This document shows positions 1 to 64,000 of a stretch of 64,000 nt of DNA, piece after piece. Location: NCBI RefSeq assembly GCF_034314085.1, contig NZ_JAVIWI010000001.1, forward strand, positions 4,526,001 through 4,590,000. Direction: 5' to 3'. This DNA is from Undibacterium sp. 5I1 (lineage in GTDB: Bacteria; Pseudomonadota; Gammaproteobacteria; Burkholderiales; Burkholderiaceae_D). A program made the position numbers and the translations under genes. The notes under the pieces were generated by a model. The model saw only the letters and a list, made by a program, of their open reading frames with translations, did no database searches and was not told the origin of the DNA. Position 1 is the stretch's first letter. Each line of letters opens with the position of its first letter.

Positions 1-446
1 CGCCACTGCGCAGCCAGCGTGACCGCGATGCGATCCGTAGCGCATTATTAGATGGCACGATAGACGCCATCTGCTCAGATCACACGCCGGTCGATGATGA
101 TGAAAAACTGCTGCCATTTGCCGAGGCATCACCCGGTGCCACTGGTTTGGAATTACTCTTGTCGCTGACTCTGAAATGGGTAGAGGACAGCCACGGCACA
201 GTCTCCATGACGCAAGCTTTGTCGACAATCACCAACGGTGCCGCCAAGGTCGCCAGCTTGCCTTGCGGTGTGTTGAGTGTCGGCAGCGTCGCCGACCTGT
301 GTCTGTTCGATCCAGCAGCCCGTTGGTTGGTCGAACCCAAAGCCCTGACTAGTCAAGGCAAGCACACGCCATTTATCGGCTATGAACTGCCCGGCATCGT
401 CAAAGCCACCATCGTATCTGGTCATGTTGCGTATGAAGTGGTCTAG
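1..446 (+). CDS. pyrC: Dihydroorotase, C-terminal part (gene cut by window edge)
   Basis: C-terminal ~147 residues of a class I dihydroorotase, the amidohydrolase that cyclises carbamoyl-aspartate to dihydroorotate in pyrimidine synthesis. The frame is open from base 3 to the TAG at 444-446. It contains the late catalytic-Asp motif CSDHTP, then the typical EASPGATGLELLL helix and a C-terminal beta segment. The zinc ligands lie outside the window, so I cannot tell an active PyrC from the non-catalytic PyrC' partner of aspartate carbamoyltransferase. plsC follows, as is usual downstream of pyrB-pyrC in Burkholderiales. Confidence 0.9.
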   Translation, partial: PLRSQRDRDAIRSALLDGTIDAICSDHTPVDDDEKLLPFAEASPGATGLELLLSLTLKWVEDSHGTVSMTQALSTITNGAAKVASLPCGVLSVGSVADLCLFDPAARWLVEPKALTSQGKHTPFIGYELPGIVKATIVSGHVAYEVV

Positions 447-510
447 CCAAAGTCGCTAGTCCGTACACAGTTGGCTGACTAACTGAAGTGCCTGTTGTTT
501 GGCAAAAATA

Positions 511-588
511 GGGGAGTATGGGTAAAAATCATACTTAATGTCCAAATAATATATGGACAATTAAAAATACCTACTCCCAGTATATATT
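511..588 (+). repeat. Family A palindromic intergenic repeat, copy A1
   Basis: Outer arm GGGGAGTAT at 511-519, a core GTCCA-N9-TGGAC at 540-558, then AATTAAAAATAC and TACTCCC ending at 578. The same layout recurs six more times in this window, always between genes. It lies directly before a family B repeat, the pair separating pyrC from plsC. Confidence 0.8.
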
Positions 589-598
589 TAACTAAAAT

Positions 599-699
599 AG
601 GACTTACGCAAAATTGTCCCAACAAGGCGTAGCGATGACGACAGTGCTTCGCTACGGCTAGGTGCTGCAACGCGGTCGGGGCGGTTTTGCGTAAATCCT
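599..699 (-). repeat. Family B inverted repeat, copy B1
   Basis: About 100 bp bounded by inverted ends AGGACTTACGCAAAA and TTTTGCGTAAATCCT. The interior is the reverse complement of copy B3 at 60620-60717, sharing for example the blocks around CGTAGCGATGACGAC and TTGCAGC-like bases. It ends about 22 bp before the plsC start, so it probably contributes to the plsC leader. Confidence 0.8.
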
Positions 700-721
700 G
701 TAAAAAAGATACAGGGTAGGC

Positions 722-1462
722 ATGATAGCTTGGCGTTTTATACGTATCATCGTTCACTTGTTTGCGGGCATGCTCACCTGCGCGGCGATTTTTCCATGGA
801 CTAGCACTGCAACGCACGAGGCGCTAATCCGCCGCTGGTCTAAAAACTTACTTACCATTTGCAAAGTCAGAGTGCGCTTGATTGATCGCGCAGCCGACTC
901 ACCGTCAGCGCACGCGTCTTCCAACGTGCTGGTTGTATCCAATCATGTTTCCTGGTTAGATATTTTCGTATTAAATACGCTGCAACCCTGCCACTTCGTC
1001 GCCAAATCCGACATCCGAAAATGGCCACTGGTCGGCTGGCTGTGCGAAAAGGCGGGCACGATTTTTTTAGCCCGCGGCAAGCAACGCGAAGTACGTCGCA
1101 TCTATGAAGGCCTGGTACATCAGATCGAAGCAGGCAAACGCATCGCCTTTTTTCCAGAAGGCACCACCGCAGCACAGGGTGCAATTTTGCCGTTCCACGC
1201 CAATCTGTTTGAAGCCGCCATCGAAGCCCGCGTCCCGGTCCAACCCTTTGCCATCCGCTATGTCGATGCTCAAGGAGCATTGCACACCGCAGCGGATTTT
1301 ATCGGCGAGATGACCTTTGTCGAAAGCATGCGACTGATTTTGCAAGGCGGCGGCATGACAGCCGATCTGATTCGTCTACCACTCATTTCAACTGAAAACG
1401 CACACCGGAGAGAGGTAGCACAAGCGGCTTGGGTATCTGTCGGCGAGGGCTTAGGTTCGTAA
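722..1462 (+). CDS. plsC: 1-acyl-sn-glycerol-3-phosphate acyltransferase
   Basis: A 246-residue PlsC-type acyltransferase that converts lysophosphatidic acid to phosphatidic acid at the inner membrane. It has a hydrophobic N-terminus (residues ~1-27), the acyltransferase block I NHVSWLD with catalytic His75 and Asp80, and the glycerophosphate-binding block FPEGTT at 144-149. The length is normal for the family. It sits downstream of pyrC on the same strand, but two repeats fill the 275-bp gap. The ATG at 722 has only a weak purine stretch upstream, and no better start is visible. Confidence 0.93.
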   Translation: MIAWRFIRIIVHLFAGMLTCAAIFPWTSTATHEALIRRWSKNLLTICKVRVRLIDRAADSPSAHASSNVLVVSNHVSWLDIFVLNTLQPCHFVAKSDIRKWPLVGWLCEKAGTIFLARGKQREVRRIYEGLVHQIEAGKRIAFFPEGTTAAQGAILPFHANLFEAAIEARVPVQPFAIRYVDAQGALHTAADFIGEMTFVESMRLILQGGGMTADLIRLPLISTENAHRREVAQAAWVSVGEGLGS

Positions 1463-1527
1463 GCTCAATAATCGATACAAATTTTTACTTCTGGCCGCTA
1501 CGTATCGAGCACAGAAGTGACAGATTT

Positions 1528-1556
1528 TTTCCAGTGTTTAAAAGAAACATTATAGA
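1528..1556 (+). promoter_or_regulatory. Possible sigma-70 promoter of the borosin cluster
   Basis: TTTCCA (1528-1533) and TATAGA (1551-1556) are separated by 17 bp in the 142-bp gap before the 70-residue precursor gene. Each hexamer matches consensus at only about four positions, so this is a suggestion. Confidence 0.3.
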
Positions 1557-1604
1557 ATCCTTACGGCTGTACCTTATCTTTAACCCAACCAAAGGAAAAC
1601 GATT

Positions 1605-1817
1605 ATGTCAAAACTATTGGATTATTTGAATGTGCTCGATAAAGATGCTTCCGCTCGTGATGCACACAACGCAGATCCTGCAGGCGCAATGACCACTTTT
1701 GGTTTGACTGAAGAAGAGCAGGACGCGTTTATGTCGGGTGATAAAAATGCCGTCGCAGATTTGATTGGTATTTCTGCCGATGAACTTCCGAGCATTGAAG
1801 TTACTCAAGGAGTTTAA
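1605..1817 (+). CDS. Split-borosin precursor peptide (SonA-like)
   Basis: A 70-residue soluble protein with no signal peptide. It has a good ribosome site (AAAGGAAAA at 1591-1599) before the ATG. The N-terminal ~58 residues look like the helical borosin-binding domain, which has a LigA-like fold: spaced matches to the remembered Shewanella SonA precursor include MSxL, the central P-x3-M, GLT-x-E, an A-x-M-x-GD block (residues ~41-46) and a Leu-x-Gly near 53-55. The C-terminal tail PSIEVTQGV follows Pro62 and aligns with the SonA core region (L-V-I-S-H-G). By that register, Ile64 and Val66 would be the N-methylated positions. A SonM-type methyltransferase lies two genes downstream. The identification is inference from family resemblance plus context, and the core boundaries are unproven. 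Confidence 0.82.
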   Translation: MSKLLDYLNVLDKDASARDAHNADPAGAMTTFGLTEEEQDAFMSGDKNAVADLIGISADELPSIEVTQGV

Positions 1818-1825
1818 AATTTAGA

Positions 1826-1846
1826 TTTAGAATCTTCTATTCTAAA
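1826..1846 (+). promoter_or_regulatory. Hairpin between precursor and second gene of borosin cluster
   Basis: Perfect 8-bp stem TTTAGAAT / ATTCTAAA with a 5-base loop, 9 bp after the precursor stop codon. No U-tract follows (the next bases are AAAACAC), so it is not a classic terminator. It could protect the 3' end of a short precursor mRNA or attenuate downstream expression. The stem is AT-rich and weak. Confidence 0.4.
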
Positions 1847-1869
1847 AAACACTTGGAAGGGGACGTATT

Positions 1870-3606
1870 TTGAAAGTGACTGTATCAATTATTTTTCTGA
1901 TGCTACTGACTTTTACATCCTCTGTATTTGCAGATAGTGCCGAAGAAATTGATCAACAACTTCAACTCTTTTTACAATATATAGACCGGGATATAGCAAA
2001 GGCCACTGTTGTATTGCAACATTTAACAGCCGAAAAAATACAATTTACTCAAGAGCAATCTAATAAATTTGTATTGTATAAAGCTTCATATTTAGGATTT
2101 GTGGGGCTTCATAAAGAGCGTATTGATATTGTTCAGTCAGTAATCGGAAATATAACTGATCAGAATCTTAAAGTTAAATTTTTAAATCAACTATCCGCAT
2201 CTTATACGGCGCTAGGAGAATATGACAATGCACTAAATGCAATGAATCAAAGCATTTTATTACTGCCAACGATAGACAGTTACACCGCACAAATCGGTAT
2301 TCTCCATTCGGCTGCAACTCTTCTATCTTCTCTACGCGCTTATGATGATGCGTTATCTTATGCTGACAGGATAATTAGCCTTCCCAGCCCCCAAGGTAAT
2401 TTCCAAGCTAAATGTATCGGCTATGCGAATAAGGTACAGATCAATTTTGAACGTGGAAATCATGCTGATGCTCTTTCTTTAATGAAAGATGCAATCGACA
2501 GTTGCAACGCTAATGGTCGGAAAAGTATTGTGCTGTTTCTTAGGGGTTACGAGGTAATTGATTTAATTGAGGAGCACTCATATCAACAGGGAATCAAGCT
2601 GGGGCTACCTCTACTGATTGAATATTCCAAAGCTGATCAAAAATTAAATAATTTTTGTGAACTAGAGGAGGCCATAGCAAAGGCGTATCTGAAAATTGGG
2701 AATTTCTCGCTTGCAGAGACTCATGGTCTAAGTGCGTACGAGCATGAAAAAATAAATCAGTCTATGCAAGTCAGGCAAAAAATTAATACGACTATGGCAC
2801 TCATTAAGCGCGCTCAAGGGCAGCTAGCTGCTGCTTTAGAATATTCTGACGCTGCATTAGTACTTAAAGATAAAGTATTGAATGAGCAATTGCAAAAAAG
2901 CGTTGCCTACCAACGTGTCAAGTTTGATATGCAGGATAAAGCTAATCAAATGAGTTTGCTGGAGGAGAAAAATAAGGTTCTTCGTATAGAGCAACAATTA
3001 GAAAAGCGTAATAATCAATTGTTGCTGATAGCAGTAATTTTTGTCATGGGATTGTTGCTATCCATTTTGATCTGGTTGATGAAAACCCTGGAACAAAAAA
3101 ATCGCTTTCGTCAATTTTCCCAAACAGATGGCTTAACGCAGGTCGCAAACCGTATGCACTTTATGACTTGTGCGACCGATATTTTTGAAAAAAATTCTAG
3201 TGGGATGAGTATCATTTTGTTCGATATGGATTTGTTTAAAAAAGTGAATGACACTTTTGGTCATGCTACAGGTGACTGGGTCTTGAAGACAGTGACCGAG
3301 GTAGTGCAGTCTCAGCTCCGTAAAGTAGATTTGTTCGGACGGCTTGGAGGTGAGGAGTTCGCCATTTGTATGCCGGACTCGAATTCAGACACGGCCCTGC
3401 AGTTAGCAGAGCGCTGCCGCAATGCGATTGAATCTATTGACACCACCGCAAGCGGTCATCAATTCAAATTGTCCGCTAGTTTTGGCGTCGCCAGTTTTCC
3501 TGTCAGCCCAAATCGTACATTCAAAGCGACGCTGGAAGCAGCGGATCAGGCCTTATATTTGTCTAAATCTCGGGGGCGTAACTGTGTATCCGTCCATCAT
3601 CAGTAG
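1870..3606 (+). CDS. Exported TPR-repeat membrane protein with GGDEF diguanylate cyclase domain
   Basis: 578 residues. A Sec signal peptide ends near VFA-DS (residue ~22). A helical TPR-like sensor region, probably periplasmic, spans ~25-350. A coiled-coil linker precedes one transmembrane helix (~383-403), and a cytoplasmic GGDEF domain spans ~410-575. The active-site motif is GGEEF at 493-497, and an RxxD inhibitory site (Arg484-Asp487) lies five residues upstream, so an active, product-inhibited c-di-GMP synthase is expected. It starts at TTG (1870), supported by GGAAGGGGAC just upstream. It sits 52 bp after the borosin precursor and 21 bp before the methyltransferase, all on one strand, so it is probably co-transcribed. 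A functional link to the peptide is inference. The gene is more AT-rich than plsC. Confidence 0.9.
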   Translation: MKVTVSIIFLMLLTFTSSVFADSAEEIDQQLQLFLQYIDRDIAKATVVLQHLTAEKIQFTQEQSNKFVLYKASYLGFVGLHKERIDIVQSVIGNITDQNLKVKFLNQLSASYTALGEYDNALNAMNQSILLLPTIDSYTAQIGILHSAATLLSSLRAYDDALSYADRIISLPSPQGNFQAKCIGYANKVQINFERGNHADALSLMKDAIDSCNANGRKSIVLFLRGYEVIDLIEEHSYQQGIKLGLPLLIEYSKADQKLNNFCELEEAIAKAYLKIGNFSLAETHGLSAYEHEKINQSMQVRQKINTTMALIKRAQGQLAAALEYSDAALVLKDKVLNEQLQKSVAYQRVKFDMQDKANQMSLLEEKNKVLRIEQQLEKRNNQLLLIAVIFVMGLLLSILIWLMKTLEQKNRFRQFSQTDGLTQVANRMHFMTCATDIFEKNSSGMSIILFDMDLFKKVNDTFGHATGDWVLKTVTEVVQSQLRKVDLFGRLGGEEFAICMPDSNSDTALQLAERCRNAIESIDTTASGHQFKLSASFGVASFPVSPNRTFKATLEAADQALYLSKSRGRNCVSVHHQ

Positions 3607-3627
3607 TTTTTTATCTAAAGAACGTCT

Positions 3628-4455
3628 ATGTCCAATCAAAAGCAAGGTAAGTTAATTTGTGTTGGCACTGGTTTAAGAATGGCTGGGCATCTGACCCCAA
3701 TCGCTCAAAGCTATATTGAAAACAGCGATGTGGTCGTTGCTGTCGTGCCTAATATTTTTACCCGCAAATGGCTGCAAGATATCGCTAAAGAATATATTTG
3801 TTTGCTCGGCTATTACAGCGATGTCGAGATCGAAGGTAAAGATCGGCGTGATACTTATCGCCGTATGGCCGACACAATTCTGGATCAGGTGCGTGCCGGT
3901 AAAACTGTCTGTGCTGCGTTCTATGGGCACCCCGGCATTTTTGCCTGCATCGCTCACATGGCAATTGCCGATGCCAGAGCCGAGGGTTATAGCGCCGTGA
4001 TGGAGCCTGGCATTTCTGCAGAGGATTGTCTGGTGGCAGATATCGGGATTGATCCGGCCAAAACGGGCATGCAGTCTATGGAGACAACGCAGTTTATGAT
4101 CTACCAGCATGTGCTTGATCCAACCTGCCTACAAATCTTGTGGCAGCCTGGCTTAGCGGGTGATTTGAGCATGAAGAAGTTTGAGACCAATACCGCGCAC
4201 TTACAAATACTGGTGAATAAACTGGCTCGTTACTATCCTCTGGAGCACGAAGTTATTTTGTACGAGGCCGCCACCAATCCGATGGAAAAGACGCGTATTG
4301 ATAAAGTGCGTTTAGGCGACTTACCAACGGCGATGCTCAAAACAATTACGACGTTGGTGATCCCGCCAGCACAGACGATGCAATTGGATCAGACGATCGT
4401 GGATCAATTGAATGCGATTGCAGAGGCGAGTAGAGTGAGTCAGCAAGCAGCGTAA
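3628..4455 (+). CDS. Borosin alpha-N-methyltransferase (SonM-like, tetrapyrrole-methylase superfamily)
   Basis: A 275-residue SAM-dependent methyltransferase of the tetrapyrrole methylase fold. VGTG (12-15) and GHPG (100-103) are the SAM-site loops. The segment DRRDTY (72-77) carries the Arg73/Tyr77 pair, and Tyr63 lies upstream; together these match the catalytic Arg/Tyr set of borosin peptide-backbone N-methyltransferases. MEPGISAE, the QSxExxQF block and EVILYEA also agree with the remembered SonM sequence along its length. The enzyme lacks a fused C-terminal core, unlike fungal OphMA, so it should act on a separate precursor, here the 70-residue protein at 1605-1817. It would methylate backbone amides in the precursor tail. 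The alternative is a cobalamin or diphthamide-type methylase, but the DRRDTY and precursor pairing argue against that. Confidence 0.9.
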   Translation: MSNQKQGKLICVGTGLRMAGHLTPIAQSYIENSDVVVAVVPNIFTRKWLQDIAKEYICLLGYYSDVEIEGKDRRDTYRRMADTILDQVRAGKTVCAAFYGHPGIFACIAHMAIADARAEGYSAVMEPGISAEDCLVADIGIDPAKTGMQSMETTQFMIYQHVLDPTCLQILWQPGLAGDLSMKKFETNTAHLQILVNKLARYYPLEHEVILYEAATNPMEKTRIDKVRLGDLPTAMLKTITTLVIPPAQTMQLDQTIVDQLNAIAEASRVSQQAA

Positions 4456-4630
4456 GCTTGATTGCCTCGTTATGGAATTAAAACTATAGGATGCGCCATG
4501 CGCACTCTAAGGTTAAAAGCATCGTCCAATGATTATGCTGCTTGCAGGTCATTTTCGTGCCAGAAGCCGCAGAATGATTGGACACTCCGTTTGACATTTT
4601 TTAAATCAAAGTCGGATAGATCATCTAGCT

Positions 4631-5482
4631 TTAGCCCGGTTTTTGCTGCTGGGGGCAATCGACTTGTACTACGCTGTGATCATTAAGGCATACCGCCGTC
4701 AGCTTGCCACCCCAGACGCAGCCAGTGTCTAAACTCAACAAGTCGTCACGAATGATCAAGCCCAGTGTTGACCAGTGCCCGAAGGCAATCGGTTCGCCTG
4801 CGGTCTGACGACCTGGAACGTCAAACCAAGGGAAATAACCATCAGGCGTATCGCCCATGCCATCTTTGCTGGCAAAATCCATCAGCCCATCGCTGCTGCA
4901 AAAGCGCATGCGAGTGAGGGCATTGACGATGCAGCGGTAGCGGTCTGCGCCTTGCAGAGTATCGCTCCATTGATCGGGTGTATTGCCATACATCTGACTC
5001 AAAAAATCCACATAGTGATCACCGCGCAAAACCGTTTCCACCTCGTGAGCCAAGTTCAAGGCTTCTGTTATTGTCCATGCGGGAAAAACGCCAGCATGGA
5101 TTAGCAGATGACCTTGCTCCAACAAGGCGAGCGGGCGATGACGCAACCATGTCAATAATTCTTCCCGATCGGGTGCCGCTAAGATATCGTCGATGGTGTC
5201 GTTGCGATGGGCTTTGCGGATGCCGTTGGCGACGGCGAGTAAGTGCAGATCGTGGTTGCCCAGCACGCTATTTGCGCGTTCACCCAGACTGCGTATAAGG
5301 CGCAACGTGGCTAAGGACTTCGGGCCACGGTTGACCAGATCGCCCGCAAATAACAGACGGGGAGCCGGGGCTTGCTGCGGTACATCTTTGTCTATCAGCG
5401 CAATCAGTTCTAACAACTGATCATGGCAACCTTGGATGTCGCCAATGACAAATACCTTGTTAGATTGGGCTGAGGTAGTCAA
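4631..5482 (-). CDS. apaH: Symmetrical bis(5'-nucleosyl)-tetraphosphatase
   Basis: A 283-residue calcineurin-like phosphoesterase that hydrolyses Ap4A (and Np4-capped RNA) to two nucleoside diphosphates. The metal-site motifs appear in order: [34 protein letters not shown], and the ApaH-type C-terminal [13 protein letters not shown]. The start is TTG at 5482. It overlaps the hemH stop by four bases (TTGA), so translation is probably coupled to hemH. No terminator was recognised downstream, and 4456-4630 holds nothing I can name. Confidence 0.96.
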
Positions 5483-6585
5483 TGCTCTGCACCTAAACGT
5501 TTAGATTCTGATCGACTAATTTGCGCATCTTGCTTTTGCTTGTCTCGCATACTGACTGTCATCATCGTCGGCCAGCCGATCAGATGTTGCTCGGTAATTT
5601 CTGCTAGCCCGCGCATCCACTCTGGCGATTCATTCAGGCAGGGAATGTAATTAAATTCTTTACCGCCGGCATGCAAAAATTCATCACGGACTTCCATGGC
5701 TATCTCTTCCAAGGTTTCTAGGCAATCGGCGATAAAGCCGGGACAAACCACATCAATACGTTTGGTACCTTGTTGTCCGAGCGCTTTTACTGTGGGGGCT
5801 GTATAGGGTTGCAGCCATTCTGCGCGTCCCAGCCTTGATTGGAAAGTCACAACATATTGCTCTTTAGTCAGACCTAATTGTTCCGCTAATAAACGGGCAG
5901 TTTTATAGCATTCGCAATGATAGGGATCGCCGCGCATTAAAAATGCTTTTGGCAATCCATGAAAACTCATGACCAGTTTGTCAGGGCGACCATAGCTTTG
6001 CCAGTGGTTCATGATCGAGAATCGGAGTGCGCGGATGTAGGAATCATGGTCGTGATAACTCCTGACCATACGCAACTCGGGCATGTTTCTAATTTTTTGA
6101 TAATGCTGAAAAACTGCATCTGCATTGGCACCGGTCGTCGTCGCTGAATATTGCGGGTAGGCAGGCAAAATCAAAATCCTGTCATAGCCATCGGTTTTCA
6201 ATTTTTGTAAAACAGTCGGGATATTGGGCGAGCCATAGCGCATTGCATGGGTCACATGCACTTCATGTCCACGTTCTCCCAAATAGCCTTTTAAGAGCAC
6301 CGCTTGTTTTTCAGTATGCACCTTTAACGGTGATCCATCCTTGGTCCAGATCGACGCGTATTTAGCCGCAGATTGTTTGGAGCGAAATGGCAAAATAATT
6401 AAATTTAAAATCAGCCACCAAATCATGCGCGGTACCTCTACCACCCGCGGATCAGATAAAAATTCTTTCAGATAGCGACGCACTGCGGAAGTCGTCGGCG
6501 CATCTGGTGTGCCAAGATTGATTAAGACGACAGCGATTTTGCCTATTTTGCCGTGGGTGTGATCTGGTTCTTTGAGGAAGCGCAT
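5479..6585 (-). CDS. hemH: Ferrochelatase
   Basis: 368 residues. It inserts Fe(II) into protoporphyrin IX, the last step of heme synthesis. The protein begins with [12 protein letters not shown]. The metal-binding His motif SFHGLP is present, followed by a Cys-containing YHCECYKTA segment and [14 protein letters not shown]. The C-terminus has DCLETLEEI and ends in a hydrophilic tail. It starts at ATG 6585. apaH overlaps it and recN lies just upstream, so recN-hemH-apaH may be one transcript. A HemJ-type protoporphyrinogen oxidase gene is encoded at 31.6 kb, so the two last heme steps are both in this window. Confidence 0.97.
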
Positions 6586-6609
6586 AGTTTTTTATTAAAG
6601 TTTTTTAAA

Positions 6610-8256
6610 TTAAGATGCCAGCAATTCTCTGGCATGTTTGCGCGTGGTTGCGGTGATTTCCAGTCCGCCCAACATGCGGGCAATTTCTTCTACCCGTTGT
6701 TTGGAATCGAGTCTGGCGATCTGTGAATGGGTTTTGCCATCATCACTGTTTTTGCTGACTTCAAAATGTTGATTGGCCTGACTTGCGACTTGCGGTAAAT
6801 GAGTCACACAGAGTACTTGCCGGTCCTGCCCTAAACGTTTTAGCAGACGCCCGACGACTTCGGCAACACCGCCACCAATGCCGCTATCCACCTCGTCAAA
6901 AATCAGTGTCGGCGTGGCGGTCGCGCACGAGGTGATCACTGAGATTGCCAGTGAAATCCGCGCTAGCTCGCCACCGGAGGCCACCTTTGCCAATGATCTT
7001 GGTTGTACACCAGCATGACCCGCTACTTGAAATTCGATTTGCTCCAGGCCGTAACTGGCTGGTTCACATTTAGATAAAGCGATCGCAAACGACCCGCCAC
7101 TCATACTCAGATCTTGCATTGCTGTCGTTACTGCTGCAGATAATTCTTGGGCTGTCTGACGACGTGCTTTGGATAACTGTTGTGCATTTTTTTTGTAGGT
7201 GGCAAACGCTTTTTCTTCCTGCGCTTTGAGTGCCTGAATATCTGATGCATCTGCCAATTGAAGCAACTGTTCGGACAAGGTCGCAAACTCTAAATGTAAG
7301 GTCTCAGGCGTCACATGAAAGCGGCGTGCAGTGGAATGAATGCTTTCCATCCGCGCTTCTACCGTACGCAAGCGTGCCGGGTCAAGTTCGATCCGGCTCA
7401 GATAATCATTTAATGCATAGCTAGTTTCTTGCAAGTTGATGCGGGCAGAATCTAGTACGTCAATCACAGGTTGCAGAGCAGGATCGTAATCCAATAATTT
7501 GGATAATTTTTGTTGCAACGACGATAGCTGCGACAGCATAGGGTGATCGGATTCGGTGATTAGATCGGCAGCTTCTTGCGCTCCTTCGAGCAGACTGGCG
7601 GCATGTGCCAGACGGCTATGTTCATGGCTGATGCTTTCCCATTCACCAGGTTGAATTTGTAGCTTATCGAGTTCTTTAACCTGCCATTCCAGACGTTCTT
7701 TTTCTAGCAAAACGTTTTTGGAGTCGCGTTCAAACTCCTCTCTTTGTTTGACCAGATTGCGCCAGGTTTTAAATAATTGTGCGACTTCTTGCGCGGATGC
7801 TTGCAAGCCACCTTGCATATCCAGCAGCGCCCGTTGCGCATCACTTTTAAGTAAAGACTGGTGTGCATGCTGACCATGAATGTCGACTAACAAATCGCCC
7901 AGTTCACGTAACTGTCCTGCGGTAGCGGTGATGCCGTTGATATAGGCTTTGGAGCGACCAGCGTTGTCGATCACCCGACGCAAAATGAGTTGATTGTCGT
8001 CATTAGCAAAGTCATGCTCCGTCAGCCATACGGATGAATTGGCGTCTAAAGAAAATTCTGCACAGATATCGGCACGAGCGGCACCTTCACGCACCATACT
8101 GGCGTCGCCACGTCCGCCTAAAGAGAGGCTGAGGGCATCAATCAAAATGGATTTACCAGCGCCGGTTTCGCCCGTGAACACGGTGAAGCCAGCAGAAAAA
8201 TCGAGTTCTATCGCATCGACGATAACAAAATCACGGATAGCAAGCGTGCGCAGCAT
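6610..8256 (-). CDS. recN: DNA repair protein RecN
   Basis: A 548-residue SMC-like ATPase of double-strand break repair. It has Walker A GETGAGKS near residue 30, a long central coiled coil (~150-380), the ABC-type signature LASGGELARISLA (written VASGGELARI here), and Walker B TLIFDEVDSGIGG close to the C-terminus. The length is typical for RecN. It starts at ATG 8256. It lies between nadK and hemH on the same strand, and nadK-recN adjacency is common in this order. Confidence 0.97.
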   Translation of the reverse strand: MLRTLAIRDFVIVDAIELDFSAGFTVFTGETGAGKSILIDALSLSLGGRGDASMVREGAARADICAEFSLDANSSVWLTEHDFANDDNQLILRRVIDNAGRSKAYINGITATAGQLRELGDLLVDIHGQHAHQSLLKSDAQRALLDMQGGLQASAQEVAQLFKTWRNLVKQREEFERDSKNVLLEKERLEWQVKELDKLQIQPGEWESISHEHSRLAHAASLLEGAQEAADLITESDHPMLSQLSSLQQKLSKLLDYDPALQPVIDVLDSARINLQETSYALNDYLSRIELDPARLRTVEARMESIHSTARRFHVTPETLHLEFATLSEQLLQLADASDIQALKAQEEKAFATYKKNAQQLSKARRQTAQELSAAVTTAMQDLSMSGGSFAIALSKCEPASYGLEQIEFQVAGHAGVQPRSLAKVASGGELARISLAISVITSCATATPTLIFDEVDSGIGGGVAEVVGRLLKRLGQDRQVLCVTHLPQVASQANQHFEVSKNSDDGKTHSQIARLDSKQRVEEIARMLGGLEITATTRKHARELLAS

Positions 8257-8355
8257 AAGGGGATTCGGTGTAAAAAAGAGATAACAAGAGGTGGAATGAA
8301 TGCAAAAAATGCGCTGCTATCAACCGATAGCTGGTGTCGTTCTACGCTAGCTATT

Positions 8356-9249
8356 TTAACGTAAAGCGCCCTCTACTGACGGGTACTCATTCCAATGCAA
8401 TTTCTGCCGCAAGGTGTCGTAATAGTTCCAGCCCTTTGGATGTAAAAAGGTGACCGTATGAGCGGATCGCTGGATCACGATTCGATCTTTGTAGATTAGG
8501 CTGGCGAAGGATTGCATATCAAAATTGACGCTGATATCTCGGCCTGCGACGATTTCAATTACGATCTCACTGGAGTCCGGCAACACTATCGGGCGATTGG
8601 ACAGGGCATGCGGCGCAATTGGCACCATCACAATGCCGCTCAGGCTAGGATGCAATAAGGGGCCACCGGCCGAGAGCGCATACGCCGTTGAGCCAGTCGG
8701 AGTAGAAACGATTAGACCGTCCGAGCGCTGGTTGTACATAAAATGCTGATCGACATCGACCCGCAATTCCACCATGCCAGACCCGGTGCCACGCGATACC
8801 ACAACATCATTAAATGCCATTCCGCTAAAAATCTGCTCGCCGTCACGGATCACAATACCTTGCAACAAACTGCGTTTTTCGGATTCATAATTACCTTCCA
8901 GCATTTCTGTAATGACGGGCAGCATGCGGTCCAGCGGGATATCGGTAATAAAACCAAGCCGCCCCTGATTGATACCGATTAGCGGCACATTGTAGGGGGC
9001 AAGCTGGCGGGCGATCCCTAACATTGTGCCATCGCCACCGAGGACAATCGCGGCGTCAGCGTTTTTCCCGATATCAGGTACCGACAGCACGCTAAATCCT
9101 TCTACTGAGATATTTTGTGCAGTCTCTTCGTCGAATACGACAGTGTGACCGGCCTGGCCTAAAAAATCGGCTAGCTCAGTCAAGGATTCGATAATGCCTG
9201 CGGCGTTATATTTGCCTATCAGTGCGATGGTTTTAGACGAAGAGGTCAT
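8356..9249 (-). CDS. nadK: NAD(+) kinase
   Basis: ATP-dependent NAD kinase that makes NADP. The conserved [11 protein letters not shown] motif, the GRLGFITDI segment, NDVVVSRG and [15 protein letters not shown] are all present. The longest frame starts at ATG 9303 (315 residues). I prefer the ATG at 9249 (297 residues), because family members begin right before the IALIGKY strand and the extra 18 residues look like upstream sequence. Neither start has a clear ribosome site. It precedes recN on the same strand. hrcA, often divergent from nadK in related genomes, is 11 kb away here. Confidence 0.95.
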
Positions 9250-9525
9250 AAAGGTTGGTAATGTGAGCACGGATGACGGACTGAAAACCTGTAAAAACCC
9301 CATAATCGAGCGCCCCGCGTTGTAGGTGTTGCAAAGCCTTAAAGCCTCGCAATACCGACGTATTGCTTTGTTTTGTGCCTAGCGCGGCATCTCGATTAAA
9401 GGATTTTAGAAGTTTCCGATTGACTCAGATTAGACCATAATTGCGTTTGATTTGGATATTCCAAATAGCGACAAGCCTCTGCAATTCGCTGTAAGTGGGC
9501 GAAATTCCCAAAAAATAGATGAGAA

Positions 9526-10233
9526 GTGACGATGAGTAGTCCTAAGATTCAGGCAGTGCTGTTCGATTTAGACGATACCTTGTGGCCCGTCGCACCAGTG
9601 ATTCAATATGCCGAGGCGAGCTTATACCAGTGGATGATGTTTAATACGCCAGAAGTAGCACAACATTATTCGATCGACCGCATGCGCAGTTATCGCGAAA
9701 AGCTGGTCAAAACCAATCCGCGCTTCCAATATGATTTGTGGTCGCTGCGCCACGCATTGTTATCGAAATTGTTCCAGGAATTTAAAGTTGATGTGGTAAA
9801 GGCTGATGAAGCTATGGCGGTCTTTGCCGATGCCCGTAACAAAGTCAGTCTCTATGATGACGTAGTACCGGGTTTACAGGCGTTGAGCAAGCGCGTCAAA
9901 CTGGGTTCCATTTCAAATGGCTTTGCCGATTTGCATGTTATTGGTCTGGCGCCTCATTTCCATGTTTCACTCGCAGCCCACAAATTTGGCTGCGCCAAGC
10001 CCGATCCAAGAATCTTTAGTGCTGCATGCAATGCCTTAGATTTGTCACCAGAACAGGTGATGTATGTCGGCGATGACTTACTCTTAGATGTAGAGGGCGC
10101 GCAACGCGCCGGTATGCAAGGCGTCTGGATGAACCGCCACCAAGTCGCACAAGACAAGCCACATCATGCACATATTAAGCCAGATGCCGTGGTAGCGAGT
10201 GTGCATGATGTGCTAGCGATGTTTTTGGCTTGA
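9526..10233 (+). CDS. HAD-superfamily phosphatase
   Basis: A 235-residue haloacid dehalogenase-like hydrolase. The nucleophile motif DLDDT is at the N-terminus, SNG is motif II, KPDPRIF carries the motif III Lys, and GDDLLLDVEGAQRAGM is motif IV. A helical cap lies at ~20-100. This pattern fits small-metabolite or nucleotide phosphatases of the YjjG/phosphoglycolate type, but the substrate cannot be read from sequence. GTG 9526 is the first start. The ATG at 9532, with GAGAAG five bases upstream, is equally possible. It is convergent with the S9 peptidase gene. Between them, CTCGATCT (10316-10323) and AGATCGAG (10356-10363) form a loose hairpin. Confidence 0.9.
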   Translation: MTMSSPKIQAVLFDLDDTLWPVAPVIQYAEASLYQWMMFNTPEVAQHYSIDRMRSYREKLVKTNPRFQYDLWSLRHALLSKLFQEFKVDVVKADEAMAVFADARNKVSLYDDVVPGLQALSKRVKLGSISNGFADLHVIGLAPHFHVSLAAHKFGCAKPDPRIFSAACNALDLSPEQVMYVGDDLLLDVEGAQRAGMQGVWMNRHQVAQDKPHHAHIKPDAVVASVHDVLAMFLA

Positions 10234-10379
10234 GCGTATTGACTCGATGTTTGAATCAAAATGCTGCGAATCTAAAAAAACTTAACCACTGTATTTTGAT
10301 AGTTGAGTAGTTAGACTCGATCTGATAGTCGCCGATATAAAGGTAATCAGTGATTAGATCGAGCGCTCATTCACCTATA

Positions 10380-12392
10380 TTATTTACCAATATTGGCGTC
10401 TAAAAAGTGGTCTACTTTGTTCCAAAAATCTAATCGGTTTTTGACCAATCCCCAGCCATGACCTTCCTCAACATATTCAATCCACTCAACTGATGAGTTT
10501 GTCTTGCGGACGGCAGCTAAGAAGTCTTTCCCATGAGCGATAGGAACACGTCTGTCTGATCCACCATAAGCAAGTAGCAGCGGTTGCCGAATACGATCTG
10601 CTATTTCAACTGGTGAAGTTTCTTTTAGTTGGGCTGCGTCTTTTACTTTGTCGCCAATTAATACAGGCATTCCGTAGTTTTGCCATTGAGCGTCGGCATC
10701 GCTATTCCAGTTTGACTGGTACATTAAGTTTAAATCCGTTACACCAACCCAATTCACGCCACAACGAAATAATTCTGGATTTTTTGCTAGTCCCATTAGT
10801 ACCGCATATCCGCCATAACTAGCCCCAGCGATACAGATACGTTTCGGATCGGCGATTCCTTGTTGTATCGCCCATTTTGTACCATCGGCGATATCATCTT
10901 GCATAGCAAGGCCCCATTGTTTCCAGCCTGCTCTGAAATGTTTATATCCGTAACCGGTGCTACCACGGAATTCTGGCTGCAATACCGCATAGCCTTTAGA
11001 CGCTAAAAACTGTACTTCCGGATCCCAGCCCCAGTTTACTCCGCGAACAAACGGACCGCCATGCACTAAAACCACCATGGGTAAATTTTTATTGGCTTTG
11101 CCTTGAGGCAATGTTAAATAAGCCGGAATTTCTAATCCATCTCTTGCTTTGTATCGCACCATATCTTGTGCTGCCATTTTCTTTGATTCTATGTCGGGAT
11201 GTTTTCCTCCAATTAAATCTAACTTCTTAGTTGTTATATCGTAAATTAAAAATGTTGCTGGCTGCACATCTGAGTAGGAGCGTATTAGAACATTCTGACT
11301 CACTCCATTCCTTGAGATGGATAAGTCGTTGATGGTATTTGGTAATAAAGTATCGATCGACGTTTGAATTTTTTTCATTTCTTCATCAAACCAGATCGTT
11401 GATGAAGCATCATTTTCGTAACGAACGCCCAACAATTTTTTCTTGGAGAAATCAAAAATCATTGAACCGTCAAAATCGTAACCAGTAATTGAAACCAGTG
11501 GGTTAGGATCAATAGCATTCTTCTCTAAATCAAAACGGTATAAAGCACTTGTATCGTGACCGTTTCGAGCGGTTACATATAATGATCCGTCCGGGCCGAA
11601 AGAAAATGGCGTGAAACTTCCTTCTTTGAAGGTATTGAATTGAGATAATTGACGCCATTTTTCTGTTTTGGGATCGAGATAGTAAATGGTGCTGACACCC
11701 TCGTTTGTAGTTATATTGATGCGCGGAGTACCAAATTGATCAATCAACCATTCTTTGCTATCCCCAGGTCTTGTTATGCGTTCAACGGCTCCGGTTGTTG
11801 TGTCTAGTCGTATTAGCGACAATGCTTTTAAATCATAAACAGCATCCCAAACCGGATGCACGACAAATACACTATTTGATCCCTTACTAAAATCGACGGA
11901 ATAAAAATAATTGTCTGCGCGCAAAATGCGGCTTTTAATGATGGTTCCAGTAGTAAATTCTTCTCCCCAAACACGATCAACTAAGGTTCTTGCCCCTGAT
12001 CCATCACGGTTTATCGCATACAGACCTGGGAAAAATCGATTATCACCGATGCCTACATTCTTATCCTTCGTACTAAATACCAACCTGTCATCATTTACCC
12101 AATGAAATTCGTCGATATCTGCATTGCTGAAGCCACTAATAATTTTGGACGATTTTGTTGCTAGATCTACGACCGCCAATTGCATACGTCCACTTTTTGT
12201 TGCAACTAATACCCCCAGATATTTTCCGTCTGGCGATAGGGCGGCTTTATCTAATTTTGGATTTTCAAAAAAAATGTCAACAGAGGTTTGTTCTGCGCTA
12301 GCTCGTGAATTTGATGCTGTTGAAAATAAAATGACACCAATTATCGCAATAGTAAAAATTAATTTACTCCGGCCAATGAAATTACTAATCAT
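10380..12392 (-). CDS. Exported prolyl-oligopeptidase-family (S9) serine peptidase
   Basis: 670 residues. An N-terminal signal peptide (hydrophobic ~12-28, cleavage near SRASA) precedes a beta-propeller-like domain with SPDGKYL, WVNDDRLVF and similar blade motifs, then an alpha/beta hydrolase domain from ~410. The catalytic triad is readable: Ser525 in GASYGGY, Asp613 in GGSDRRVP and His645 in EEGHGW. It resembles S9C acylaminoacyl/dipeptidyl peptidases of the periplasm. It stands alone between the HAD gene and the copper operon and is AT-rich compared with its neighbours. It is the only proline-type peptidase near the borosin cluster, but there is no operon link. Confidence 0.93.
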   Translation of the reverse strand: MISNFIGRSKLIFTIAIIGVILFSTASNSRASAEQTSVDIFFENPKLDKAALSPDGKYLGVLVATKSGRMQLAVVDLATKSSKIISGFSNADIDEFHWVNDDRLVFSTKDKNVGIGDNRFFPGLYAINRDGSGARTLVDRVWGEEFTTGTIIKSRILRADNYFYSVDFSKGSNSVFVVHPVWDAVYDLKALSLIRLDTTTGAVERITRPGDSKEWLIDQFGTPRINITTNEGVSTIYYLDPKTEKWRQLSQFNTFKEGSFTPFSFGPDGSLYVTARNGHDTSALYRFDLEKNAIDPNPLVSITGYDFDGSMIFDFSKKKLLGVRYENDASSTIWFDEEMKKIQTSIDTLLPNTINDLSISRNGVSQNVLIRSYSDVQPATFLIYDITTKKLDLIGGKHPDIESKKMAAQDMVRYKARDGLEIPAYLTLPQGKANKNLPMVVLVHGGPFVRGVNWGWDPEVQFLASKGYAVLQPEFRGSTGYGYKHFRAGWKQWGLAMQDDIADGTKWAIQQGIADPKRICIAGASYGGYAVLMGLAKNPELFRCGVNWVGVTDLNLMYQSNWNSDADAQWQNYGMPVLIGDKVKDAAQLKETSPVEIADRIRQPLLLAYGGSDRRVPIAHGKDFLAAVRKTNSSVEWIEYVEEGHGWGLVKNRLDFWNKVDHFLDANIGK

Positions 12393-12571
12393 AAATTTTG
12401 ATTTGATTTTTTGAAAAAGAAATCAATCATAGCCGAGGATAAATAATGTTTTTATGTAAAGTTAATTTATTTTCACAATACTGCAAATTAAGACCAATAG
12501 TGTCGTTAATCAGTAACGAAATATATTGGAATTTGGCGCTATTAATCAAGCTACTAACTTAGCTATCCGCA

Positions 12572-13573
12572 TTAACTAGCCGATGGTGGCGAAGTCGAAC
12601 TGAGTATCGCCGCAACAAAAATGACGATCAACAAAATGATCGCTTCTGCTTGCAGTATTAAAGTAAACCGCCGCTCTGTCGGATGTTGCTTAGATTTTTC
12701 TAATGCCTGCAGTAAATCAGGCATCACATAAAAACGGTTATATCCGCCTAGTGCTGCGGCACCAATTACCAGTGCAATTTTAAGTAGCAGAGTAATGCCG
12801 TACGCACTGTCTGTGATTGCGCTGACACTGTTGACGTCACCTAGCCCTCGCCATACGTTTAGGCCACCGGTTATAAAAATGCCGACTAACCCCCAGCTAG
12901 CAGAGTGCGACAGTGCAGTGACATAACTAACGCAATCGCGTCGGTGATCTTGCAGCGAGCCTACCGGTTTGGCGAGCACGCTCAATCCCGCGATCAGTAC
13001 TTCTCCAACCCATAAGCTGACCAGTAGCAGATGCACCCAATCGATCATCACTGACCAGGTGAAATCACCGGATATCACCGCATGACTAACGACACTGCGG
13101 CTGTAAGCAAATACTCCGATGCAGATTGCGAGGATGATTTTTTGAGTCCGTAAATACTGATGAGATGTCGTTCGTTTCGATAGGAATATATTGATAAAAA
13201 CGACCATGACCAAGGCGGAAGCGCCGACCAAATAAGCGTATCCAAAATGGGTACTGGTTGCCAGTGCGATGCCGGCATCCCATGACGCTAGTAGCGGCAG
13301 TTCAGCCATAACCGCAGCTTCTATCCACAGTGCGCCGGTACTGGCGAGTAGTGTGATGATTGTCGAGATTGTCAGGATGCGCTTCAAGCGTGACGCAGCA
13401 GTAAGTGCCCAGGATGATGGTTGCCTTGTTAATCCCGCAAGGCTCTTCCGGTTGCCTCCCCAGCTAAGCCCAGAGCTAAGCCAGACTTGTGACGCCAGCG
13501 CGCCAAGCATAATCGCAAATGCCAGATTTAACGCCCAGGTAGCCAGATGCTGTATCACTCCTATTTCTGCCAC
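12572..13573 (-). CDS. copD: Copper resistance protein CopD
   Basis: A 333-residue polytopic membrane protein with about eight hydrophobic helices and a CopD-domain profile (HLATWALNLAFAIMLGA at the start, then DWVHLLLVSLWVGEVLIAG in the middle). CopD is thought to move copper across the inner membrane in cooperation with periplasmic CopC. The start is GTG at 13573, immediately after the copC TAA with no gap, so translation is almost certainly coupled. It is the last gene of the copper operon, and 12393-12571 holds no recognisable feature. Confidence 0.9.
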   Translation of the reverse strand: MAEIGVIQHLATWALNLAFAIMLGALASQVWLSSGLSWGGNRKSLAGLTRQPSSWALTAASRLKRILTISTIITLLASTGALWIEAAVMAELPLLASWDAGIALATSTHFGYAYLVGASALVMVVFINIFLSKRTTSHQYLRTQKIILAICIGVFAYSRSVVSHAVISGDFTWSVMIDWVHLLLVSLWVGEVLIAGLSVLAKPVGSLQDHRRDCVSYVTALSHSASWGLVGIFITGGLNVWRGLGDVNSVSAITDSAYGITLLLKIALVIGAAALGGYNRFYVMPDLLQALEKSKQHPTERRFTLILQAEAIILLIVIFVAAILSSTSPPSAS

Positions 13574-13948
13574 TTACTTCACCTTAAAGCTAAATGTGCC
13601 TTTGGTTTTATGACCGTCTTGCGTCATGACTGTCCATTGCACCTGATAGTCTCCTGCGGACAAGTTGGGTACAGCAACCGAGATGATTTTAGGATTGGTT
13701 TTATCAACGATACTTTTGTCTAAAGCCAGCGCGTTTTTTTTGGCATCTAGCAATTGTATTTTGCTGAATGTCTCTTCCAGATTTTCATTAAACTGGATAC
13801 GGATTTCTTTTGGTGACTGATCTAGCACCTCGGCCGCTTTCGGTGATGACGATTCCAGTTTGCCATGCGCATGCGCGTGCAGCGAGGTAAGTCCTGCCAA
13901 CAATAAAAAGCTTGTGGCTACTAATTTTTTGATGTTTCTTGAGTTCAT
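13574..13948 (-). CDS. copC: Periplasmic copper-binding protein CopC
   Basis: 124 residues from ATG 13948. A signal peptide ends at HAHA, leaving the expected mature N-terminal His for copper(II) binding (HGKLESSSP). The CopC beta-barrel follows with SPKAAEVLDQSP, IRIQFNE and the C-terminal DGHKTKGTFSFKVK, which supplies further His/Asp ligands. The open frame runs 107 residues further upstream, but that extension overlaps the multicopper oxidase gene and has no homology-like features, so it was removed. The pair copC-copD handles copper entry or sequestration. Confidence 0.94.
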   Translation of the reverse strand: MNSRNIKKLVATSFLLLAGLTSLHAHAHGKLESSSPKAAEVLDQSPKEIRIQFNENLEETFSKIQLLDAKKNALALDKSIVDKTNPKIISVAVPNLSAGDYQVQWTVMTQDGHKTKGTFSFKVK

Positions 13949-14018
13949 ATTGAGTCCTGATGACGGATGATTAAGGATAACTAAATAGGGACAACTAAGT
14001 GAGGACAACCAAGATACC

Positions 14019-15458
14019 TTAAGGATGATGCATATGTCCCTCGGGCTTACGGATTTGTACTTCAATCTCTTTTTCAGGCTTGATGTTTTCTGGCGCCGCT
14101 TGAGTCCCTTCCGGTGAAAGACGTTTTGCCTCAGGCAGCGCGCCCACCCATTCAAATGCGACCGTACCTTTGGGATGCTGATACCAGCCCGGATCTTTAT
14201 AGTCGCCCGCAGCTTGATTTTTACGTACTTTGACGACGCTAAACATACCACCCATATCGACAGAACCAAATGGGCCGTCGCCCGTCATCATCGGTGCGGT
14301 GTTATCCGGTAGTGGCATTTGCATCTGGGCCATATCCGCCATACCACTGTCGCCCATTGCCATGTATGCAGGCACTAAATCGGTAATTTCCTTTGCGACT
14401 TTGGCGTGATCAACGCCGATCATGGTCGGTACGGTGTGCCCCATGGCATTCATGGTGTGATGCGATTTGTGGCAATGAAATGCCCAGTCACCTTCTTCAT
14501 TGGCGACAAATTCGATCTGACGCATTTGTCCTACCGCGATATCGGTAGTGACTTCTGGCCAGCGTGCGGTTTTCGGGATCGCCCCGCCGTCGGTACCGGT
14601 GACCTGGAACTCATGTCCGTGGATATGAATCGGATGGTTCGTCATCGTCAGATTGCCGATGCGTATTCTTACCTTGTCATTTTTGCGCACGACCAAGGGA
14701 TCAATGCCGGGGAAAATCCGGCTATTCCAGCTCCATAAATTAAAATCCAGCATCGTCATAATCTTAGGCGTATAAGCCCCGGGATCGATGTCGTAAGCAT
14801 TCAACAGAAATACAAAATCACGATCAACCTCATCGATTAGAGGATGTTTCGTTTTAGGATGGGTAATCCAAAATCCCATCATGCCCATCGCCATTTGCAC
14901 CATTTCGTCGGCATGCGGGTGATACATAAAGGTGCCGGGACGACGTGCCACAAACTCATAGACAAAGGTTTTTCCGGGCTGAATTGACGGCTGGGTCAGA
15001 CCAGATACACCATCCATCCCATTGGGCAGGCGTTGCCCATGCCAATGTACGCTGGTATGTTCTGGCAAACGATTTGTCACAAAAATCCTTACCCGGTCGC
15101 CTTCAACGACTTCGATCGTCGGGCCCGGCGATTGACCGTTATAACCCCATAGATGTGCTTTAAAGCCGGGTGCCATTTCACGTACGACTGGCTCTGCGAC
15201 CAGATGGAATTCTTTGATGCCATTATTCATCCGCCAAGGCAGCGTCCATCCATTGAGTGTCACCACCGGGTTGTAAGGTCTGCCCGTAGTCGGGTGTAGT
15301 GGCGGCATGGTATCCGGTGTGATTTGTGTGGCTGGTTCGGGCAATGCGGCCATGGCCACTTTGCTCACAGAAGCGCCGGTAACTGCGGCGGCGATGGTGC
15401 CTGCCACAGCGCCAGCCATCGTACCCATACCACTTAAAAAATGTCGACGATTGGTCAT
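14019..15458 (-). CDS. Multicopper oxidase (CopA/laccase-like)
   Basis: A 479-residue periplasmic copper oxidase. The N-terminus carries an RR followed by a long hydrophobic Ala/Gly stretch, compatible with Tat export of a folded copper protein. Trinuclear-site motifs HWHG (138-141) and HPH (180-182) come first. The C-terminal set HPIHIHGH (275-282) and HCHKSHH (328-334), with Met339, supplies type 1, 2 and 3 ligands. Only two cupredoxin-like domains are apparent. The Met-rich tail (~355-385, MAQMQMPLP and similar) suggests extra Cu(I) binding. Expected role: oxidation of Cu(I) in the periplasm. AAGGAATT is a good ribosome site. It is next to a TolC-like gene (9-bp gap) and copC (70-bp gap). 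Confidence 0.93.
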   Translation of the reverse strand: MTNRRHFLSGMGTMAGAVAGTIAAAVTGASVSKVAMAALPEPATQITPDTMPPLHPTTGRPYNPVVTLNGWTLPWRMNNGIKEFHLVAEPVVREMAPGFKAHLWGYNGQSPGPTIEVVEGDRVRIFVTNRLPEHTSVHWHGQRLPNGMDGVSGLTQPSIQPGKTFVYEFVARRPGTFMYHPHADEMVQMAMGMMGFWITHPKTKHPLIDEVDRDFVFLLNAYDIDPGAYTPKIMTMLDFNLWSWNSRIFPGIDPLVVRKNDKVRIRIGNLTMTNHPIHIHGHEFQVTGTDGGAIPKTARWPEVTTDIAVGQMRQIEFVANEEGDWAFHCHKSHHTMNAMGHTVPTMIGVDHAKVAKEITDLVPAYMAMGDSGMADMAQMQMPLPDNTAPMMTGDGPFGSVDMGGMFSVVKVRKNQAAGDYKDPGWYQHPKGTVAFEWVGALPEAKRLSPEGTQAAPENIKPEKEIEVQIRKPEGHMHHP

Positions 15459-15467
15459 AATAATTCC

Positions 15468-16976
15468 TTAGTGTTCTGCGGCAGAACCGGAGACAGAGAT
15501 CACTGTGGATTGTGATGAAATCATGCTGGGCTTGCCAGTCATGCTCATCTCCAGATCCGCTTGTGCTAGCCAAAAATCTTTGAGCGCATCGATCGCGCTA
15601 TTGACGCTGGTAATTTGTGAGCGCGCATCGGCCAGCAGATCAAATACGCTGATAAACATGCCGTTATAGCGGAGTTGATTCTCTTGTGAAATACGTTTTT
15701 TTAAGGGAACGACCTCATCCCGATAATGCCTGGCGATGTCATAACTGGCGCGATAGTTAGCATAGGCTTCCCTGATTTCAGAGCGGGCTTCCAAAGCAGT
15801 CTGGTTGGCTTGATTGACTGCCTGCATGTAGAGCGCCTCCGCTTTGGCAGTGCGTGCCGTGCCCCAGTCAAATAGTGGTAACTCTAGGCGTACTTCATAA
15901 CCATGTTGCGTCGCTTGTTGGTTGGAGGTATTTCGTACGCCACCGAGCTCCAGTACGTTGATAAAGCGGGTAACTTTGTTCAAGCCCAAACTCTCTGCTA
16001 ACTGCTGCGTATTCAGCTTAGCTGCCTGCACATCCAGTCGTTGGACAACGAGCTTGTTTATCACCGTTGCTTCTTCATCCGATTCAGTCTTAACATCAGT
16101 CAGAGTCAAAACATCGGGAAGATCAGGTAAGCGCTCAGGTAGTTTGAAACTCGTTACGCCAGTATTTTCCTCACTGAATTGATCTATTCCAAGCAAGCGA
16201 ATCAAACGCTCGCGACTGCGGATACGGGCTTGATCCGCACGCGCCAAATTGAGCGCTGCGTCGGAATAAAAGCTGAGTTCACGCGCCTCTTGCAGGGAAT
16301 TAAAGTTGCCCGCTGCTTTCATGCGCTTGGCCAGTTCTGCGCCGGCTTCGGCAGATCTTTTGACTTGTTGAAGATAGCGTACCGACTCTTCTGCTGCCAC
16401 TGCGATGAAGTAGGCTTTACGGGTTTCTGCCGCCATGATCAGCATCTCCATCATGACCTGACGCTGGGTTTGCTCAAAGCGATGACGCTCCATTTTGCTA
16501 GTGAGTGGCATCGCAATCAAGCGGGCAATATTGAAGCTGATGCCCCGATCAAATTCAACTTCATCACCGCGTCGCAAGCGGCTAAAGCTGAAACCAGGAT
16601 TGCTCATGCGACCTGCCTGTACCAGATCAGATTCAGCAATGCCCAACGTATCAAATGAGGCCTGCAAGCCTTTGTTATTCAGCAGCGCGAGTTGCACCGC
16701 CGCGTCAACCGTTAATGCTTGAGCGAGTAATTCTTTATTGCGGTCGTTGACTTGCTGCCGGTCTACATCACTTTTAATCCACTGCACGTTTTTATGCAGT
16801 TTGTCGGTAGCTGTTTGTTGTACAACGGCGAAGCCACCGTCCTGGCTAAATGAGGCGCAGGCAGAGAGCGTGATGCACGCCGTAAATGCCGAGCAGCGTT
16901 TTATGTAGCCGCGCGATCGCTTTGGTAATAGATAAATAATGTCCCAATATGCATAGGACGATTTCAGGTAATTCAT
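15468..16976 (-). CDS. TolC-family outer-membrane efflux lipoprotein
   Basis: A 502-residue outer-membrane factor with two long helical repeats (~60-270 and ~285-480) typical of TolC/CusC channels. The lipobox-like TLSAC places the lipid-modified Cys at residue ~40, which is unusually far from the ATG at 16976. No good alternative start was seen in between, so the true start is uncertain. Sited between the DUF2946 gene and the multicopper oxidase, it should serve copper export. However, no RND pump or periplasmic adaptor is encoded in this operon. 16977-17151 holds nothing recognisable. Confidence 0.88.
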   Translation of the reverse strand: MNYLKSSYAYWDIIYLLPKRSRGYIKRCSAFTACITLSACASFSQDGGFAVVQQTATDKLHKNVQWIKSDVDRQQVNDRNKELLAQALTVDAAVQLALLNNKGLQASFDTLGIAESDLVQAGRMSNPGFSFSRLRRGDEVEFDRGISFNIARLIAMPLTSKMERHRFEQTQRQVMMEMLIMAAETRKAYFIAVAAEESVRYLQQVKRSAEAGAELAKRMKAAGNFNSLQEARELSFYSDAALNLARADQARIRSRERLIRLLGIDQFSEENTGVTSFKLPERLPDLPDVLTLTDVKTESDEEATVINKLVVQRLDVQAAKLNTQQLAESLGLNKVTRFINVLELGGVRNTSNQQATQHGYEVRLELPLFDWGTARTAKAEALYMQAVNQANQTALEARSEIREAYANYRASYDIARHYRDEVVPLKKRISQENQLRYNGMFISVFDLLADARSQITSVNSAIDALKDFWLAQADLEMSMTGKPSMISSQSTVISVSGSAAEH

Positions 16977-17151
16977 GCGATACCTCTTGGTTAGTCATCC
17001 AGCGAATGGTAGAAATTCCCATTGATGGAGACAGAAAAAAGTAGATTAACTATGGCTTATTTAACTATGGCTTATAGTTTTGGGCTTACAGCATGCGAGT
17101 GCTGACACTGTATGACCGCAATGACAAATTGCGGACGCGACAAGACACTGC

Positions 17152-17607
17152 TTAAGCGAAAAATCGAGGAGGGCGCTCTGGACCGTTGGTAATAAATCCA
17201 ACGTGGGAGATGGTTTGAAAAGCGATACGTTCAGATGCGGCTGCATTGACTTGCGGTTTGATCGCATCACTCAGAATCACAGCACCGACACAGCAAGCGG
17301 CGCAGGCACTACATTTATGTTTGACCGATAGATTGGTATCGCCACTGTGGTGGCTATGGCTATTGTTGCTGGCTGTATTACTCACAGTATTACTTAATGC
17401 ATTGTTCACCTGATCGCTTAGCATATCGTGATGCATTTCATCATGCATAACTTGCTGATCTGATGGACTTGCGTGTTGTTGCATTGGGTGTGATGGGTTC
17501 ATATGATGCTGACTGCCGCACATCAGCATAGACGCCGCCGCCAAACCTTGCAGCGGGATCGCAATCATCAATATCCATAATAAGAATAGTCTGACGGGCT
17601 TTTTCAT
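17152..17607 (-). CDS. DUF2946-like His/Cys-rich small exported protein
   Basis: 151 residues from the ATG at 17607. A basic-hydrophobic N-terminal helix (KKPVRLFLLWILM) is followed by a His/Met-rich stretch (QHHMNPSHPMQQH and HDEMHHDM), then a CSACAACC cluster and a short C-terminal part ending PERPPRFF. This layout matches the DUF2946 family found beside copper genes, and copper binding is inferred from the ligands. In-frame ATG codons at 17646 and 17703 would lengthen the N-terminus. I chose 17607 because the signal helix begins there, but no ribosome site decides it. It is the first gene of the copper operon. Confidence 0.78.
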   Translation of the reverse strand: MKKPVRLFLLWILMIAIPLQGLAAASMLMCGSQHHMNPSHPMQQHASPSDQQVMHDEMHHDMLSDQVNNALSNTVSNTASNNSHSHHSGDTNLSVKHKCSACAACCVGAVILSDAIKPQVNAAASERIAFQTISHVGFITNGPERPPRFFA

Positions 17608-17722
17608 ATGGCGACGATTATAGCGGGAAAATACGCTAGCGGACATCGCGCCAGTGTTGATGCGATTCCATTTGGTTTCTGTTTTGATCTCAGTCCGCTG
17701 CACAATTGCCTATGGGTTATTA

Positions 17723-17805
17723 ATATACTGTCATATGTATATATAGAGTGTCCATATAAAGTCTGGACGATAAGAGATATTTTATAAAAAATAGGGGGAG
17801 TATAT
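17723..17805 (-). repeat. Family A palindromic intergenic repeat, copy A2
   Basis: Core GTCCA-N9-TGGAC at 17750-17768, with left arm ATACTG and right arm GGGGGAGTATAT. Its orientation is opposite to A1. It occupies the gap between arsH and the copper operon, about where the copper-operon promoter should lie. Confidence 0.75.
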
Positions 17806-17887
17806 TTTTTTACGTAAGAATGTAGTGCTGGATGATTTTGCCGTATGTCGGTTAATTCAGATGGACGTCACGTTTTCTAATCGGTCT

Positions 17888-18607
17888 TTATATCGATCCT
17901 TGGTTCACACGTTTAGACAAAGCCTCGGCACTCTCTTTACGTTCGCTGTATCGATCCACCAGATACGGTGCGACATCGCGGGTCAGCAGCGTGAACTTCA
18001 TCAACTCTTCCATCACATCCACCACACGGTCGTAATACGCTGATGGCTTCATCCGTCCCGCATCATCGAATTCTAAAAATGCTTTGGCGACTGATGATTG
18101 ATTGGGTATCGTCAGCATACGCATCCAGCGACCCAAAATGCGCAACTGATTGACAGCATTGAACGATTGCGATCCGCCGGAAACTTCCATGACTGCCAGC
18201 GTTTTACCCTGTGTCGGACGCACAGCGCCGATTGACAGAGGAATCCAGTCTATCTGCGCTTTCATAATCCCGGTCATCGCGCCATGGCGTTCTGGCGAGC
18301 ACCAGACCATGCCTTCCGCCCACAAAGATAAATCACGTAACTCTTTGACCTTGGGATGATCCTCTGGCGCGCCGTCCGGTAAAGGCAAGCCTTGTGGATC
18401 GAATACGCGTACCTCACCACCCATCGCTTCTAACAAACGAGCCGCCTCCAGCGTTAGTAATTTGCTATACGAGCGCTCGCGTAGCGAACCATACAACAGT
18501 AAAAAACGCGGCGCATGTGTGGCAGGCGCTGCGGGTCTTAACTGTGTATTGTCAGGTACTGTAAATAAGTCCTGATCCAGATTAGGCAGATCATTTAGCT
18601 TGGACAC
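17888..18607 (-). CDS. arsH: Organoarsenical oxidase ArsH (NADPH-dependent FMN reductase family)
   Basis: 239 residues. It is a flavodoxin-fold enzyme that oxidises trivalent organoarsenicals and reduces quinones. The FMN-binding loop [12 protein letters not shown], the [11 protein letters not shown] active-site segment and the VSGGSQSFN strand are all present. The frame reaches TTG 18625. I chose GTG 18607, nearer to the family start. Either way it overlaps the arsC end, so translation is coupled. It is the last gene of the arsR-aqpS-arsC-arsH operon. Confidence 0.93.
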
Positions 18608-19028
18608 GGCGAGCCTCGTTATCAATCAATTCGATCACTTTTTCGCCATCTTCTTTGACGAATTCACCCAGTTGCGGTGACGGTAAAATATCTAACACCA
18701 GTTCGGACGGTCTGCATAGCTTAGCTCCCATTGGCGTGACGACAATCGGGCGGTTGATCAGGATGGGATGGGTCAACATAAAGTTGATTAGCTCATCGTC
18801 AGTCCATTTGCTGTCGTCCAATTTGAGCTCTTCGTACGGCGTCCCTTTTTGTCGTAGCAAGTCACGTACCGGGATGCCCATGGCCGCAATTAACTCCAGC
18901 AATTTATCGTGACTTGGCGGCGTGATCAGGTATTCAATGACTTCTGGCTCGATGCCGGTATTGCGTATTAAGGCCAGCGTATTGCGCGAGGTGCCGCATT
19001 TGGGATTGTGATAAATCGTGATCGTCAT
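18591..19028 (-). CDS. arsC: Arsenate reductase, glutaredoxin-dependent
   Basis: A 145-residue thioredoxin-fold ArsC. The catalytic Cys lies in [13 protein letters not shown] at residues ~6-18, and the distal [15 protein letters not shown] segment supplies the arsenate-site Arg. It reduces arsenate to arsenite using glutathione and glutaredoxin. In this operon the product would leave through the aquaporin encoded upstream, as no ArsB or Acr3 pump is present. It starts at ATG 19028. About 110 bp separates it from the aquaporin gene, and that gap holds nothing recognised. Confidence 0.96.
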
Positions 19029-19140
19029 GGAAGTCCGCCTAGGTAATTAAGTGATTAAGTAATTAAGTAATAGTTAGCTTAAAAAATATTGCGAGTAGCC
19101 GGAATGATTTAAGCAAAATCGTTGGGCGCAAGCTTGCTTG

Positions 19141-19848
19141 CTATGCTTTTACTTCTGACAGCGGTGCTGGATAAAGCCAGCAAAATAGCAGCGTTGCAGC
19201 GGCCGCCCCCAGCAACTGAGCAGCGATAAAGCCCGGCGTATCTGCCGGTCTGATTCCTGCAAAGGTATTGCTCGCGGCACGCGCCAGGGTCACTGCCGGA
19301 TTGGCAAACGAGGTCGAGGAGGTGAACCAATACGCTGCTGTGATGTAAGCGGCAACGGCAAATGGCGTTGTATTAGGCTTGCTGCGCGAGCAGCCGATGA
19401 TGGTGGCAATCAAACCAAAGGTCGCAACAAACTCACTCCACCACTGGCCAGCGCCAGTTCGTACATGTGTTGATGCAAAAAATAATGGATCATCAAACAT
19501 GTAATGTGCAGCTGCCACACCCGCAAATGCCCCCACAATTTGAACGGCGATATAAGCTAACAATTCTGATGAGGGCAAATTTTTTTGCCATGCTTCGGAT
19601 AGGCTGACTACCGGATTAAAATGCGCACCCGATACCGCGCCAAACATCAAAATCAAGGCAACTAAACCAGCCCCGGTCGCTATCGCATTCGCCAGCAGAG
19701 CGATTGCAACATTACCAGCGGACAAGCGTTCGGCCATGATGCCAGAGCCGATCACAATCGCGAGCAAAAACGCCGTACCCAGACCTTCGGCGACCAGACG
19801 TCGGGATAAGTTCGCTTTGATCCGATTATTAGCGGAGATTTGGGTCAT
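19141..19848 (-). CDS. aqpS: Aquaglyceroporin AqpS-like arsenite channel
   Basis: 235 residues of the MIP family with six hydrophobic helices and the two half-helix signatures NPVVSLSEAW (~78) and NPAVTLARAA (~185). The first is NPV rather than NPA, a variation known in the AqpS/AqpZ-like arsenic group. It overlaps arsR by four bases (ATGA) and precedes arsC. In Sinorhizobium meliloti an arsR-aqpS-arsC-arsH operon uses this channel for downhill efflux of arsenite. The same order here supports that role rather than water transport. Confidence 0.92.
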   Translation of the reverse strand: MTQISANNRIKANLSRRLVAEGLGTAFLLAIVIGSGIMAERLSAGNVAIALLANAIATGAGLVALILMFGAVSGAHFNPVVSLSEAWQKNLPSSELLAYIAVQIVGAFAGVAAAHYMFDDPLFFASTHVRTGAGQWWSEFVATFGLIATIIGCSRSKPNTTPFAVAAYITAAYWFTSSTSFANPAVTLARAASNTFAGIRPADTPGFIAAQLLGAAAATLLFCWLYPAPLSEVKA

Positions 19849-20216
19849 AGGTTTGCAGTACTGCCGCGATTATTCTCTCGCTCGGTGACTTGCTGATCCA
19901 TCGGTGCGCAGGTCGCATTTGGAGAGCAAGGATTTCCGCCACAGCAGTTTTCCGTCAAAAAGCTGATCAGATCATTCATCACCGTAAAATTGGCGGCGTA
20001 AATCATAAATCGCCCATCTTGTTGCACCGTGATCAAACCGGCATGCATCAGCTCTTTTAGATGAAAGGATAAAGACGATGGCGCAATGCCAAGGAGTTCG
20101 CTGATTTTGCTGGCGATGACGCCGCTGGGGCCACTTTGGACTAGCAAGCGGAAGATCGCCAGGCGGGAATCTTGGGCAATCGCGGCGAGGGCGCTAACAG
20201 CTTGTTTCGTTTCCAT
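19845..20216 (-). CDS. arsR: ArsR/SmtB-family arsenic-responsive repressor
   Basis: A 123-residue winged-helix regulator. The helix-turn-helix is around residues 30-65 (ASKISELLGIAPSSLSFHLKEL). The wing GLITVQQDGRFMIY follows. A C-terminal Cys-rich tail (NCCGGNPC and ATCAP) should sense As(III). It is the first gene of the ars operon and overlaps aqpS. AAGGGGAA is a good ribosome site. A palindrome at 20487-20514 is a candidate operator but lies ~270 bp upstream, beyond a long inverted-repeat element. Confidence 0.94.
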   Translation of the reverse strand: METKQAVSALAAIAQDSRLAIFRLLVQSGPSGVIASKISELLGIAPSSLSFHLKELMHAGLITVQQDGRFMIYAANFTVMNDLISFLTENCCGGNPCSPNATCAPMDQQVTERENNRGSTANL

Positions 20217-20235
20217 ATTTAATTCCCCTTGTTTT

Positions 20236-20472
20236 AACCCAGATTTTCCATTAGACCGCTACCACTTCGCAAAAAACGCAGACGGCGTGTAGTCTTCAGA
20301 GGGATAACACCACCGCGATTTGAGTGGGAGCGCTACAGCGACAATTGCACCTTTGGCGAACTGCCTGGCGTTGTTGCCCCTCCTGGCAAGATGCAGCTTG
20401 CGTCGTCGTCGCGTCTAGCCAGTCAGTCCGCCAAAGACACACTTGTCGCTGTTCCAATGGAAAATCTGGGTT
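20236..20472 (-). repeat. Nested inverted-repeat element in the arsR leader
   Basis: Perfect 17-bp inverted ends: AACCCAGATTTTCCATT at 20236-20252 and its exact reverse complement at 20456-20472. Inside lies a second, imperfect ~33-bp inverted repeat (arms starting AGCGACAA at 20337 and ending TTGTCGCT at 20450, with CTTTGGCG/CGCCAAAG in the middle). The near arm ends about 4 bases upstream of the arsR ribosome site. No protein is encoded. It is either a small non-autonomous insertion or a structured leader. Confidence 0.7.
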
Positions 20473-20486
20473 TAATTTTCTATTTA

Positions 20487-20514
20487 ATTTCGATAATTCT
20501 ATATTAATTGAAAT
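20487..20514. promoter_or_regulatory. Candidate ArsR operator palindrome
   Basis: A 28-bp palindrome with half-sites ATTTCGAT and ATTGAAAT; 10 of 14 paired positions are complementary and one more is a G-T pair. It is AT-rich, as expected for ArsR/SmtB operators, and lies in the arsR-hrcA gap. Assignment is by position and symmetry only. Confidence 0.45.
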
Positions 20515-20665
20515 ATCAAAGTAAACAGATATTATGAAGATGCAGCGAGGGAAAATTTGAGAATTGCATTAAAAGCACCAAATAATAAGCGTCTTGCTTC
20601 ATTGCAAGCGAATATGGGTTTATATTTCTATGTCATTGATTACAACGCTCGCATAGAATACAAAC

Positions 20666-21685
20666 ATGCAACTCGATATTCGCGCACAAACATTACTTAA
20701 AGCTCTGGTAGAACGCTACATCGCTGATGGTCAGCCGGTGGGTTCGCGGGCGCTCTCAAAAATTTCTGGATTGGAGTTGTCTCCTGCCACCATTCGTAAT
20801 GTGATGGCAGATCTGGAAGAAATGGGCTTTGTCGCCAGCCCGCATACGTCGGCGGGACGGATTCCGACCCCGCGCGGGTACCGCGTGTTTGTGGACAAAC
20901 TACTGACCGTGCAGGAATTTGATGGCACTGCGCTGGAGTCGCGTATGCAAGCGAGCGTGTTTTCTAATTCCCCACAAAAAATTATTTCTAACGCGGCTCA
21001 GGTGTTGTCGTCGCTATCGCAATTTGCAGGTGTAGTCATGACCCCGCGGCATGAATCAACATTCCAGCAAGTCGAGTTTTTACGCTTATCTGAAAAGCGG
21101 ATTTTGCTGGTCGTGGTCGCGCCCAATGGCGAAGTGCATAACCGCTTGCTGCTGACCGATGTTGATTACAACTCCTCGCAATTGGTGCAGGCCGCGAATT
21201 ATCTGAATCAAAATTTTGGTGGATTGAGTTTTGAAGACGCTCGCTTACGTATCAACACTGAATTACGCCAATTGCAAAACGATATGACGCGCCTGATGCA
21301 AGCGGCGGTCGAAGCGGGCAGTGATGCGATGTCAGATCAGTCGGACGAGGTGGTGATTTCGGGCGAGCGCAATTTGCTCAATGTGCAGGACTTGTCGAAT
21401 AATATGACTTCTTTGCGTAAGTTATTTGATATGTTCGAGCAAAAAACCGGACTGATGCAATTGCTGGACGTGTCTAGTAAAGCGACCGGGGTACAAATTT
21501 TTATCGGAGGCGAATCGCAACTCGTACCGATGGATGAAATGAGTATTGTCACTGCGCCTTATGGCGTGAACGGTAAAATTGTCGGCACGCTTGGGGTGAT
21601 AGGGCCAACTCGTATGGCTTATGAACGTGTTATTCCTATTGTTGATATCACTGCAAAGCTACTCTCAAATGCGCTAAGTCAATAG
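20666..21685 (+). CDS. hrcA: Heat-inducible transcription repressor HrcA
   Basis: 339 residues. It represses chaperone genes by binding CIRCE and depends on GroEL. The N-terminal winged helix has [16 protein letters not shown] and [17 protein letters not shown], followed by [16 protein letters not shown], and the long GAF-like C-terminal domain ends with [15 protein letters not shown]. The start ATG at 20666 lacks a visible Shine-Dalgarno sequence. TAGAAT at 20654-20659 could be a -10 element placing the transcript start close to the ATG. No CIRCE element is visible upstream of it in this window. It is divergent from the ars operon. Confidence 0.97.
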
Positions 21686-21724
21686 CCGATATCCAGTATC
21701 CAAATTCCAAATAATGAGGTTGTT

Positions 21725-22144
21725 ATGAACAACAAAAATATCTCTGTTTTAATTGTTGACGACAATGATATGACTCGTGAGGTTTTACGGGTAGTACTGC
21801 GCAGCGAGGGTTATAACGTCGTTGGCGATGCTTCTGATGGTGGGTCGGGTTTGGAAATGGCGATCAAACTCAATCCGCAAATTATTCTATTGGATGTAGT
21901 TATGCCTAAAATCGGCGGCTTAGAAATATTGCCAAAAATGAAGGAAGCATTGCCAAATGCGATGATTTTGATGGTGACTGCGAATAAAGATCAAGCCACG
22001 GTGACGGAGGCTGTTAAAGCCGGTATTCACGGCTATATCGTAAAACCTTTTAATTCACAGCGAGTGATTGATGCAGTGGCAGGGGTAGTAGAAAAAATTC
22101 GTAAGCAAAATGCTAGCAGCGAAAATACCAGTAGCGACGTTTGA
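21725..22144 (+). CDS. Stand-alone response regulator receiver (CheY-like)
   Basis: 139 residues, a single receiver domain with acidic pocket DDND, the phospho-acceptor Asp in ILLDVVMP, Thr in MVTANK and Lys in IVKPFN. A short Ser/Asn-rich tail follows. No output domain is present, so it should act by protein contact. The partner kinase is not in the window. GAGG upstream supports ATG 21725. It lies 39 bp after hrcA and may be co-transcribed with it. Confidence 0.93.
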   Translation: MNNKNISVLIVDDNDMTREVLRVVLRSEGYNVVGDASDGGSGLEMAIKLNPQIILLDVVMPKIGGLEILPKMKEALPNAMILMVTANKDQATVTEAVKAGIHGYIVKPFNSQRVIDAVAGVVEKIRKQNASSENTSSDV

Positions 22145-22198
22145 GTACGAATTTGATCAGTAAATATCAGTAGAAGCTGATACTTGTGTTCTCATTTT

Positions 22199-22636
22199 TT
22201 ATGATTTGCGATTTCTGTGTTCGCAATTTTGTTTGGTGCAATGACCATACATCGCTAGCGAATGTTCAGCAATAGTAAAGCCACGCTCCAGTGCAACGGC
22301 ATGTTGTTGCTTCTCAATTTGCTCGTCATAGAACTCTTCTACCAAACCGCAGTCCAAACAGACCAAATGGTCGTGATGCGAACCTTCGTTTAGTTCAAAG
22401 ATGGCTTTGCCGGTTTCAAAATGATTACGATTTAACAATCCGGCTTGTTCGAACTGGGTTAAAACCCGATATACCGTCGCTAAACCGACATCCATATTTT
22501 CATTCAGCAGAATTTTATAAACATCTTCCGCTGTCAGATGGCGAACTGGGCTACTTTGGAAAATTTCTAAAATTTTCAGCCTTGGCAAAGTCGCTTTCAG
22601 GCCGCTGGATTTGAGATTGGGAGTGGTATTCGTCAT
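22199..22636 (-). CDS. fur: Ferric uptake regulator
   Basis: 145 residues from ATG 22636; the frame extends to TTG 22648. It is a Fe(II)-dependent repressor. The winged helix ([15 protein letters not shown], then [11 protein letters not shown] and [14 protein letters not shown]) is followed by the metal-site [11 protein letters not shown] and a C-terminal CTKQNCEH that provides structural zinc Cys. It is divergent from bamE with a 350-bp spacer, the usual betaproteobacterial arrangement. I saw no convincing Fur box in the spacer. Confidence 0.97.
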
Positions 22637-22986
22637 GTTTTCGGTCAAAAAGAGTGTATCTGCTTTATGATATCGGGTTTAGAGCTTAACTCAAAGCGAA
22701 TCTCAGCATAATCCCGGCGTAATTTCAGGGTGGTTTTTTGGGGTTTTAATCGACGTATATCAAGCTTGCATCAGTGAGTGATTTCATTATGCTGCTTTAT
22801 TCTAAGATTCTTTCGCGCTGTATTTGTGTTCTTTGTGTAGGCTCTCACTTAAGTTGCCACCTAAGTTACTACCCAAGTAACGCCAAAGTTAAACGTAATA
22901 AATTAGTAAGTAAGATTGATATAAGCTGTTTGAATTAATTATTTTTTGCAAACTGTACACCGTTGCACATCACATTGAGGTTATTT
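22637..22986. other. fur-bamE divergent intergenic region
   Basis: 350 bp without a gene. It contains a degenerate 12-bp triplet repeat (TTAAGTTGCCAC, CTAAGTTACTAC, CCAAGTAACGCC) at 22849-22884. Promoters of both flanking genes must lie here, but no strong -35/-10 pair could be chosen. Confidence 0.5.
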
Positions 22987-23592
22987 ATGCGATTGTTGTT
23001 TTCTGAAGTATCCCGAGGTACCGCGCAAGGTTTGACTGCTCTCGCTTTGGCGTTTGGTGTAGTTGGTGTCTCTGGCTGCGCTATGCTCAATCCTATGGTG
23101 GATACACCGCCAGTGACCAAGCTCCCTAGTTCCACTGACTCCGCAGTGACGGATGCTGGTAACAAAGACGGCGCCAAACTCAATTCTGCTGATGGCGCAC
23201 AAAAAACGACGCCAACAGGCGTATCCAAATTTTTAGGTTACATCTCGCCTTACCGGATTACGATTCAGCAAGGTAACTTTGTCTCGCAAGAAATGGTATC
23301 GCAACTTAAAGAAGGCATGACCCGTGAGCAAGTCCGGTTTTTGCTGGGTACGGCATTATTGACCGATATGTTCCACGAAGACCGCTGGGACTACCCGTTC
23401 CGTTTATTAAAGCCGAACGGCGAATTACTCACCAGCCGCGTGGCGGTATTTTTTAAGAACAATACTGTGCAACGTTTTGAGGGTGGTAATTTGCCCAACG
23501 AAAAAGACTACTTAGCCAATATTACGACTTCTGCAATTGGTGTGAGAGCTGAATCTTCTATCCTGACGACGGATAAAGATAAGAAAAAATAA
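22987..23592 (+). CDS. bamE: Outer-membrane assembly lipoprotein BamE (OmlA)
   Basis: 201 residues from ATG 22987, preceded by TTGAGG. The frame also has an upstream TTG at 22963. The lipobox VSGC gives a lipid-anchored Cys near residue 31. The SmpA/OmlA domain follows ([46 protein letters not shown]). It is part of the BAM complex that inserts beta-barrels. A Thr/Ser/Asp-rich linker sits between the lipid anchor and the domain. dapB follows after 13 bp, probably in the same transcript. Confidence 0.94.
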
Positions 23593-23605
23593 TCAAGGTA
23601 TTCCG

Positions 23606-24421
23606 ATGACAGTATTAAAAATCGCCGTGACCGGTGCATCTGGTCGCATGGGTAAAATGTTGATCGAGACCATCACTGCGGCAGATGATGTTGCACTGGT
23701 CGGCGCACTGGATTTGCCTGGATCGCCTGCTTTGGGGGCTGATGCCGGTGCCAGTTTAGGCAAGCCAGTTGGCGTTTTAATTGAGTCTGATTTGTCGACG
23801 GCTTTGGCAGATGCTGATTGTCTGATCGACTTTACCCGTACTGAAGGCACCTTAACGCATCTGGCTTACTGCGCGGAACATGGCATTAAAATGGTTATTG
23901 GTACGACGGGTTTTGATGATGAAGGTAAAGCAGCGATTGCCGCTGCAGCGCAAAAAACGGCGATTGTATTTGCGCCGAACATGAGTGTCGGCGTGAATGT
24001 GACGTTGAAGTTGTTAGAAATGGCAGCCAAGAATTTTGCGCAGGGCTACGATATAGAAATTATCGAAGCGCACCACCGTCATAAAGTTGATGCGCCCTCC
24101 GGTACCGCATTAAAAATGGGCGAAGTCATCGCAAGTACACTAGGTCGTGATTTGAACGAAGTCGGCGTGTTCGCACGAGAAGGTGTCACCGGCGAACGTG
24201 ACCCTTCTTCGATCGGCTTTGCCACCATTCGTGGCGGCGATATTGTCGGCGACCATACAGTGATGTTCGCAGGGATTGGTGAGCGGGTAGAAATCAGCCA
24301 TAAATCGTCTAGCAGGATTAATTATGCCCACGGCAGTTTGCGCGCAGCACGGTTTTTGGCGGATAAGAAAACTGGTTTGTACGATATGTTTGATGTGCTG
24401 GGTTTGAATTCAGTAGCTTAG
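23606..24421 (+). CDS. dapB: 4-hydroxy-tetrahydrodipicolinate reductase
   Basis: 271 residues. NAD(P)H-dependent step of lysine and diaminopimelate synthesis. The Rossmann motif [10 protein letters not shown] is at the N-terminus, GTTGF in the middle, and the active-site block [16 protein letters not shown] contains the catalytic His and Lys. AAGG precedes the ATG. It sits 13 bp after bamE. A family B repeat begins just after its stop codon. Confidence 0.97.
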
Positions 24422-24422
24422 T

Positions 24423-24523
24423 AGGAGTTACGCAAAACCGCGCCAGCCGCGTTGCAGCGACTAGCCGTATTAAAGTACTGTCTTCGTCGCGATGCGTTTC
24501 CGGGACAATTTTGCGTAAGTTCT
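24423..24523 (+). repeat. Family B inverted repeat, copy B2
   Basis: Ends AGGAGTTACGCAAAA and TTTTGCGTAAGTTCT are inverted. The left interior GTTGCAGCGACTAGCCGTA is identical to B3. It lies immediately downstream of dapB, where it could fold as a 3' hairpin. Confidence 0.8.
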
Positions 24524-24581
24524 ATTTTGGAAACACAGAGACTATTTAATTTATTAACCGACGATCTTTTTAACGAGTCCT

Positions 24582-25250
24582 ATGATTTTTGATTACTGGT
24601 CCCAAGTTGATGAAATAAGCCACGCAGTAGCTTATTTTTTGATGGCGATGTCCCTCGTCAGCTGGTTCATTATTTTTTATAAAACCTGGTCGTTTTGGCG
24701 CGTTCGCAAAACCGCGCCAGTTGTTGAGTCTTTTTGGAAAGCGCCAAATATCAATGATGCGCTTAGCCTGATCAGTCATGCTGATAGCGAAGACATTTAT
24801 GCTTCTCTGGCGAGAAGAAGTATGGCGGCTGCGGACCTAAAACTCTCTACAGAACCAGCACGCGCTAGCGCAGGACTTAATACTAATTCTGCTTTAAGCG
24901 ACATTCTTACCCGGGTTTTGCGGCAAGAATTAAACCGTGTTACGGTCAAACTGGAATCTGGCTTAAGTATTTTGGCCTCCATCGGAGCGACTGCACCTTT
25001 TGTCGGTTTGCTCGGCACGGTGTGGGGTATTTTTCATGCGCTGACGACGATTGCAAATAATGGTGCCGTGCAGATCGCGCAAGTAGCTGGTCCGGTCGGC
25101 GAGGCATTAATCATGACGGCATTAGGTTTGATGGTGGCGATTCCTGCGGTATTGGCCTATAACGCTTTTAACCGTATGAACCGTATTACCATGGCAGAGC
25201 TAGATGCTTTTGCGCATGATCTGCATGCACACCTTAGTCCGCGCGGATAA
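24582..25250 (+). CDS. exbB: MotA/TolQ/ExbB proton-channel family protein
   Basis: 222 residues with three membrane helices: ~15-35, a second around residues 125-150 (SILASIGATAPFVGLLGTVWGIFHAL) and a third around 165-190. The signature segment ATAPFVGLLGTVWGI is typical. With the ExbD-like protein 76 bp downstream it would form a proton-driven energiser for TonB-like transport. It could equally be a TolQ-like paralog, because tonB, tolA and tolB are not in the window. Gene order exbB-exbD-leuS is common in this order of bacteria. Confidence 0.9.
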   Translation: MIFDYWSQVDEISHAVAYFLMAMSLVSWFIIFYKTWSFWRVRKTAPVVESFWKAPNINDALSLISHADSEDIYASLARRSMAAADLKLSTEPARASAGLNTNSALSDILTRVLRQELNRVTVKLESGLSILASIGATAPFVGLLGTVWGIFHALTTIANNGAVQIAQVAGPVGEALIMTALGLMVAIPAVLAYNAFNRMNRITMAELDAFAHDLHAHLSPRG

Positions 25251-25326
25251 GAGCGTAACTCGGCTAACGTCAGCAATAAACTAACCACAAGCTTGCCAAC
25301 GTAGTAAATAAAAATCTCAACGCATT

Positions 25327-25776
25327 ATGGCCTTCGGTAAATTCAATCAGGCAAGTGACTCGGCAGCAAAAACACCGGCTGCTATGGCCGATATCAACGT
25401 CACACCGATGGTGGATGTCATGTTGGTATTGCTGGTAATTTTTATCATTACCGCCCCTTTGATGACACAAGCTATCAAGCTTGAATTACCTATTGCAAAA
25501 TCAAATACGGCCCCCCAATTGCCAAACAACATCACCATCTCATTTGACTCTAAAGGCGTTTTATATTGGGATAAACAGGTCATTACTTTTAAAGATTTAA
25601 ACGTAAAATTAGCAAAAGCAGCACAAAAATTACCGCAGCCAGAATTGCAATTGCGTGCCGATAAAGCAACTCGCTACGAGATCATTGCCCAAGTGATGGC
25701 GGCAGCCCAAGAACAAGGTTTGGGTAAAATTGGTTTTGTGACTGAGCAGCCAGGCCAACCACTCGATCAAAAGTAA
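25327..25776 (+). CDS. exbD: ExbD/TolR-family biopolymer transport protein
   Basis: 149 residues. A cytoplasmic N-terminus with INVTPMVDVMLVLLVIF carries the single membrane helix and its conserved proton-path Asp. A periplasmic domain with the short ELQLRADKATRYEIIAQVM motif follows. It partners the upstream ExbB-like channel. Confidence 0.92.
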   Translation: MAFGKFNQASDSAAKTPAAMADINVTPMVDVMLVLLVIFIITAPLMTQAIKLELPIAKSNTAPQLPNNITISFDSKGVLYWDKQVITFKDLNVKLAKAAQKLPQPELQLRADKATRYEIIAQVMAAAQEQGLGKIGFVTEQPGQPLDQK

Positions 25777-25817
25777 TCTACAGCGTTATCCTTAATCAGG
25801 ATGCCACCTGAACCAGT

Positions 25818-25823
25818 TATAAT
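25818..25823 (+). promoter_or_regulatory. Possible -10 element of leuS
   Basis: Perfect TATAAT 46 bp before the leuS ATG, but no convincing -35 hexamer at 16-18 bp spacing. Tentative. Confidence 0.3.
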
Positions 25824-25868
25824 CAAAGGTTCAAAAGATCCCCTCGCATTTAGAAAATATAGCCCGCC

Positions 25869-28562
25869 ATGCAAGAAAAATACAGCTCAGTTTATAAACC
25901 AGCCGACATTGAGCAATCTGCGCAATCCCATTGGAAAAAAATAGACGCTTACAAAGCGGTGGAGAACGATCCACGCTTCCCAAAAGGGAAGTACTACGCT
26001 TGTTCTATGCTGCCTTATCCATCAGGTAAATTGCACATGGGGCACGTGCGCAATTACACGATCAACGACATGCTGGCGCGTCAATTGCGCATGAATGGTT
26101 ACAACGTTCTGATGCCGATGGGCTGGGATGCTTTTGGTTTGCCGGCAGAGAACGCTGCAATCAAAAACAAGGTGCCGCCTGCCAAATGGACTTACGATAA
26201 TATCGCCTATATGAAGACCCAGATGCAAGCTATGGGTCTGGCGATTGACTGGTCACGCGAAGTAGCGACTTGCTCGCCTGAATATTACAAATGGAATCAA
26301 TGGTTGTTCCTGAAAATGCTGGAAGCTGGCATTTGCGAACGCCGTACGCAAGTAGTGAACTGGGATCCGATTGACCAGACCGTGCTTGCAAATGAGCAGG
26401 TGATCGACGGGCGCGGCTGGCGCTCCGGTGCTCTGGTCGAGAAGCGCGAAATTCCAGGCTACTACCTGAACATCACCGACTACGCGGAAGAATTGCTGTC
26501 TGCAGTCGCCAATCCGGAAGATCCGAATTACCTGTCCGGCTGGCCAGAGCGCGTGCGCCTGATGCAGGAAAACTGGATAGGTAAATCCGAAGGTGTACGT
26601 TTTGCCTTCACACATGACATCAAGGACGCCACCGGCGCATTGATTCAGGACGGCAAGATGTACGTGTTTACGACCCGTGCCGATACCATCATGGGCGTGA
26701 CCTTTTGTGCGGTGGCACCGGAACATCCGTTGGCAATTCATGCTGCTGCCAGTAATCCGGGACTCGCTGCCTTCATCGAAGAATGCAAAAAAGGCGGTAC
26801 GACCGAAGCAGAAGTTGCAGTGCGTGAAAAAGAAGGGCAGCCAACGGGACTGTTCGTCACGCATCCGTTGACAGGCGCGCAAGTTGAAGTTTGGGTCGGT
26901 AACTATGTGTTGATGAGTTACGGCGATGGCGCGGTCATGGGCGTGCCTGCGCATGACGAGCGGGACTTTATTTTTGCGAAAAAATATAATCTGCCGATTA
27001 AACAAGTAGTCGCTGTAGAAGGTGAAACCTACTCCACCGATGCATGGGCAGAATGGTATGGCGACAAGCAACGTGGCTTGACCATTAATAGCGGAGACTC
27101 TAACGTTGACCTAAATGGATTGACCTGTAGACAGGCGGTCAGCAAGGTCGCCGAATTAATGTCAGCCAAAGAATTAGGCGAAAAGAAAACTACCTGGCGT
27201 TTGCGCGATTGGGGCATCAGCCGCCAGCGTTATTGGGGCACGCCTATCCCTATTATCCATTGCGATGCTTGTGGTGTGGTGCCAGTGCCGGAAAAAGATT
27301 TACCCGTTGTGTTACCAGAAGATTGCATTCCTGATGGCTCAGGCAATCCGCTAAATAAACGCTTAGATTTTTTGCATGTTGATTGCCCAAGTTGCGGCAA
27401 GCCAGCTAAACGAGAAACGGACACCATGGATACCTTCGTTGATAGTTCCTGGTATTTCATGCGTTATTGCGACGCGAGTAACGACCAGGCCATGGTTGCG
27501 GAAGGTAGTAAATACTGGATGCCGATGGATCAATACATCGGCGGTATCGAACATGCGATTTTGCATTTGCTGTATGCGCGCTTCTGGACCAAGGTCATGC
27601 GTGATCTGAAGTTGATCGATGCGCACGAACCGTTCGCCAAATTGCTGACGCAAGGCATGGTCTTGAAGGGCGCGTTTTTCCAAAAACCGGAAGGCGCAGG
27701 CAAGAATTATTTCTGGGAAGAAGAAGTCAACGTCATCACCAATGAGCAAGGTCAGATCACCGGCGGAACCTTGAAGTCGGATGGGTCAGCACTCGAATAC
27801 GAGATGACTACCATGTCTAAATCCAAGAGTAATGGTGTCGATCCGCAAGAACTCATTAATCAATACGGTGCAGATACAGCACGTTTGTTTGTGATGTTTG
27901 CCTCGCCACCTGAGCAGACTTTGGAGTGGAACGACTCTGGTGTTGAGGGTGCGCATCGCTTCTTGCGCCGGGTCTGGACTTTCGGTTTTAAAAATGCTGA
28001 GTTATTGCGCCCTGCAAGTTCAGTCAGTACTGACTTAAGTACTGACTTAAGTTCGAACTTATGTGCCGACAGCAAAGCGCTACGCCGCGAAGTACATATG
28101 ATTTTGCGCCAGGTAAGCTATGACTACGAACGTATGCAATACAACACGGTCGTGTCCGGCGCGATGAAATTATTGAATACGATCGAAGCCTTTAAGCAAG
28201 AAGGTGCTGGTCATGCAGCGGTTTTGAGTGAAGCCTTTGGTGTCTTGTTGCGTGTTTTATATCCGGCATGCCCGCACTTGACCCATGTCTTGTGGGAAGA
28301 GTTGGGTTATGCCGCTTCTTTCACCGATATTCTCAATACCCCTTGGCCCCAAGTCGACGAAGCGGCTTTGGTACAAACAGAAATCGAAATGATGATCCAG
28401 GTCAACGGCAAGCTACGCGGTAGTATCACGGTAGCCAAAGATGCGGATAAAGCGACGATAGAAGCTTTAGCCTTGGCGAATGAGAGTGTGCAACGTTTTG
28501 TTGAGGGTACGCCGAAAAAGATCATTATCGTACCGGGTAAATTAGTCAATATCGTTCCTTAA
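25869..28562 (+). CDS. leuS: Leucyl-tRNA synthetase
   Basis: 897 residues, class Ia synthetase. The HIGH-type motif is HMGH at 56-59 inside [14 protein letters not shown]. The CP1 editing domain is around 220-420 ([12 protein letters not shown] and [18 protein letters not shown]). Zinc-ribbon-like Cys pairs lie near residues 463-466 and 503-506. The KMSKS-type loop is MSKSK at 649-653. The anticodon-binding and C-terminal domains follow. A 12-bp tandem repeat adds the residues STDLSTDL around 720-727, just after the catalytic core. The gene leads the set leuS-lptE-holA. Confidence 0.98.
28026..28061 (+). repeat. In-frame 12-bp tandem repeat within leuS
   Basis: Two exact copies of AGTACTGACTTA followed by the degenerate AGTTCGAACTTA. 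The repeat keeps the reading frame and encodes a four-residue unit, Ser-Thr-Asp-Leu. Being exact in DNA, it looks like a recent slippage expansion. Confidence 0.85.
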
Positions 28563-28579
28563 TATAGACGGGTAATTTT

Positions 28580-29140
28580 ATGATCGTTAATTCGAAAGCG
28601 GGCGATATGCGTAATGAGAAAGACTCTACAACAAGGTCTGATTGGATGCGGAAATTGCTAACCTTTTTCAGCATCGCGTCAGTTGCTGTAATTTTGTCCG
28701 CCTGCGGCTTTGCGTTGCGTGGTCCGGTGACTTTTCCGTTCTCTAGTATTTATATTAGCTTGCCAGATACCTCACCGCTTGGTGGTGAGTTGCGGCGGAA
28801 TATTCGGGCCAATGGCAATACCGTGATTTTTAACGATGTCAGAAGCGCCGATGTGGCATTAGAAGTTTTGGCAGAAACACGCGAGAAAGTGATCTTGTCT
28901 TTAAATAGCCAAGGTCGTGCACGTGAATACAATTTGTTGTACACATTTAAATTCCGTGTGCGCGACAAGGCTGGTAAAGAGTTGTTAGAGCCAACCAGCA
29001 TCCCACTCAAGCGCAATATCACGTTCAACGAATCTGCAGTCTTGGCGAAAGAGTCTGAAGAAGCTCTGTTATACCGTGATATGCAAAGCGATCTGGTGCA
29101 GCAAATCATGCGTCGCCTAGCTGTACTGAAGATGGAATAG
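28580..29140 (+). CDS. lptE: LPS-assembly lipoprotein LptE
   Basis: Up to 186 residues. Lipobox LSAC with lipid-modified Cys near residue 42 of the long frame, then the conserved GFALRGPVTFPFSSIYI strand. It plugs LptD for lipopolysaccharide delivery to the outer membrane. In-frame starts are ATG 28580, 28607 and 28646. The last (RKLLTFFSIASVAVI next) gives a signal peptide of normal size, but the first two cannot be excluded. It lies between leuS and holA, its standard position. Confidence 0.92.
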   Translation: MIVNSKAGDMRNEKDSTTRSDWMRKLLTFFSIASVAVILSACGFALRGPVTFPFSSIYISLPDTSPLGGELRRNIRANGNTVIFNDVRSADVALEVLAETREKVILSLNSQGRAREYNLLYTFKFRVRDKAGKELLEPTSIPLKRNITFNESAVLAKESEEALLYRDMQSDLVQQIMRRLAVLKME

Positions 29141-29143
29141 CGT

Positions 29144-30160
29144 ATGCAATTGCGCTTTGATGCAATCGATGCTCACCTGACTAAATCACTGGCGTCTTTG
29201 TACGTCATCACCAGTGACGAGCATTTGTTGGCATTAGAAACCGCGGACAAAATCCGTCGTGTCGCTAAAACACAAGGATTTCTGGAAAGAGAAATTTTAA
29301 CTGTAGAGCGTAGTTTTAAATGGGGCGCTCTGCTGTCAGTGAATCAATCACAATCCTTGTTCGGCGATAAAAAGCTGATTGATTTGCGCATACCCACCGG
29401 CAAGCCAGGCAAAGACGGCGGCGCTGCACTACAAGAATATGTCAAGCATCTATCTCCCGATAATCTGACCCTGATTACCTTGCCAAAACTCGACTGGGCG
29501 ACGCAAAAGGCTGCCTGGGTGACGAGCTTGCAGCAGGCGGCGGTGTATATCGACATCCCGATGGTGGAACGGGCACAACTGCCTAATTGGATCTCCTTGC
29601 GTTTATCTGCACAAGGGCAAAGCGCTGATCGGCTTAGTCTGGACTTTATCGCGGACAGAGTAGAAGGTAACTTGCTCGCCGCACATCAAGAGATTCAAAA
29701 ACTCGCTTTGTTGCACCCCCAAGGCAAACTTAGTTTTGAGCAAATACACGACGCTGTTTTAAACGTCGCGCGCTACGATGTGTTTAAAGTCAACGAAGCC
29801 ATGTTGGCTGGCAACGCCGCCAGACTGGTGCGCATGCTAGAAGGTCTGAAGGGCGAGGGCGAGGCCTTGCCGCTGGTACTATGGGCAGTTGCCGAAGAGA
29901 TCCGGACTTTGCTTAAAATCAAGTCTGGTATGGCACAAGGCAAGTCGCTTGGCATGCTGCTGAAGGAATTTCGTATCTGGGGCGCGCGTGAAAAATTGAT
30001 GGAGCCTGCGCTACGCCGGGTGAGTTTGGCGACCTTAGAGGCGGCACTGCAAGAGGCAGCGCAAGTCGATAAGATGGTCAAAGGTTTACGCGCCAAGGCA
30101 TTTGCCGGTGACGCCTGGGATGCCTTGCTGCAATTAGGTCTACGTGTTGCCCGCGCATAG
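29144..30160 (+). CDS. holA: DNA polymerase III subunit delta
   Basis: 338 residues. It is the clamp-loader delta subunit that opens the beta clamp. The protein shows the AAA+-like delta pattern: LYVITSDEHLLALETADKIR at the start, SQSLFGDKKLIDLR, the LDFIADRVEGNLLAAHQEIQKL helical region and a C-terminal collar domain. It starts 3 bp after lptE, so translation is probably coupled. Confidence 0.95.
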   Translation: MQLRFDAIDAHLTKSLASLYVITSDEHLLALETADKIRRVAKTQGFLEREILTVERSFKWGALLSVNQSQSLFGDKKLIDLRIPTGKPGKDGGAALQEYVKHLSPDNLTLITLPKLDWATQKAAWVTSLQQAAVYIDIPMVERAQLPNWISLRLSAQGQSADRLSLDFIADRVEGNLLAAHQEIQKLALLHPQGKLSFEQIHDAVLNVARYDVFKVNEAMLAGNAARLVRMLEGLKGEGEALPLVLWAVAEEIRTLLKIKSGMAQGKSLGMLLKEFRIWGAREKLMEPALRRVSLATLEAALQEAAQVDKMVKGLRAKAFAGDAWDALLQLGLRVARA

Positions 30161-30177
30161 GATAAATACGTAAAAAC

Positions 30178-30253
30178 AGGGGAGTATGTCTAATAAATGG
30201 CATTAACTTCCAGACAATATCTGGACGTTAAAATATACAGTGGGTAGTATATA
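30178..30253 (+). repeat. Family A palindromic intergenic repeat, copy A3
   Basis: Left arm AGGGGAGTAT, core TCCAGA-N6-TCTGGA (perfect 6-bp arms at 30209-30225), and a right part AAAATATACAGTGGG. It lies in the holA-proA gap. Confidence 0.7.
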
Positions 30254-30316
30254 TCTTCTCTTAACTCACTTTTAAAGCGCAAGCAGACATAGACAGACCG
30301 AATTAAAAGAACTGAT

Positions 30317-31582
30317 ATGGATATCAAAACCTACATGAAAGACCTTGGCATACGCGCTCGTAAAGCGTCGCGCGCCATGGCAAAAGCAAATACGGCTGCA
30401 AAGAATCAGGCGTTGTTATTGATTGCCGCGGCGATCCGGCGCGACGCAGCGATTTTGCGCGGAGCCAATGAGTTAGATCTTGCTGCCGCCCGCACAAATG
30501 GGATGGAAGCGGCGATGCTAGATCGTCTGACCTTATCCGACAAAGCCATCGCCAGCATGGCGGAGGGACTGGAGCAAATCGTCAGTCTGTCAGACCCGAT
30601 AGGCGAAATCTCGAATATGAAATTCCGCCCGACTGGGATTCAGGTTGGTCAGATGCGCGTGCCGTTGGGCGTGATTGGTATTATTTATGAAGCCAGACCA
30701 AACGTTACAGTCGACGCGGCAGGCTTATGCATTAAAAGTGGTAATGCCACAATTTTGCGCGGCGGTTCTGAGGCAATTCACTGCAATCAGGCACTTGCAC
30801 AATTGGTCAAAGAAGGTTTAGCCGGTGCTGGTTTGCCATCCGACGCCGTTCAGGTAGTTGAGACTATCGACCGTGCTGCGGTGGGCGAGCTGATCACCAT
30901 GCCAGATTATGTTGATGTTATCGTCCCGCGCGGTGGCAAAGGTTTGATCGAGCGCTTAATGCGTGAATCCAAAGTGCCAATGATCAAACATCTGGACGGC
31001 ATTTGCCATGTGTATATCGACGATAAAGCAGATATGCAAAAGGCGCTGGATATTGCGTTCAACGCTAAATGTCATCGCTATGGCACCTGCAATACGATGG
31101 AAACCTTATTGGTGGCGCAAGCTATTGCAGCGCAGGTATTGCCCGCCTTAGCCAAACTCTACGCCAGCAAACAAGTCGAATTACGTTGCGACCCTGCTGC
31201 CGCAGCAATACTCAGCGACTATCCTCATTTGGCGGCTGCGAATGAAGAGGACTGGAGCACAGAATATCTGGCAGCGATTCTTGCTGTTAAAGTAGTCAAA
31301 GATATGGATGAGGCGATTGAACACATCAATCACTATTCATCGCAACACACTGAGTCCATCGTGACGGAAGATTACACGCGCGCCATACGCTTTCTGCGTG
31401 AAGTTGATTCAGCCTCGGTCATGGTCAATGCATCGACCCGTTTTGCAGATGGCTTTGAATATGGCTTAGGTGCAGAAATCGGCATCTCTAACGATAAACT
31501 ACATGCACGTGGACCAGTTGGATTAGAAGGTCTGACTTCACTTAAGTATGTGGTATTTGGTAACGGCGAAGTTCGTCAATAA
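30317..31582 (+). CDS. proA: Gamma-glutamyl phosphate reductase
   Basis: A 421-residue NADPH-dependent reductase, second step of proline synthesis. Typical blocks: [46 protein letters not shown], the active-site region [14 protein letters not shown] with the catalytic Cys, and [20 protein letters not shown]. hemJ follows 20 bp later, an order usual in Burkholderiales. Confidence 0.98.
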
Positions 31583-31601
31583 TAAGTAACAGGAGAAATG
31601 C

Positions 31602-32024
31602 ATGCTCTGGATTAAAGCACTACATATCGTTTTCGTGACGTCCTGGTTTGCAGGCTTATTTTATTTGCCGAGGATTTTCGTCAATCTGGCGATGGAGAAT
31701 CAGCCGGTTACGACCGAGCGACTGCTGCTGATGGCCCGCAAGCTGTACCGGTTTATGACCATACTGGCCATTCCAGCGATAGGTTTTGGGTTGTGGTACT
31801 GGATTGCCACAGGTATCGGGCGTGGTCCCGGCAGCGGTTGGATGCATGCCAAGCTTTTTATTGTGGTGTTGCTGATTGGCTATCACCATGCCTGTGGCAG
31901 TATTCTGAAAAAGTTTGAACAAGGCAACAATAAACGCGCGCATACTTGGTTTCGCTGGTTTAATGAAGTGCCAGTCGTTTTGTTATTAGCTGTTGTGGTG
32001 TTGGTGGTAGTGAAGCCGTTTTAG
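31602..32024 (+). CDS. hemJ: HemJ-type protoporphyrinogen IX oxidase (CopD-like fold)
   Basis: A 140-residue membrane protein with about four helices. The first helix WIKALHIVFVTSWFAGLFYL carries the conserved His of HemJ. GWMHAKLFIVVLLIGYHH supplies the second conserved region with Lys, and NEVPVVLLLAVV ends the protein. HemJ oxidises protoporphyrinogen IX in many bacteria lacking HemY/HemG. Automated pipelines often call this CopD. AGGAGA precedes the ATG. It probably follows proA in one transcript. Confidence 0.85.
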   Translation: MLWIKALHIVFVTSWFAGLFYLPRIFVNLAMENQPVTTERLLLMARKLYRFMTILAIPAIGFGLWYWIATGIGRGPGSGWMHAKLFIVVLLIGYHHACGSILKKFEQGNNKRAHTWFRWFNEVPVVLLLAVVVLVVVKPF

Positions 32025-32054
32025 TCCGCTCGTTAAATTCTCAAGGAAATATTG

Positions 32055-32657
32055 ATGAACAGAGTTTGTGAATACTATTTTGCACCGCAGTCTCCTTGGG
32101 CGTATTTGGGGCATCAGCGCTTTGTTGATCTGGCAAAAAAACATGCAATCCGGATTGATCTTAAACCGATTGATTTAAGCAAAGTGTTCGCCACTTCGGG
32201 TGGTTTGCCTTTAGCTAAACGTGCAGCACAAAGACAAGCCTATCGTCTGACAGAAATGCAGCGCTGGAGTACGCATCTGGATTTGCCGATGAATTTGCAG
32301 CCGACCTTTTTTCCGGTCGCAGGCGATTCTTCTGCACACTTGATTATTGCAGCGCAATTGGCACACGGGACTGAGACCGCACTCAAACTGACTGGTGCGA
32401 TCATGCGAGCGGTCTGGGCAGAACAAAAAAATATTGCTGATACGGATACCTTGGCCGCGTTAGCACTTGATTGCGAGCTCGACGGTAAAGCTTTAATCAA
32501 ATCGTCAGAAACCGCCAGCGTGTTATCTGAGTATGAGCGCTTTACTAATGAAGCAATCGCCAACAATGTATTCGGCGTGCCTTGGTTTGTATTCAATGGC
32601 GAGAGCTACTGGGGGCAAGATCGCTTAGATTTTTTGGAGCGCGTTTTTCCGGAATAG
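32055..32657 (+). CDS. 2-hydroxychromene-2-carboxylate isomerase family protein (DsbA-like)
   Basis: 200 residues from ATG 32055, with AAGGAA upstream; a TTG directly before it is less likely. DsbA/GST-kappa-like fold. The N-terminal YYFAPQSPWAYLGHQRF has the Ser that replaces the redox Cys and binds glutathione. NNVFGVPWFVFNGE is the conserved cis-Pro segment, and YWGQDRLDFLE closes the protein. Family members isomerise naphthalene-pathway intermediates, but no such pathway is here, so the true substrate is open. 32658-32812 holds nothing recognised. Confidence 0.88.
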   Translation: MNRVCEYYFAPQSPWAYLGHQRFVDLAKKHAIRIDLKPIDLSKVFATSGGLPLAKRAAQRQAYRLTEMQRWSTHLDLPMNLQPTFFPVAGDSSAHLIIAAQLAHGTETALKLTGAIMRAVWAEQKNIADTDTLAALALDCELDGKALIKSSETASVLSEYERFTNEAIANNVFGVPWFVFNGESYWGQDRLDFLERVFPE

Positions 32658-32812
32658 TGGTTAGCAGTTGGCATTACGATCAATAGAATGAAGTAATGAG
32701 GCGAGCGAATGCTGCACGCACTCACCTTAGTTTTAGTGCTGAGAAGCAGATGTAAATACCGGCTAGGCAAGAGCTTTAGCCTTTAAAAATTAACTTGGAT
32801 AAAAGGTTCCCC

Positions 32813-34024
32813 ATGACACGTTACTCGTATTTTTGCCCTTGCCCCCGTGGCCTGGAAGTCGCTCTCGCTGAAGAGTTGAATGAAATTGCCCAGCTGGATA
32901 AAACTTTGCATGTCCACACGCAAGTTCCCGGCGGTGTGCATTGCTCTGGTGAATTGCGCGATGCCTATAGCATCAATTTGCATTCACGCATTGCTTCGCG
33001 TGTGTTATTACGGATGGCGCATTCTGGCTATCTCAACGAAAACGATATTTATGATCTGACCCTAGAGCAGCCATGGGAAGATTGGTTTGGCTACCACCAC
33101 ACGATTCGTGTCGATGTGACCGCAGTCAAATCGCCATTAAAAAGTTTGGAATTTACCACCCTCAAAATTAAGGATGCGATCTGCGATCGTTTCCGCGATC
33201 AATTTACACAGCGTCCTTCGGTTGATACCAAAAATCCGGATATGCGCATCGTCGGTTTTGTGGATGCACGCAACTTTACTTTGTATCTCGATACATCAGG
33301 CGAGCCTTTGTTTAAACGCGGCTGGCGCTTAGAGACAGGCGATGCCCCTTTGCGTGAAAACCTGGCAGCGGGTTTGTTGCGGACTGCAGGCTGGAAACCC
33401 GGCGTGCCTCTGTTTGATCCTATGTGTGGCTCGGGCACTATTTTGATTGAGGCGGCACAAATGCTTGCTGGTATTCCGCCAGGTTTGCGTCGTGAATTTG
33501 CGTTTGAAAAGTTTGCCGGTTATAAGCAAGACGAATGGCAAGCGATCAAGGACAGTGTTAAGCCAAATCACGTGCCGGAAGAGCCGACTATTTTCGGCAG
33601 TGATATCTCCGGCGACATGATCAGCATGACGCGTAATAATTTGAATAAGGCAGGTATTCGTTTTGACGTGCCGTTGAAGCAAATTGAAGCGCAAGAGATC
33701 AAAGCGCCAACTGAAGTACCAGGTATTTTGCTGACCAATCCGCCCTATGGCGAACGTATTGGCCTACGCGGTGATAGTTCGGTAGAGCCTGATGCGATGG
33801 CGACCGATTTTTTCAGTGCATTTAGCAGCACGTTAAAACAAAGGTTTGCTGGCTGGAGTGTTTTCTTGTTCACCGCTGATCTGGGTTTGCCAAAGATGCT
33901 GCGTTTAAAAGAGTCGCGCAAGACACCTTTCTTCAACGGTGCCCTGGAATGTCGCTTGTTCCGGTTCGATATGGTGGCGGGCTTTAACCGCCGTGAAGAG
34001 GCCAAGCCTAAAAACTTGTCCTAA
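32813..34024 (+). CDS. THUMP-domain 23S rRNA guanine-N2 methyltransferase (RlmL-type)
   Basis: 403 residues from ATG 32813 with AAAAGG upstream; TTG 32795 is the alternative. An N-terminal ferredoxin-like plus THUMP region (~1-160, CPRGLEVALAEEL) is followed by a Rossmann methyltransferase domain with the SAM/active-site blocks FDPMCGSGTILIEAA and LLTNPPYGERIG. It corresponds to the first half of E. coli RlmL, which makes m2G2445; the RlmK half is absent, as usual in betaproteobacteria. An intrinsic terminator follows. Confidence 0.92.
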   Translation: MTRYSYFCPCPRGLEVALAEELNEIAQLDKTLHVHTQVPGGVHCSGELRDAYSINLHSRIASRVLLRMAHSGYLNENDIYDLTLEQPWEDWFGYHHTIRVDVTAVKSPLKSLEFTTLKIKDAICDRFRDQFTQRPSVDTKNPDMRIVGFVDARNFTLYLDTSGEPLFKRGWRLETGDAPLRENLAAGLLRTAGWKPGVPLFDPMCGSGTILIEAAQMLAGIPPGLRREFAFEKFAGYKQDEWQAIKDSVKPNHVPEEPTIFGSDISGDMISMTRNNLNKAGIRFDVPLKQIEAQEIKAPTEVPGILLTNPPYGERIGLRGDSSVEPDAMATDFFSAFSSTLKQRFAGWSVFLFTADLGLPKMLRLKESRKTPFFNGALECRLFRFDMVAGFNRREEAKPKNLS

Positions 34025-34034
34025 CTCCACATAA

Positions 34035-34072
34035 AAACGGGCGAACGCTGCACAGCAGGTTCGCCCGTTTTA
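34035..34072 (+). terminator. Rho-independent terminator after the rRNA methyltransferase gene
   Basis: A perfect 12-bp stem AAACGGGCGAAC / GTTCGCCCGTTT with a 12-base loop, ending in T-rich sequence, 10 bp after the stop codon. Confidence 0.85.
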
Positions 34073-34187
34073 CTTTATGCTTTGCCATCTACGTCGCGTC
34101 ATCAATCATAATTTACGCTGTTTTATATAATCCGGCCGAGATCTAGATTGGTCTCATCTAAAACAAAACACATCAGGAGATTAATCT

Positions 34188-35660
34188 ATGTCTAACGCTT
34201 TCCCCCTCGATTTAAAAGACAGTAGTTTATTGCGTAATCAGGCTTACATTAATGGTGCCTGGTTTAGTTTTAGTGATAATTTTGAAGTCAATAATCCAGC
34301 GGATCAATCAATTATTGGTACCGTTCCCAACCTGAGTGCTAGCGCCGCACAAACGGCAATTGACGCTGCGCAAGCGGCTTTCCCAGCTTGGGCTGCCAAG
34401 ACCGGCAAAGAGCGCGCTGCGGTAATGCGTAAATGGTTTGATCTGATGATTGCCAATGCCGATGATTTGGCGATGTTAATGACTGCTGAGCAAGGCAAAC
34501 CTTTAGCCGAAGCCAAAGGAGAAGTAATTTACGGCGCCAGTTTTATCGAATGGTTTGCCGAGGAAGCAAAGCGGGTAACTGGCGATGTCATGGCATCGAC
34601 CTGGACTGACAAACGCATGGTGGTGTTAAAACAGCCTATCGGCGTTTGCGCATCAATCACGCCTTGGAACTTTCCGATTGCCATGATTACGCGCAAAGTC
34701 GCTCCCGCGATTGCGGCTGGTTGCAGCATCGTAATTAAGCCAGCGGAACAAACCCCGCTATCTGCCTTGGCAATGGCGGAGTTGGCACATAGAGCCGGTC
34801 TGCCAGCAGGCATTATTAATATCGTTACCGCTGATTCAGAGCGTTCTATTGCCGTTGGTAAAGTATTGTGCGACAGCCCGGTTGTTCGGCATTTATCTTT
34901 TACTGGATCAACTCCAGTAGGGCGTATTTTGATGCAGCAATGCGCACCGACAGTAAAAAAATTAGCTCTGGAATTGGGCGGGCATGCGCCATTTATCGTA
35001 TTTGATGATGCTGATCTGGACGCGGCGGTGGAAGGTGCGTTGCAATCAAAATTCCGTAATGCCGGACAAACTTGTGTGTGTACCAACCGCTTCTATGCTC
35101 ATGAGTCGATTTACGACGCCTTCGTTGCAAAACTGGCTGCGGGCGCTAAGAAAATCCAGGTCGGTAACGGTATGGAGTCAGGCATCAGCCAAGGTCCGAT
35201 GATTGATGAGCAGGCGGTAGCCAAAGTAGAAGAGCACGTTGCTGATGCGCTGGCGAAAGGCGCTACGATTTTAGCTGGTGGTAAAAAACATGCAGCCGGC
35301 GCTTTATTCTATGAGCCGACGGTACTGTCTAACATTACCAATACGATGAAAATTATGGTCGAGGAGACCTTTGGCCCAGTAGCTGCCGTCATCAAGTTTA
35401 CAACCGAAGATGAGGTGATTGCGGCGGCTAACAATACTGATTTTGGACTGGCATCGTATTTCTATTCCCGTGATATTGGTCGCGTATGGCGCGTTGCTGA
35501 AAAGCTGGAATATGGCATGGTCGGTATTAATACTGGTTTGATTTCGAATGAGGTCGCGCCGTTTGGTGGGGTTAAGCAATCTGGCCTGGGACGCGAGGGT
35601 TCTAGCTATGGAATGGATGAATATCTTGAGATGAAATACTTGTGCATGGGCGGTATTTAA
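34188..35660 (+). CDS. gabD: NAD(P)-dependent succinate-semialdehyde dehydrogenase
   Basis: 490 residues, aldehyde dehydrogenase superfamily. Cofactor motif ITPWNFPIAMITRK, Rossmann GSTPVG, catalytic Glu in LELGGHAPFIVF and catalytic Cys in NAGQTCVCTNR. C-terminal PFGGVKQSGLGREG is typical of GabD. It oxidises succinate semialdehyde to succinate (GABA shunt). No gabT is nearby, so it stands alone with its own ribosome site AGGAG; the exact aldehyde is inferred from family resemblance. Confidence 0.93.
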   Translation: MSNAFPLDLKDSSLLRNQAYINGAWFSFSDNFEVNNPADQSIIGTVPNLSASAAQTAIDAAQAAFPAWAAKTGKERAAVMRKWFDLMIANADDLAMLMTAEQGKPLAEAKGEVIYGASFIEWFAEEAKRVTGDVMASTWTDKRMVVLKQPIGVCASITPWNFPIAMITRKVAPAIAAGCSIVIKPAEQTPLSALAMAELAHRAGLPAGIINIVTADSERSIAVGKVLCDSPVVRHLSFTGSTPVGRILMQQCAPTVKKLALELGGHAPFIVFDDADLDAAVEGALQSKFRNAGQTCVCTNRFYAHESIYDAFVAKLAAGAKKIQVGNGMESGISQGPMIDEQAVAKVEEHVADALAKGATILAGGKKHAAGALFYEPTVLSNITNTMKIMVEETFGPVAAVIKFTTEDEVIAAANNTDFGLASYFYSRDIGRVWRVAEKLEYGMVGINTGLISNEVAPFGGVKQSGLGREGSSYGMDEYLEMKYLCMGGI

Positions 35661-35710
35661 ATTTCCCTTGATGATCCTGATGAATAAAATTCTGCTAATT
35701 GCGATTGAAT

Positions 35711-36991
35711 ATGTCTAATAGTCCTACACCAGAAGCGACTCCGCCAGCAGCACTGCCTTCTCACTTGCAAGTGGTGAGCGCTGGCGCTCTCGCAACGCTG
35801 CTCGCAGCGCTGGCAATGTTGGGGCCATTTTCAATTGATACTTATCTGCCCGCATTTCCGGCAATTCAGTCGAGTTTGCAGGCGAGTCCAATTGAAGTTC
35901 AGCAGACGTTGACTGCCTACATGCTGTCTTTTTCCATCATGACCCTATGGCACGGCGCTTTGTCGGACGCGTTCGGGCGCCGGAATGTAATTTTGGTGTC
36001 GCTGGCTGTTTTTGCCGTAGCTTCCTTTGGCTGTGCATCTGTCCATACGATTCATTATTTGTGGGGCTTTAGGATTTTGCAGGGTGTTTCTGCGGGCGCT
36101 GGTGTGGTGGTTGGACGCGCAATTATCCGTGACATGTACTCAGGTGCTCCCGCTGAGCGCTTGCTTTCTCTGGTAACAATGATTTTTTCTATTGCTCCGG
36201 CAATTGCACCTATTTTAGGCGGTTGGATAGTCAGCTATTTCAGCTGGCGTAGTATTTTCCTCTTACTTTTTGTCTATACCCTGATTTTATTTTGGGCGTG
36301 CTACAAGCGGCTGCCAGAATCTTTGCCTATCGAAAAGCGTCAGCCTTTCAGTGCAGAGTTTTTGTGGAAAAGTTACAAGATGGTGTTTAAGTCCCCGCTA
36401 TTTCATCTTAAAGCCGGCACGATTGCGTTTAATTTTGCAGGCCTTTTTTTGTATGTTTCCGCCGCGCCAGCGTTTATTACTCAGCATTTAAAGCTGGGGC
36501 CAGATCAATTTGGCTGGCAATTTATTCCCTCAGTCGCAGGCATATTTTTAGGTGCACTGGCGGCGAATCGCCTTGCAGGGAGAATTTCTGTTTGGAAGCA
36601 AGTCAATATCGGCTTTTGCTTCCTGATCGGAGCCTCTTTATTTAACGTGATTTACCACGCGATTTGGCCAGCTATGCTGCCCTGGTCAGTGATGCCCTTG
36701 TTTTTCTACTGTTTTGGTATGTCGCTGGTTGCTCCTGGCGCTACCTTGCTTGTCCTCGATTTATTTCCTACAATCAGAGGGATAGTGGCCTCTTGCCAGT
36801 CTGCTGCTGTTACGATGCTTGGAGCAGTAGTGGCGGGTATGGTAGCGCCTGCACTGGATCATTCCAGCCTGACCTTGGCTATCGGGCAATTGGTATTTGC
36901 ATCTCTGGGAATGATCTCTTGGTACTCGGGGCGTTTGTACTGGCGCAGTATGACAAATCAGAAGCAAAATGCATGGGAGACCGTGGGATAA
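35711..36991 (+). CDS. Bcr/CflA-family multidrug efflux MFS transporter
   Basis: 426 residues from ATG 35711 (TTG 35699 is the alternative), with about twelve hydrophobic helices. PFSIDTYLPAFPAI in helix 1 and the loop motif GALSDAFGRRNVILV are hallmarks of the DHA1 drug:H+ antiporters Bcr and CflA. RAIIRDMYSGAPAERLLS is also family-typical. A Pro/Ala-rich N-terminal tail precedes helix 1. It follows gabD by 50 bp, but a functional relation is not evident. Confidence 0.93.
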   Translation: MSNSPTPEATPPAALPSHLQVVSAGALATLLAALAMLGPFSIDTYLPAFPAIQSSLQASPIEVQQTLTAYMLSFSIMTLWHGALSDAFGRRNVILVSLAVFAVASFGCASVHTIHYLWGFRILQGVSAGAGVVVGRAIIRDMYSGAPAERLLSLVTMIFSIAPAIAPILGGWIVSYFSWRSIFLLLFVYTLILFWACYKRLPESLPIEKRQPFSAEFLWKSYKMVFKSPLFHLKAGTIAFNFAGLFLYVSAAPAFITQHLKLGPDQFGWQFIPSVAGIFLGALAANRLAGRISVWKQVNIGFCFLIGASLFNVIYHAIWPAMLPWSVMPLFFYCFGMSLVAPGATLLVLDLFPTIRGIVASCQSAAVTMLGAVVAGMVAPALDHSSLTLAIGQLVFASLGMISWYSGRLYWRSMTNQKQNAWETVG

Positions 36992-37020
36992 AAACATTTA
37001 ATTTATCGGACTTGAAATAA

Positions 37021-37345
37021 GTACACATTGCCTTACTTAGTTGGTGCTCTGCAGCATTTTGAAATTTTGACTATAATGCGAACCAAATCGAAGTTAAGCA
37101 GTCCAACGATTTAGCACGTTGTAGTTGAGAAGGGCTCGTGTGTGTTTTGTGCGACAGCTTGTTGAACGTAGGTAGTTAATATCACTTATTTCATCAAGTT
37201 GTCATTTTCCGCAGATATGCTAGAACATGTCATTGGGTTATTTTTAAGGACTCAAGGCTGTTAAAGACCTGCAAATTTGTTTTTGTGCACTCGATTTGTT
37301 GTGTTGCAGCAAAGACTAAACTTACTATTTTCTGGATATTACCCT
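37021..37345 (+). promoter_or_regulatory. Long porin leader and promoter region
   Basis: 325 bp with no gene. A perfect TATAAT lies at 37072-37077, without a good -35 at standard spacing. If used, it would leave a ~260-base untranslated leader, a length where small-RNA control of porins is plausible. Confidence 0.35.
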
Positions 37346-38422
37346 ATGAAAAAATCATTACTCGCACTCGCTCTAATGGGTGCTTTCTCTGGCGCAGCAT
37401 TCGCTCAATCTTCCGTCACGATCTACGGTATCGCTGATGCTGGTTTCCAAAGCCTAGATACCGGCTTGGCAGCAGGTAAGACATCTAAGATTCAAAGTGG
37501 TCAAGAAAGTGGTTCCCGCCTTGGCTTTAAAGGTACTGAAGATTTGGGCGGCGGTCTGAAAGCCAACTTCGTGTTGGAAATGGGATTGAATATTGACGAC
37601 GGTAGTTCGGCTCAAGGTGGTAAAGCATTCGGTCGTCGTTCATTAGTCGGCCTGTCTGGTGATTTTGGTGCTGTTGACTTAGGCCGCGATAAAACGCCAG
37701 CTTTTAAATTCTTCGACAATTTTGATCCGTTTGCATCTGGTTTCATTAACAGCGGTAACGGTTTGTCCGGTAATACGGTGTACTTCGTTGGCGGCGATAC
37801 AGCGAATACAGCTGGTGCATCTAATGGCCGTATCACAAATGCAATTATTTACTCTACACCAAGCAACCTGAATGGTTTCTCCGCTTTGGCTGGATATGGT
37901 TTTGGCGAAGTCGCTGGCGATACATCTGCTGGCCGCTCCTTAGGTTTGAATCTGCGCTATACGGCAGCAGGCTTTGATATCGGATACAACTACACTAAAG
38001 ATAATCAGCAAGCAGTTGTTGGTGGTCCAATCAACGGCAAAAAAGCAAACACAATCGCAGCTACATATGATTTTGGTATTGCTAAGCCAATCGTAATTTA
38101 TCAAAAAGTACAAGATGATGCAGCTTTGGCTTTGGATAAGAAAGTATTTACAGTTGGTGCAACAGTTCCAGTTGATGCTTCTAACAAAGTAATCGCAACT
38201 TATTCCAAAGTTAAAGATTCAACACGTATCAATACAACAACGTTCAACACAGTTGGCGATGCTAAACAGTTCGCATTGGGTTACCAATATGCGATGTCCA
38301 AGCGTACTGATTTGTACGCTGCTTATGCACGTACAACTCAAGATGCTAACTCTAAAGTATTGACCACAGTTAGCGGTGCTGACGTTAAAGAGCTGACATT
38401 TGGCATTCGTCATCTGTTCTAA
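37346..38422 (+). CDS. Gram-negative general porin (Omp32-like)
   Basis: 358 residues from ATG 37346, where the signal peptide KKSLLALALMGAFSGAAFA begins; the frame runs 23 residues further upstream without signal-like features. The mature protein starts QSSVTIYGIADAGF and has many short amphipathic strands, a GSRLGFKGTEDLGGGLKA turn region, GRRSLVGLSGDFG, and a C-terminal strand ending in Phe (TFGIRHLF), the BAM recognition signal. It is a 16-strand trimeric porin type of betaproteobacteria. Codon use is strongly biased, as in highly expressed genes. A terminator follows. Confidence 0.96.
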   Translation: MKKSLLALALMGAFSGAAFAQSSVTIYGIADAGFQSLDTGLAAGKTSKIQSGQESGSRLGFKGTEDLGGGLKANFVLEMGLNIDDGSSAQGGKAFGRRSLVGLSGDFGAVDLGRDKTPAFKFFDNFDPFASGFINSGNGLSGNTVYFVGGDTANTAGASNGRITNAIIYSTPSNLNGFSALAGYGFGEVAGDTSAGRSLGLNLRYTAAGFDIGYNYTKDNQQAVVGGPINGKKANTIAATYDFGIAKPIVIYQKVQDDAALALDKKVFTVGATVPVDASNKVIATYSKVKDSTRINTTTFNTVGDAKQFALGYQYAMSKRTDLYAAYARTTQDANSKVLTTVSGADVKELTFGIRHLF

Positions 38423-38464
38423 TCACATTGTGGCTTAGGCCTGAATTGATTTAAAAGTAATTGA

Positions 38465-38500
38465 TGGGGTAGTCAGAAATGGCTACCCCATTGTCTTTGT
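38465..38500 (+). terminator. Rho-independent terminator after the porin
   Basis: Stem TGGGGTAG / CTACCCCA (38465-38472 and 38483-38490), extendable by two pairs, then the T-rich run TTGTCTTTGTTG. It lies 42 bp after the porin stop codon. Confidence 0.75.
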
Positions 38501-38537
38501 TGTATTCTCGCGTTAACTCCATTTTAATTTCCTAAGT

Positions 38538-39257
38538 ATGTCTGACACCAAACCTGCCGACGTTACATCCAAACCACTTTTTTATGATCCGGCTGAGCGC
38601 CGTATTCGTAGTTTTGTGACACGTGCCGGGCGCTTATCTGATGCGCAGGCGCGTGCTATTGCGACGCTGGGGCCACAATTTTTAGTCCCTTATCAAAAAA
38701 CTATATTGGATGTAAATAGTCTTTTTGGTCGCACGGCACCTACCATTTTTGAAATTGGTTTTGGTATGGGCGAAACGAGCGCCAAGATTTCTGCCAGCAT
38801 GCCCGAGAAAAATTTTATCGGCGTTGAAGTGCATACGCCAGGTGTTGGTAGCTTGCTCAAGCTGACGGATGAATTGGGTTTGTTGAATCAGCGCATCATC
38901 CAACATGATGCGTTCGAAGTTTTGACTAATATGATTGCGCCAAACTCTTTAGCAGGCGTCCATGTCTTTTTTCCGGATCCATGGCATAAAGCGCGTCACA
39001 ATAAACGTCGTTTGATCCAAAGTCCTTTGGTCGCTTTACTAGCCTCGCGGATTGCTCCCGGTGGTTATTTGCATTGTGCAACGGATTGGGAAGAGTACGC
39101 AGTACAGATGTTAGAAGTGCTAGGCGCAGAGCCAACTTTACAGAATACGTCTGAAGGCTATGCTCCGCGTCCGGATTACCGTCCTGTGACTAAATTTGAA
39201 AATCGTGGCTTAAAATTGGGCCATGGTGTCTGGGATTTGGTATTCAGTAAAATATAA
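38538..39257 (+). CDS. trmB: tRNA (guanine-N7-)-methyltransferase
   Basis: 239 residues. It makes m7G46 in tRNA. The SAM site is [14 protein letters not shown], followed by [16 protein letters not shown]. The catalytic segment [17 protein letters not shown] is diagnostic, and [17 protein letters not shown] ends the protein. The N-terminus [14 protein letters not shown] is family-typical. A short hairpin AGAGC-GTT-GCTCT follows at 39260-39272, without a U-tract. Confidence 0.97.
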
Positions 39258-39339
39258 AAAGAGCGTTGCTCTCTGCTATGTTGAGTCAAAATCTTGCTCT
39301 GCAAAAATATGGTGATACATAGCAACTGTAGTAAATCGT

Positions 39340-39345
39340 TATAAT
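39340..39345 (+). promoter_or_regulatory. -10 element directly before lpxC
   Basis: Perfect TATAAT ending six bases before the lpxC ATG. Transcription from it would begin at or next to the start codon. No clear -35 was seen. Confidence 0.4.
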
Positions 39346-39351
39346 GATTTC

Positions 39352-40287
39352 ATGCTAAAACAAAGAACTATCAAAACATCAGTCAAAACAATCGGCGTAG
39401 GCGTGCATTCTGGCACCAAAGTCGATTTGATTTTGCGTCCGGCACCCGCTGATACGGGTATCATTTTTACCCGCATTGACCTTGACCCACCGGTTGTTTT
39501 CCACGCTACGGCACTCAATGTCGGCGACACCCGTATGGCATCGACCTTGTCGAATAATGGCGCTAAAGTTTCTACTGTTGAACACTTATTGTCGGCTTGT
39601 GCTGGTCTTGGTATAGACAACTTATACATTGATGTGAGTGCTGAAGAAATTCCTATCATGGATGGCTCTGCCTCTTCTTTCGTCTATTTATTACAGCAAG
39701 CAGGTATGCAGGAGCAGAATGCTGCGAAGAAATTTATTCGTGTTTTAAAGCCTGTTGAAATACGTGAAGGTAGCGGGAAAAGTGAAAAATGGGCACGCCT
39801 CGAACCATTTAACGGCTTCAAACTGCATTTTTTTATCGAATTTAATCATCCTGCAGTCGATGGCACGACCCAAACGGCCGAAGTCGATTTCGCCAAAGTC
39901 TCGTATGTGAAAGATGTTGCGAGGGCGCGTACTTTTGGTTTTATGCAAGATGTGGAAATGTTGCGTGGGATTGGTCTGGCGCGTGGTGGTTCTATGGAGA
40001 ATGCCATTGTGATGGATGAATATCGTATCCTTAATGCAGATGGCTTGCGCTTTGATGACGAGTTTGTGCGCCACAAAATATTGGACGCCATTGGCGATCT
40101 CTATCTGATCGGCCATCCTTTTTTAGCGAGTTACACAGCGCATAAGTCAGGACATGGTTTGAATAATCAGCTGTTGCGGGCTTTATTAGCTCAGCCAGAT
40201 GCGTATGAAGTTGTGACGTTTGATGAAATAGAATCCGCGCCAGATTCTTATGGTTTGCAAGAGCAGCGGGAATGGGCTTTAACCTGA
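39352..40287 (+). CDS. lpxC: UDP-3-O-acyl-N-acetylglucosamine deacetylase
   Basis: 311 residues. Committed zinc-dependent step of lipid A synthesis. The N-terminus [20 protein letters not shown] is the standard family start, so ATG 39352 is well supported, though no Shine-Dalgarno sequence is present. Zinc and catalytic motifs: [51 protein letters not shown] and HKSGHGLNN. dciA follows on the opposite strand and the M23 peptidase and secA after it, the usual tail of the dcw region, but ftsZ is not upstream. Confidence 0.97.
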
Positions 40288-40295
40288 TATCTTGA

Positions 40296-40369
40296 CTATA
40301 CTCCTGCCTTGTATAGTAAAAATATGCCGTATCGTGCAGTAATTCTCTGGACGATTAAAAATACTCCCC
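40296..40369 (+). repeat. Family A intergenic repeat, degenerate copy A4
   Basis: Left CTATACTCC, right TCTGGACGATTAAAAATACTCCCC. The right half matches A3 and A7 closely, while the left half of the core palindrome is lost. It fills the gap between the convergent lpxC and dciA genes. Confidence 0.65.
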
Positions 40370-40380
40370 ATTTTTATTGA

Positions 40381-40884
40381 TTATGTTTCACTCTGATGCC
40401 GCTTCACCAGATTGTGTAAAGCGGCAATCAGACCCGCATTTTGCGGCGTATTTTCCAAGGTATTCTCAAGCACATTAAACGCATTCACCGCCTGGTTCGA
40501 CAGGCTACATTGCTTGACGTAAGGTTTGGGCTCGACTTTTCTCTTGACTTGTACTTTGATACGGATTGCGTTAATCTGCCATCCCCGCTGTACTAAAGCG
40601 TCTTGTAATTTTGGACATTGTTGTTTCAGCTTGGTGGCTAGCGCAGCGTTAGGCGCGGATAGAGTTAACTGCCCTTCCTCCAGTTGCAGCACATCACAGG
40701 CATTGAACATCGCGGGCAACAAGTTTCCACAGTCTTTTTGTAATTTGGCATTGCGCCTGATCGTAGGTAATAAAGGCGAAATTTGATCGTTGCTACGTAA
40801 AAAGTCAGCGGCGCCAGTGGTTACTGGCAACTTGCGGCCGCGCTTGATGTTGAGTCTATAGGGAGGTGGTGAAGATGCTTGCAT
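40381..40884 (-). CDS. DUF721/DciA-family protein
   Basis: 167 residues from ATG 40884; the frame extends to 40959 but the extra 25 residues are not family-like. A small KH-like domain spans ~35-120 (RSNDQISPLLPTIRRN, then LQLEEGQLTLSAPNAALATKLKQQ). DciA proteins load or assist the replicative helicase DnaB in bacteria lacking DnaC. Location beside the M23 gene and secA matches other Burkholderiales. The C-terminal part is helical and basic. Confidence 0.85.
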   Translation of the reverse strand: MQASSPPPYRLNIKRGRKLPVTTGAADFLRSNDQISPLLPTIRRNAKLQKDCGNLLPAMFNACDVLQLEEGQLTLSAPNAALATKLKQQCPKLQDALVQRGWQINAIRIKVQVKRKVEPKPYVKQCSLSNQAVNAFNVLENTLENTPQNAGLIAALHNLVKRHQSET

Positions 40885-41038
40885 GGATGGAACCTTACCA
40901 CAAACAACCAGATTTGATCGAGTTGCCTGCTCACGAGCGGATGAGTGCTTTGCCGACACTCACATTGCTGCCGGATTATCTGCTAAATAGTTGTTTTATT
41001 TCTTCTCTTATTTGTTCTATTAGTCATGGAGTGAATTG

Positions 41039-41989
41039 ATGCAAATCATCGTCATGCATTCACGCTTTACCCAAGCCAAATCCATCACCCTCAGTTCCCG
41101 ACATATTATCGTAGCCGTTGTTGGCTTTTTATTGCTGACCATTTTGTGCTCCGCTTTGATGGCGGCATTGACGTTACGCCTTGCCAGCGGAGAAATACCG
41201 TTTTTAAGCAACTACGTCCCAGTCGCGCTGGTCAATGACCCCAATGCTAAAGACCGTTATGTGAAAGAAAATATTGCCGCAATGGCAGTCAAGCTAGGGG
41301 AAATGCAGGCGCAGTTAATACGTTTAGATGCCTTGGGCGAGAGAGTGCAAGGCTTGGCAGGCGTCAAGCCCGAAGAATTTAATTTCCGTGAAGTCCCAGG
41401 TCGCGGCGGACCAGAAAATTCCTCAGCTCCCGCAAAAGAACTGAATATGAGCGAATTCCAAGCCGCATTAGATGCGATGGGGAAAGATCTTGAGAATCGC
41501 TCTGATTACATGAATGTGGTGGAAACCAAGCTCATGGGTTTTAAAGTGCAATCCAAATTATTGCCGACCATTACACCAGTTAATGTCAGCTACAACGCGT
41601 CTGGCTTTGGCTGGCGGCTTGATCCATTCTCAGGGCGCAGCGCTTTTCATGAAGGTATTGATTTCCCCGCGCCAACCGGCACGCCTATAGTCGCCGCGGC
41701 AGGCGGCGTGGTAATTGCGGCTGAATTTCATCCAGAATTTGGCAATATGATTGACATCGATCACGGTGGAGAAATCATTACCCGTTATGCCCATACGTCC
41801 AAAGTCTACGTAAAAGTAGGGGATATCGTGAAACGCGGCCAACATATTGCCGACATCGGTTCGACTGGGCGTTCCACTGGTGCGCATTTACATTTTGAGG
41901 TGCATGTCAAAGGCATACCGCAAAACCCTCATAAATTCCTAAGTGCCGGCGCTAATCAAGCTAGCATGGCCGAGCTGGGGCAAAAATAA
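41039..41989 (+). CDS. M23-family LytM-type peptidase (membrane-anchored)
   Basis: 316 residues from ATG 41039, with GGAG upstream; a TTG directly before it is less likely. One N-terminal membrane helix (~22-45) is followed by a coiled-coil linker (~70-165) and a LytM domain with zinc/catalytic motifs HEGIDFPAPTGTPI and HLHFEVHVKG; HGGEIITRYAHTSK carries a further His. All the metal ligands appear present, so an active murein endopeptidase is possible. It is divergent from dciA and upstream of secA. Confidence 0.93.
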   Translation: MQIIVMHSRFTQAKSITLSSRHIIVAVVGFLLLTILCSALMAALTLRLASGEIPFLSNYVPVALVNDPNAKDRYVKENIAAMAVKLGEMQAQLIRLDALGERVQGLAGVKPEEFNFREVPGRGGPENSSAPAKELNMSEFQAALDAMGKDLENRSDYMNVVETKLMGFKVQSKLLPTITPVNVSYNASGFGWRLDPFSGRSAFHEGIDFPAPTGTPIVAAAGGVVIAAEFHPEFGNMIDIDHGGEIITRYAHTSKVYVKVGDIVKRGQHIADIGSTGRSTGAHLHFEVHVKGIPQNPHKFLSAGANQASMAELGQK

Positions 41990-42332
41990 GTCTCAAATAA
42001 AGATGCCTGAGTGGCAATCCTGAATTTTTCGCCTCTAGCCGTAATCCAGCGGGTTTAATCAGTTTGTTGTTTAAAAAGTAATCATTGGCTTGCAACTACT
42101 TTGTAAGCTAACAAGATAATTTCGAGCGATCTCCACTTGATATTGTTGCCTTTGTCTCCAATTCTTCCATCATGCTTAATTTTGTCATTGTGCAATTGTT
42201 AGTAAATGATGCGCGCATGGTAAAATCGAAAGTTAGTCTATTGTTGTTGCTGTTGTAAATTCGTAGCGCTAGTGTTAACGATGTACGGGCGCCGTCAGCA
42301 ATTTTTTCAGAATTCACTCATCCATTCATAGC
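41990..42332 (+). other. Intergenic region before secA
   Basis: 343 bp with no credible gene; a SecM-like leader peptide was looked for and not seen. A weak promoter-like pair TTGTTA (42196-42201) and TAAAAT (42221-42226), 19 bp apart, could drive secA. A GTTGTTGCTGTTG stretch near 42240 is repetitive. Confidence 0.35.
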
Positions 42333-45095
42333 ATGTCATTCCTGACCAAAATATTCGGTAGCCGCAATCAGCGCCTTCTGAAGCAATACCAAAAAACCGT
42401 GCTTGATATCAACGCACTGGAACCTACGCTGGAAGCCTTGTCGGATGAGGCATTAAAAGCCAAGACGGAGGAGTTTAAAACCCGCGTTGCTAATGGCGAG
42501 ACACTAGATGCAATCCTGCCAGAGGCGTTTGCCGTTTGTCGTGAGGCAAGTAAGCGTGTTTTAAAAATGCGCCATTTTGATGTGCAGATGATAGGCGGTA
42601 TGGTGCTGCATTACGGCAAAATTGCAGAGATGGGCACCGGCGAAGGTAAAACTTTGATGGCGACTTTGCCAACTTACCTGAATGCCTTGTCCGGTAAGGG
42701 TGTGCACGTGGTAACCGTCAATGATTATCTGGCGCAGCGTGATGCCGAGTGGATGGGCAAATTGTACGGCTGGTTGGGCTTGACTACCGGTGTCAACTTA
42801 TCGCAACTCGATCATGATGATAAGCAAGTTGCTTACACATCCGATATCACTTACGGTACCAACAACGAGTTCGGCTTTGACTACCTGCGCGACAATATGG
42901 TGTATGAAGCCAAAGACCGTGTACAACGTGGTCTGAACTTTGCCGTCGTCGATGAAGTCGATTCAATTCTGATCGATGAAGCGCGTACCCCACTGATTAT
43001 CTCTGGTCAGGCTGAAAATCACACAGAGCTGTACTACAAAATTAACGAAGTCCCTAAGCTGCTGACGTTGCAAATCGGTGAAGAAAAACATGACGGCACC
43101 GGCAATGTTGAAGTTCCTGGCGACTACACTAAAGATGAAAAAACGCATCAGGTATTACTGACCGAAGCTGGTCACGATCACGCTGAACGTATTTTGACGC
43201 AGATGGGTTTGCTGCCAGAAGGCGCGTCCCTGTACGACGCTGCCAACATCACTTTAATTCATCATCTGTACGCTGCTTTGCGTGCGCATGCTTTGTATTT
43301 CCGAGATCAGCACTATGTCGTACAAGATAATGAAATCGTGATCGTCGATGAATTTACTGGTCGTATGATGACAGGACGTCGCTGGTCTGATGGCTTGCAT
43401 CAAGCTGTTGAGGCCAAAGAAGGCGTGAAGATTCAGAATGAGAATCAAACGTTGGCATCAATCACCTTCCAAAACTACTTCCGTATGTATAACCGACTGT
43501 CCGGTATGACTGGTACAGCCGATACAGAAGCGTATGAATTCCAGGAAATCTACGGACTGGAAACGGTCGTGATTCCGCCAAACCGTCCATCCCAACGTAA
43601 AGATCGTCAGGATCAGGTTTACAAGTCAGCCCAAGAAAAATACGGCGCGATGCTGGTGGATATTCAAGATTGTTACGAGCGCGGTCAGCCGGTCTTGGTG
43701 GGTACGACATCGATTGAAAACTCTGAACTCTTGTCTGGCATTTTGGAAAAAGCCAAGTTGCCACATAATGTGTTGAACGCCAAGCAGCATGCGCGTGAGG
43801 CAGAAATTATTGCCCAGGCAGGTCGTCCAAAAGGCATCACCATCGCCACCAACATGGCGGGTCGTGGTACGGATATCGTCCTCGGCGGTAACGTCGCCAA
43901 GCAAGTGCAGCTGATCGAAGCAGACGACAAACTGTCTGACGCGCAAAAGCAGCAAAAATCTCAGCAACTGCGTGATGAGTGGCAGTCTTTACACGAGCAT
44001 GTTGTCAATGCCGGTGGTTTGCATATCGTCGGTACTGAACGTCACGAATCACGTCGCGTAGATAATCAATTGCGCGGCCGTTCTGGTCGTCAGGGCGATC
44101 CTGGATCTTCCCGTTTCTATTTGTCTTTGGATGATCCGCTCTTGCGCATTTTTGCAGGTGATCGCGTACGCGCCATCATGGACAGACTCAAAATGCCGGA
44201 AGGCGAACCGATTGAAGCTGGTATCGTCTCCCGCTCGATTGAATCTGCTCAGCGCAAAGTAGAAGCGCGCAACTTTGACGTGCGTAAGCAATTGCTTGAG
44301 TACGATGACGTCGCCAATGATCAGCGCAAAGTGATTTACCAGCAGCGTAATGATTTGCTGGAAGCACAAGACATGTCCGAACTGATTTCTTCTTTGCGTG
44401 CGGGTATGTTCGCCGACGTGGTGCGCACTTATGTGCCAGCAGAATCGGTGGAAGAGCAATGGGATATTCCGGCATTGCAAGCAACGCTGGCAAGCGAATG
44501 GGCGCTGGATTTGCCTTTAGACAAAATGCTGGAAAATGAGCAAAGTCTGAATGATGAAGACATTTTAGAGCGCGTACAAAAAGCAGCGGATGAAGCTTAC
44601 GAGGCAAAAGTAGCCTTGGTCGGTAAAGATTCTTTCGCAGGATTTGAGCGTAGTGTGATGTTGCAGAGTATCGACAGTCATTGGCGCGAACATCTGGCAG
44701 CGCTCGATCATTTGCGCCAAGGTATTCATTTACGCGGTTATGCGCAGAAAAATCCTAAGCAAGAATACAAGCGCGAAGCGTTTGAATTATTTGGACAGAT
44801 GCTGGATTTGATCAAAAATGAAGTCGTCAAAACGGTTTCGACAGTGCGTATCCAATCACGTGAAGAAATCGAAGCTGCTGAAGAAAAAATGACACAATCA
44901 CAAGTTGAGAATGTTCATTTTCAACACGCAGATTTTGATGCAAATGCGACCCCGGAAGAAATGTTGGCACCGACCGCTTTGGCTGAAAACAATGATCAGG
45001 CCCAAATGGAATACGCTCTCAAGGTTGGGCGTAATGATCCTTGTCCTTGCGGTAGTGGCAAGAAATATAAGCAGTGTCACGGTAAGCTGGCTTAA
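42333..45095 (+). CDS. secA: Protein translocase ATPase SecA
   Basis: 920 residues. It drives preprotein export through SecYEG. Walker A is GTGEGKT (~103-109). The DEAD-like Walker B is [33 protein letters not shown] marks the middle, [15 protein letters not shown] the second helicase motif set, and [20 protein letters not shown] the arginine finger. The C-terminal zinc-binding SEC-C motif [14 protein letters not shown] has Cys904, Cys906, Cys915 and His916, used for SecB binding. The length is normal. An intrinsic terminator follows. Confidence 0.99.
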
Positions 45096-45161
45096 GTTGA
45101 TTATTTAGGTTGATGATTTAGCTTGTTTGCACTGATGCAATAGAAGCATGTGGCACAAAAT

Positions 45162-45189
45162 AAAAAAGGCGGAGATTTCCGCCTTTTTT
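45162..45189 (+). terminator. Rho-independent terminator after secA
   Basis: Perfect 12-bp stem AAAAAAGGCGGA / TCCGCCTTTTTT with a 4-base loop GATT. The A-run and T-run make it work in either direction. Confidence 0.92.
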
Positions 45190-45265
45190 ATTGCCTGCTA
45201 CTTTTTCAGAATTTTTAACTGAGTTCTTAGTAGATACGATTCTATACATCCAAAAATCAGTAAAT

Positions 45266-45350
45266 TATATACTCCCTATTAGTATAATTAATTGTCCATA
45301 TATTTATTGGTCATTAAGGTAATTTTATGAAAAAACTGGGGGAGTATATT
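45266..45350 (-). repeat. Family A palindromic intergenic repeat, copy A5
   Basis: Left arm TATACTCCC, core GTCCA-N9-TGGTC at 45294-45312 (one mismatch to the usual TGGAC), right arm GGGGGAGTATAT. It marks the start of the accessory block after secA. The rest of the 45190-45517 gap shows no other feature. Confidence 0.75.
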
Positions 45351-45517
45351 TAAATTTAATCGCCGAAGATATCGTAAAAAGAAATATTTTTCCGTGTTGC
45401 AACGTAAATTTTAAAAATACGACCCCTGCGTACGCTTGTTTTAATGTTGTTTGTCAGAATTTGTATACACTCAAGCCTGTTGCATTCAATTGCTGTATTT
45501 AAAATAATCATTTGCCT

Positions 45518-46735
45518 ATGCCACATAATATTTCCCTCATCACAACGATTGCCTCCGCCTTTGGATTGGCGTTGCTAATCGGCTTTATTGCTGTCCGTCT
45601 CAAACTGCCCGCATTAGTGGGTTATCTGATTGCCGGTATTTTGATAGGTCCTGCCACGCCCGGCTTTGTGGCCGACGTTAATCTGGCAGGGCAACTGGCA
45701 GAAATTGGTGTGATGTTGCTAATGTTTGGCGTTGGCTTGCATTTCTCGTTAGAAGATTTATTGTCGGTAAAGCGAATCGCCTTGCCCGGCGCGATCGTAC
45801 AAATTGTTGTTGCTACTGCGATGGGGGCAGGCGTGGCGTATTGGTGGGGCTGGGACTTGGGGGCGGGGATCGTATTTGGCCTGGCATTGTCGGTTGCCAG
45901 CACGGTAGTCTTATTACGTGCGCTGGAAAGTCGTAATGAGCTGGATTCAGAAAATGGCCGGATTGCAGTCGGCTGGCTGGTGGTAGAAGATTTAGTGATG
46001 GTGTTAGTGCTGGTCTTATTGCCGCCGCTGGCTGGTTTGCTCGGTGCAGAAGGTGCTGATCATGCTGCCGTACCAGCGCCACATCACAGTCTGGGAGTGA
46101 CGATCTTAATCACGCTGGCGCAGGTGGTCGCCTTTATCGCGTTTATGCTGATTGTGGGACGACGACTCTTCCCTTGGATATTGGCGCAAGTAGAACGGAC
46201 TGGTTCGCAAGAACTGTTCACGCTGTGCGTGGTAGTTGCCGCAATCGGAATTGCTTATGGGTCGGCGATGTTGTTTGGCGTGTCGTTTGCACTCGGCGCT
46301 TTTTTTGCCGGGATGGTGCTGCGCGAATCCGAACTGAGTCTGAGAGCTGCCCAAGAAACCTTACCCTTGCGTGACGCCTTCGCCGTGCTGTTTTTTGTCT
46401 CAGTCGGGATGCTGTTTGATCCACGTATTTTGCTCGCCCAGCCTTGGCAAGTATTAACGGTAGTGCTGATTATTATTTTTGGAAAATCAGTTGCCGCTTT
46501 CTTGTTAGTACTGGCATTCCGCTACCCGCTCAATACGGCACTGACAGTCTCTGCCAGTCTGGCGCAGATCGGGGAGTTTTCATTTATCCTTGCAGGCTTG
46601 GGAGTCTCGCTAGGATTGTTATCAATGGAAGGGCAAAACCTGATCTTGGCTGGAGCGATTATTTCGATTGCGCTCAACTCCTTGGTATTTAAAGGCTTGG
46701 ACTTATTTAAACACAGCAAGGCAATCAAGTCATAA
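45518..46735 (+). CDS. Monovalent cation:proton antiporter-2 (KefB/YbaL-like), lacking the RCK domain
   Basis: 405 residues from ATG 45518 (TTG 45512 possible), with about twelve membrane helices of the CPA2 family. KLPALVGYLIAGILIGP in helix 2, VGLHFSLEDLLSVKRIALPG, and ALSVASTVVLLRALESR are characteristic. YbaL/KefB relatives normally continue with a cytosolic TrkA-N (RCK) nucleotide-binding domain. Here the protein ends right after the last helix, and the next 97 bp do not encode one. It is probably an ungated or differently gated K+/H+ or Na+/H+ antiporter. It is the first gene of the accessory block. Confidence 0.9.
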   Translation: MPHNISLITTIASAFGLALLIGFIAVRLKLPALVGYLIAGILIGPATPGFVADVNLAGQLAEIGVMLLMFGVGLHFSLEDLLSVKRIALPGAIVQIVVATAMGAGVAYWWGWDLGAGIVFGLALSVASTVVLLRALESRNELDSENGRIAVGWLVVEDLVMVLVLVLLPPLAGLLGAEGADHAAVPAPHHSLGVTILITLAQVVAFIAFMLIVGRRLFPWILAQVERTGSQELFTLCVVVAAIGIAYGSAMLFGVSFALGAFFAGMVLRESELSLRAAQETLPLRDAFAVLFFVSVGMLFDPRILLAQPWQVLTVVLIIIFGKSVAAFLLVLAFRYPLNTALTVSASLAQIGEFSFILAGLGVSLGLLSMEGQNLILAGAIISIALNSLVFKGLDLFKHSKAIKS

Positions 46736-46832
46736 AGCAAGCCATGAAGTAAATGGATACAAAACTCAGCAAATAATGTTGTAAATAATGACTACGCCAC
46801 AAGTCAACACTACAAGTCAATACACCTAATCA

Positions 46833-47732
46833 ATGACGCATTTTTTTGCTCACTCCAAAGCTCGCAGCCATGGATTTTATGGTTGGGTATTATCGTTGGC
46901 GTTACCGTTGGCCTTATTGCTGGCCTTATTGCTGGCATTACTGCTGATATTTATTTCGTTGCAGTTATTGATGTGCAGTTTAGCGCAGGCTGAGGAAGTT
47001 TCAAAAGCAGTTGCGCAGCCTGACTGTAATCGCCCATTTACTCTTGCACTGCATGATCACGGCTTGCTGTACTCGGCAAAAACAGGCGAGGGAATTGATA
47101 AAGATATTGCGGACGAAATGAGCCGGCGTAGCGGTTGCAAAGTCATTATCAGCGTGTTGCCACGTGCACGTATCTGGCAATTGATTGAGTCCGGTGCATT
47201 AGATTTTAGTTTGTCCGGTATTAGTAACGCAGAGCGCGATCGCTTTGCCAGTTTCGCTTGGTATTTTTCGAACAAATATTATTTACTGGTACGCAAAGAA
47301 CTCAATATCCAGCAACTGAAAGATTTTGAAAATAATCCTGATCTGCAACTGGGGGTGATCCGTTCTTTTCGATACAGTCCTAACGCGAATCGTTTATTGG
47401 ATAAATTACACGCAGAGCAAAGAGTCCGCTATGCATCGGATTTAGACCCTTTGTATCAGATACTGGAAGCCAACCGGATTCAGGCAATGATCATTGAGCC
47501 TTTTGATTATTCTCAGGTCGCAAATACAGCGATACGTGATCACACGATCGTGATTGATATGGACGATTCTTCAGTGCCGCATGGGTTGATTATGTCCAAG
47601 CGATCTTTGTCTGCCAAAGAACAAGAAAAATGGCGTGCCTTGATAAAAGGCATGCGCGAAGACGGCAAAGTCCTCACCATTTTTGAGAAATATTTTCAGC
47701 CAGAACTGGCTAAAGCGATGGTCAATTTTTAA
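46833..47732 (+). CDS. Periplasmic solute-binding protein, family 3-like
   Basis: 299 residues. A long N-terminal segment contains a Leu/Ala repeat (LALLLALLLALLL, encoded by a 12-bp tandem repeat near 46909-46945) and a signal cleavage near AQAEE (~residue 50). The mature part has the amino-acid binding-protein fold: IDKDIADEMSRRSG, ALDFSLSGISNAERDRFASF, and later a domain with LYQILEANRIQAMI. No ABC permease or ATPase is adjacent. A CHASE-GGDEF gene begins 5 bp after the stop codon, so the protein may present a ligand to that sensor; this is inference. Confidence 0.88.
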   Translation: MTHFFAHSKARSHGFYGWVLSLALPLALLLALLLALLLIFISLQLLMCSLAQAEEVSKAVAQPDCNRPFTLALHDHGLLYSAKTGEGIDKDIADEMSRRSGCKVIISVLPRARIWQLIESGALDFSLSGISNAERDRFASFAWYFSNKYYLLVRKELNIQQLKDFENNPDLQLGVIRSFRYSPNANRLLDKLHAEQRVRYASDLDPLYQILEANRIQAMIIEPFDYSQVANTAIRDHTIVIDMDDSSVPHGLIMSKRSLSAKEQEKWRALIKGMREDGKVLTIFEKYFQPELAKAMVNF

Positions 47733-47737
47733 ATATA

Positions 47738-49402
47738 ATGAACCGGATGAACCATCAAACTAGTCACTATCTAAATCATCAACTGAGTCGTCACTTTAGC
47801 CGCCAGTTAGTGGTTTTGCTCATTCTGAGCATGTCTTTAGGACTCAGCTATTTACTCTGGAAACATGAGAAAAATAATGCCTTGCTAGAGGTTCGCGCCA
47901 CATTAGATTTTAATGTACGTGATATTTCTGGCCGCATACAGCAGCGTATGGCTTCGTCCGAGCAAGTGTTGCGTGGTGCGCAAGGTGTGTTTACGATTTC
48001 AGAATCGGTACAACGTAAAGACTTTGCTAATTACATCAATATGCTGCAGCTGGGTGCTGATCATGCCGGGATGGAAGGTGTCGGTATTATTTTATCGGTT
48101 GCTAGCGATAGTTTTGAGCAGCACATTGCCGTTATGCGGCAACAAACATCCGGCGAGTATCAAATTTATCCGCTACCCAATCCGGCAATCACATTTGCTG
48201 CGCCCATCATTCAGTTAGAACCTGCAATAGGTCGCAACCGCAAGATGCTTGGCTTTGATACCTATTCAGACCCCGTGCAGAAAGTGGCGATGGAGCGCGC
48301 CCGTGATTCTGGTGCGATTGCCGTCACAGCGATGCTTAAGTTGCCGGCAGCAGACAATGTGCCCGCACAGAATGGCTTCTATATTTATCTGCCGATTTAC
48401 AAAGATGGCAGCCCGCACGACACGCAAGAGACACGGCGCGCTAATTTATTGGGCTGGGTGTTCGCCCCTTTTCGTGTTGCCGAAGTCATGGCCAGTTTGT
48501 ATGGCGAAAATCCGCGTGCAACCGATATATGTATTTACGATGGGGTTGAGCCGACTGTCGCCAATTTGATGTATGACTCTGCCACTCTGCGTCGTGATGC
48601 CAGCGTAACTAAGCCAGCACGACTAGATCTGAACAAGGTGATTAAGCCCCAGTTGCTGCAAGCGACTGAGTATGTCAGCAACGGTGGTCGCTCCTGGACG
48701 ATTGTGATGACCAGCTCATCGGGGGTGGAAAAAGCAATTGGTAACGATAAATCGACCTTGATCGCAGCCAGCGGTATTTTGCTTAGTGCGTTGTTGTCCG
48801 TGCTGGCCTGGGTGTTGTTGTCCGGACGTGAACGGGCGTTGACACTAGCGCGAGAAATGACCAAAGAGCTGCGCGAAAGCGAAGCACGTTTCCGGTATCT
48901 GGCGCAGTACGACGAGCTGTCTGGTTTGCCAAATCGTGCGATGTTCAAGGATCGTCTGAGGCATGCGATTGTGCAGGCAAAACGTGACAAAAGTTTACTA
49001 GCACTGATGTATCTGGATCTGGATAAATTTAAACCCATCAATGACAATCTCGGCCATCACGTCGGGGATATGTTATTGCGTGCGGTAGCAGAGAGAATGC
49101 AGCAATGTGTACGCGAGTCAGATACCGTTGCCAGAATGGGCGGTGACGAGTTCATGATTCTGTTACCTGTGATTGAGCTAGAGCAGGACGCCTTACTCGT
49201 CGCAGAAAAAATCCGTGCCACTATCAGCGAACCATTTGAAGTCTCGGGCGGCCACATCTTGCAAGTCTCTTGCAGCATCGGCATCGCATTGTATCCGCAA
49301 CATGGCAATGATGAAATTGAGTTGTCGAAGAATGCCGACAATGCAATGTACCGTGCCAAGGAATTAGGGCGTGATCGGGTTAAAGTTTTTGACCCGGCTT
49401 GA
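47738..49402 (+). CDS. CHASE-domain membrane diguanylate cyclase
   Basis: 554 residues. An N-terminal membrane helix (~24-42) and a second (~345-365) bracket a periplasmic CHASE domain (VRDISGRIQQRMASSEQVL and MEGVGIILSVASDSFEQHI are typical). A cytoplasmic GGDEF domain follows, with the intact motif GGDEF at 468-472 and an RxxD inhibitory site, Arg459-Asp462. It should make c-di-GMP in response to an external ligand. The ATG lies 5 bp after the solute-binding protein gene. It is one of two GGDEF proteins in the window, each following a small exported or peptide partner. Confidence 0.94.
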   Translation: MNRMNHQTSHYLNHQLSRHFSRQLVVLLILSMSLGLSYLLWKHEKNNALLEVRATLDFNVRDISGRIQQRMASSEQVLRGAQGVFTISESVQRKDFANYINMLQLGADHAGMEGVGIILSVASDSFEQHIAVMRQQTSGEYQIYPLPNPAITFAAPIIQLEPAIGRNRKMLGFDTYSDPVQKVAMERARDSGAIAVTAMLKLPAADNVPAQNGFYIYLPIYKDGSPHDTQETRRANLLGWVFAPFRVAEVMASLYGENPRATDICIYDGVEPTVANLMYDSATLRRDASVTKPARLDLNKVIKPQLLQATEYVSNGGRSWTIVMTSSSGVEKAIGNDKSTLIAASGILLSALLSVLAWVLLSGRERALTLAREMTKELRESEARFRYLAQYDELSGLPNRAMFKDRLRHAIVQAKRDKSLLALMYLDLDKFKPINDNLGHHVGDMLLRAVAERMQQCVRESDTVARMGGDEFMILLPVIELEQDALLVAEKIRATISEPFEVSGGHILQVSCSIGIALYPQHGNDEIELSKNADNAMYRAKELGRDRVKVFDPA

Positions 49403-49412
49403 CACCTCTTTG

Positions 49413-50237
49413 CTAGTTGGTATTCCCCAAAGCGATTCGCAAACGTTGTACTAATTCCAGCAAGCGCGGTCTGACTTCGTTCAGCAAAAAATCGGGCGAT
49501 AAGCTAAACGCCGGACCGCCACAATTGACCGACACAGGCGCCATGCCATTGCCGGGATAAAACGCTACCGCAATCGCGTTCACATCTTTTTGCCAGCTAC
49601 CAAAGGAGGTGCAACAAGTGAGTTGGTCGTACTCGTCCAGCGATTGTTGTATGCCTTCTTGCACCGCAGGCCATTGCGCCTCGTCGGCCTGGCGTATCAA
49701 TTCTAAAATCTCATGTCGCTCATCGGCCTTGACTGCGGCCAGATATGCCCGCCCCATTGCGGTACTTGCTAGTGGAATCCGCGAGCCTATATCTAGGCTC
49801 AAGGTCAATGCAGTCTGGCTGCGGCAATTCTCGACATAAATCATGCTAAGCCGGTCGCGCATACCCAGCGACACCATGCCTTGCGAAAAATCTGCCAGCT
49901 CCTGCATCAGCGGTCGCGCCAGTTGCCTCACGTCTAGTCGCGCCAGCATCGCGCTGCCCAGCGCCAGTGTGGCCGAACCCAAGCGGTATTTGCCCATGCT
50001 TGCGACGTAATCCAGATGCCCGGTTTTGGTCAGTGTGTAAGTCAGGCGCGACACCGTCGATTTAGGTAACTTGCAGCGTTCTGCCAACTCCTGATTTCCC
50101 AGCGCCTTATCCCCGGATCTAAAGCAAGCCAGTAGCTCCAGTCCACGTGCTAAAGCGGTGACAAAATGACGATCTTCTTTGGCTTGGGTGCTTGCTGCAC
50201 TGAGGGATTTTTGGTCTGGCTTGATCAGATTTTGCAT
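49413..50237 (-). CDS. IclR-family transcriptional regulator
   Basis: 274 residues from ATG 50237; the frame runs on to 50339 but the extra residues are unlike the family. The winged helix (ALARGLELLACF, then LGNQELAERCKLPKSTVSRLTYTL) is followed by the effector domain with GSRIPLASTAMGRAYLAA and AVAFYPGNGMAPVSVNCGGPAF. It resembles PcaR/PobR-type regulators of aromatic or acid catabolism. It is divergent from the 3-hydroxyacyl-CoA dehydrogenase gene, which it probably controls. Confidence 0.92.
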   Translation of the reverse strand: MQNLIKPDQKSLSAASTQAKEDRHFVTALARGLELLACFRSGDKALGNQELAERCKLPKSTVSRLTYTLTKTGHLDYVASMGKYRLGSATLALGSAMLARLDVRQLARPLMQELADFSQGMVSLGMRDRLSMIYVENCRSQTALTLSLDIGSRIPLASTAMGRAYLAAVKADERHEILELIRQADEAQWPAVQEGIQQSLDEYDQLTCCTSFGSWQKDVNAIAVAFYPGNGMAPVSVNCGGPAFSLSPDFLLNEVRPRLLELVQRLRIALGNTN

Positions 50238-50282
50238 GCGTCTTGACAGGTGATGTGGGAGGAAATACAGTGAATTATATTT

Positions 50283-50310
50283 GCGGAACTTAATTCTGCA
50301 TAGCGGAATT
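50283..50310. promoter_or_regulatory. Candidate IclR-type operator
   Basis: Palindrome GCGGAA-N5-TTCTGC at 50283-50299, plus an additional half-site GCGGAATT at 50303-50310, in the gap between the divergent iclR-type gene and the fatty-acid genes. Assigned from symmetry and position. Confidence 0.45.
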
Positions 50311-50342
50311 GTCGTTGTTGATAGATGCAGACAAGACAAAGT

Positions 50343-50370
50343 GATTAGAACGAATTGATTAGAACGAATT
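50343..50370 (+). repeat. 14-bp exact tandem repeat in the iclR-hbd gap
   Basis: GATTAGAACGAATT occurs twice head to tail and a third partial copy (GAT) begins after it. It lies 66 bp before the dehydrogenase ATG, between the candidate operator and the gene. Confidence 0.8.
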
Positions 50371-50435
50371 GATCAGACAGAGTTGATGAGGCCAAGCGCT
50401 CAGGCTACGCGATCAAACCAAATAACAGGATTCTT

Positions 50436-52013
50436 ATGAATGAAAACAAACAAGCCGCTGGCGCACCCAGTACGCGCCCCGCGTTTAATTCCGGTGATCT
50501 GATTGTCGGCGTCATCGGCTGTGGAGTGATGGGGCGAGGCATCGCGCAAATCGCTGCGCTCGCTGGCACACAAGTCAAGCTGGTAGATAGTCGCGCCGGT
50601 GCAGCTGAGGCCGCACGTCAAGAGTTGATCGTCACTTTTAGCAAGCTGGTAGAAAAAGGTCGTCTGACGCAAGCCGCCGCGGATGCAGCCGAGCAGTGTT
50701 TGCACGCCTGCAATCAGTTGCCCGATCTTGCTGATGCGCACATGATAGTTGAAGCGATTGTGGAAGATTTGACGGCCAAGAAAACGCTCTTCCACCAACT
50801 TGAATCCATCATCAGCCCGACCACGATTTTGGCGACCAATACATCCTCCTTATCGGTAACGGCCATCGCTGCGGGTTTGCAATTTCCGCAACGGGTTGCT
50901 GGCTTCCATTTCTTTAATCCGGTACCGCTGATGAAGATCGTCGAAGCCATTGGTGGCTTTTTGACTGATCCAACTATCGTCGACTATCTGATCGCTCTCG
51001 GCACACATTGGGGACATGCCACAGTACGCGCCAAAGATACGCCTGGCTTTATCGTCAATCATGCAGGTCGTGGTTATGGCACGGAAGGTCTGCGGATTTT
51101 GGCGGAAAATACGACGGATATTCCGACGCTGGATCAAATTTTGCGGGACTGTGCGGGCTTCAAATTAGGCCCGTGTGAACTGATGGATTTGACCGGGCTG
51201 GATGTCTCACATCCGGTGATGGAATCAATTTATCAGCAATATTATGAAGAGCCACGATTCCGGCCGCAAGGATTGACGCGTCAGATGTTGACTGCTGGTG
51301 TGATCGGTAAAAAAGTCGGGCAGGGCTTCTATCAATACGATAATGCCGGTAAAAAAATCAGTGTTGATAGCGCAAAGCAATCAAGCCTTTTGCCATCATC
51401 GATCTGGATTAGTCCGGCAGATAAAGCGACCAGCGCAGAAATACGCACGCTGATTATCCAACTGGCGACACAAGCAGGCGTAGCAATCGAGCTCCATGAT
51501 AGACCGAGTACCACGGCCTTATGTATTGTCACGCCCTTGGGTGAAGATGCCAGTACCTGTTGTGCCGATCACGCATTGGATGCTAGCCGCACTGTGGCGG
51601 TCGAAAGTTTGTTCGACTTCAGCAAGCGCCGCGTCGTGATGACAACGCCTGCGACAACACCTAGTTACCGCGCCATGGCGTGTGGTTTACTCGGCGCAGA
51701 TGGCGCTGCTGTCAGCGTGATCCGCGACAGCGCTGGTCTGGTCGCGCAACGAGTAGTAGCGCACATCATTAATATCGCCAGTGATATTGCGCAACAAGCG
51801 ATCGCCAGTCCGACCGACATTGATCGCGCCGTCAAATTGGGATTGGGTTATCCGCATGGTCCGTTGGCTTGGGGTGATGTCATCGGTGCCAAGACCGTGT
51901 TGACGATACTCGACAATTTGCTCAAACAGACAGGCGATCCGCGTTACCGCGCCAGCCCTTGGCTGAAACGCCGGGCGCACTTGGGACTGTCTTTGCATCA
52001 TGAGGAGGCTTGA
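50436..52013 (+). CDS. 3-hydroxyacyl-CoA dehydrogenase (PaaH/Hbd-like)
   Basis: 525 residues. It oxidises L-3-hydroxyacyl-CoA with NAD. The Rossmann motif GVIGCGVMGRGIAQIA is near residue 27, the catalytic His in GFHFFNPVPLMKIVE, and a first C-terminal helical domain contains TPGFIVNHAGRGYGTEGLRI. A linker and a second 3HCDH-C domain (ASPTDIDRAVKLGLGYPHGPLAWGD) follow. The duplicated C-domain layout is that of PaaH/PaaC. It is followed by two acyl-CoA dehydrogenases, suggesting a beta-oxidation-type pathway for a dicarboxylic or aromatic acid. Confidence 0.93.
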   Translation: MNENKQAAGAPSTRPAFNSGDLIVGVIGCGVMGRGIAQIAALAGTQVKLVDSRAGAAEAARQELIVTFSKLVEKGRLTQAAADAAEQCLHACNQLPDLADAHMIVEAIVEDLTAKKTLFHQLESIISPTTILATNTSSLSVTAIAAGLQFPQRVAGFHFFNPVPLMKIVEAIGGFLTDPTIVDYLIALGTHWGHATVRAKDTPGFIVNHAGRGYGTEGLRILAENTTDIPTLDQILRDCAGFKLGPCELMDLTGLDVSHPVMESIYQQYYEEPRFRPQGLTRQMLTAGVIGKKVGQGFYQYDNAGKKISVDSAKQSSLLPSSIWISPADKATSAEIRTLIIQLATQAGVAIELHDRPSTTALCIVTPLGEDASTCCADHALDASRTVAVESLFDFSKRRVVMTTPATTPSYRAMACGLLGADGAAVSVIRDSAGLVAQRVVAHIINIASDIAQQAIASPTDIDRAVKLGLGYPHGPLAWGDVIGAKTVLTILDNLLKQTGDPRYRASPWLKRRAHLGLSLHHEEA

Positions 52014-52110
52014 GTTTGTTAGCGTTTAGCGCAATCCAAGCGGGTATAAATAGCGAATGCAGTATTGAGCAGATGCCAGGCGACAAGCCTAATTAATCAA
52101 CGTTAATGGA

Positions 52111-52194
52111 TATACTCCCATTAAAATTTTATAAATATGGTTGATTGTCCAGACTTTATATGGACGATTAAAATATACCCAGTCAGAGTATATA
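52111..52194 (-). repeat. Family A palindromic intergenic repeat, copy A6
   Basis: TATACTCCC arm at 52111-52119, core GTCCA-N9-TGGAC at 52147-52165, AGAGTATATA at the right. It sits inside the presumed catabolic operon, between the dehydrogenase and the first acyl-CoA dehydrogenase, about 25 bp before the latter's start. Confidence 0.75.
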
Positions 52195-52218
52195 AATAAC
52201 ACTAAGAGCGAGACAACG

Positions 52219-53415
52219 ATGAATCTTCATTTCACCCCAGAAGAACAGGCATTCCGGCATGAGGTAAAACAGTTTATTGCCGCGTCCTTGCCTGCCGATA
52301 TTCAACACAAAGTCCACAACGGCCTCATCTTGGAGCGCGACGATTATGTGCGCTGGCAGCAGGCTTTGCATGCGCGTGGCTGGGGCGGATCATCCTGGGC
52401 AAAAGAGTTTGGTGGGACTGGCTGGTCGGCGGTACAAAAGTATATTTTTGAAGAAGAATGTGCCGCCGCCGGTGCGCCACGCATCGTGCCCTTTGGTGTG
52501 AAAATGGTCGCGCCGGTGATCATGGCGTTTGGTTCGCCCGCACAGCAACAACGGTTTTTGCCCGGCATTTTATCGGGTGAAGAATGGTGGTGCCAGGGTT
52601 ATTCCGAACCGGGCTCTGGTTCGGATCTGGCTTCAGTCAAAACATCGGCACAACGGGAGGGCGATCACTACCTGGTCAACGGTCAAAAGACCTGGACTAC
52701 CCAAGCCCAATATGCCGACTGGATATTTTGCCTGGTGCGCACTGATAATGAAGTCAAACCGCAGCGTGGCATTTCATTTTTGCTGATCGACATGAAGTCC
52801 CCCGGCATTACCGTGCGTCCCATCATCACCATGGATGGCGCGCATGAGGTCAACGAAGTCTGGTTCGACAATGTGAAGGTACCGGCAGAGAATCTGGTCG
52901 GGGAAGAAAATGCTGGCTGGACTTATGCCAAATTTTTGCTCGGCCATGAGCGCACCAACATCGCCGGTATCGGGATCGCCAAGCGTGAGTTAGCGCGGCT
53001 TAAACGTATCGCCAGTCAAGAGACCAAAAACGGAAAGCCATTGATTGAAGACCCGCATTTTTCTCTCCGTATCGCGCAAATCCAAATCGACTTAAACGCA
53101 CTAGAAATCACTAACCTGCGGGTATTGTCAGCAGAAGAACAACGCCGCACACCGGGGCCCGAAGCCTCTATCCTAAAAATTAAAGGGACAGAAATCCAGC
53201 AGGCGATTACCGAGCTGATGACCCAGGCAGTAGGTACTTATGCCTTACCATTACGCCGCGAGGCAATGGCGGCTGGTTATGACGGCGAACACGCAGGACC
53301 AGCTTATGCCAGTTCACTCGCCGCCAATTATCTGAATATGCGCAAGTTATCGATCTACGGTGGCTCTAACGAGATTCAGAAAAACATTATTGCGCAGATG
53401 ATCTTGGGTTTGTAG
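52219..53415 (+). CDS. Acyl-CoA dehydrogenase, PimC-like large subunit
   Basis: 398 residues from ATG 52219, the family N-terminus (NLHFTPEEQAFRHEV). The frame reads 26 residues upstream into repeat A6, which I removed. Flavoenzyme motifs: CQGYSEPGSGSDLASVKT, NGQKTWTTQAQYADW and the C-terminal YGGSNEIQKNIIAQMI. The length and N-terminus match large subunits of heteromeric acyl-CoA dehydrogenases such as pimeloyl-CoA dehydrogenase. The second, shorter dehydrogenase 140 bp downstream would be its partner. Confidence 0.92.
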   Translation: MNLHFTPEEQAFRHEVKQFIAASLPADIQHKVHNGLILERDDYVRWQQALHARGWGGSSWAKEFGGTGWSAVQKYIFEEECAAAGAPRIVPFGVKMVAPVIMAFGSPAQQQRFLPGILSGEEWWCQGYSEPGSGSDLASVKTSAQREGDHYLVNGQKTWTTQAQYADWIFCLVRTDNEVKPQRGISFLLIDMKSPGITVRPIITMDGAHEVNEVWFDNVKVPAENLVGEENAGWTYAKFLLGHERTNIAGIGIAKRELARLKRIASQETKNGKPLIEDPHFSLRIAQIQIDLNALEITNLRVLSAEEQRRTPGPEASILKIKGTEIQQAITELMTQAVGTYALPLRREAMAAGYDGEHAGPAYASSLAANYLNMRKLSIYGGSNEIQKNIIAQMILGL

Positions 53416-53555
53416 GACGTCCAACTATCTCAACGAATTTGATCACCGATATCCGAGCACGTCTGATCCATCGCAGCAGAGAATTGTTGGTAGACCTTGG
53501 ATGCTTCAGCTTCGTTTAGCGTTATCACAAAAAGCAAAATCATCAGGAGTAAAAA

Positions 53556-54692
53556 ATGGACTTCATTTTTACCGAAGAACAAACCATGTTGCAAGACGCA
53601 ACGCGTCGTTTTATCGCCAACGAAGCTAGTTTTGATATCCGCCGCAAGACGTTAGAAAAGCCTAGTCATGGCTTCAATCCCGCGATCTGGCAAGGCTTTG
53701 CCGACCTCGGTTTGTTAGCCTTGCATATGCCAGAAGCGGAGGGTGGCCTGGATGGCACGGCAACAGACACTTTGCTCGTCATGTCCGCAATCGGCGAGGG
53801 ATTAGTGTTGGAACCTTATCTTGCCAGTGCCGTCCTAGCGAGCAAAGCCATCGCCGCTATGGGCAATGCGCAGCAGCGCGCCAACTACCTGCCGCAACTC
53901 GCCAGTGGCGCGATCACAGCCGTGCTGGCGCATGACGAGGTCAGCACACGTTTCGATCGCCTCAACGTCCAGACTAGGGCTACACCTGTGGCTGGCGGCT
54001 ATTTATTGAACGGTCATAAAAGTGTCATTCCTCACGGCGGGTCCGCCGATATTTTATTGGTCACAGCACGTTTGCCTGACCAGCAATTAGCTGTCTTCAT
54101 TATCCCTAAAGACGCAGCGGGTTTACGCGTATTGTCATATGCTACGGTCGACGGTGTCGCTGCCGCCGAGCTGGAATTGGATCAAGTCAGTGTTAGCGCT
54201 TCGGTGATGTTAGACGCTGCCAGCGATACAGAAGTCGCCATTGGCAACTTACTCGATATTGGTCTCGCTGCGGTTTGTGCAGAAGCCATCGGCGTCCTCG
54301 ACAAGCTGCTGGCAGCGACCATCGACTATGCAAAAAATCGCAAGCAATTCGGCATCGTCATCGGTAAATTCCAGGCGCTACAACATAAAATGGCCGACAT
54401 GGTGCTGCACATAGAACAAGCCCGGTCGATGGTGTATCTGGCCGCAGTCAGTTGCGAAGACCCGGATTTAAAAAGCCGCAGCATAGCGCTGTCCTCAGCC
54501 AAAGTCGTGATCGGACAAGCCTGCCGTTTTGTCGGCCAGCAAGCGGTGCAACTACACGGTGGTATGGGAGTGACAGATGAACTCAATGTCAGTCATTACT
54601 TTAAGCGGTTGATGGCGATCGAGTTGCAGTTTGGGAGTACTGATCATCATTTGGAAATGGTGGCTAGGAGTTTGACGGAGAGTTTGACTTAA
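53556..54692 (+). CDS. Acyl-CoA dehydrogenase, PimD-like small subunit
   Basis: 378 residues. The N-terminus DFIFTEEQTMLQDATRRF, a central beta domain lacking the strong flavin-loop motif of the large subunit, and a C-terminal helical bundle with NRKQFGIVIGKFQALQHKMADM and AVQLHGGMGVTDEL. Short acyl-CoA dehydrogenases of this type pair with a PimC-like subunit. AGGAG lies upstream of the ATG. It is the last gene of the IclR-linked set. No CoA ligase or thiolase is present here, so the pathway substrate stays unknown. Confidence 0.91.
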   Translation: MDFIFTEEQTMLQDATRRFIANEASFDIRRKTLEKPSHGFNPAIWQGFADLGLLALHMPEAEGGLDGTATDTLLVMSAIGEGLVLEPYLASAVLASKAIAAMGNAQQRANYLPQLASGAITAVLAHDEVSTRFDRLNVQTRATPVAGGYLLNGHKSVIPHGGSADILLVTARLPDQQLAVFIIPKDAAGLRVLSYATVDGVAAAELELDQVSVSASVMLDAASDTEVAIGNLLDIGLAAVCAEAIGVLDKLLAATIDYAKNRKQFGIVIGKFQALQHKMADMVLHIEQARSMVYLAAVSCEDPDLKSRSIALSSAKVVIGQACRFVGQQAVQLHGGMGVTDELNVSHYFKRLMAIELQFGSTDHHLEMVARSLTESLT

Positions 54693-55280
54693 GCAATGGC
54701 AGCGATGAACAGTTGCCATTCTGCAGCAGGAAAAATCTACAATCTCAAGAAGTGGCACTGACAAGAGATTTGATATTGACATGCTGGGCAACATCTTTTG
54801 CGTTCCACTCATGTTAATAAATCGGATGTGCATCGTTTGCCGGAGTAACTGTATATTGATCATTGAGTATTCATCAAATTTGGAAACGAAGAATTGATCA
54901 AATAAACACAATGCATAACAGTTTAGATATTAAACCTATATTTTTTACCTCATTAGACGAACGTCTATAAATATCATTTAACGATAGTATGGTGTTCTTA
55001 GCAGGCGTCAAATATTGCTAAAAAAGCAATATTATTTGATGTGACAAACTAAAAAAATTTCACCAAAAAGTGTTTTAGTTACAAGCCGTTATGATGATCG
55101 ATGCATACAAAGCAATCGCACAAAGTTTAAAATTAAGATGCGGCCTAAGCAATTGGTGACATCAGTCCTATGTAAATTCGATTTTTAAGTAACTTAATAT
55201 TGACAATAGATTGGGCATAAGTTCATCTTGAACATCTTAGAATCAGCCCTCACTCAGACAGTCAAACGACTTAATCGCGA
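54693..55280. other. AT-rich intergenic region
   Basis: 588 bp with no credible gene. An imperfect hairpin lies at 55008-55040 (arms TCAAATATTGCT and AGCAATATTATTTGA around an A-run). Base composition becomes clearly AT-rich from here to about 57.0 kb. Confidence 0.45.
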
Positions 55281-56362
55281 TCAATTATGCGTCTCTAGCC
55301 AACCTAAAACGCCCCTATGGACCGGAAAACTACCGACACTATTCATAAGTGTTTCTGCATCGACCCAGGCCTCGTCTCCGAATTCTTTATCCCAGTCTCC
55401 ACACCATGAGTTTTGCACCCGTACTATATTTCGACATACTTTTTTTTCACCATCTTTGCAAACTTCTTTGAAACCTGTAAGAACAACGGTGTGGTAGCTT
55501 TCTTTAAGGCATGAACCATCAGGTAGCACAACAGTACAAATTTCATTTAAAAGAACTGGGATATCTTTTGCTAAAATTTCTTTTGCTTTACCAACAAGAT
55601 CAATTTTTTTTATTCTACTTTGCTCTTCAGAACTATTTGGGAAGCGACCAACATAAGGCTTCGGTATAATGTTAAGGTCGTTACAGGTAGCATCGCCAAA
55701 TAAAACTTTATAGACAAACTCATCAAAGGTTTTCTTTTGCATCGCAGATCTAAGACCTTCGGATGTAAGACTTATTCCAAAACTTTCTTCAATACCTTGT
55801 AATATACAGGATTCGCAGGCTTCTGTTTCACCTTTAGCTTTGTTACTAGCATACAAATTTTCTAATTCGGCCAACTTTTTAACTAACGACTCATTCGTCT
55901 TATATTTATTAGCCAGCTTGTCTAATGGATAGCAAGCTTCAGATTTGAATTTAAAAGCAGCAGCTGCATTTCCAAGAGCAATTGTTGAAGCAGAACCACC
56001 TCCTAGATTCACATTCGTGTAGCTGTTAGGTAAATTATCAGGTCTAGTTGGCGAATTTTTTTTATTCCAGCTCATTACACTTATTGACGAAACTTCTTTA
56101 TCCAGCGTTAAAGAGGCAGCACAGTTAGGTATATTATTAGCTTTGCAGTTATAAGCATCTATTACAAAAGCACCACTAGCCCCCCGCATGCTGGCACCTC
56201 TCCTTGGCATCTTTTTCTAGGCAAATTTTCAATTGTTTTTGAATATTTTATGTATGAATATTCGGCGCTGACCTTTGTAAAAGCCTTCGGTAACGTTATA
56301 GCATTAACATTACTGGCAATAGACCAAAGGAAAATAATAGAAAGATAGTTAAAAATTCTCAT
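55281..56362 (-). pseudogene. Papain-like (C1) cysteine-peptidase-family protein, frameshifted
   Basis: Two minus-strand frames, 56162-56362 and 55281-56210, together give one protein of about 360 residues. The first part holds a signal peptide (FNYLSIIFLWSIASNVNA). The frame breaks at a run of six C (plus strand, 56180-56185). One extra base there would join CQGEVPACGG to ASGAFVIDAYNC, which corresponds to the CGSCWAF region of papain-like enzymes but with Ser at the catalytic Cys position. The later part keeps the His region YHTVVLTGF and the Asn region RVQNSWCGDW. It may be a pseudogene, a slippage-expressed gene, or a sequencing error. No neighbour suggests a role. Confidence 0.65.
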
Positions 56363-56982
56363 ATTGTATTGAGATACCTTTATTCAGATAAATAATGAAT
56401 ATTCGACCACAGCCCAGCATACTGCTTTCGTAATGTACTTATTTTCAGCTTTTACTTTTTTAAATCCAAATACATTAGCCAGTAAAAACTTGAACGTAAC
56501 TCTAGATCTTGATCGCGATTTCAATAATTTTAGAGCATTTAAACTGAAAAATTACTACTTTGATTCGAAAAAATAAGCTCGATCAACAACTTATGTTATT
56601 GAAAGGCGTCTGAACTTTCTAAGCAACCCAAAACAGCTTTCAGGCTCCCTTTGAATAGTAAATTAAGGGTCGTATAAAAAATTATTTTATTTTCGTTGCT
56701 GCTTCAAAATCAAAAAGACGAAATTTGCGTTTTACTCAAAGCCTTTTTCAAAAGCACTATAGCGTAAAGAAAGTATGGCATGTCCGCTGTTCTCAACGTC
56801 ATTAGACAAAATTTATACAGCATCCCTTTCATGAAAATTTGCTGAGTCTGTAGTTGAAAAGATGTTTGGCATACAGCGCTGTAAAAAAATCGCCAGCGAT
56901 ACATTAGCCGACTTAAAACAGGCTGTAAGACTGGTACAAAAATTAGGTATTTCTCAAATATCTCATCGTAAATCCGCACTTT
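56363..56982. other. AT-rich intergenic region without recognised gene
   Basis: 620 bp. Open frames occur on both strands (for example minus 56710-57114 and plus 56862-57044) but lack a signal, family motif or ribosome site, so none is called. It could contain eroded genes. Confidence 0.4.
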
Positions 56983-57450
56983 ATGAAGCAAATTTTTCTG
57001 GACATTGCTTTCCTTACTACCAGTCTTCCATCCTATGCCCGTGATGTGAGTAGTAGCGACAGGCAGGTGATTTTGGATGCCGCTCGTTCTGTTGCAAGCA
57101 CCAAGGCGGGTCAACCAGTGCGCTTAAAGGCGAGTAAACTCAATGTGGATCGAAATTGGGCAGTCTTGGTCGGGAATATTGTTCCCGTCGACGGTAAAGG
57201 CTTAGATTGGGATTTGACGTATGGTGAGTGCAACCCCCATTTAGACAAAATGTTATGGGTGGTACTGAACCAAAAACACAAGCGATGGACAGTTAAATAC
57301 ATCGAGATTTGTGCAGCCGAGCCACCTTATTGGAGCATGGAACAATACGGTGGTTTAGTCTGGCCGTGTGGTGTTTACAAAGGGCTGGAGGATGGTAGTG
57401 GCGAGACGCTGGATGTTCAGTGCCGCAAACAGATTAATGCTAGGCACTAA
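56983..57450 (+). CDS. Hypothetical exported protein
   Basis: 155 residues. It begins KQIFLDIAFLTTSLPSYA, a short signal-peptide-like stretch with cleavage near SYA-RD. The rest is soluble, with SDRQVILDAARSVASTKAGQPVRLKASKLNVD, then a Trp-rich core (NWAVLVGN, DLTYGECN, LWVVLNQKHKRWTVKYIEIC) and three further Cys. The layout suggests a small disulfide-containing periplasmic protein. I do not recognise the family. It is convergent with the lipoprotein gene downstream. Confidence 0.7.
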   Translation: MKQIFLDIAFLTTSLPSYARDVSSSDRQVILDAARSVASTKAGQPVRLKASKLNVDRNWAVLVGNIVPVDGKGLDWDLTYGECNPHLDKMLWVVLNQKHKRWTVKYIEICAAEPPYWSMEQYGGLVWPCGVYKGLEDGSGETLDVQCRKQINARH

Positions 57451-57492
57451 CTGCCGTTTGGCGAGTAGTCAATTGGCGGCGTTGTCATCAGG

Positions 57493-57510
57493 GGGCGGGT
57501 AACCCCGCCC
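57493..57510. other. GC-rich hairpin between convergent genes
   Basis: Perfect 7-bp stem GGGCGGG / CCCGCCC around a 4-base loop. No U-tract lies on either side, so termination is plausible but not typical. Confidence 0.5.
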
Positions 57511-57528
57511 TGAGAGCGGAGTCACAAA

Positions 57529-58020
57529 TTATTTAGTAACAGTAGCAGTAGTTGCTTGAGCTGGAGTCTGACTAGCTGATGCTGTTGGCGCAACTGGAGC
57601 TGTCGTTGCCGCAGGTGTTTGGACGCCGACTACTTCACCGATTTTGCGCAATATTATCGTTACAGATGATGGGTAATCAAAGCCTGCGCCTGTGTTTCTA
57701 TCCACGATGTAACCAATTCCACCACCGAGCAAGATATTGCCCCAGACCGCGCCGTTAGATTTTGATACTAGCGCTGTGTTACCAGCTAAGTCGTCTTTTT
57801 TGCAGTCAATTGCCAAATCACCTGTGCTTTTATGCACGACAACACTGGCTGGTGATGTGACGAACCAAGAGCCTGCATCGTTTTTCAAAGTACAACCGAT
57901 GCCAGCTACTTCTTTATTATCTTGGACGGTAATGACAGAAACTGGTTGCAGTTTTTCACCGGAAACAGATGCGCAGCCAGTCAGGACTAAAGCGGAGGTA
58001 ATCACCAATAATTTGAACAT
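57529..58020 (-). CDS. Hypothetical lipoprotein
   Basis: 163 residues. The signal peptide FKLLVITSALVLTGC places a lipid-modified Cys at residue 16. A beta-rich domain contains CTLKNDAGSWFVTSP and AIDCKKDDLAGNTALVSKS. A glycine-rich segment (GNILLGGGIGYIVDRNTGAGFDYP) follows that can enter or cross a membrane, and the protein ends in an Ala/Thr/Pro-rich tail. This pattern recurs in small lipoproteins of unknown function in Gram-negatives. AAAGAAAG precedes the ATG. It is the last gene before argJ, on the opposite strand. Confidence 0.82.
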   Translation of the reverse strand: MFKLLVITSALVLTGCASVSGEKLQPVSVITVQDNKEVAGIGCTLKNDAGSWFVTSPASVVVHKSTGDLAIDCKKDDLAGNTALVSKSNGAVWGNILLGGGIGYIVDRNTGAGFDYPSSVTIILRKIGEVVGVQTPAATTAPVAPTASASQTPAQATTATVTK

Positions 58021-58281
58021 GAAATCTTTCTTTTAGTTATTAGTAACGAATTGTTACCGTGCAGATAATAAATGAGATTATTTCCTGAGAAAATGGCATA
58101 GAAGAAATAGCCTAAATTTTGCGCTCTGTTCTTTCATTTTTGAGGCAAAAGTGTCGTATTTTGAGCTTTAAGATGAGTGATACGGATAGGATGCAACTAC
58201 TTGTTTGCCTGTTTAGAAACTCATTTGCGGCCCAACAAAATACCCTACAATAACGGCTCGATCTCATTGCTAGGAAACCTC

Positions 58282-59520
58282 ATGGCCGTTAATTCTCCCA
58301 TCCCTGTCGCCGCTGATTTAAAACCTGTTGCGGGTATCCAGCTTGGCTATGCCGAGGCAGGTATTAAAAAACCGAATCGTAAAGACATTGTGGTGATGGT
58401 ACTGGCACCTTCTGCCACCGTCTCTGGTGTGTTTACCACAAATCGTTTTTGTGCTGCGCCGGTCCAAGTATGTAAGGCGCATCTGGAAGGTCTGCACATC
58501 ACGGCCGGTCCCATCCGTGCGTTGGTGGTAAATACGGGTAATGCCAATGCCGGGACGGGTGATGCTGGTCTGGCTGCGGCTAATGCCACTTGTGCCGCGC
58601 TGGCGGAACTGATGCAGTGCGAGGCATCACAGATTTTGCCGTTTTCAACGGGGGTGATTCTGGAGCCGTTGCCGGTAGATAAATTAATTGCCGGCTTGCC
58701 GCAAGCACTTGCTAATCTGAAAGAAGACAACTGGTTTCTGGCCGCAGAAGCGATCATGACGACCGACACTCAGCCAAAAGCTGCATCCGCTACGGTGGTA
58801 ATTAATGGTCAGACTGTGACCATGACGGGCATCAGTAAAGGTGCTGGCATGATCAAGCCGAATATGGCGACAATGCTGGGTTACCTGGCGCTGGATGCGA
58901 AGGTCGCGCAACCTGTGCTGGATCATCTGGTGAAACAGGCGGCGGACAAATCGTTTAATTGCATTACGATTGATGGCGACACCTCGACCAATGATTCTTT
59001 CATGCTGATCGCTACTGGTGCTGCCGACGTAGAAGTCACAGAGATCGATTCGCCAGAATATAAATTATTGGCGGATGCGGTGATCGCCTTGTCGCAAAAA
59101 CTGGCGCACATGATTATTCGGGACGGTGAGGGCGCAACTAAGTTTATGACGATCGCGGTAGAAGAAGGTCGTGATGTAGAAGAGTGCCGCAAGATTGCCT
59201 ATTCGATCGCGCATTCTCCTTTGGTCAAAACGGCATTCTTCGCATCGGACCCCAACCTTGGCCGTATTCTGGCTGCGATTGGTTATGCTGGCGTGCTGGA
59301 TTTAGATGTTAGCAAACTCAACTTGTATCTGGATGATGTCTGGGTTGCTAAAAACGGCGGGCGCAATCCTGATTATCGTGAGGAAGACGGTAAGCGCGTG
59401 ATGCAGCAAAGCGAGATCACGATTCGCGTCAAACTGGCGCGCGGTGCGGCAGAGGCTACCGTCTGGACTTGCGATTTGTCGCATGATTATGTATCGATTA
59501 ATGCTGACTATCGTTCTTAA
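58282..59520 (+). CDS. argJ: Bifunctional glutamate N-acetyltransferase / amino-acid acetyltransferase
   Basis: 412 residues from ATG 58282, with TAGGAA upstream; the frame extends to 58177 without support. It transfers acetyl groups in the cyclic arginine pathway. The precursor self-cleaves before the nucleophilic Thr197 in [28 protein letters not shown] and the C-terminal [15 protein letters not shown] are further ArgJ signatures. In related genomes argJ directly follows secA; here 13 kb intervene. Confidence 0.97.
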
Positions 59521-59632
59521 ATCTCGCTTTTAAATCTGGTCTTTGATCCTGGTTATTAAGCTTGGTTTTAAGGCAGGCGATTAGCTGCACCAAAATTCTC
59601 AATAAATTTGTCCCTAAAACTCGCCGGACTGT

Positions 59633-60508
59633 ATGACTCAATTAGATCAATTTTTAATCCGTGCCGAGCAGGTATTAAACCGTTTAGAAACACTATTACC
59701 ACCTGTAATGCCTGTGCCAGATTTTTCCTTGGCGACGGCATTTCGCTGGCGCAAGCGCGGCGGCAGCGGCAGTAGCGCAGCCTATTTGCAAGCGGTGCGT
59801 CATGCGTCTCATATTGCCTTAAGCGATCTGCATAACATCGCTAATCAGAAGCATCAGATAGAGCAAAATACTTTGCAATTCGTGAATGGCAAACCTGCCA
59901 ATAATGTGTTGCTAACAGGCGCGCGTGGCACGGGTAAGTCGTCTTTAATCAAAGCTTGCCTGAACCAATTTGCCGATCAGGGTTTGCGTTTGATTGAGGT
60001 GGATAAATCGGATCTGGCCGATTTGCCGGATATTGTCGATCTGGTGGCGGAACGTCAAGAGCGCTTTATCATTTTTTGCGATGATCTGTCATTTGAAGAC
60101 GGCGAAGCAGGTTACAAGGCGTTGAAGGTTGCACTCGATGGCAGCATCGCGACGCAGTCTGATAATGTGCTGATCTATGCGACCTCAAATCGGCGCCATT
60201 TGTTGCCGGAGAAGATGTCGGATAACGCTAGTTATACCCATGGTGATGATGGTGATCTGCATCCCGGTGAGACGGTGGAAGAGAAAATCTCTTTGTCCGA
60301 GCGCTTTGGCCTGTGGGTGTCGTTTTATCCGTTTAAGCAAGATGATTACCTCAACATCGTGGCGCATTGGTTGGGCAGCATGGGTTGTAACGCCGAGCAA
60401 ATTACCGCAGCACGCGGTGATGCTTTGCGCTGGGCTTTGCAACGGGGATCGCGCTCGGGCCGTGTCGCCTGGCAATTTGCCCGTGATTACGCAGGCAAGT
60501 TAGCCTAA
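59633..60508 (+). CDS. DUF815-family ATPase
   Basis: 291 residues, a AAA+-type P-loop protein. Walker A GARGTGKS at 96-103, Walker B FIIFCDDLSFE, sensor-like IYATSNRRHLLPE, and the C-terminal WALQRGSRSGRVAWQFARDY. The family is conserved between argJ and mutT in betaproteobacteria, but its substrate is unknown. It shows no membrane segment or protease domain. Confidence 0.92.
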   Translation: MTQLDQFLIRAEQVLNRLETLLPPVMPVPDFSLATAFRWRKRGGSGSSAAYLQAVRHASHIALSDLHNIANQKHQIEQNTLQFVNGKPANNVLLTGARGTGKSSLIKACLNQFADQGLRLIEVDKSDLADLPDIVDLVAERQERFIIFCDDLSFEDGEAGYKALKVALDGSIATQSDNVLIYATSNRRHLLPEKMSDNASYTHGDDGDLHPGETVEEKISLSERFGLWVSFYPFKQDDYLNIVAHWLGSMGCNAEQITAARGDALRWALQRGSRSGRVAWQFARDYAGKLA

Positions 60509-60526
60509 TTCTTTTGGTATGTATTT

Positions 60527-60600
60527 ATATACCGGGGTAGAGTACAAGTGTTTTATTGCCTATCGTCCAAATAATACTTGGACAATTAAAAATACTCCCC
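60527..60600 (+). repeat. Family A palindromic intergenic repeat, copy A7
   Basis: Left arm CCGGGGTAGAGTA, core GTCCA-N9-TGGAC at 60565-60583, then AATTAAAAATACTCCCC. The sequence TGGACAATTAAAAATAC is identical to A1. It is followed 20 bp later by a family B copy. Confidence 0.8.
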
Positions 60601-60619
60601 TTATTTCTTTAATTTGATT

Positions 60620-60717
60620 AGGACTTATGCAAAACCGCCCCAGCTGCGTTGCAGCGACTAGCCGTACTAAAGTATCGTCGTCGCTACGCCTTGCTGGGAC
60701 AATTTTGCGTAAGTCCT
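60620..60717 (+). repeat. Family B inverted repeat, copy B3
   Basis: Inverted ends AGGACTTATGCAAAA and TTTTGCGTAAGTCCT. The interior shares GTTGCAGCGACTAGCCGTA with B2 and GTCGTCGCTACGCCTTG with the reverse complement of B1. It reaches to 19 bp before the mutT start. Confidence 0.85.
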
Positions 60718-60735
60718 GCTGATATTGGCTCATTT

Positions 60736-61152
60736 ATGACAAAACCCCCGATTGATGTTGCTGTTGGTATTTTGATGAAACCCAACGGTGACGTCTTGCT
60801 CGGACAGCGTCCGGCTGGCAAGCCGTATGAAGGTTACTGGGAGTTCCCAGGCGGTAAAGTTGAGGCGGGCGAAGATATTCTGGCTGCGCTGAAGCGCGAG
60901 TTTGTCGAGGAATTGGGTGTGCATATCCAGACGGCTGAGCCTTGGTGCGGAGTAGAGCATATTTATCCGCATGCTCATGTCCGGCTACATTTTTATATTA
61001 GCCGCGACTGGCAAGGCGAGCCACAAAGTCTGGAAGATCAGGCATTTGCCTGGCAGGGGAGTGTGGCTGTGTCCCCATTATTGCCAGCAACGATCCCGCT
61101 GCTAGAATGGTTAGATGTTTTGCGGGCAGAGTTGGTAGTCCGCCAAGCCTGA
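60736..61152 (+). CDS. mutT: MutT-type 8-oxo-dGTP diphosphatase (Nudix)
   Basis: 138 residues from ATG 60736. The frame continues upstream to 60649 only through repeat B3, so that part is not protein. The Nudix box is complete: GGKVEAGEDILAALKREFVEELG, with the Glu pair REFVEEL. The N-terminus IDVAVGILMKPNGDVLLGQRP is typical of MutT. It removes oxidised guanine nucleotides. No ribosome site is visible in the 19 bp after the repeat. Confidence 0.94.
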   Translation: MTKPPIDVAVGILMKPNGDVLLGQRPAGKPYEGYWEFPGGKVEAGEDILAALKREFVEELGVHIQTAEPWCGVEHIYPHAHVRLHFYISRDWQGEPQSLEDQAFAWQGSVAVSPLLPATIPLLEWLDVLRAELVVRQA

Positions 61153-61633
61153 TCAAGCTTAATTTGTAGAGCTGATACAAAACCGTCACCATTACATAAG
61201 CCTTAATCGGTCATATTTATCCGAATCTGAATCTGAATATGAGCACGTTTCTGTTGTGGTGAACTATGGATTTATACCGTTTTCCTGTGTGTATTTCACT
61301 ACAGTGAGTAATTCCACGTATTGTTTCTTATTGCCAATACTGAAATCATCCAAATTCAAATCGATTTTTTGAAGGTTTTCTCGTCTTTTCTATTGTGTCG
61401 TATTAGAATTGATACACTGTATTTAAATCAATACGGCAGATGGATTGCAATATGCACTAGAAGAAAATCTCTAAATTTGTTCTAATCCCTATTAGATGTA
61501 TTGAAAATGATACACGTCGGATTGGTTGACTCAGATTAAAATTTTCTAAGTCCATGAATTGATTCAATAAAATATTGTGGCACGGCGATTGCTAAGAAGA
61601 ATCCCATGTGATGATCACAACGGAGATGCGCAG
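61153..61633 (+). promoter_or_regulatory. alr-dadA upstream region
   Basis: 481 bp with no gene. It is AT-rich. It contains ATTGAT-N13-ATCAAT (61408-61432), flanked by several GATAC/GTATT words, and a TTGACT (61526-61531) that could be a -35 without a clear -10. Lrp-type control would be usual for D-alanine catabolism, but I cannot name a site. Confidence 0.35.
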
Positions 61634-62908
61634 ATGCAGCTAATAGCAGAACAGTCAGCGGAATATTCAGTAAAACATTCTGGAGCAGCTGGACGTGCCG
61701 GCGCCGTGCTGACAATTAATCTGCAAGCTCTGCGCTATAACTATCGCTTTCTTCAAAACAAACTAGGGCGGGCTCGATGCGGCGCAGCCGTTAAAGCAGA
61801 TGCCTATGGTCTGGGCGCTGTAAGAGTCGCCTTAGCTTTGCAAGAAGAAGGCTGCCGAGATTTTTTTGTGGCACATCTTGATGAGGCAATTGCACTCCGT
61901 CCCCACTTGTTAAAAGACAGCATGTTGTATGTCATGCACGGGCCGCCAGTGGGATATGAGGCTGAATTTTTAGAACACGCCTGTACACCCGTTTTAAATA
62001 GTTTGGAGCAAATCGCCGCATGGCGTCGCCTTGCTCAGGCCAAACAAACCTCCTTGCTTGCATTTATTCAAGTCGATACAGGTATGTCGCGCATGGGCTT
62101 ATCGACTAAAGAGGTCAATGCCTGGATTGCTGATCCCTCCTTAACCCAAGGCATTGCTATTAGTCACCTGATGAGTCACCTGGCTTGCGCCGAAGATCAG
62201 CAGCATCCAATGAATCAGCAGCAATTACAGACCTTTAAAACCCTGCGCGCTCAATTGCCCGCTTGCGCCGCTAGCTTGGCAAACTCTTCCGGTATTTTTT
62301 TAGGCTCTGACTTTCACTTCAATCTTGCTCGTCCCGGTGCTGCTTTATATGGCGTAGCACCCGTTGCCGGGCAAGCAAATCCTTTGAAGGCAGTCGCTTT
62401 ATTGCAAGGCAAAATCATCCAGATTCGCGATATTCCTGCAGGTACTGGCGTTGGCTACAGTCTGACGTATCGCAGTCAGCAGCCGCGCAAGATTGCGACC
62501 GTGGCCGTTGGTTATGCCGATGGCTGGATGCGTAGCCTGAGCAACCGTGGCGTGGCATATATCGCTGGCCAGCCTGCGCCTATGGTCGGCAATGTGTCAA
62601 TGGATACGATTACGCTGGATGTCAGCGATATTGCCCCGGAGAGTTTATATCCTGGTGCAGCGGTAGACCTGCTATCTGCTACTAACACAGTCGATATGGT
62701 TGCCAAACTGGCTGGCACGATCGGCTATGAAATCCTGACCAGTCTGGGGCAGCGTTATTATCGTGAATATACCGATGCCGTTTCTTCTGGATCTTCCAGC
62801 TCAAGTTTGTCTATCGATTCCGAATTACAGCATCAAAAATCTCAGCATAAAGTAACAAGTCATTCCGGCACTGTCAATACAGACGCCATTAAGGGAGAAG
62901 CACAATGA
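61634..62908 (+). CDS. Alanine racemase, catabolic type
   Basis: 424 residues from ATG 61634, with GGAG eight bases upstream; a GTG at 61577 is the longest start. PLP-dependent. The PLP Lys54 is in [12 protein letters not shown], the catalytic Tyr in [12 protein letters not shown], and the C-terminal barrel has [17 protein letters not shown] and [16 protein letters not shown]. After the family end near [14 protein letters not shown] it has an extra ~45-residue Ser/His/Gln-rich tail ([12 protein letters not shown]). The stop overlaps the dadA ATG by four bases, so this is the DadX-like partner that converts L- to D-alanine for DadA. Confidence 0.94.
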
Positions 62909-64000
62909 AAGTAGTCATACTCGGCGCAGGTGTGATTGGTACGGCATCGGCTTATTATCTGGCGAAGGCGGGGCATGAGGTTACGGTCATAGAGCGTCAG
63001 CCTGCTGCAGCTCTGGAAACCAGTTATGCCAATGCAGGTGAGGTTTCTCCTGGTTATTCGGCACCGTGGGCTGGTCCTGGTGTGCCAATGAAAGCTATTA
63101 AATGGCTAATGATGAAACACAGTCCGCTGGCGATACGTCCTAGTTTAGATCCTCATATGTGGCGCTGGGTAACCCAGATGCTGTTTAATTGCACAACCAA
63201 GCGCTACGAAATCAACAAAGGTCGTATGTTGCGGATGGCAGAATATAGCCGTGACACTTTGCAAGAATTACGTGCCGAGACAGGTATCCATTACGACGAG
63301 CGCACCCAAGGCACTTTGCAATTGTTCCGGAATCAGGCTCAGGTGGAGGCAGCGCAAGCAGATATCGCTATTTTAAAAAGTTATGGCGTGCCGTATGAGT
63401 TACTGGATAAAGCAGCGTGTCTGGCAGTGGAGCCAGCTTTAAAGCATGTGCAAGAGAAGTTTATCGGTGCTTTGCGTTTGCCCGGCGATGAGACTGGCGA
63501 TTGCTTTAAATTTACTCAAAATCTAGCCAAATTGGCTGAGGATTTGGGAGCCCAGTTTAAGTACGGCGTAAGCATAGAAAAATTGCTGCATGAGGGCGAT
63601 AAAATCACTGGTGTGAAAACCTCAGCAGGTACTTTTCAGGGTGATTCTTATGTACTTGCTCTTGGCAGTTATTCGCCAATATTACTACGTGAGCTGGGTA
63701 TTAAAATCCCTGTTTATCCGATCAAAGGTTATTCAATCACTGTCCCTATCACCGATGTGTCAGGCGCACCGGAATCCACCGTGATGGATGAAACCTATAA
63801 GGTCGCGATTACGAGACTGGGAGATCGTATCCGCGTTGGCGGCACGGCTGAAATTACTGGTTATGACTTGCGACTGCGTGAAGATCGCCGTGCAACGCTG
63901 GTGCACTCTGTTACCGATTTATTCCCGCATGGCGGCGATGTAGAAAAGGCCGAATTCTGGACTGGTCTGCGTCCGATGACGCCAGATGGCACGCCAATTG
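62905..64000 (+). CDS. dadA: D-amino acid dehydrogenase small subunit, partial (3' end beyond window)
   Basis: The first 365 codons are visible and the frame is open to the end of the window. FAD-dependent membrane-associated enzyme that oxidises D-alanine to pyruvate. The FAD motif [18 protein letters not shown] is at the N-terminus, [22 protein letters not shown] follows, and [12 protein letters not shown] lies at the window edge. The ATG overlaps the racemase stop (ATGA) with GGGAGAAG upstream. Confidence 0.95.

Follow-up and report, generated by a model that had tools for sequence, protein, structure and literature searches.

What does a split-borosin operon do when a gene for an exported-type sensor protein stands between its precursor and its enzyme? 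The question is raised by three genes of Undibacterium sp. 5I1, which follow one another on the plus strand in the order precursor, TPR-GGDEF, enzyme (Table 1). They lie within a window of 64,000 nucleotides (contig NZ_JAVIWI010000001.1, positions 4,526,001 to 4,590,000), the whole stretch of DNA analyzed here. We lean slightly towards the answer that the operon also works as a peptide signaling unit; in such a unit, we infer, the TPR-GGDEF protein would be the receptor, with the methylated peptide as its ligand, and binding would change cyclic-di-GMP.

Table 1. Features of the locus, in positions of the window unless residues are given
Feature	Position	Strand	Remarks
Acyltransferase gene (plsC-like)	722-1462		Upstream of precursor; PF01553 match above cut-off
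Borosin precursor gene	1605-1817	+	70 aa, ATG start; SonA-type
Leader (borosin-binding domain) of precursor	residues 1-54
Tail/core of precursor	residues ~62-70
Predicted core PSIEVTQGV	1788..1814	+	Precursor residues 62-70
Block of high divergence versus L002	1741..3780		Sliding identity, synonymous divergence
TPR-GGDEF gene	1870-3606	+	578 aa, TTG start; putative receptor
SonM-type alpha-N-methyltransferase gene	3628-4455	+	275 aa, ATG start
apaH	4631-5482	-	Downstream of methyltransferase gene

Identity of the enzyme and the precursor

The first-pass annotation had placed a 70-residue precursor-like protein and a SonM-like backbone N-methyltransferase on one strand between plsC and apaH, and the open reading frames agree with that account. 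The upstream neighbor is an acyltransferase gene that scores 102.3 bits with the plsC-type model TIGR00530 (cut-off 102.95), and apaH follows downstream. The two proteins had also been described as two genes apart, which is right in that one gene sits between them; that gene, encoding the TPR-GGDEF protein, had been left unnamed.

The methyltransferase matches SonM with 282 bits (E 3e-83; 126 of 254 residues identical) and contains the VGTG, GHPG and DRRDTY motifs from which its SonM-like nature had been proposed. The SonM active-site and lock residues Y58, R67, Y71, Y93, F99, E146 and W166 are retained, and Q178 is replaced by lysine at a position where the named contact is the main-chain carbonyl. 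The anticipated tetrapyrrole-methylase match is present under the generic Pfam name TP_methylase, and NCBIfam matches lie far under their cut-offs. A cobalamin, siroheme or RsmI-type methylase, with a LigA-like subunit as the small protein, would suit such generic Pfam names (TP_methylase; LigA under its cut-off), but it is highly improbable, as the 282 bits to SonM stand against ~13 bits (E 0.3-0.4) to the cobalamin methylases (CbiF/CobI chains). The closest sequence relatives of the enzyme are not cobalamin, siroheme or RsmI methylases, a grouping that would have spoken against the proposal.

The precursor matches SonA with 25.7 bits (E 1.2e-4). Its model predicts five helices over residues 3-54 and a disordered end, which agrees with the helical bundle and short tail foreseen for it, and SonA is the best solved match of this model in structure comparison. 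LigA-type chains fit less well than the top SonA chains, ranking lower and with a larger rmsd. A LigA subunit was considered for the small protein and set aside, its Pfam LigA match being under the cut-off and the SonA chains ranking better in structure. Among 37 chosen precursor rows, identity is 0.68 for residues 1-46 and 0.20 for the tail.

In SonM/SonA of Shewanella oneidensis MR-1, the leader docks and backbone methylation proceeds from N to C terminus, with L63 and I65 of SonA as the methylation sites (PMC8429565). By likeness to these residues, our guess is that I64 and V66 would be methylated in the Undibacterium precursor. The two systems share a separate enzyme and precursor, a five-helix leader, a short tail, and the catalytic and core-contact residues of the enzyme; they differ in the tail sequence of the precursor and in gene order. 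Relatives of SonM in the gammaproteobacterial order sampled below do have a TPR-GGDEF gene alongside. We regard it as almost certain that the three genes form a split-borosin operon of type IV. This type is described in PMC11285071 as known and widespread, and it is found here in Undibacterium. Enzyme, precursor and TPR-GGDEF sensor (the last at E 1e-10) each occupy one place in this genome, and the genome search found no second enzyme or second precursor.

The locus as such is one more member of type IV; should the TPR-GGDEF protein prove to be a receptor, it would gain a new role open to experiment. The legend to Figure 1 of PMC11395268 names a GGDEF-containing domain for the borosin types drawn, at least one of which is tied to it, so the association of GGDEF with borosins is not wholly unseen; in that legend, however, the type and the role of the domain are unstated and no TPR sensor is named. 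A literature search, with the main split-borosin surveys (Imani 2022, Cho 2022) outside its scope, found no proposal of a TPR receptor role for borosins, and nothing on borosin with Undibacterium, borosin with diguanylate or split borosin with histidine kinase.

The TPR-GGDEF protein

The product of the middle gene, in which Pfam detects GGDEF and TPR domains, is composed of a signal-like segment, a TPR sensor (~23-378), a membrane helix (~380-408) and a GGDEF domain (~417-578) with GGEEF and an RKVD I-site. Its betaproteobacterial relatives form a set of 26 rows from 24 loci, L039 and L076 contributing two copies each. All 26 rows have GGEEF, a preceding membrane segment and the GGDEF signature residues, and 20, the window's included, have an RxxD I-site. 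The highest mean hydropathy over 19 residues in their N-terminal part is 1.55-2.67. From this hydrophobic segment and the single membrane segment before GGDEF, the TPR domain is predicted to be periplasmic, a prediction whose whole basis is hydropathy. Two sensor cysteines, invariant across the 36 rows of alignment A1, would suit a periplasmic disulfide.

As modeled, the sensor shares the TPR superhelix fold of the RRNPP receptors (Rap, NprR). It differs from them in being of exported type rather than cytoplasmic with an imported peptide, in a sequence identity of ~10%, in its GGDEF or kinase output, and in a ligand that is putative. The fold comparison (VIA-align) in fact ties Rap with LGN, which is no pheromone receptor, a result that speaks against the signal/receptor reading. 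In RcbAB of Vibrio vulnificus, the TPR domain restrains a TPR-GGDEF cyclase that the product of a neighboring gene releases (PMC12282931). There a TPR-GGDEF protein is encoded beside its partner, in Undibacterium beside a putative one; RcbA itself contains TPR repeats, whereas the Undibacterium neighbor is a small precursor, and the abstract mentions no methyltransferase. RcbB offers a precedent for a TPR domain that restrains GGDEF until a partner arrives.

Co-occurrence in the genus and the family

The enzyme is present in 19 of 43 genomes of the genus and the sensor part in 18, all among those 19, with each of the 20 sensor places a few kilobases or less from an enzyme. In the one enzyme-bearing genome without a sensor (G1057), a contig end truncates the enzyme. 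The family sample of 294 genomes includes 17 with an enzyme match, 14 of these at 64-100% identity; the sensor, for which in some genomes the best 7 candidates were scored, is present in exactly these 14, and the remaining three (enzyme 33-39% identity) are without it. Once those on the same contig are merged, 26 distinct betaproteobacterial loci result, 24 of which carry all three genes (precursor, TPR-GGDEF, enzyme) in the same orientation. In L078, the sequence ends inside the enzyme. In L074 (G1045, a one-contig genome), the precursor and TPR-GGDEF frames are broken and the enzyme frame is open, which weighs against a signal and its receptor; the putative pair seems to have decayed ahead of the enzyme there, or the breaks are assembly errors.

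Additional copies occur in several loci. Two precursor-cyclase units stand in tandem in L076 (1891-6023), L039 has two cyclases, L050 has two precursors, and a second precursor precedes the enzyme in L041, L042, L043, L044, L075 and L077 (degenerate in L043). The second precursor of L048 (6007-6336) runs into an apparent GGDEF-domain end, which is what a deletion between two precursor-cyclase units would leave.

Elsewhere, an enzyme domain (33% identity) lies inside open frames of ~1190 residues in L052 (G210) and ~805 residues in L053 (G235). These are perhaps fused borosins, and the sensor profile found no TPR sensor near either. A second partial enzyme end on a separate contig of a relative's genome (L080 1-324, G1055) has 96% DNA identity to the main copy and is either a strain variant or an assembly overlap.

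Gammaproteobacterial loci and their outputs

A search of 345 genomes from the order of G641 gave enzyme matches at E 1e-40 in 83 of them and listed 126 places. Every other listed place was taken (63), of which 60 were fetched, one was L056 and two fell within stretches already covered; together with L012, L054, L055 and L056, these make a gammaproteobacterial set of 64 loci. An iterated profile finds an exported-type TPR protein no more than 4 kb from the enzyme in 62 of the 64, and the two share a strand in 61 (not in L159, L183 and L189). The search for a precursor succeeded in 57, the exceptions being L012, L159, L176, L183, L185, L188 and L189. The TPR protein is fused to GGDEF or kinase in 53 loci: the output is GGDEF in 41, histidine kinase in 10, GGDEF and kinase in 1, and GGDEF plus a TPR-only protein in 1, with 9 loci TPR-only or unassigned and 2 having none. 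With TPR proteins in nearly all loci and outputs that differ, the constant partner is therefore the TPR domain with its signal-like start, and the part that follows varies. The precursor adjoins the TPR-GGDEF gene 39 times, in 36 of them with a gap of -76 to 30 bases, the negative values being partly due to starting each frame at its first start codon.

GGDEF and histidine kinase genes often control their neighbors, and RiPP clusters commonly bring their own regulators. Both facts would fit an ordinary split-borosin natural-product cluster, in which the TPR-GGDEF or TPR-kinase protein responds to some other cue and determines the timing of peptide production or the state (e.g. biofilm) in which the peptide is useful, and it speaks for this account that the linkage is observed and peptide binding by the sensor putative. 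We nevertheless find it rather unlikely, since the sensor domain stays constant under differing outputs, TPR-only partners could not regulate by themselves, and the tail tracks the adjacent protein and not its own leader or enzyme (see below).

Two of the nine TPR-only or unassigned loci are not truly output-less: in L135 the frame stops and a GGDEF frame of its own follows, and in L173 the contig breaks off within the locus. The remaining seven (L147, L163, L169, L171, L184, L187 and L190; status rechecked on four proteins from L163, L171, L190 and L187) truly have no output domain, which counts against a signaling receptor. They are what would be expected if the exported TPR domain bound the peptide as a carrier, chaperone or self-protection, with the signaling output secondary or reporting the peptide level, and L169 has up to four such proteins in a row. 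The fusion to GGDEF or kinase in 53 of 64 loci and the signature residues kept in all 26 betaproteobacterial GGDEF rows make this quite improbable.

In L147, L163, L169, L171 and L184, the enzyme adjoins a glycine-cleavage-like gene set and one to four signal-bearing, output-less TPR proteins. A second class of gammaproteobacterial precursors (L139, L141, L144-L148, L151, L153-L155, L164 and similar) has a conserved PAEDD motif that leads into a long acidic end, in contrast to SonA with its short tails. In nine further loci, where the enzymes are less similar (L051-L053, L057-L062), the sensor profile gave no match, and the precursor profile reaches into three: L051, L052 and L062.

Co-variation of the precursor tail and the sensor

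The window's nearest relative, L002, is a metagenome-assembled genome. Between the two, dS is 0.23 in the plsC-like gene, 0.42 in the enzyme and 0.62 in the precursor leader, and pS is 0.73-0.92 in the precursor tail, TPR and GGDEF and 0.67 in the signal segment. In 60-base windows, identity drops from 92% to 53% at 1741 (~precursor codon 46) and has recovered to 90% by 3781 (~enzyme codon 52). The divergent block thus covers the precursor tail, the whole TPR-GGDEF gene and the first ~50 enzyme codons between well-conserved flanks. Because the window and L002 are still sisters in both the sensor tree and the GGDEF tree, we read this block as a diverged allele and not as an arrival from a distant lineage.

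The comparison of L042 with L077 separates the parts of the cyclase gene. Identity is 83-100% in the flanks, 98% in GGDEF and ~90% in the second precursor and spacer, against 62% in the sensor and 48% in the tail. L042 and L044 have tails one residue apart and sensors 85% identical. In the sensor tree, L042 joins L044 (100/100) and a grouping with L077 is rejected (AU p 1e-83), whereas in the GGDEF tree it joins L077 (98/96) and a grouping with L044 is rejected (p 0.003); the groups were chosen after the identity comparison, and these p values are not those of a blind test. L042 is one clear case of a tail and a sensor exchanged jointly. L042 and L077 also differ in mid-enzyme (64-80%), so the exchange was not confined to tail and sensor, a point against matched signal and receptor. 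L041 and L075 have 96% identity in the enzyme, 98% in GGDEF, 66% in the sensor, 58% in the tail, 70% in the leader and 79-96% in the flanks.

Tail and sensor vary together between close relatives. In 25 betaproteobacterial rows, tail distance is associated with sensor distance when GGDEF, enzyme and leader are controlled for (r 0.335, p 0.0005); the values are r 0.13 (p 0.06) for GGDEF, and 0.03 for the enzyme and -0.09 for the leader, neither significant. Among the gammaproteobacterial loci, the pattern is less strong and less uniform. Across 37 pairs (two of 39 were dropped with the motif missing), the tail shows no association with enzyme or leader, and its correlation with GGDEF (r 0.25, p 0.001) is no lower than that with the sensor (r 0.17, p 0.001), contrary to what a receptor would suggest. 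The 22 acidic-tail loci give r 0.24 (p 0.013) for the sensor and 0.28 (p 0.008) for GGDEF; in the 15 short-tail loci, GGDEF is associated (r 0.33, p 0.002) and the sensor alone is not significant (r 0.09, p 0.19), again to the disadvantage of the receptor. A further counter-example is P0002, whose tail resembles the window's, yet the sensor of P0024, its presumed companion on a contig of equal length, is only 54% identical.

Tail and sensor are physically adjacent, and linkage alone could give joint divergence, which tells against reading a signal and its receptor into the co-variation. The precursor-cyclase stretch might simply recombine or mutate unusually often, with no functional match between peptide and sensor: the two genes are 50-odd bases apart, and the divergence from L002 extends over GGDEF and into the first codons of the enzyme. 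This explanation is possible but doubtful, as the tail lies nearer still to its own leader and does not track it, and as L042 and L077 kept nearly the same GGDEF beside such different sensors and tails.

A candidate peptide signal and its putative receptor

If the operon is a signaling unit, the methyltransferase would bind the precursor by its helical leader and methylate backbone amides of the tail, as its sequence and fold suggest. A host protease could then free a tail of ~7-11 residues. The methylated peptide would reach the periplasm or the medium, perhaps aided by membrane permeability conferred by N-methylation, a route invoked because no exporter gene is seen in the operon; by eye, no recurring exporter or protease gene was noticed in the neighborhoods read, each of them in part. 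There the peptide may bind the exported TPR domain encoded by the adjacent gene, which would pass the signal along the membrane helix and a long helix to GGDEF, with a change of cyclic-di-GMP as the outcome. Lineages would carry their own core with a matching sensor, and recombination may swap the pair together in a pherotype-like manner.

ComX/ComP and Agr are pherotype systems of Gram-positive bacteria with histidine-kinase receptors. In them, too, the peptide gene and the sensor part of the receptor vary and are exchanged together among close relatives; the differences lie in their Gram-positive hosts, their histidine-kinase receptors and another peptide chemistry. Whether the type IV split borosins of Pseudomonadota as a whole are peptide pheromones, sensed by exported TPR receptors whose output part is a diguanylate cyclase or a hybrid histidine kinase, and whether matched alleles of core and receptor are exchanged as cassettes, we judge to be evenly balanced.

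A sensor gene beside nearly every sampled SonM-type locus, co-varying with the tail, makes the purpose of split borosins a question for binding and reporter experiments. If the proposal is true, a backbone-methylated peptide would be a new input to cyclic-di-GMP and histidine-kinase signaling in Gram-negative bacteria, giving them peptide quorum sensing that feeds cyclic-di-GMP and giving split borosins a function. The loci would then be a natural supply of matched peptide/receptor pairs, and short N-methylated peptides would perhaps be membrane-permeable without a dedicated exporter.

Non-coding features of the locus

No Rfam RNA, riboswitches included, reaches its gathering score within the window, and an Rfam search of 1400-4700 gave a single, chance-level match. 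Sigma-70-like sites number 6 against 7.3 expected from shuffles, and terminator-like sites 5 against 3.3. Between the precursor and the TPR-GGDEF gene (1826-1846), a perfect 8-base inverted repeat was read by eye (TTTAGAAT, 5-base loop, ATTCTAAA), which could tune the relative expression of the two genes. Upstream, at 596-706, a repeat of ~105 bases with inverted ends (acttacgcaaaa ... ttttgcgtaaatcct) resembles a miniature element; among those scored out of 144 candidates, it has at least 40 matches in the genome (75-100% identical), two of them also within the window range.
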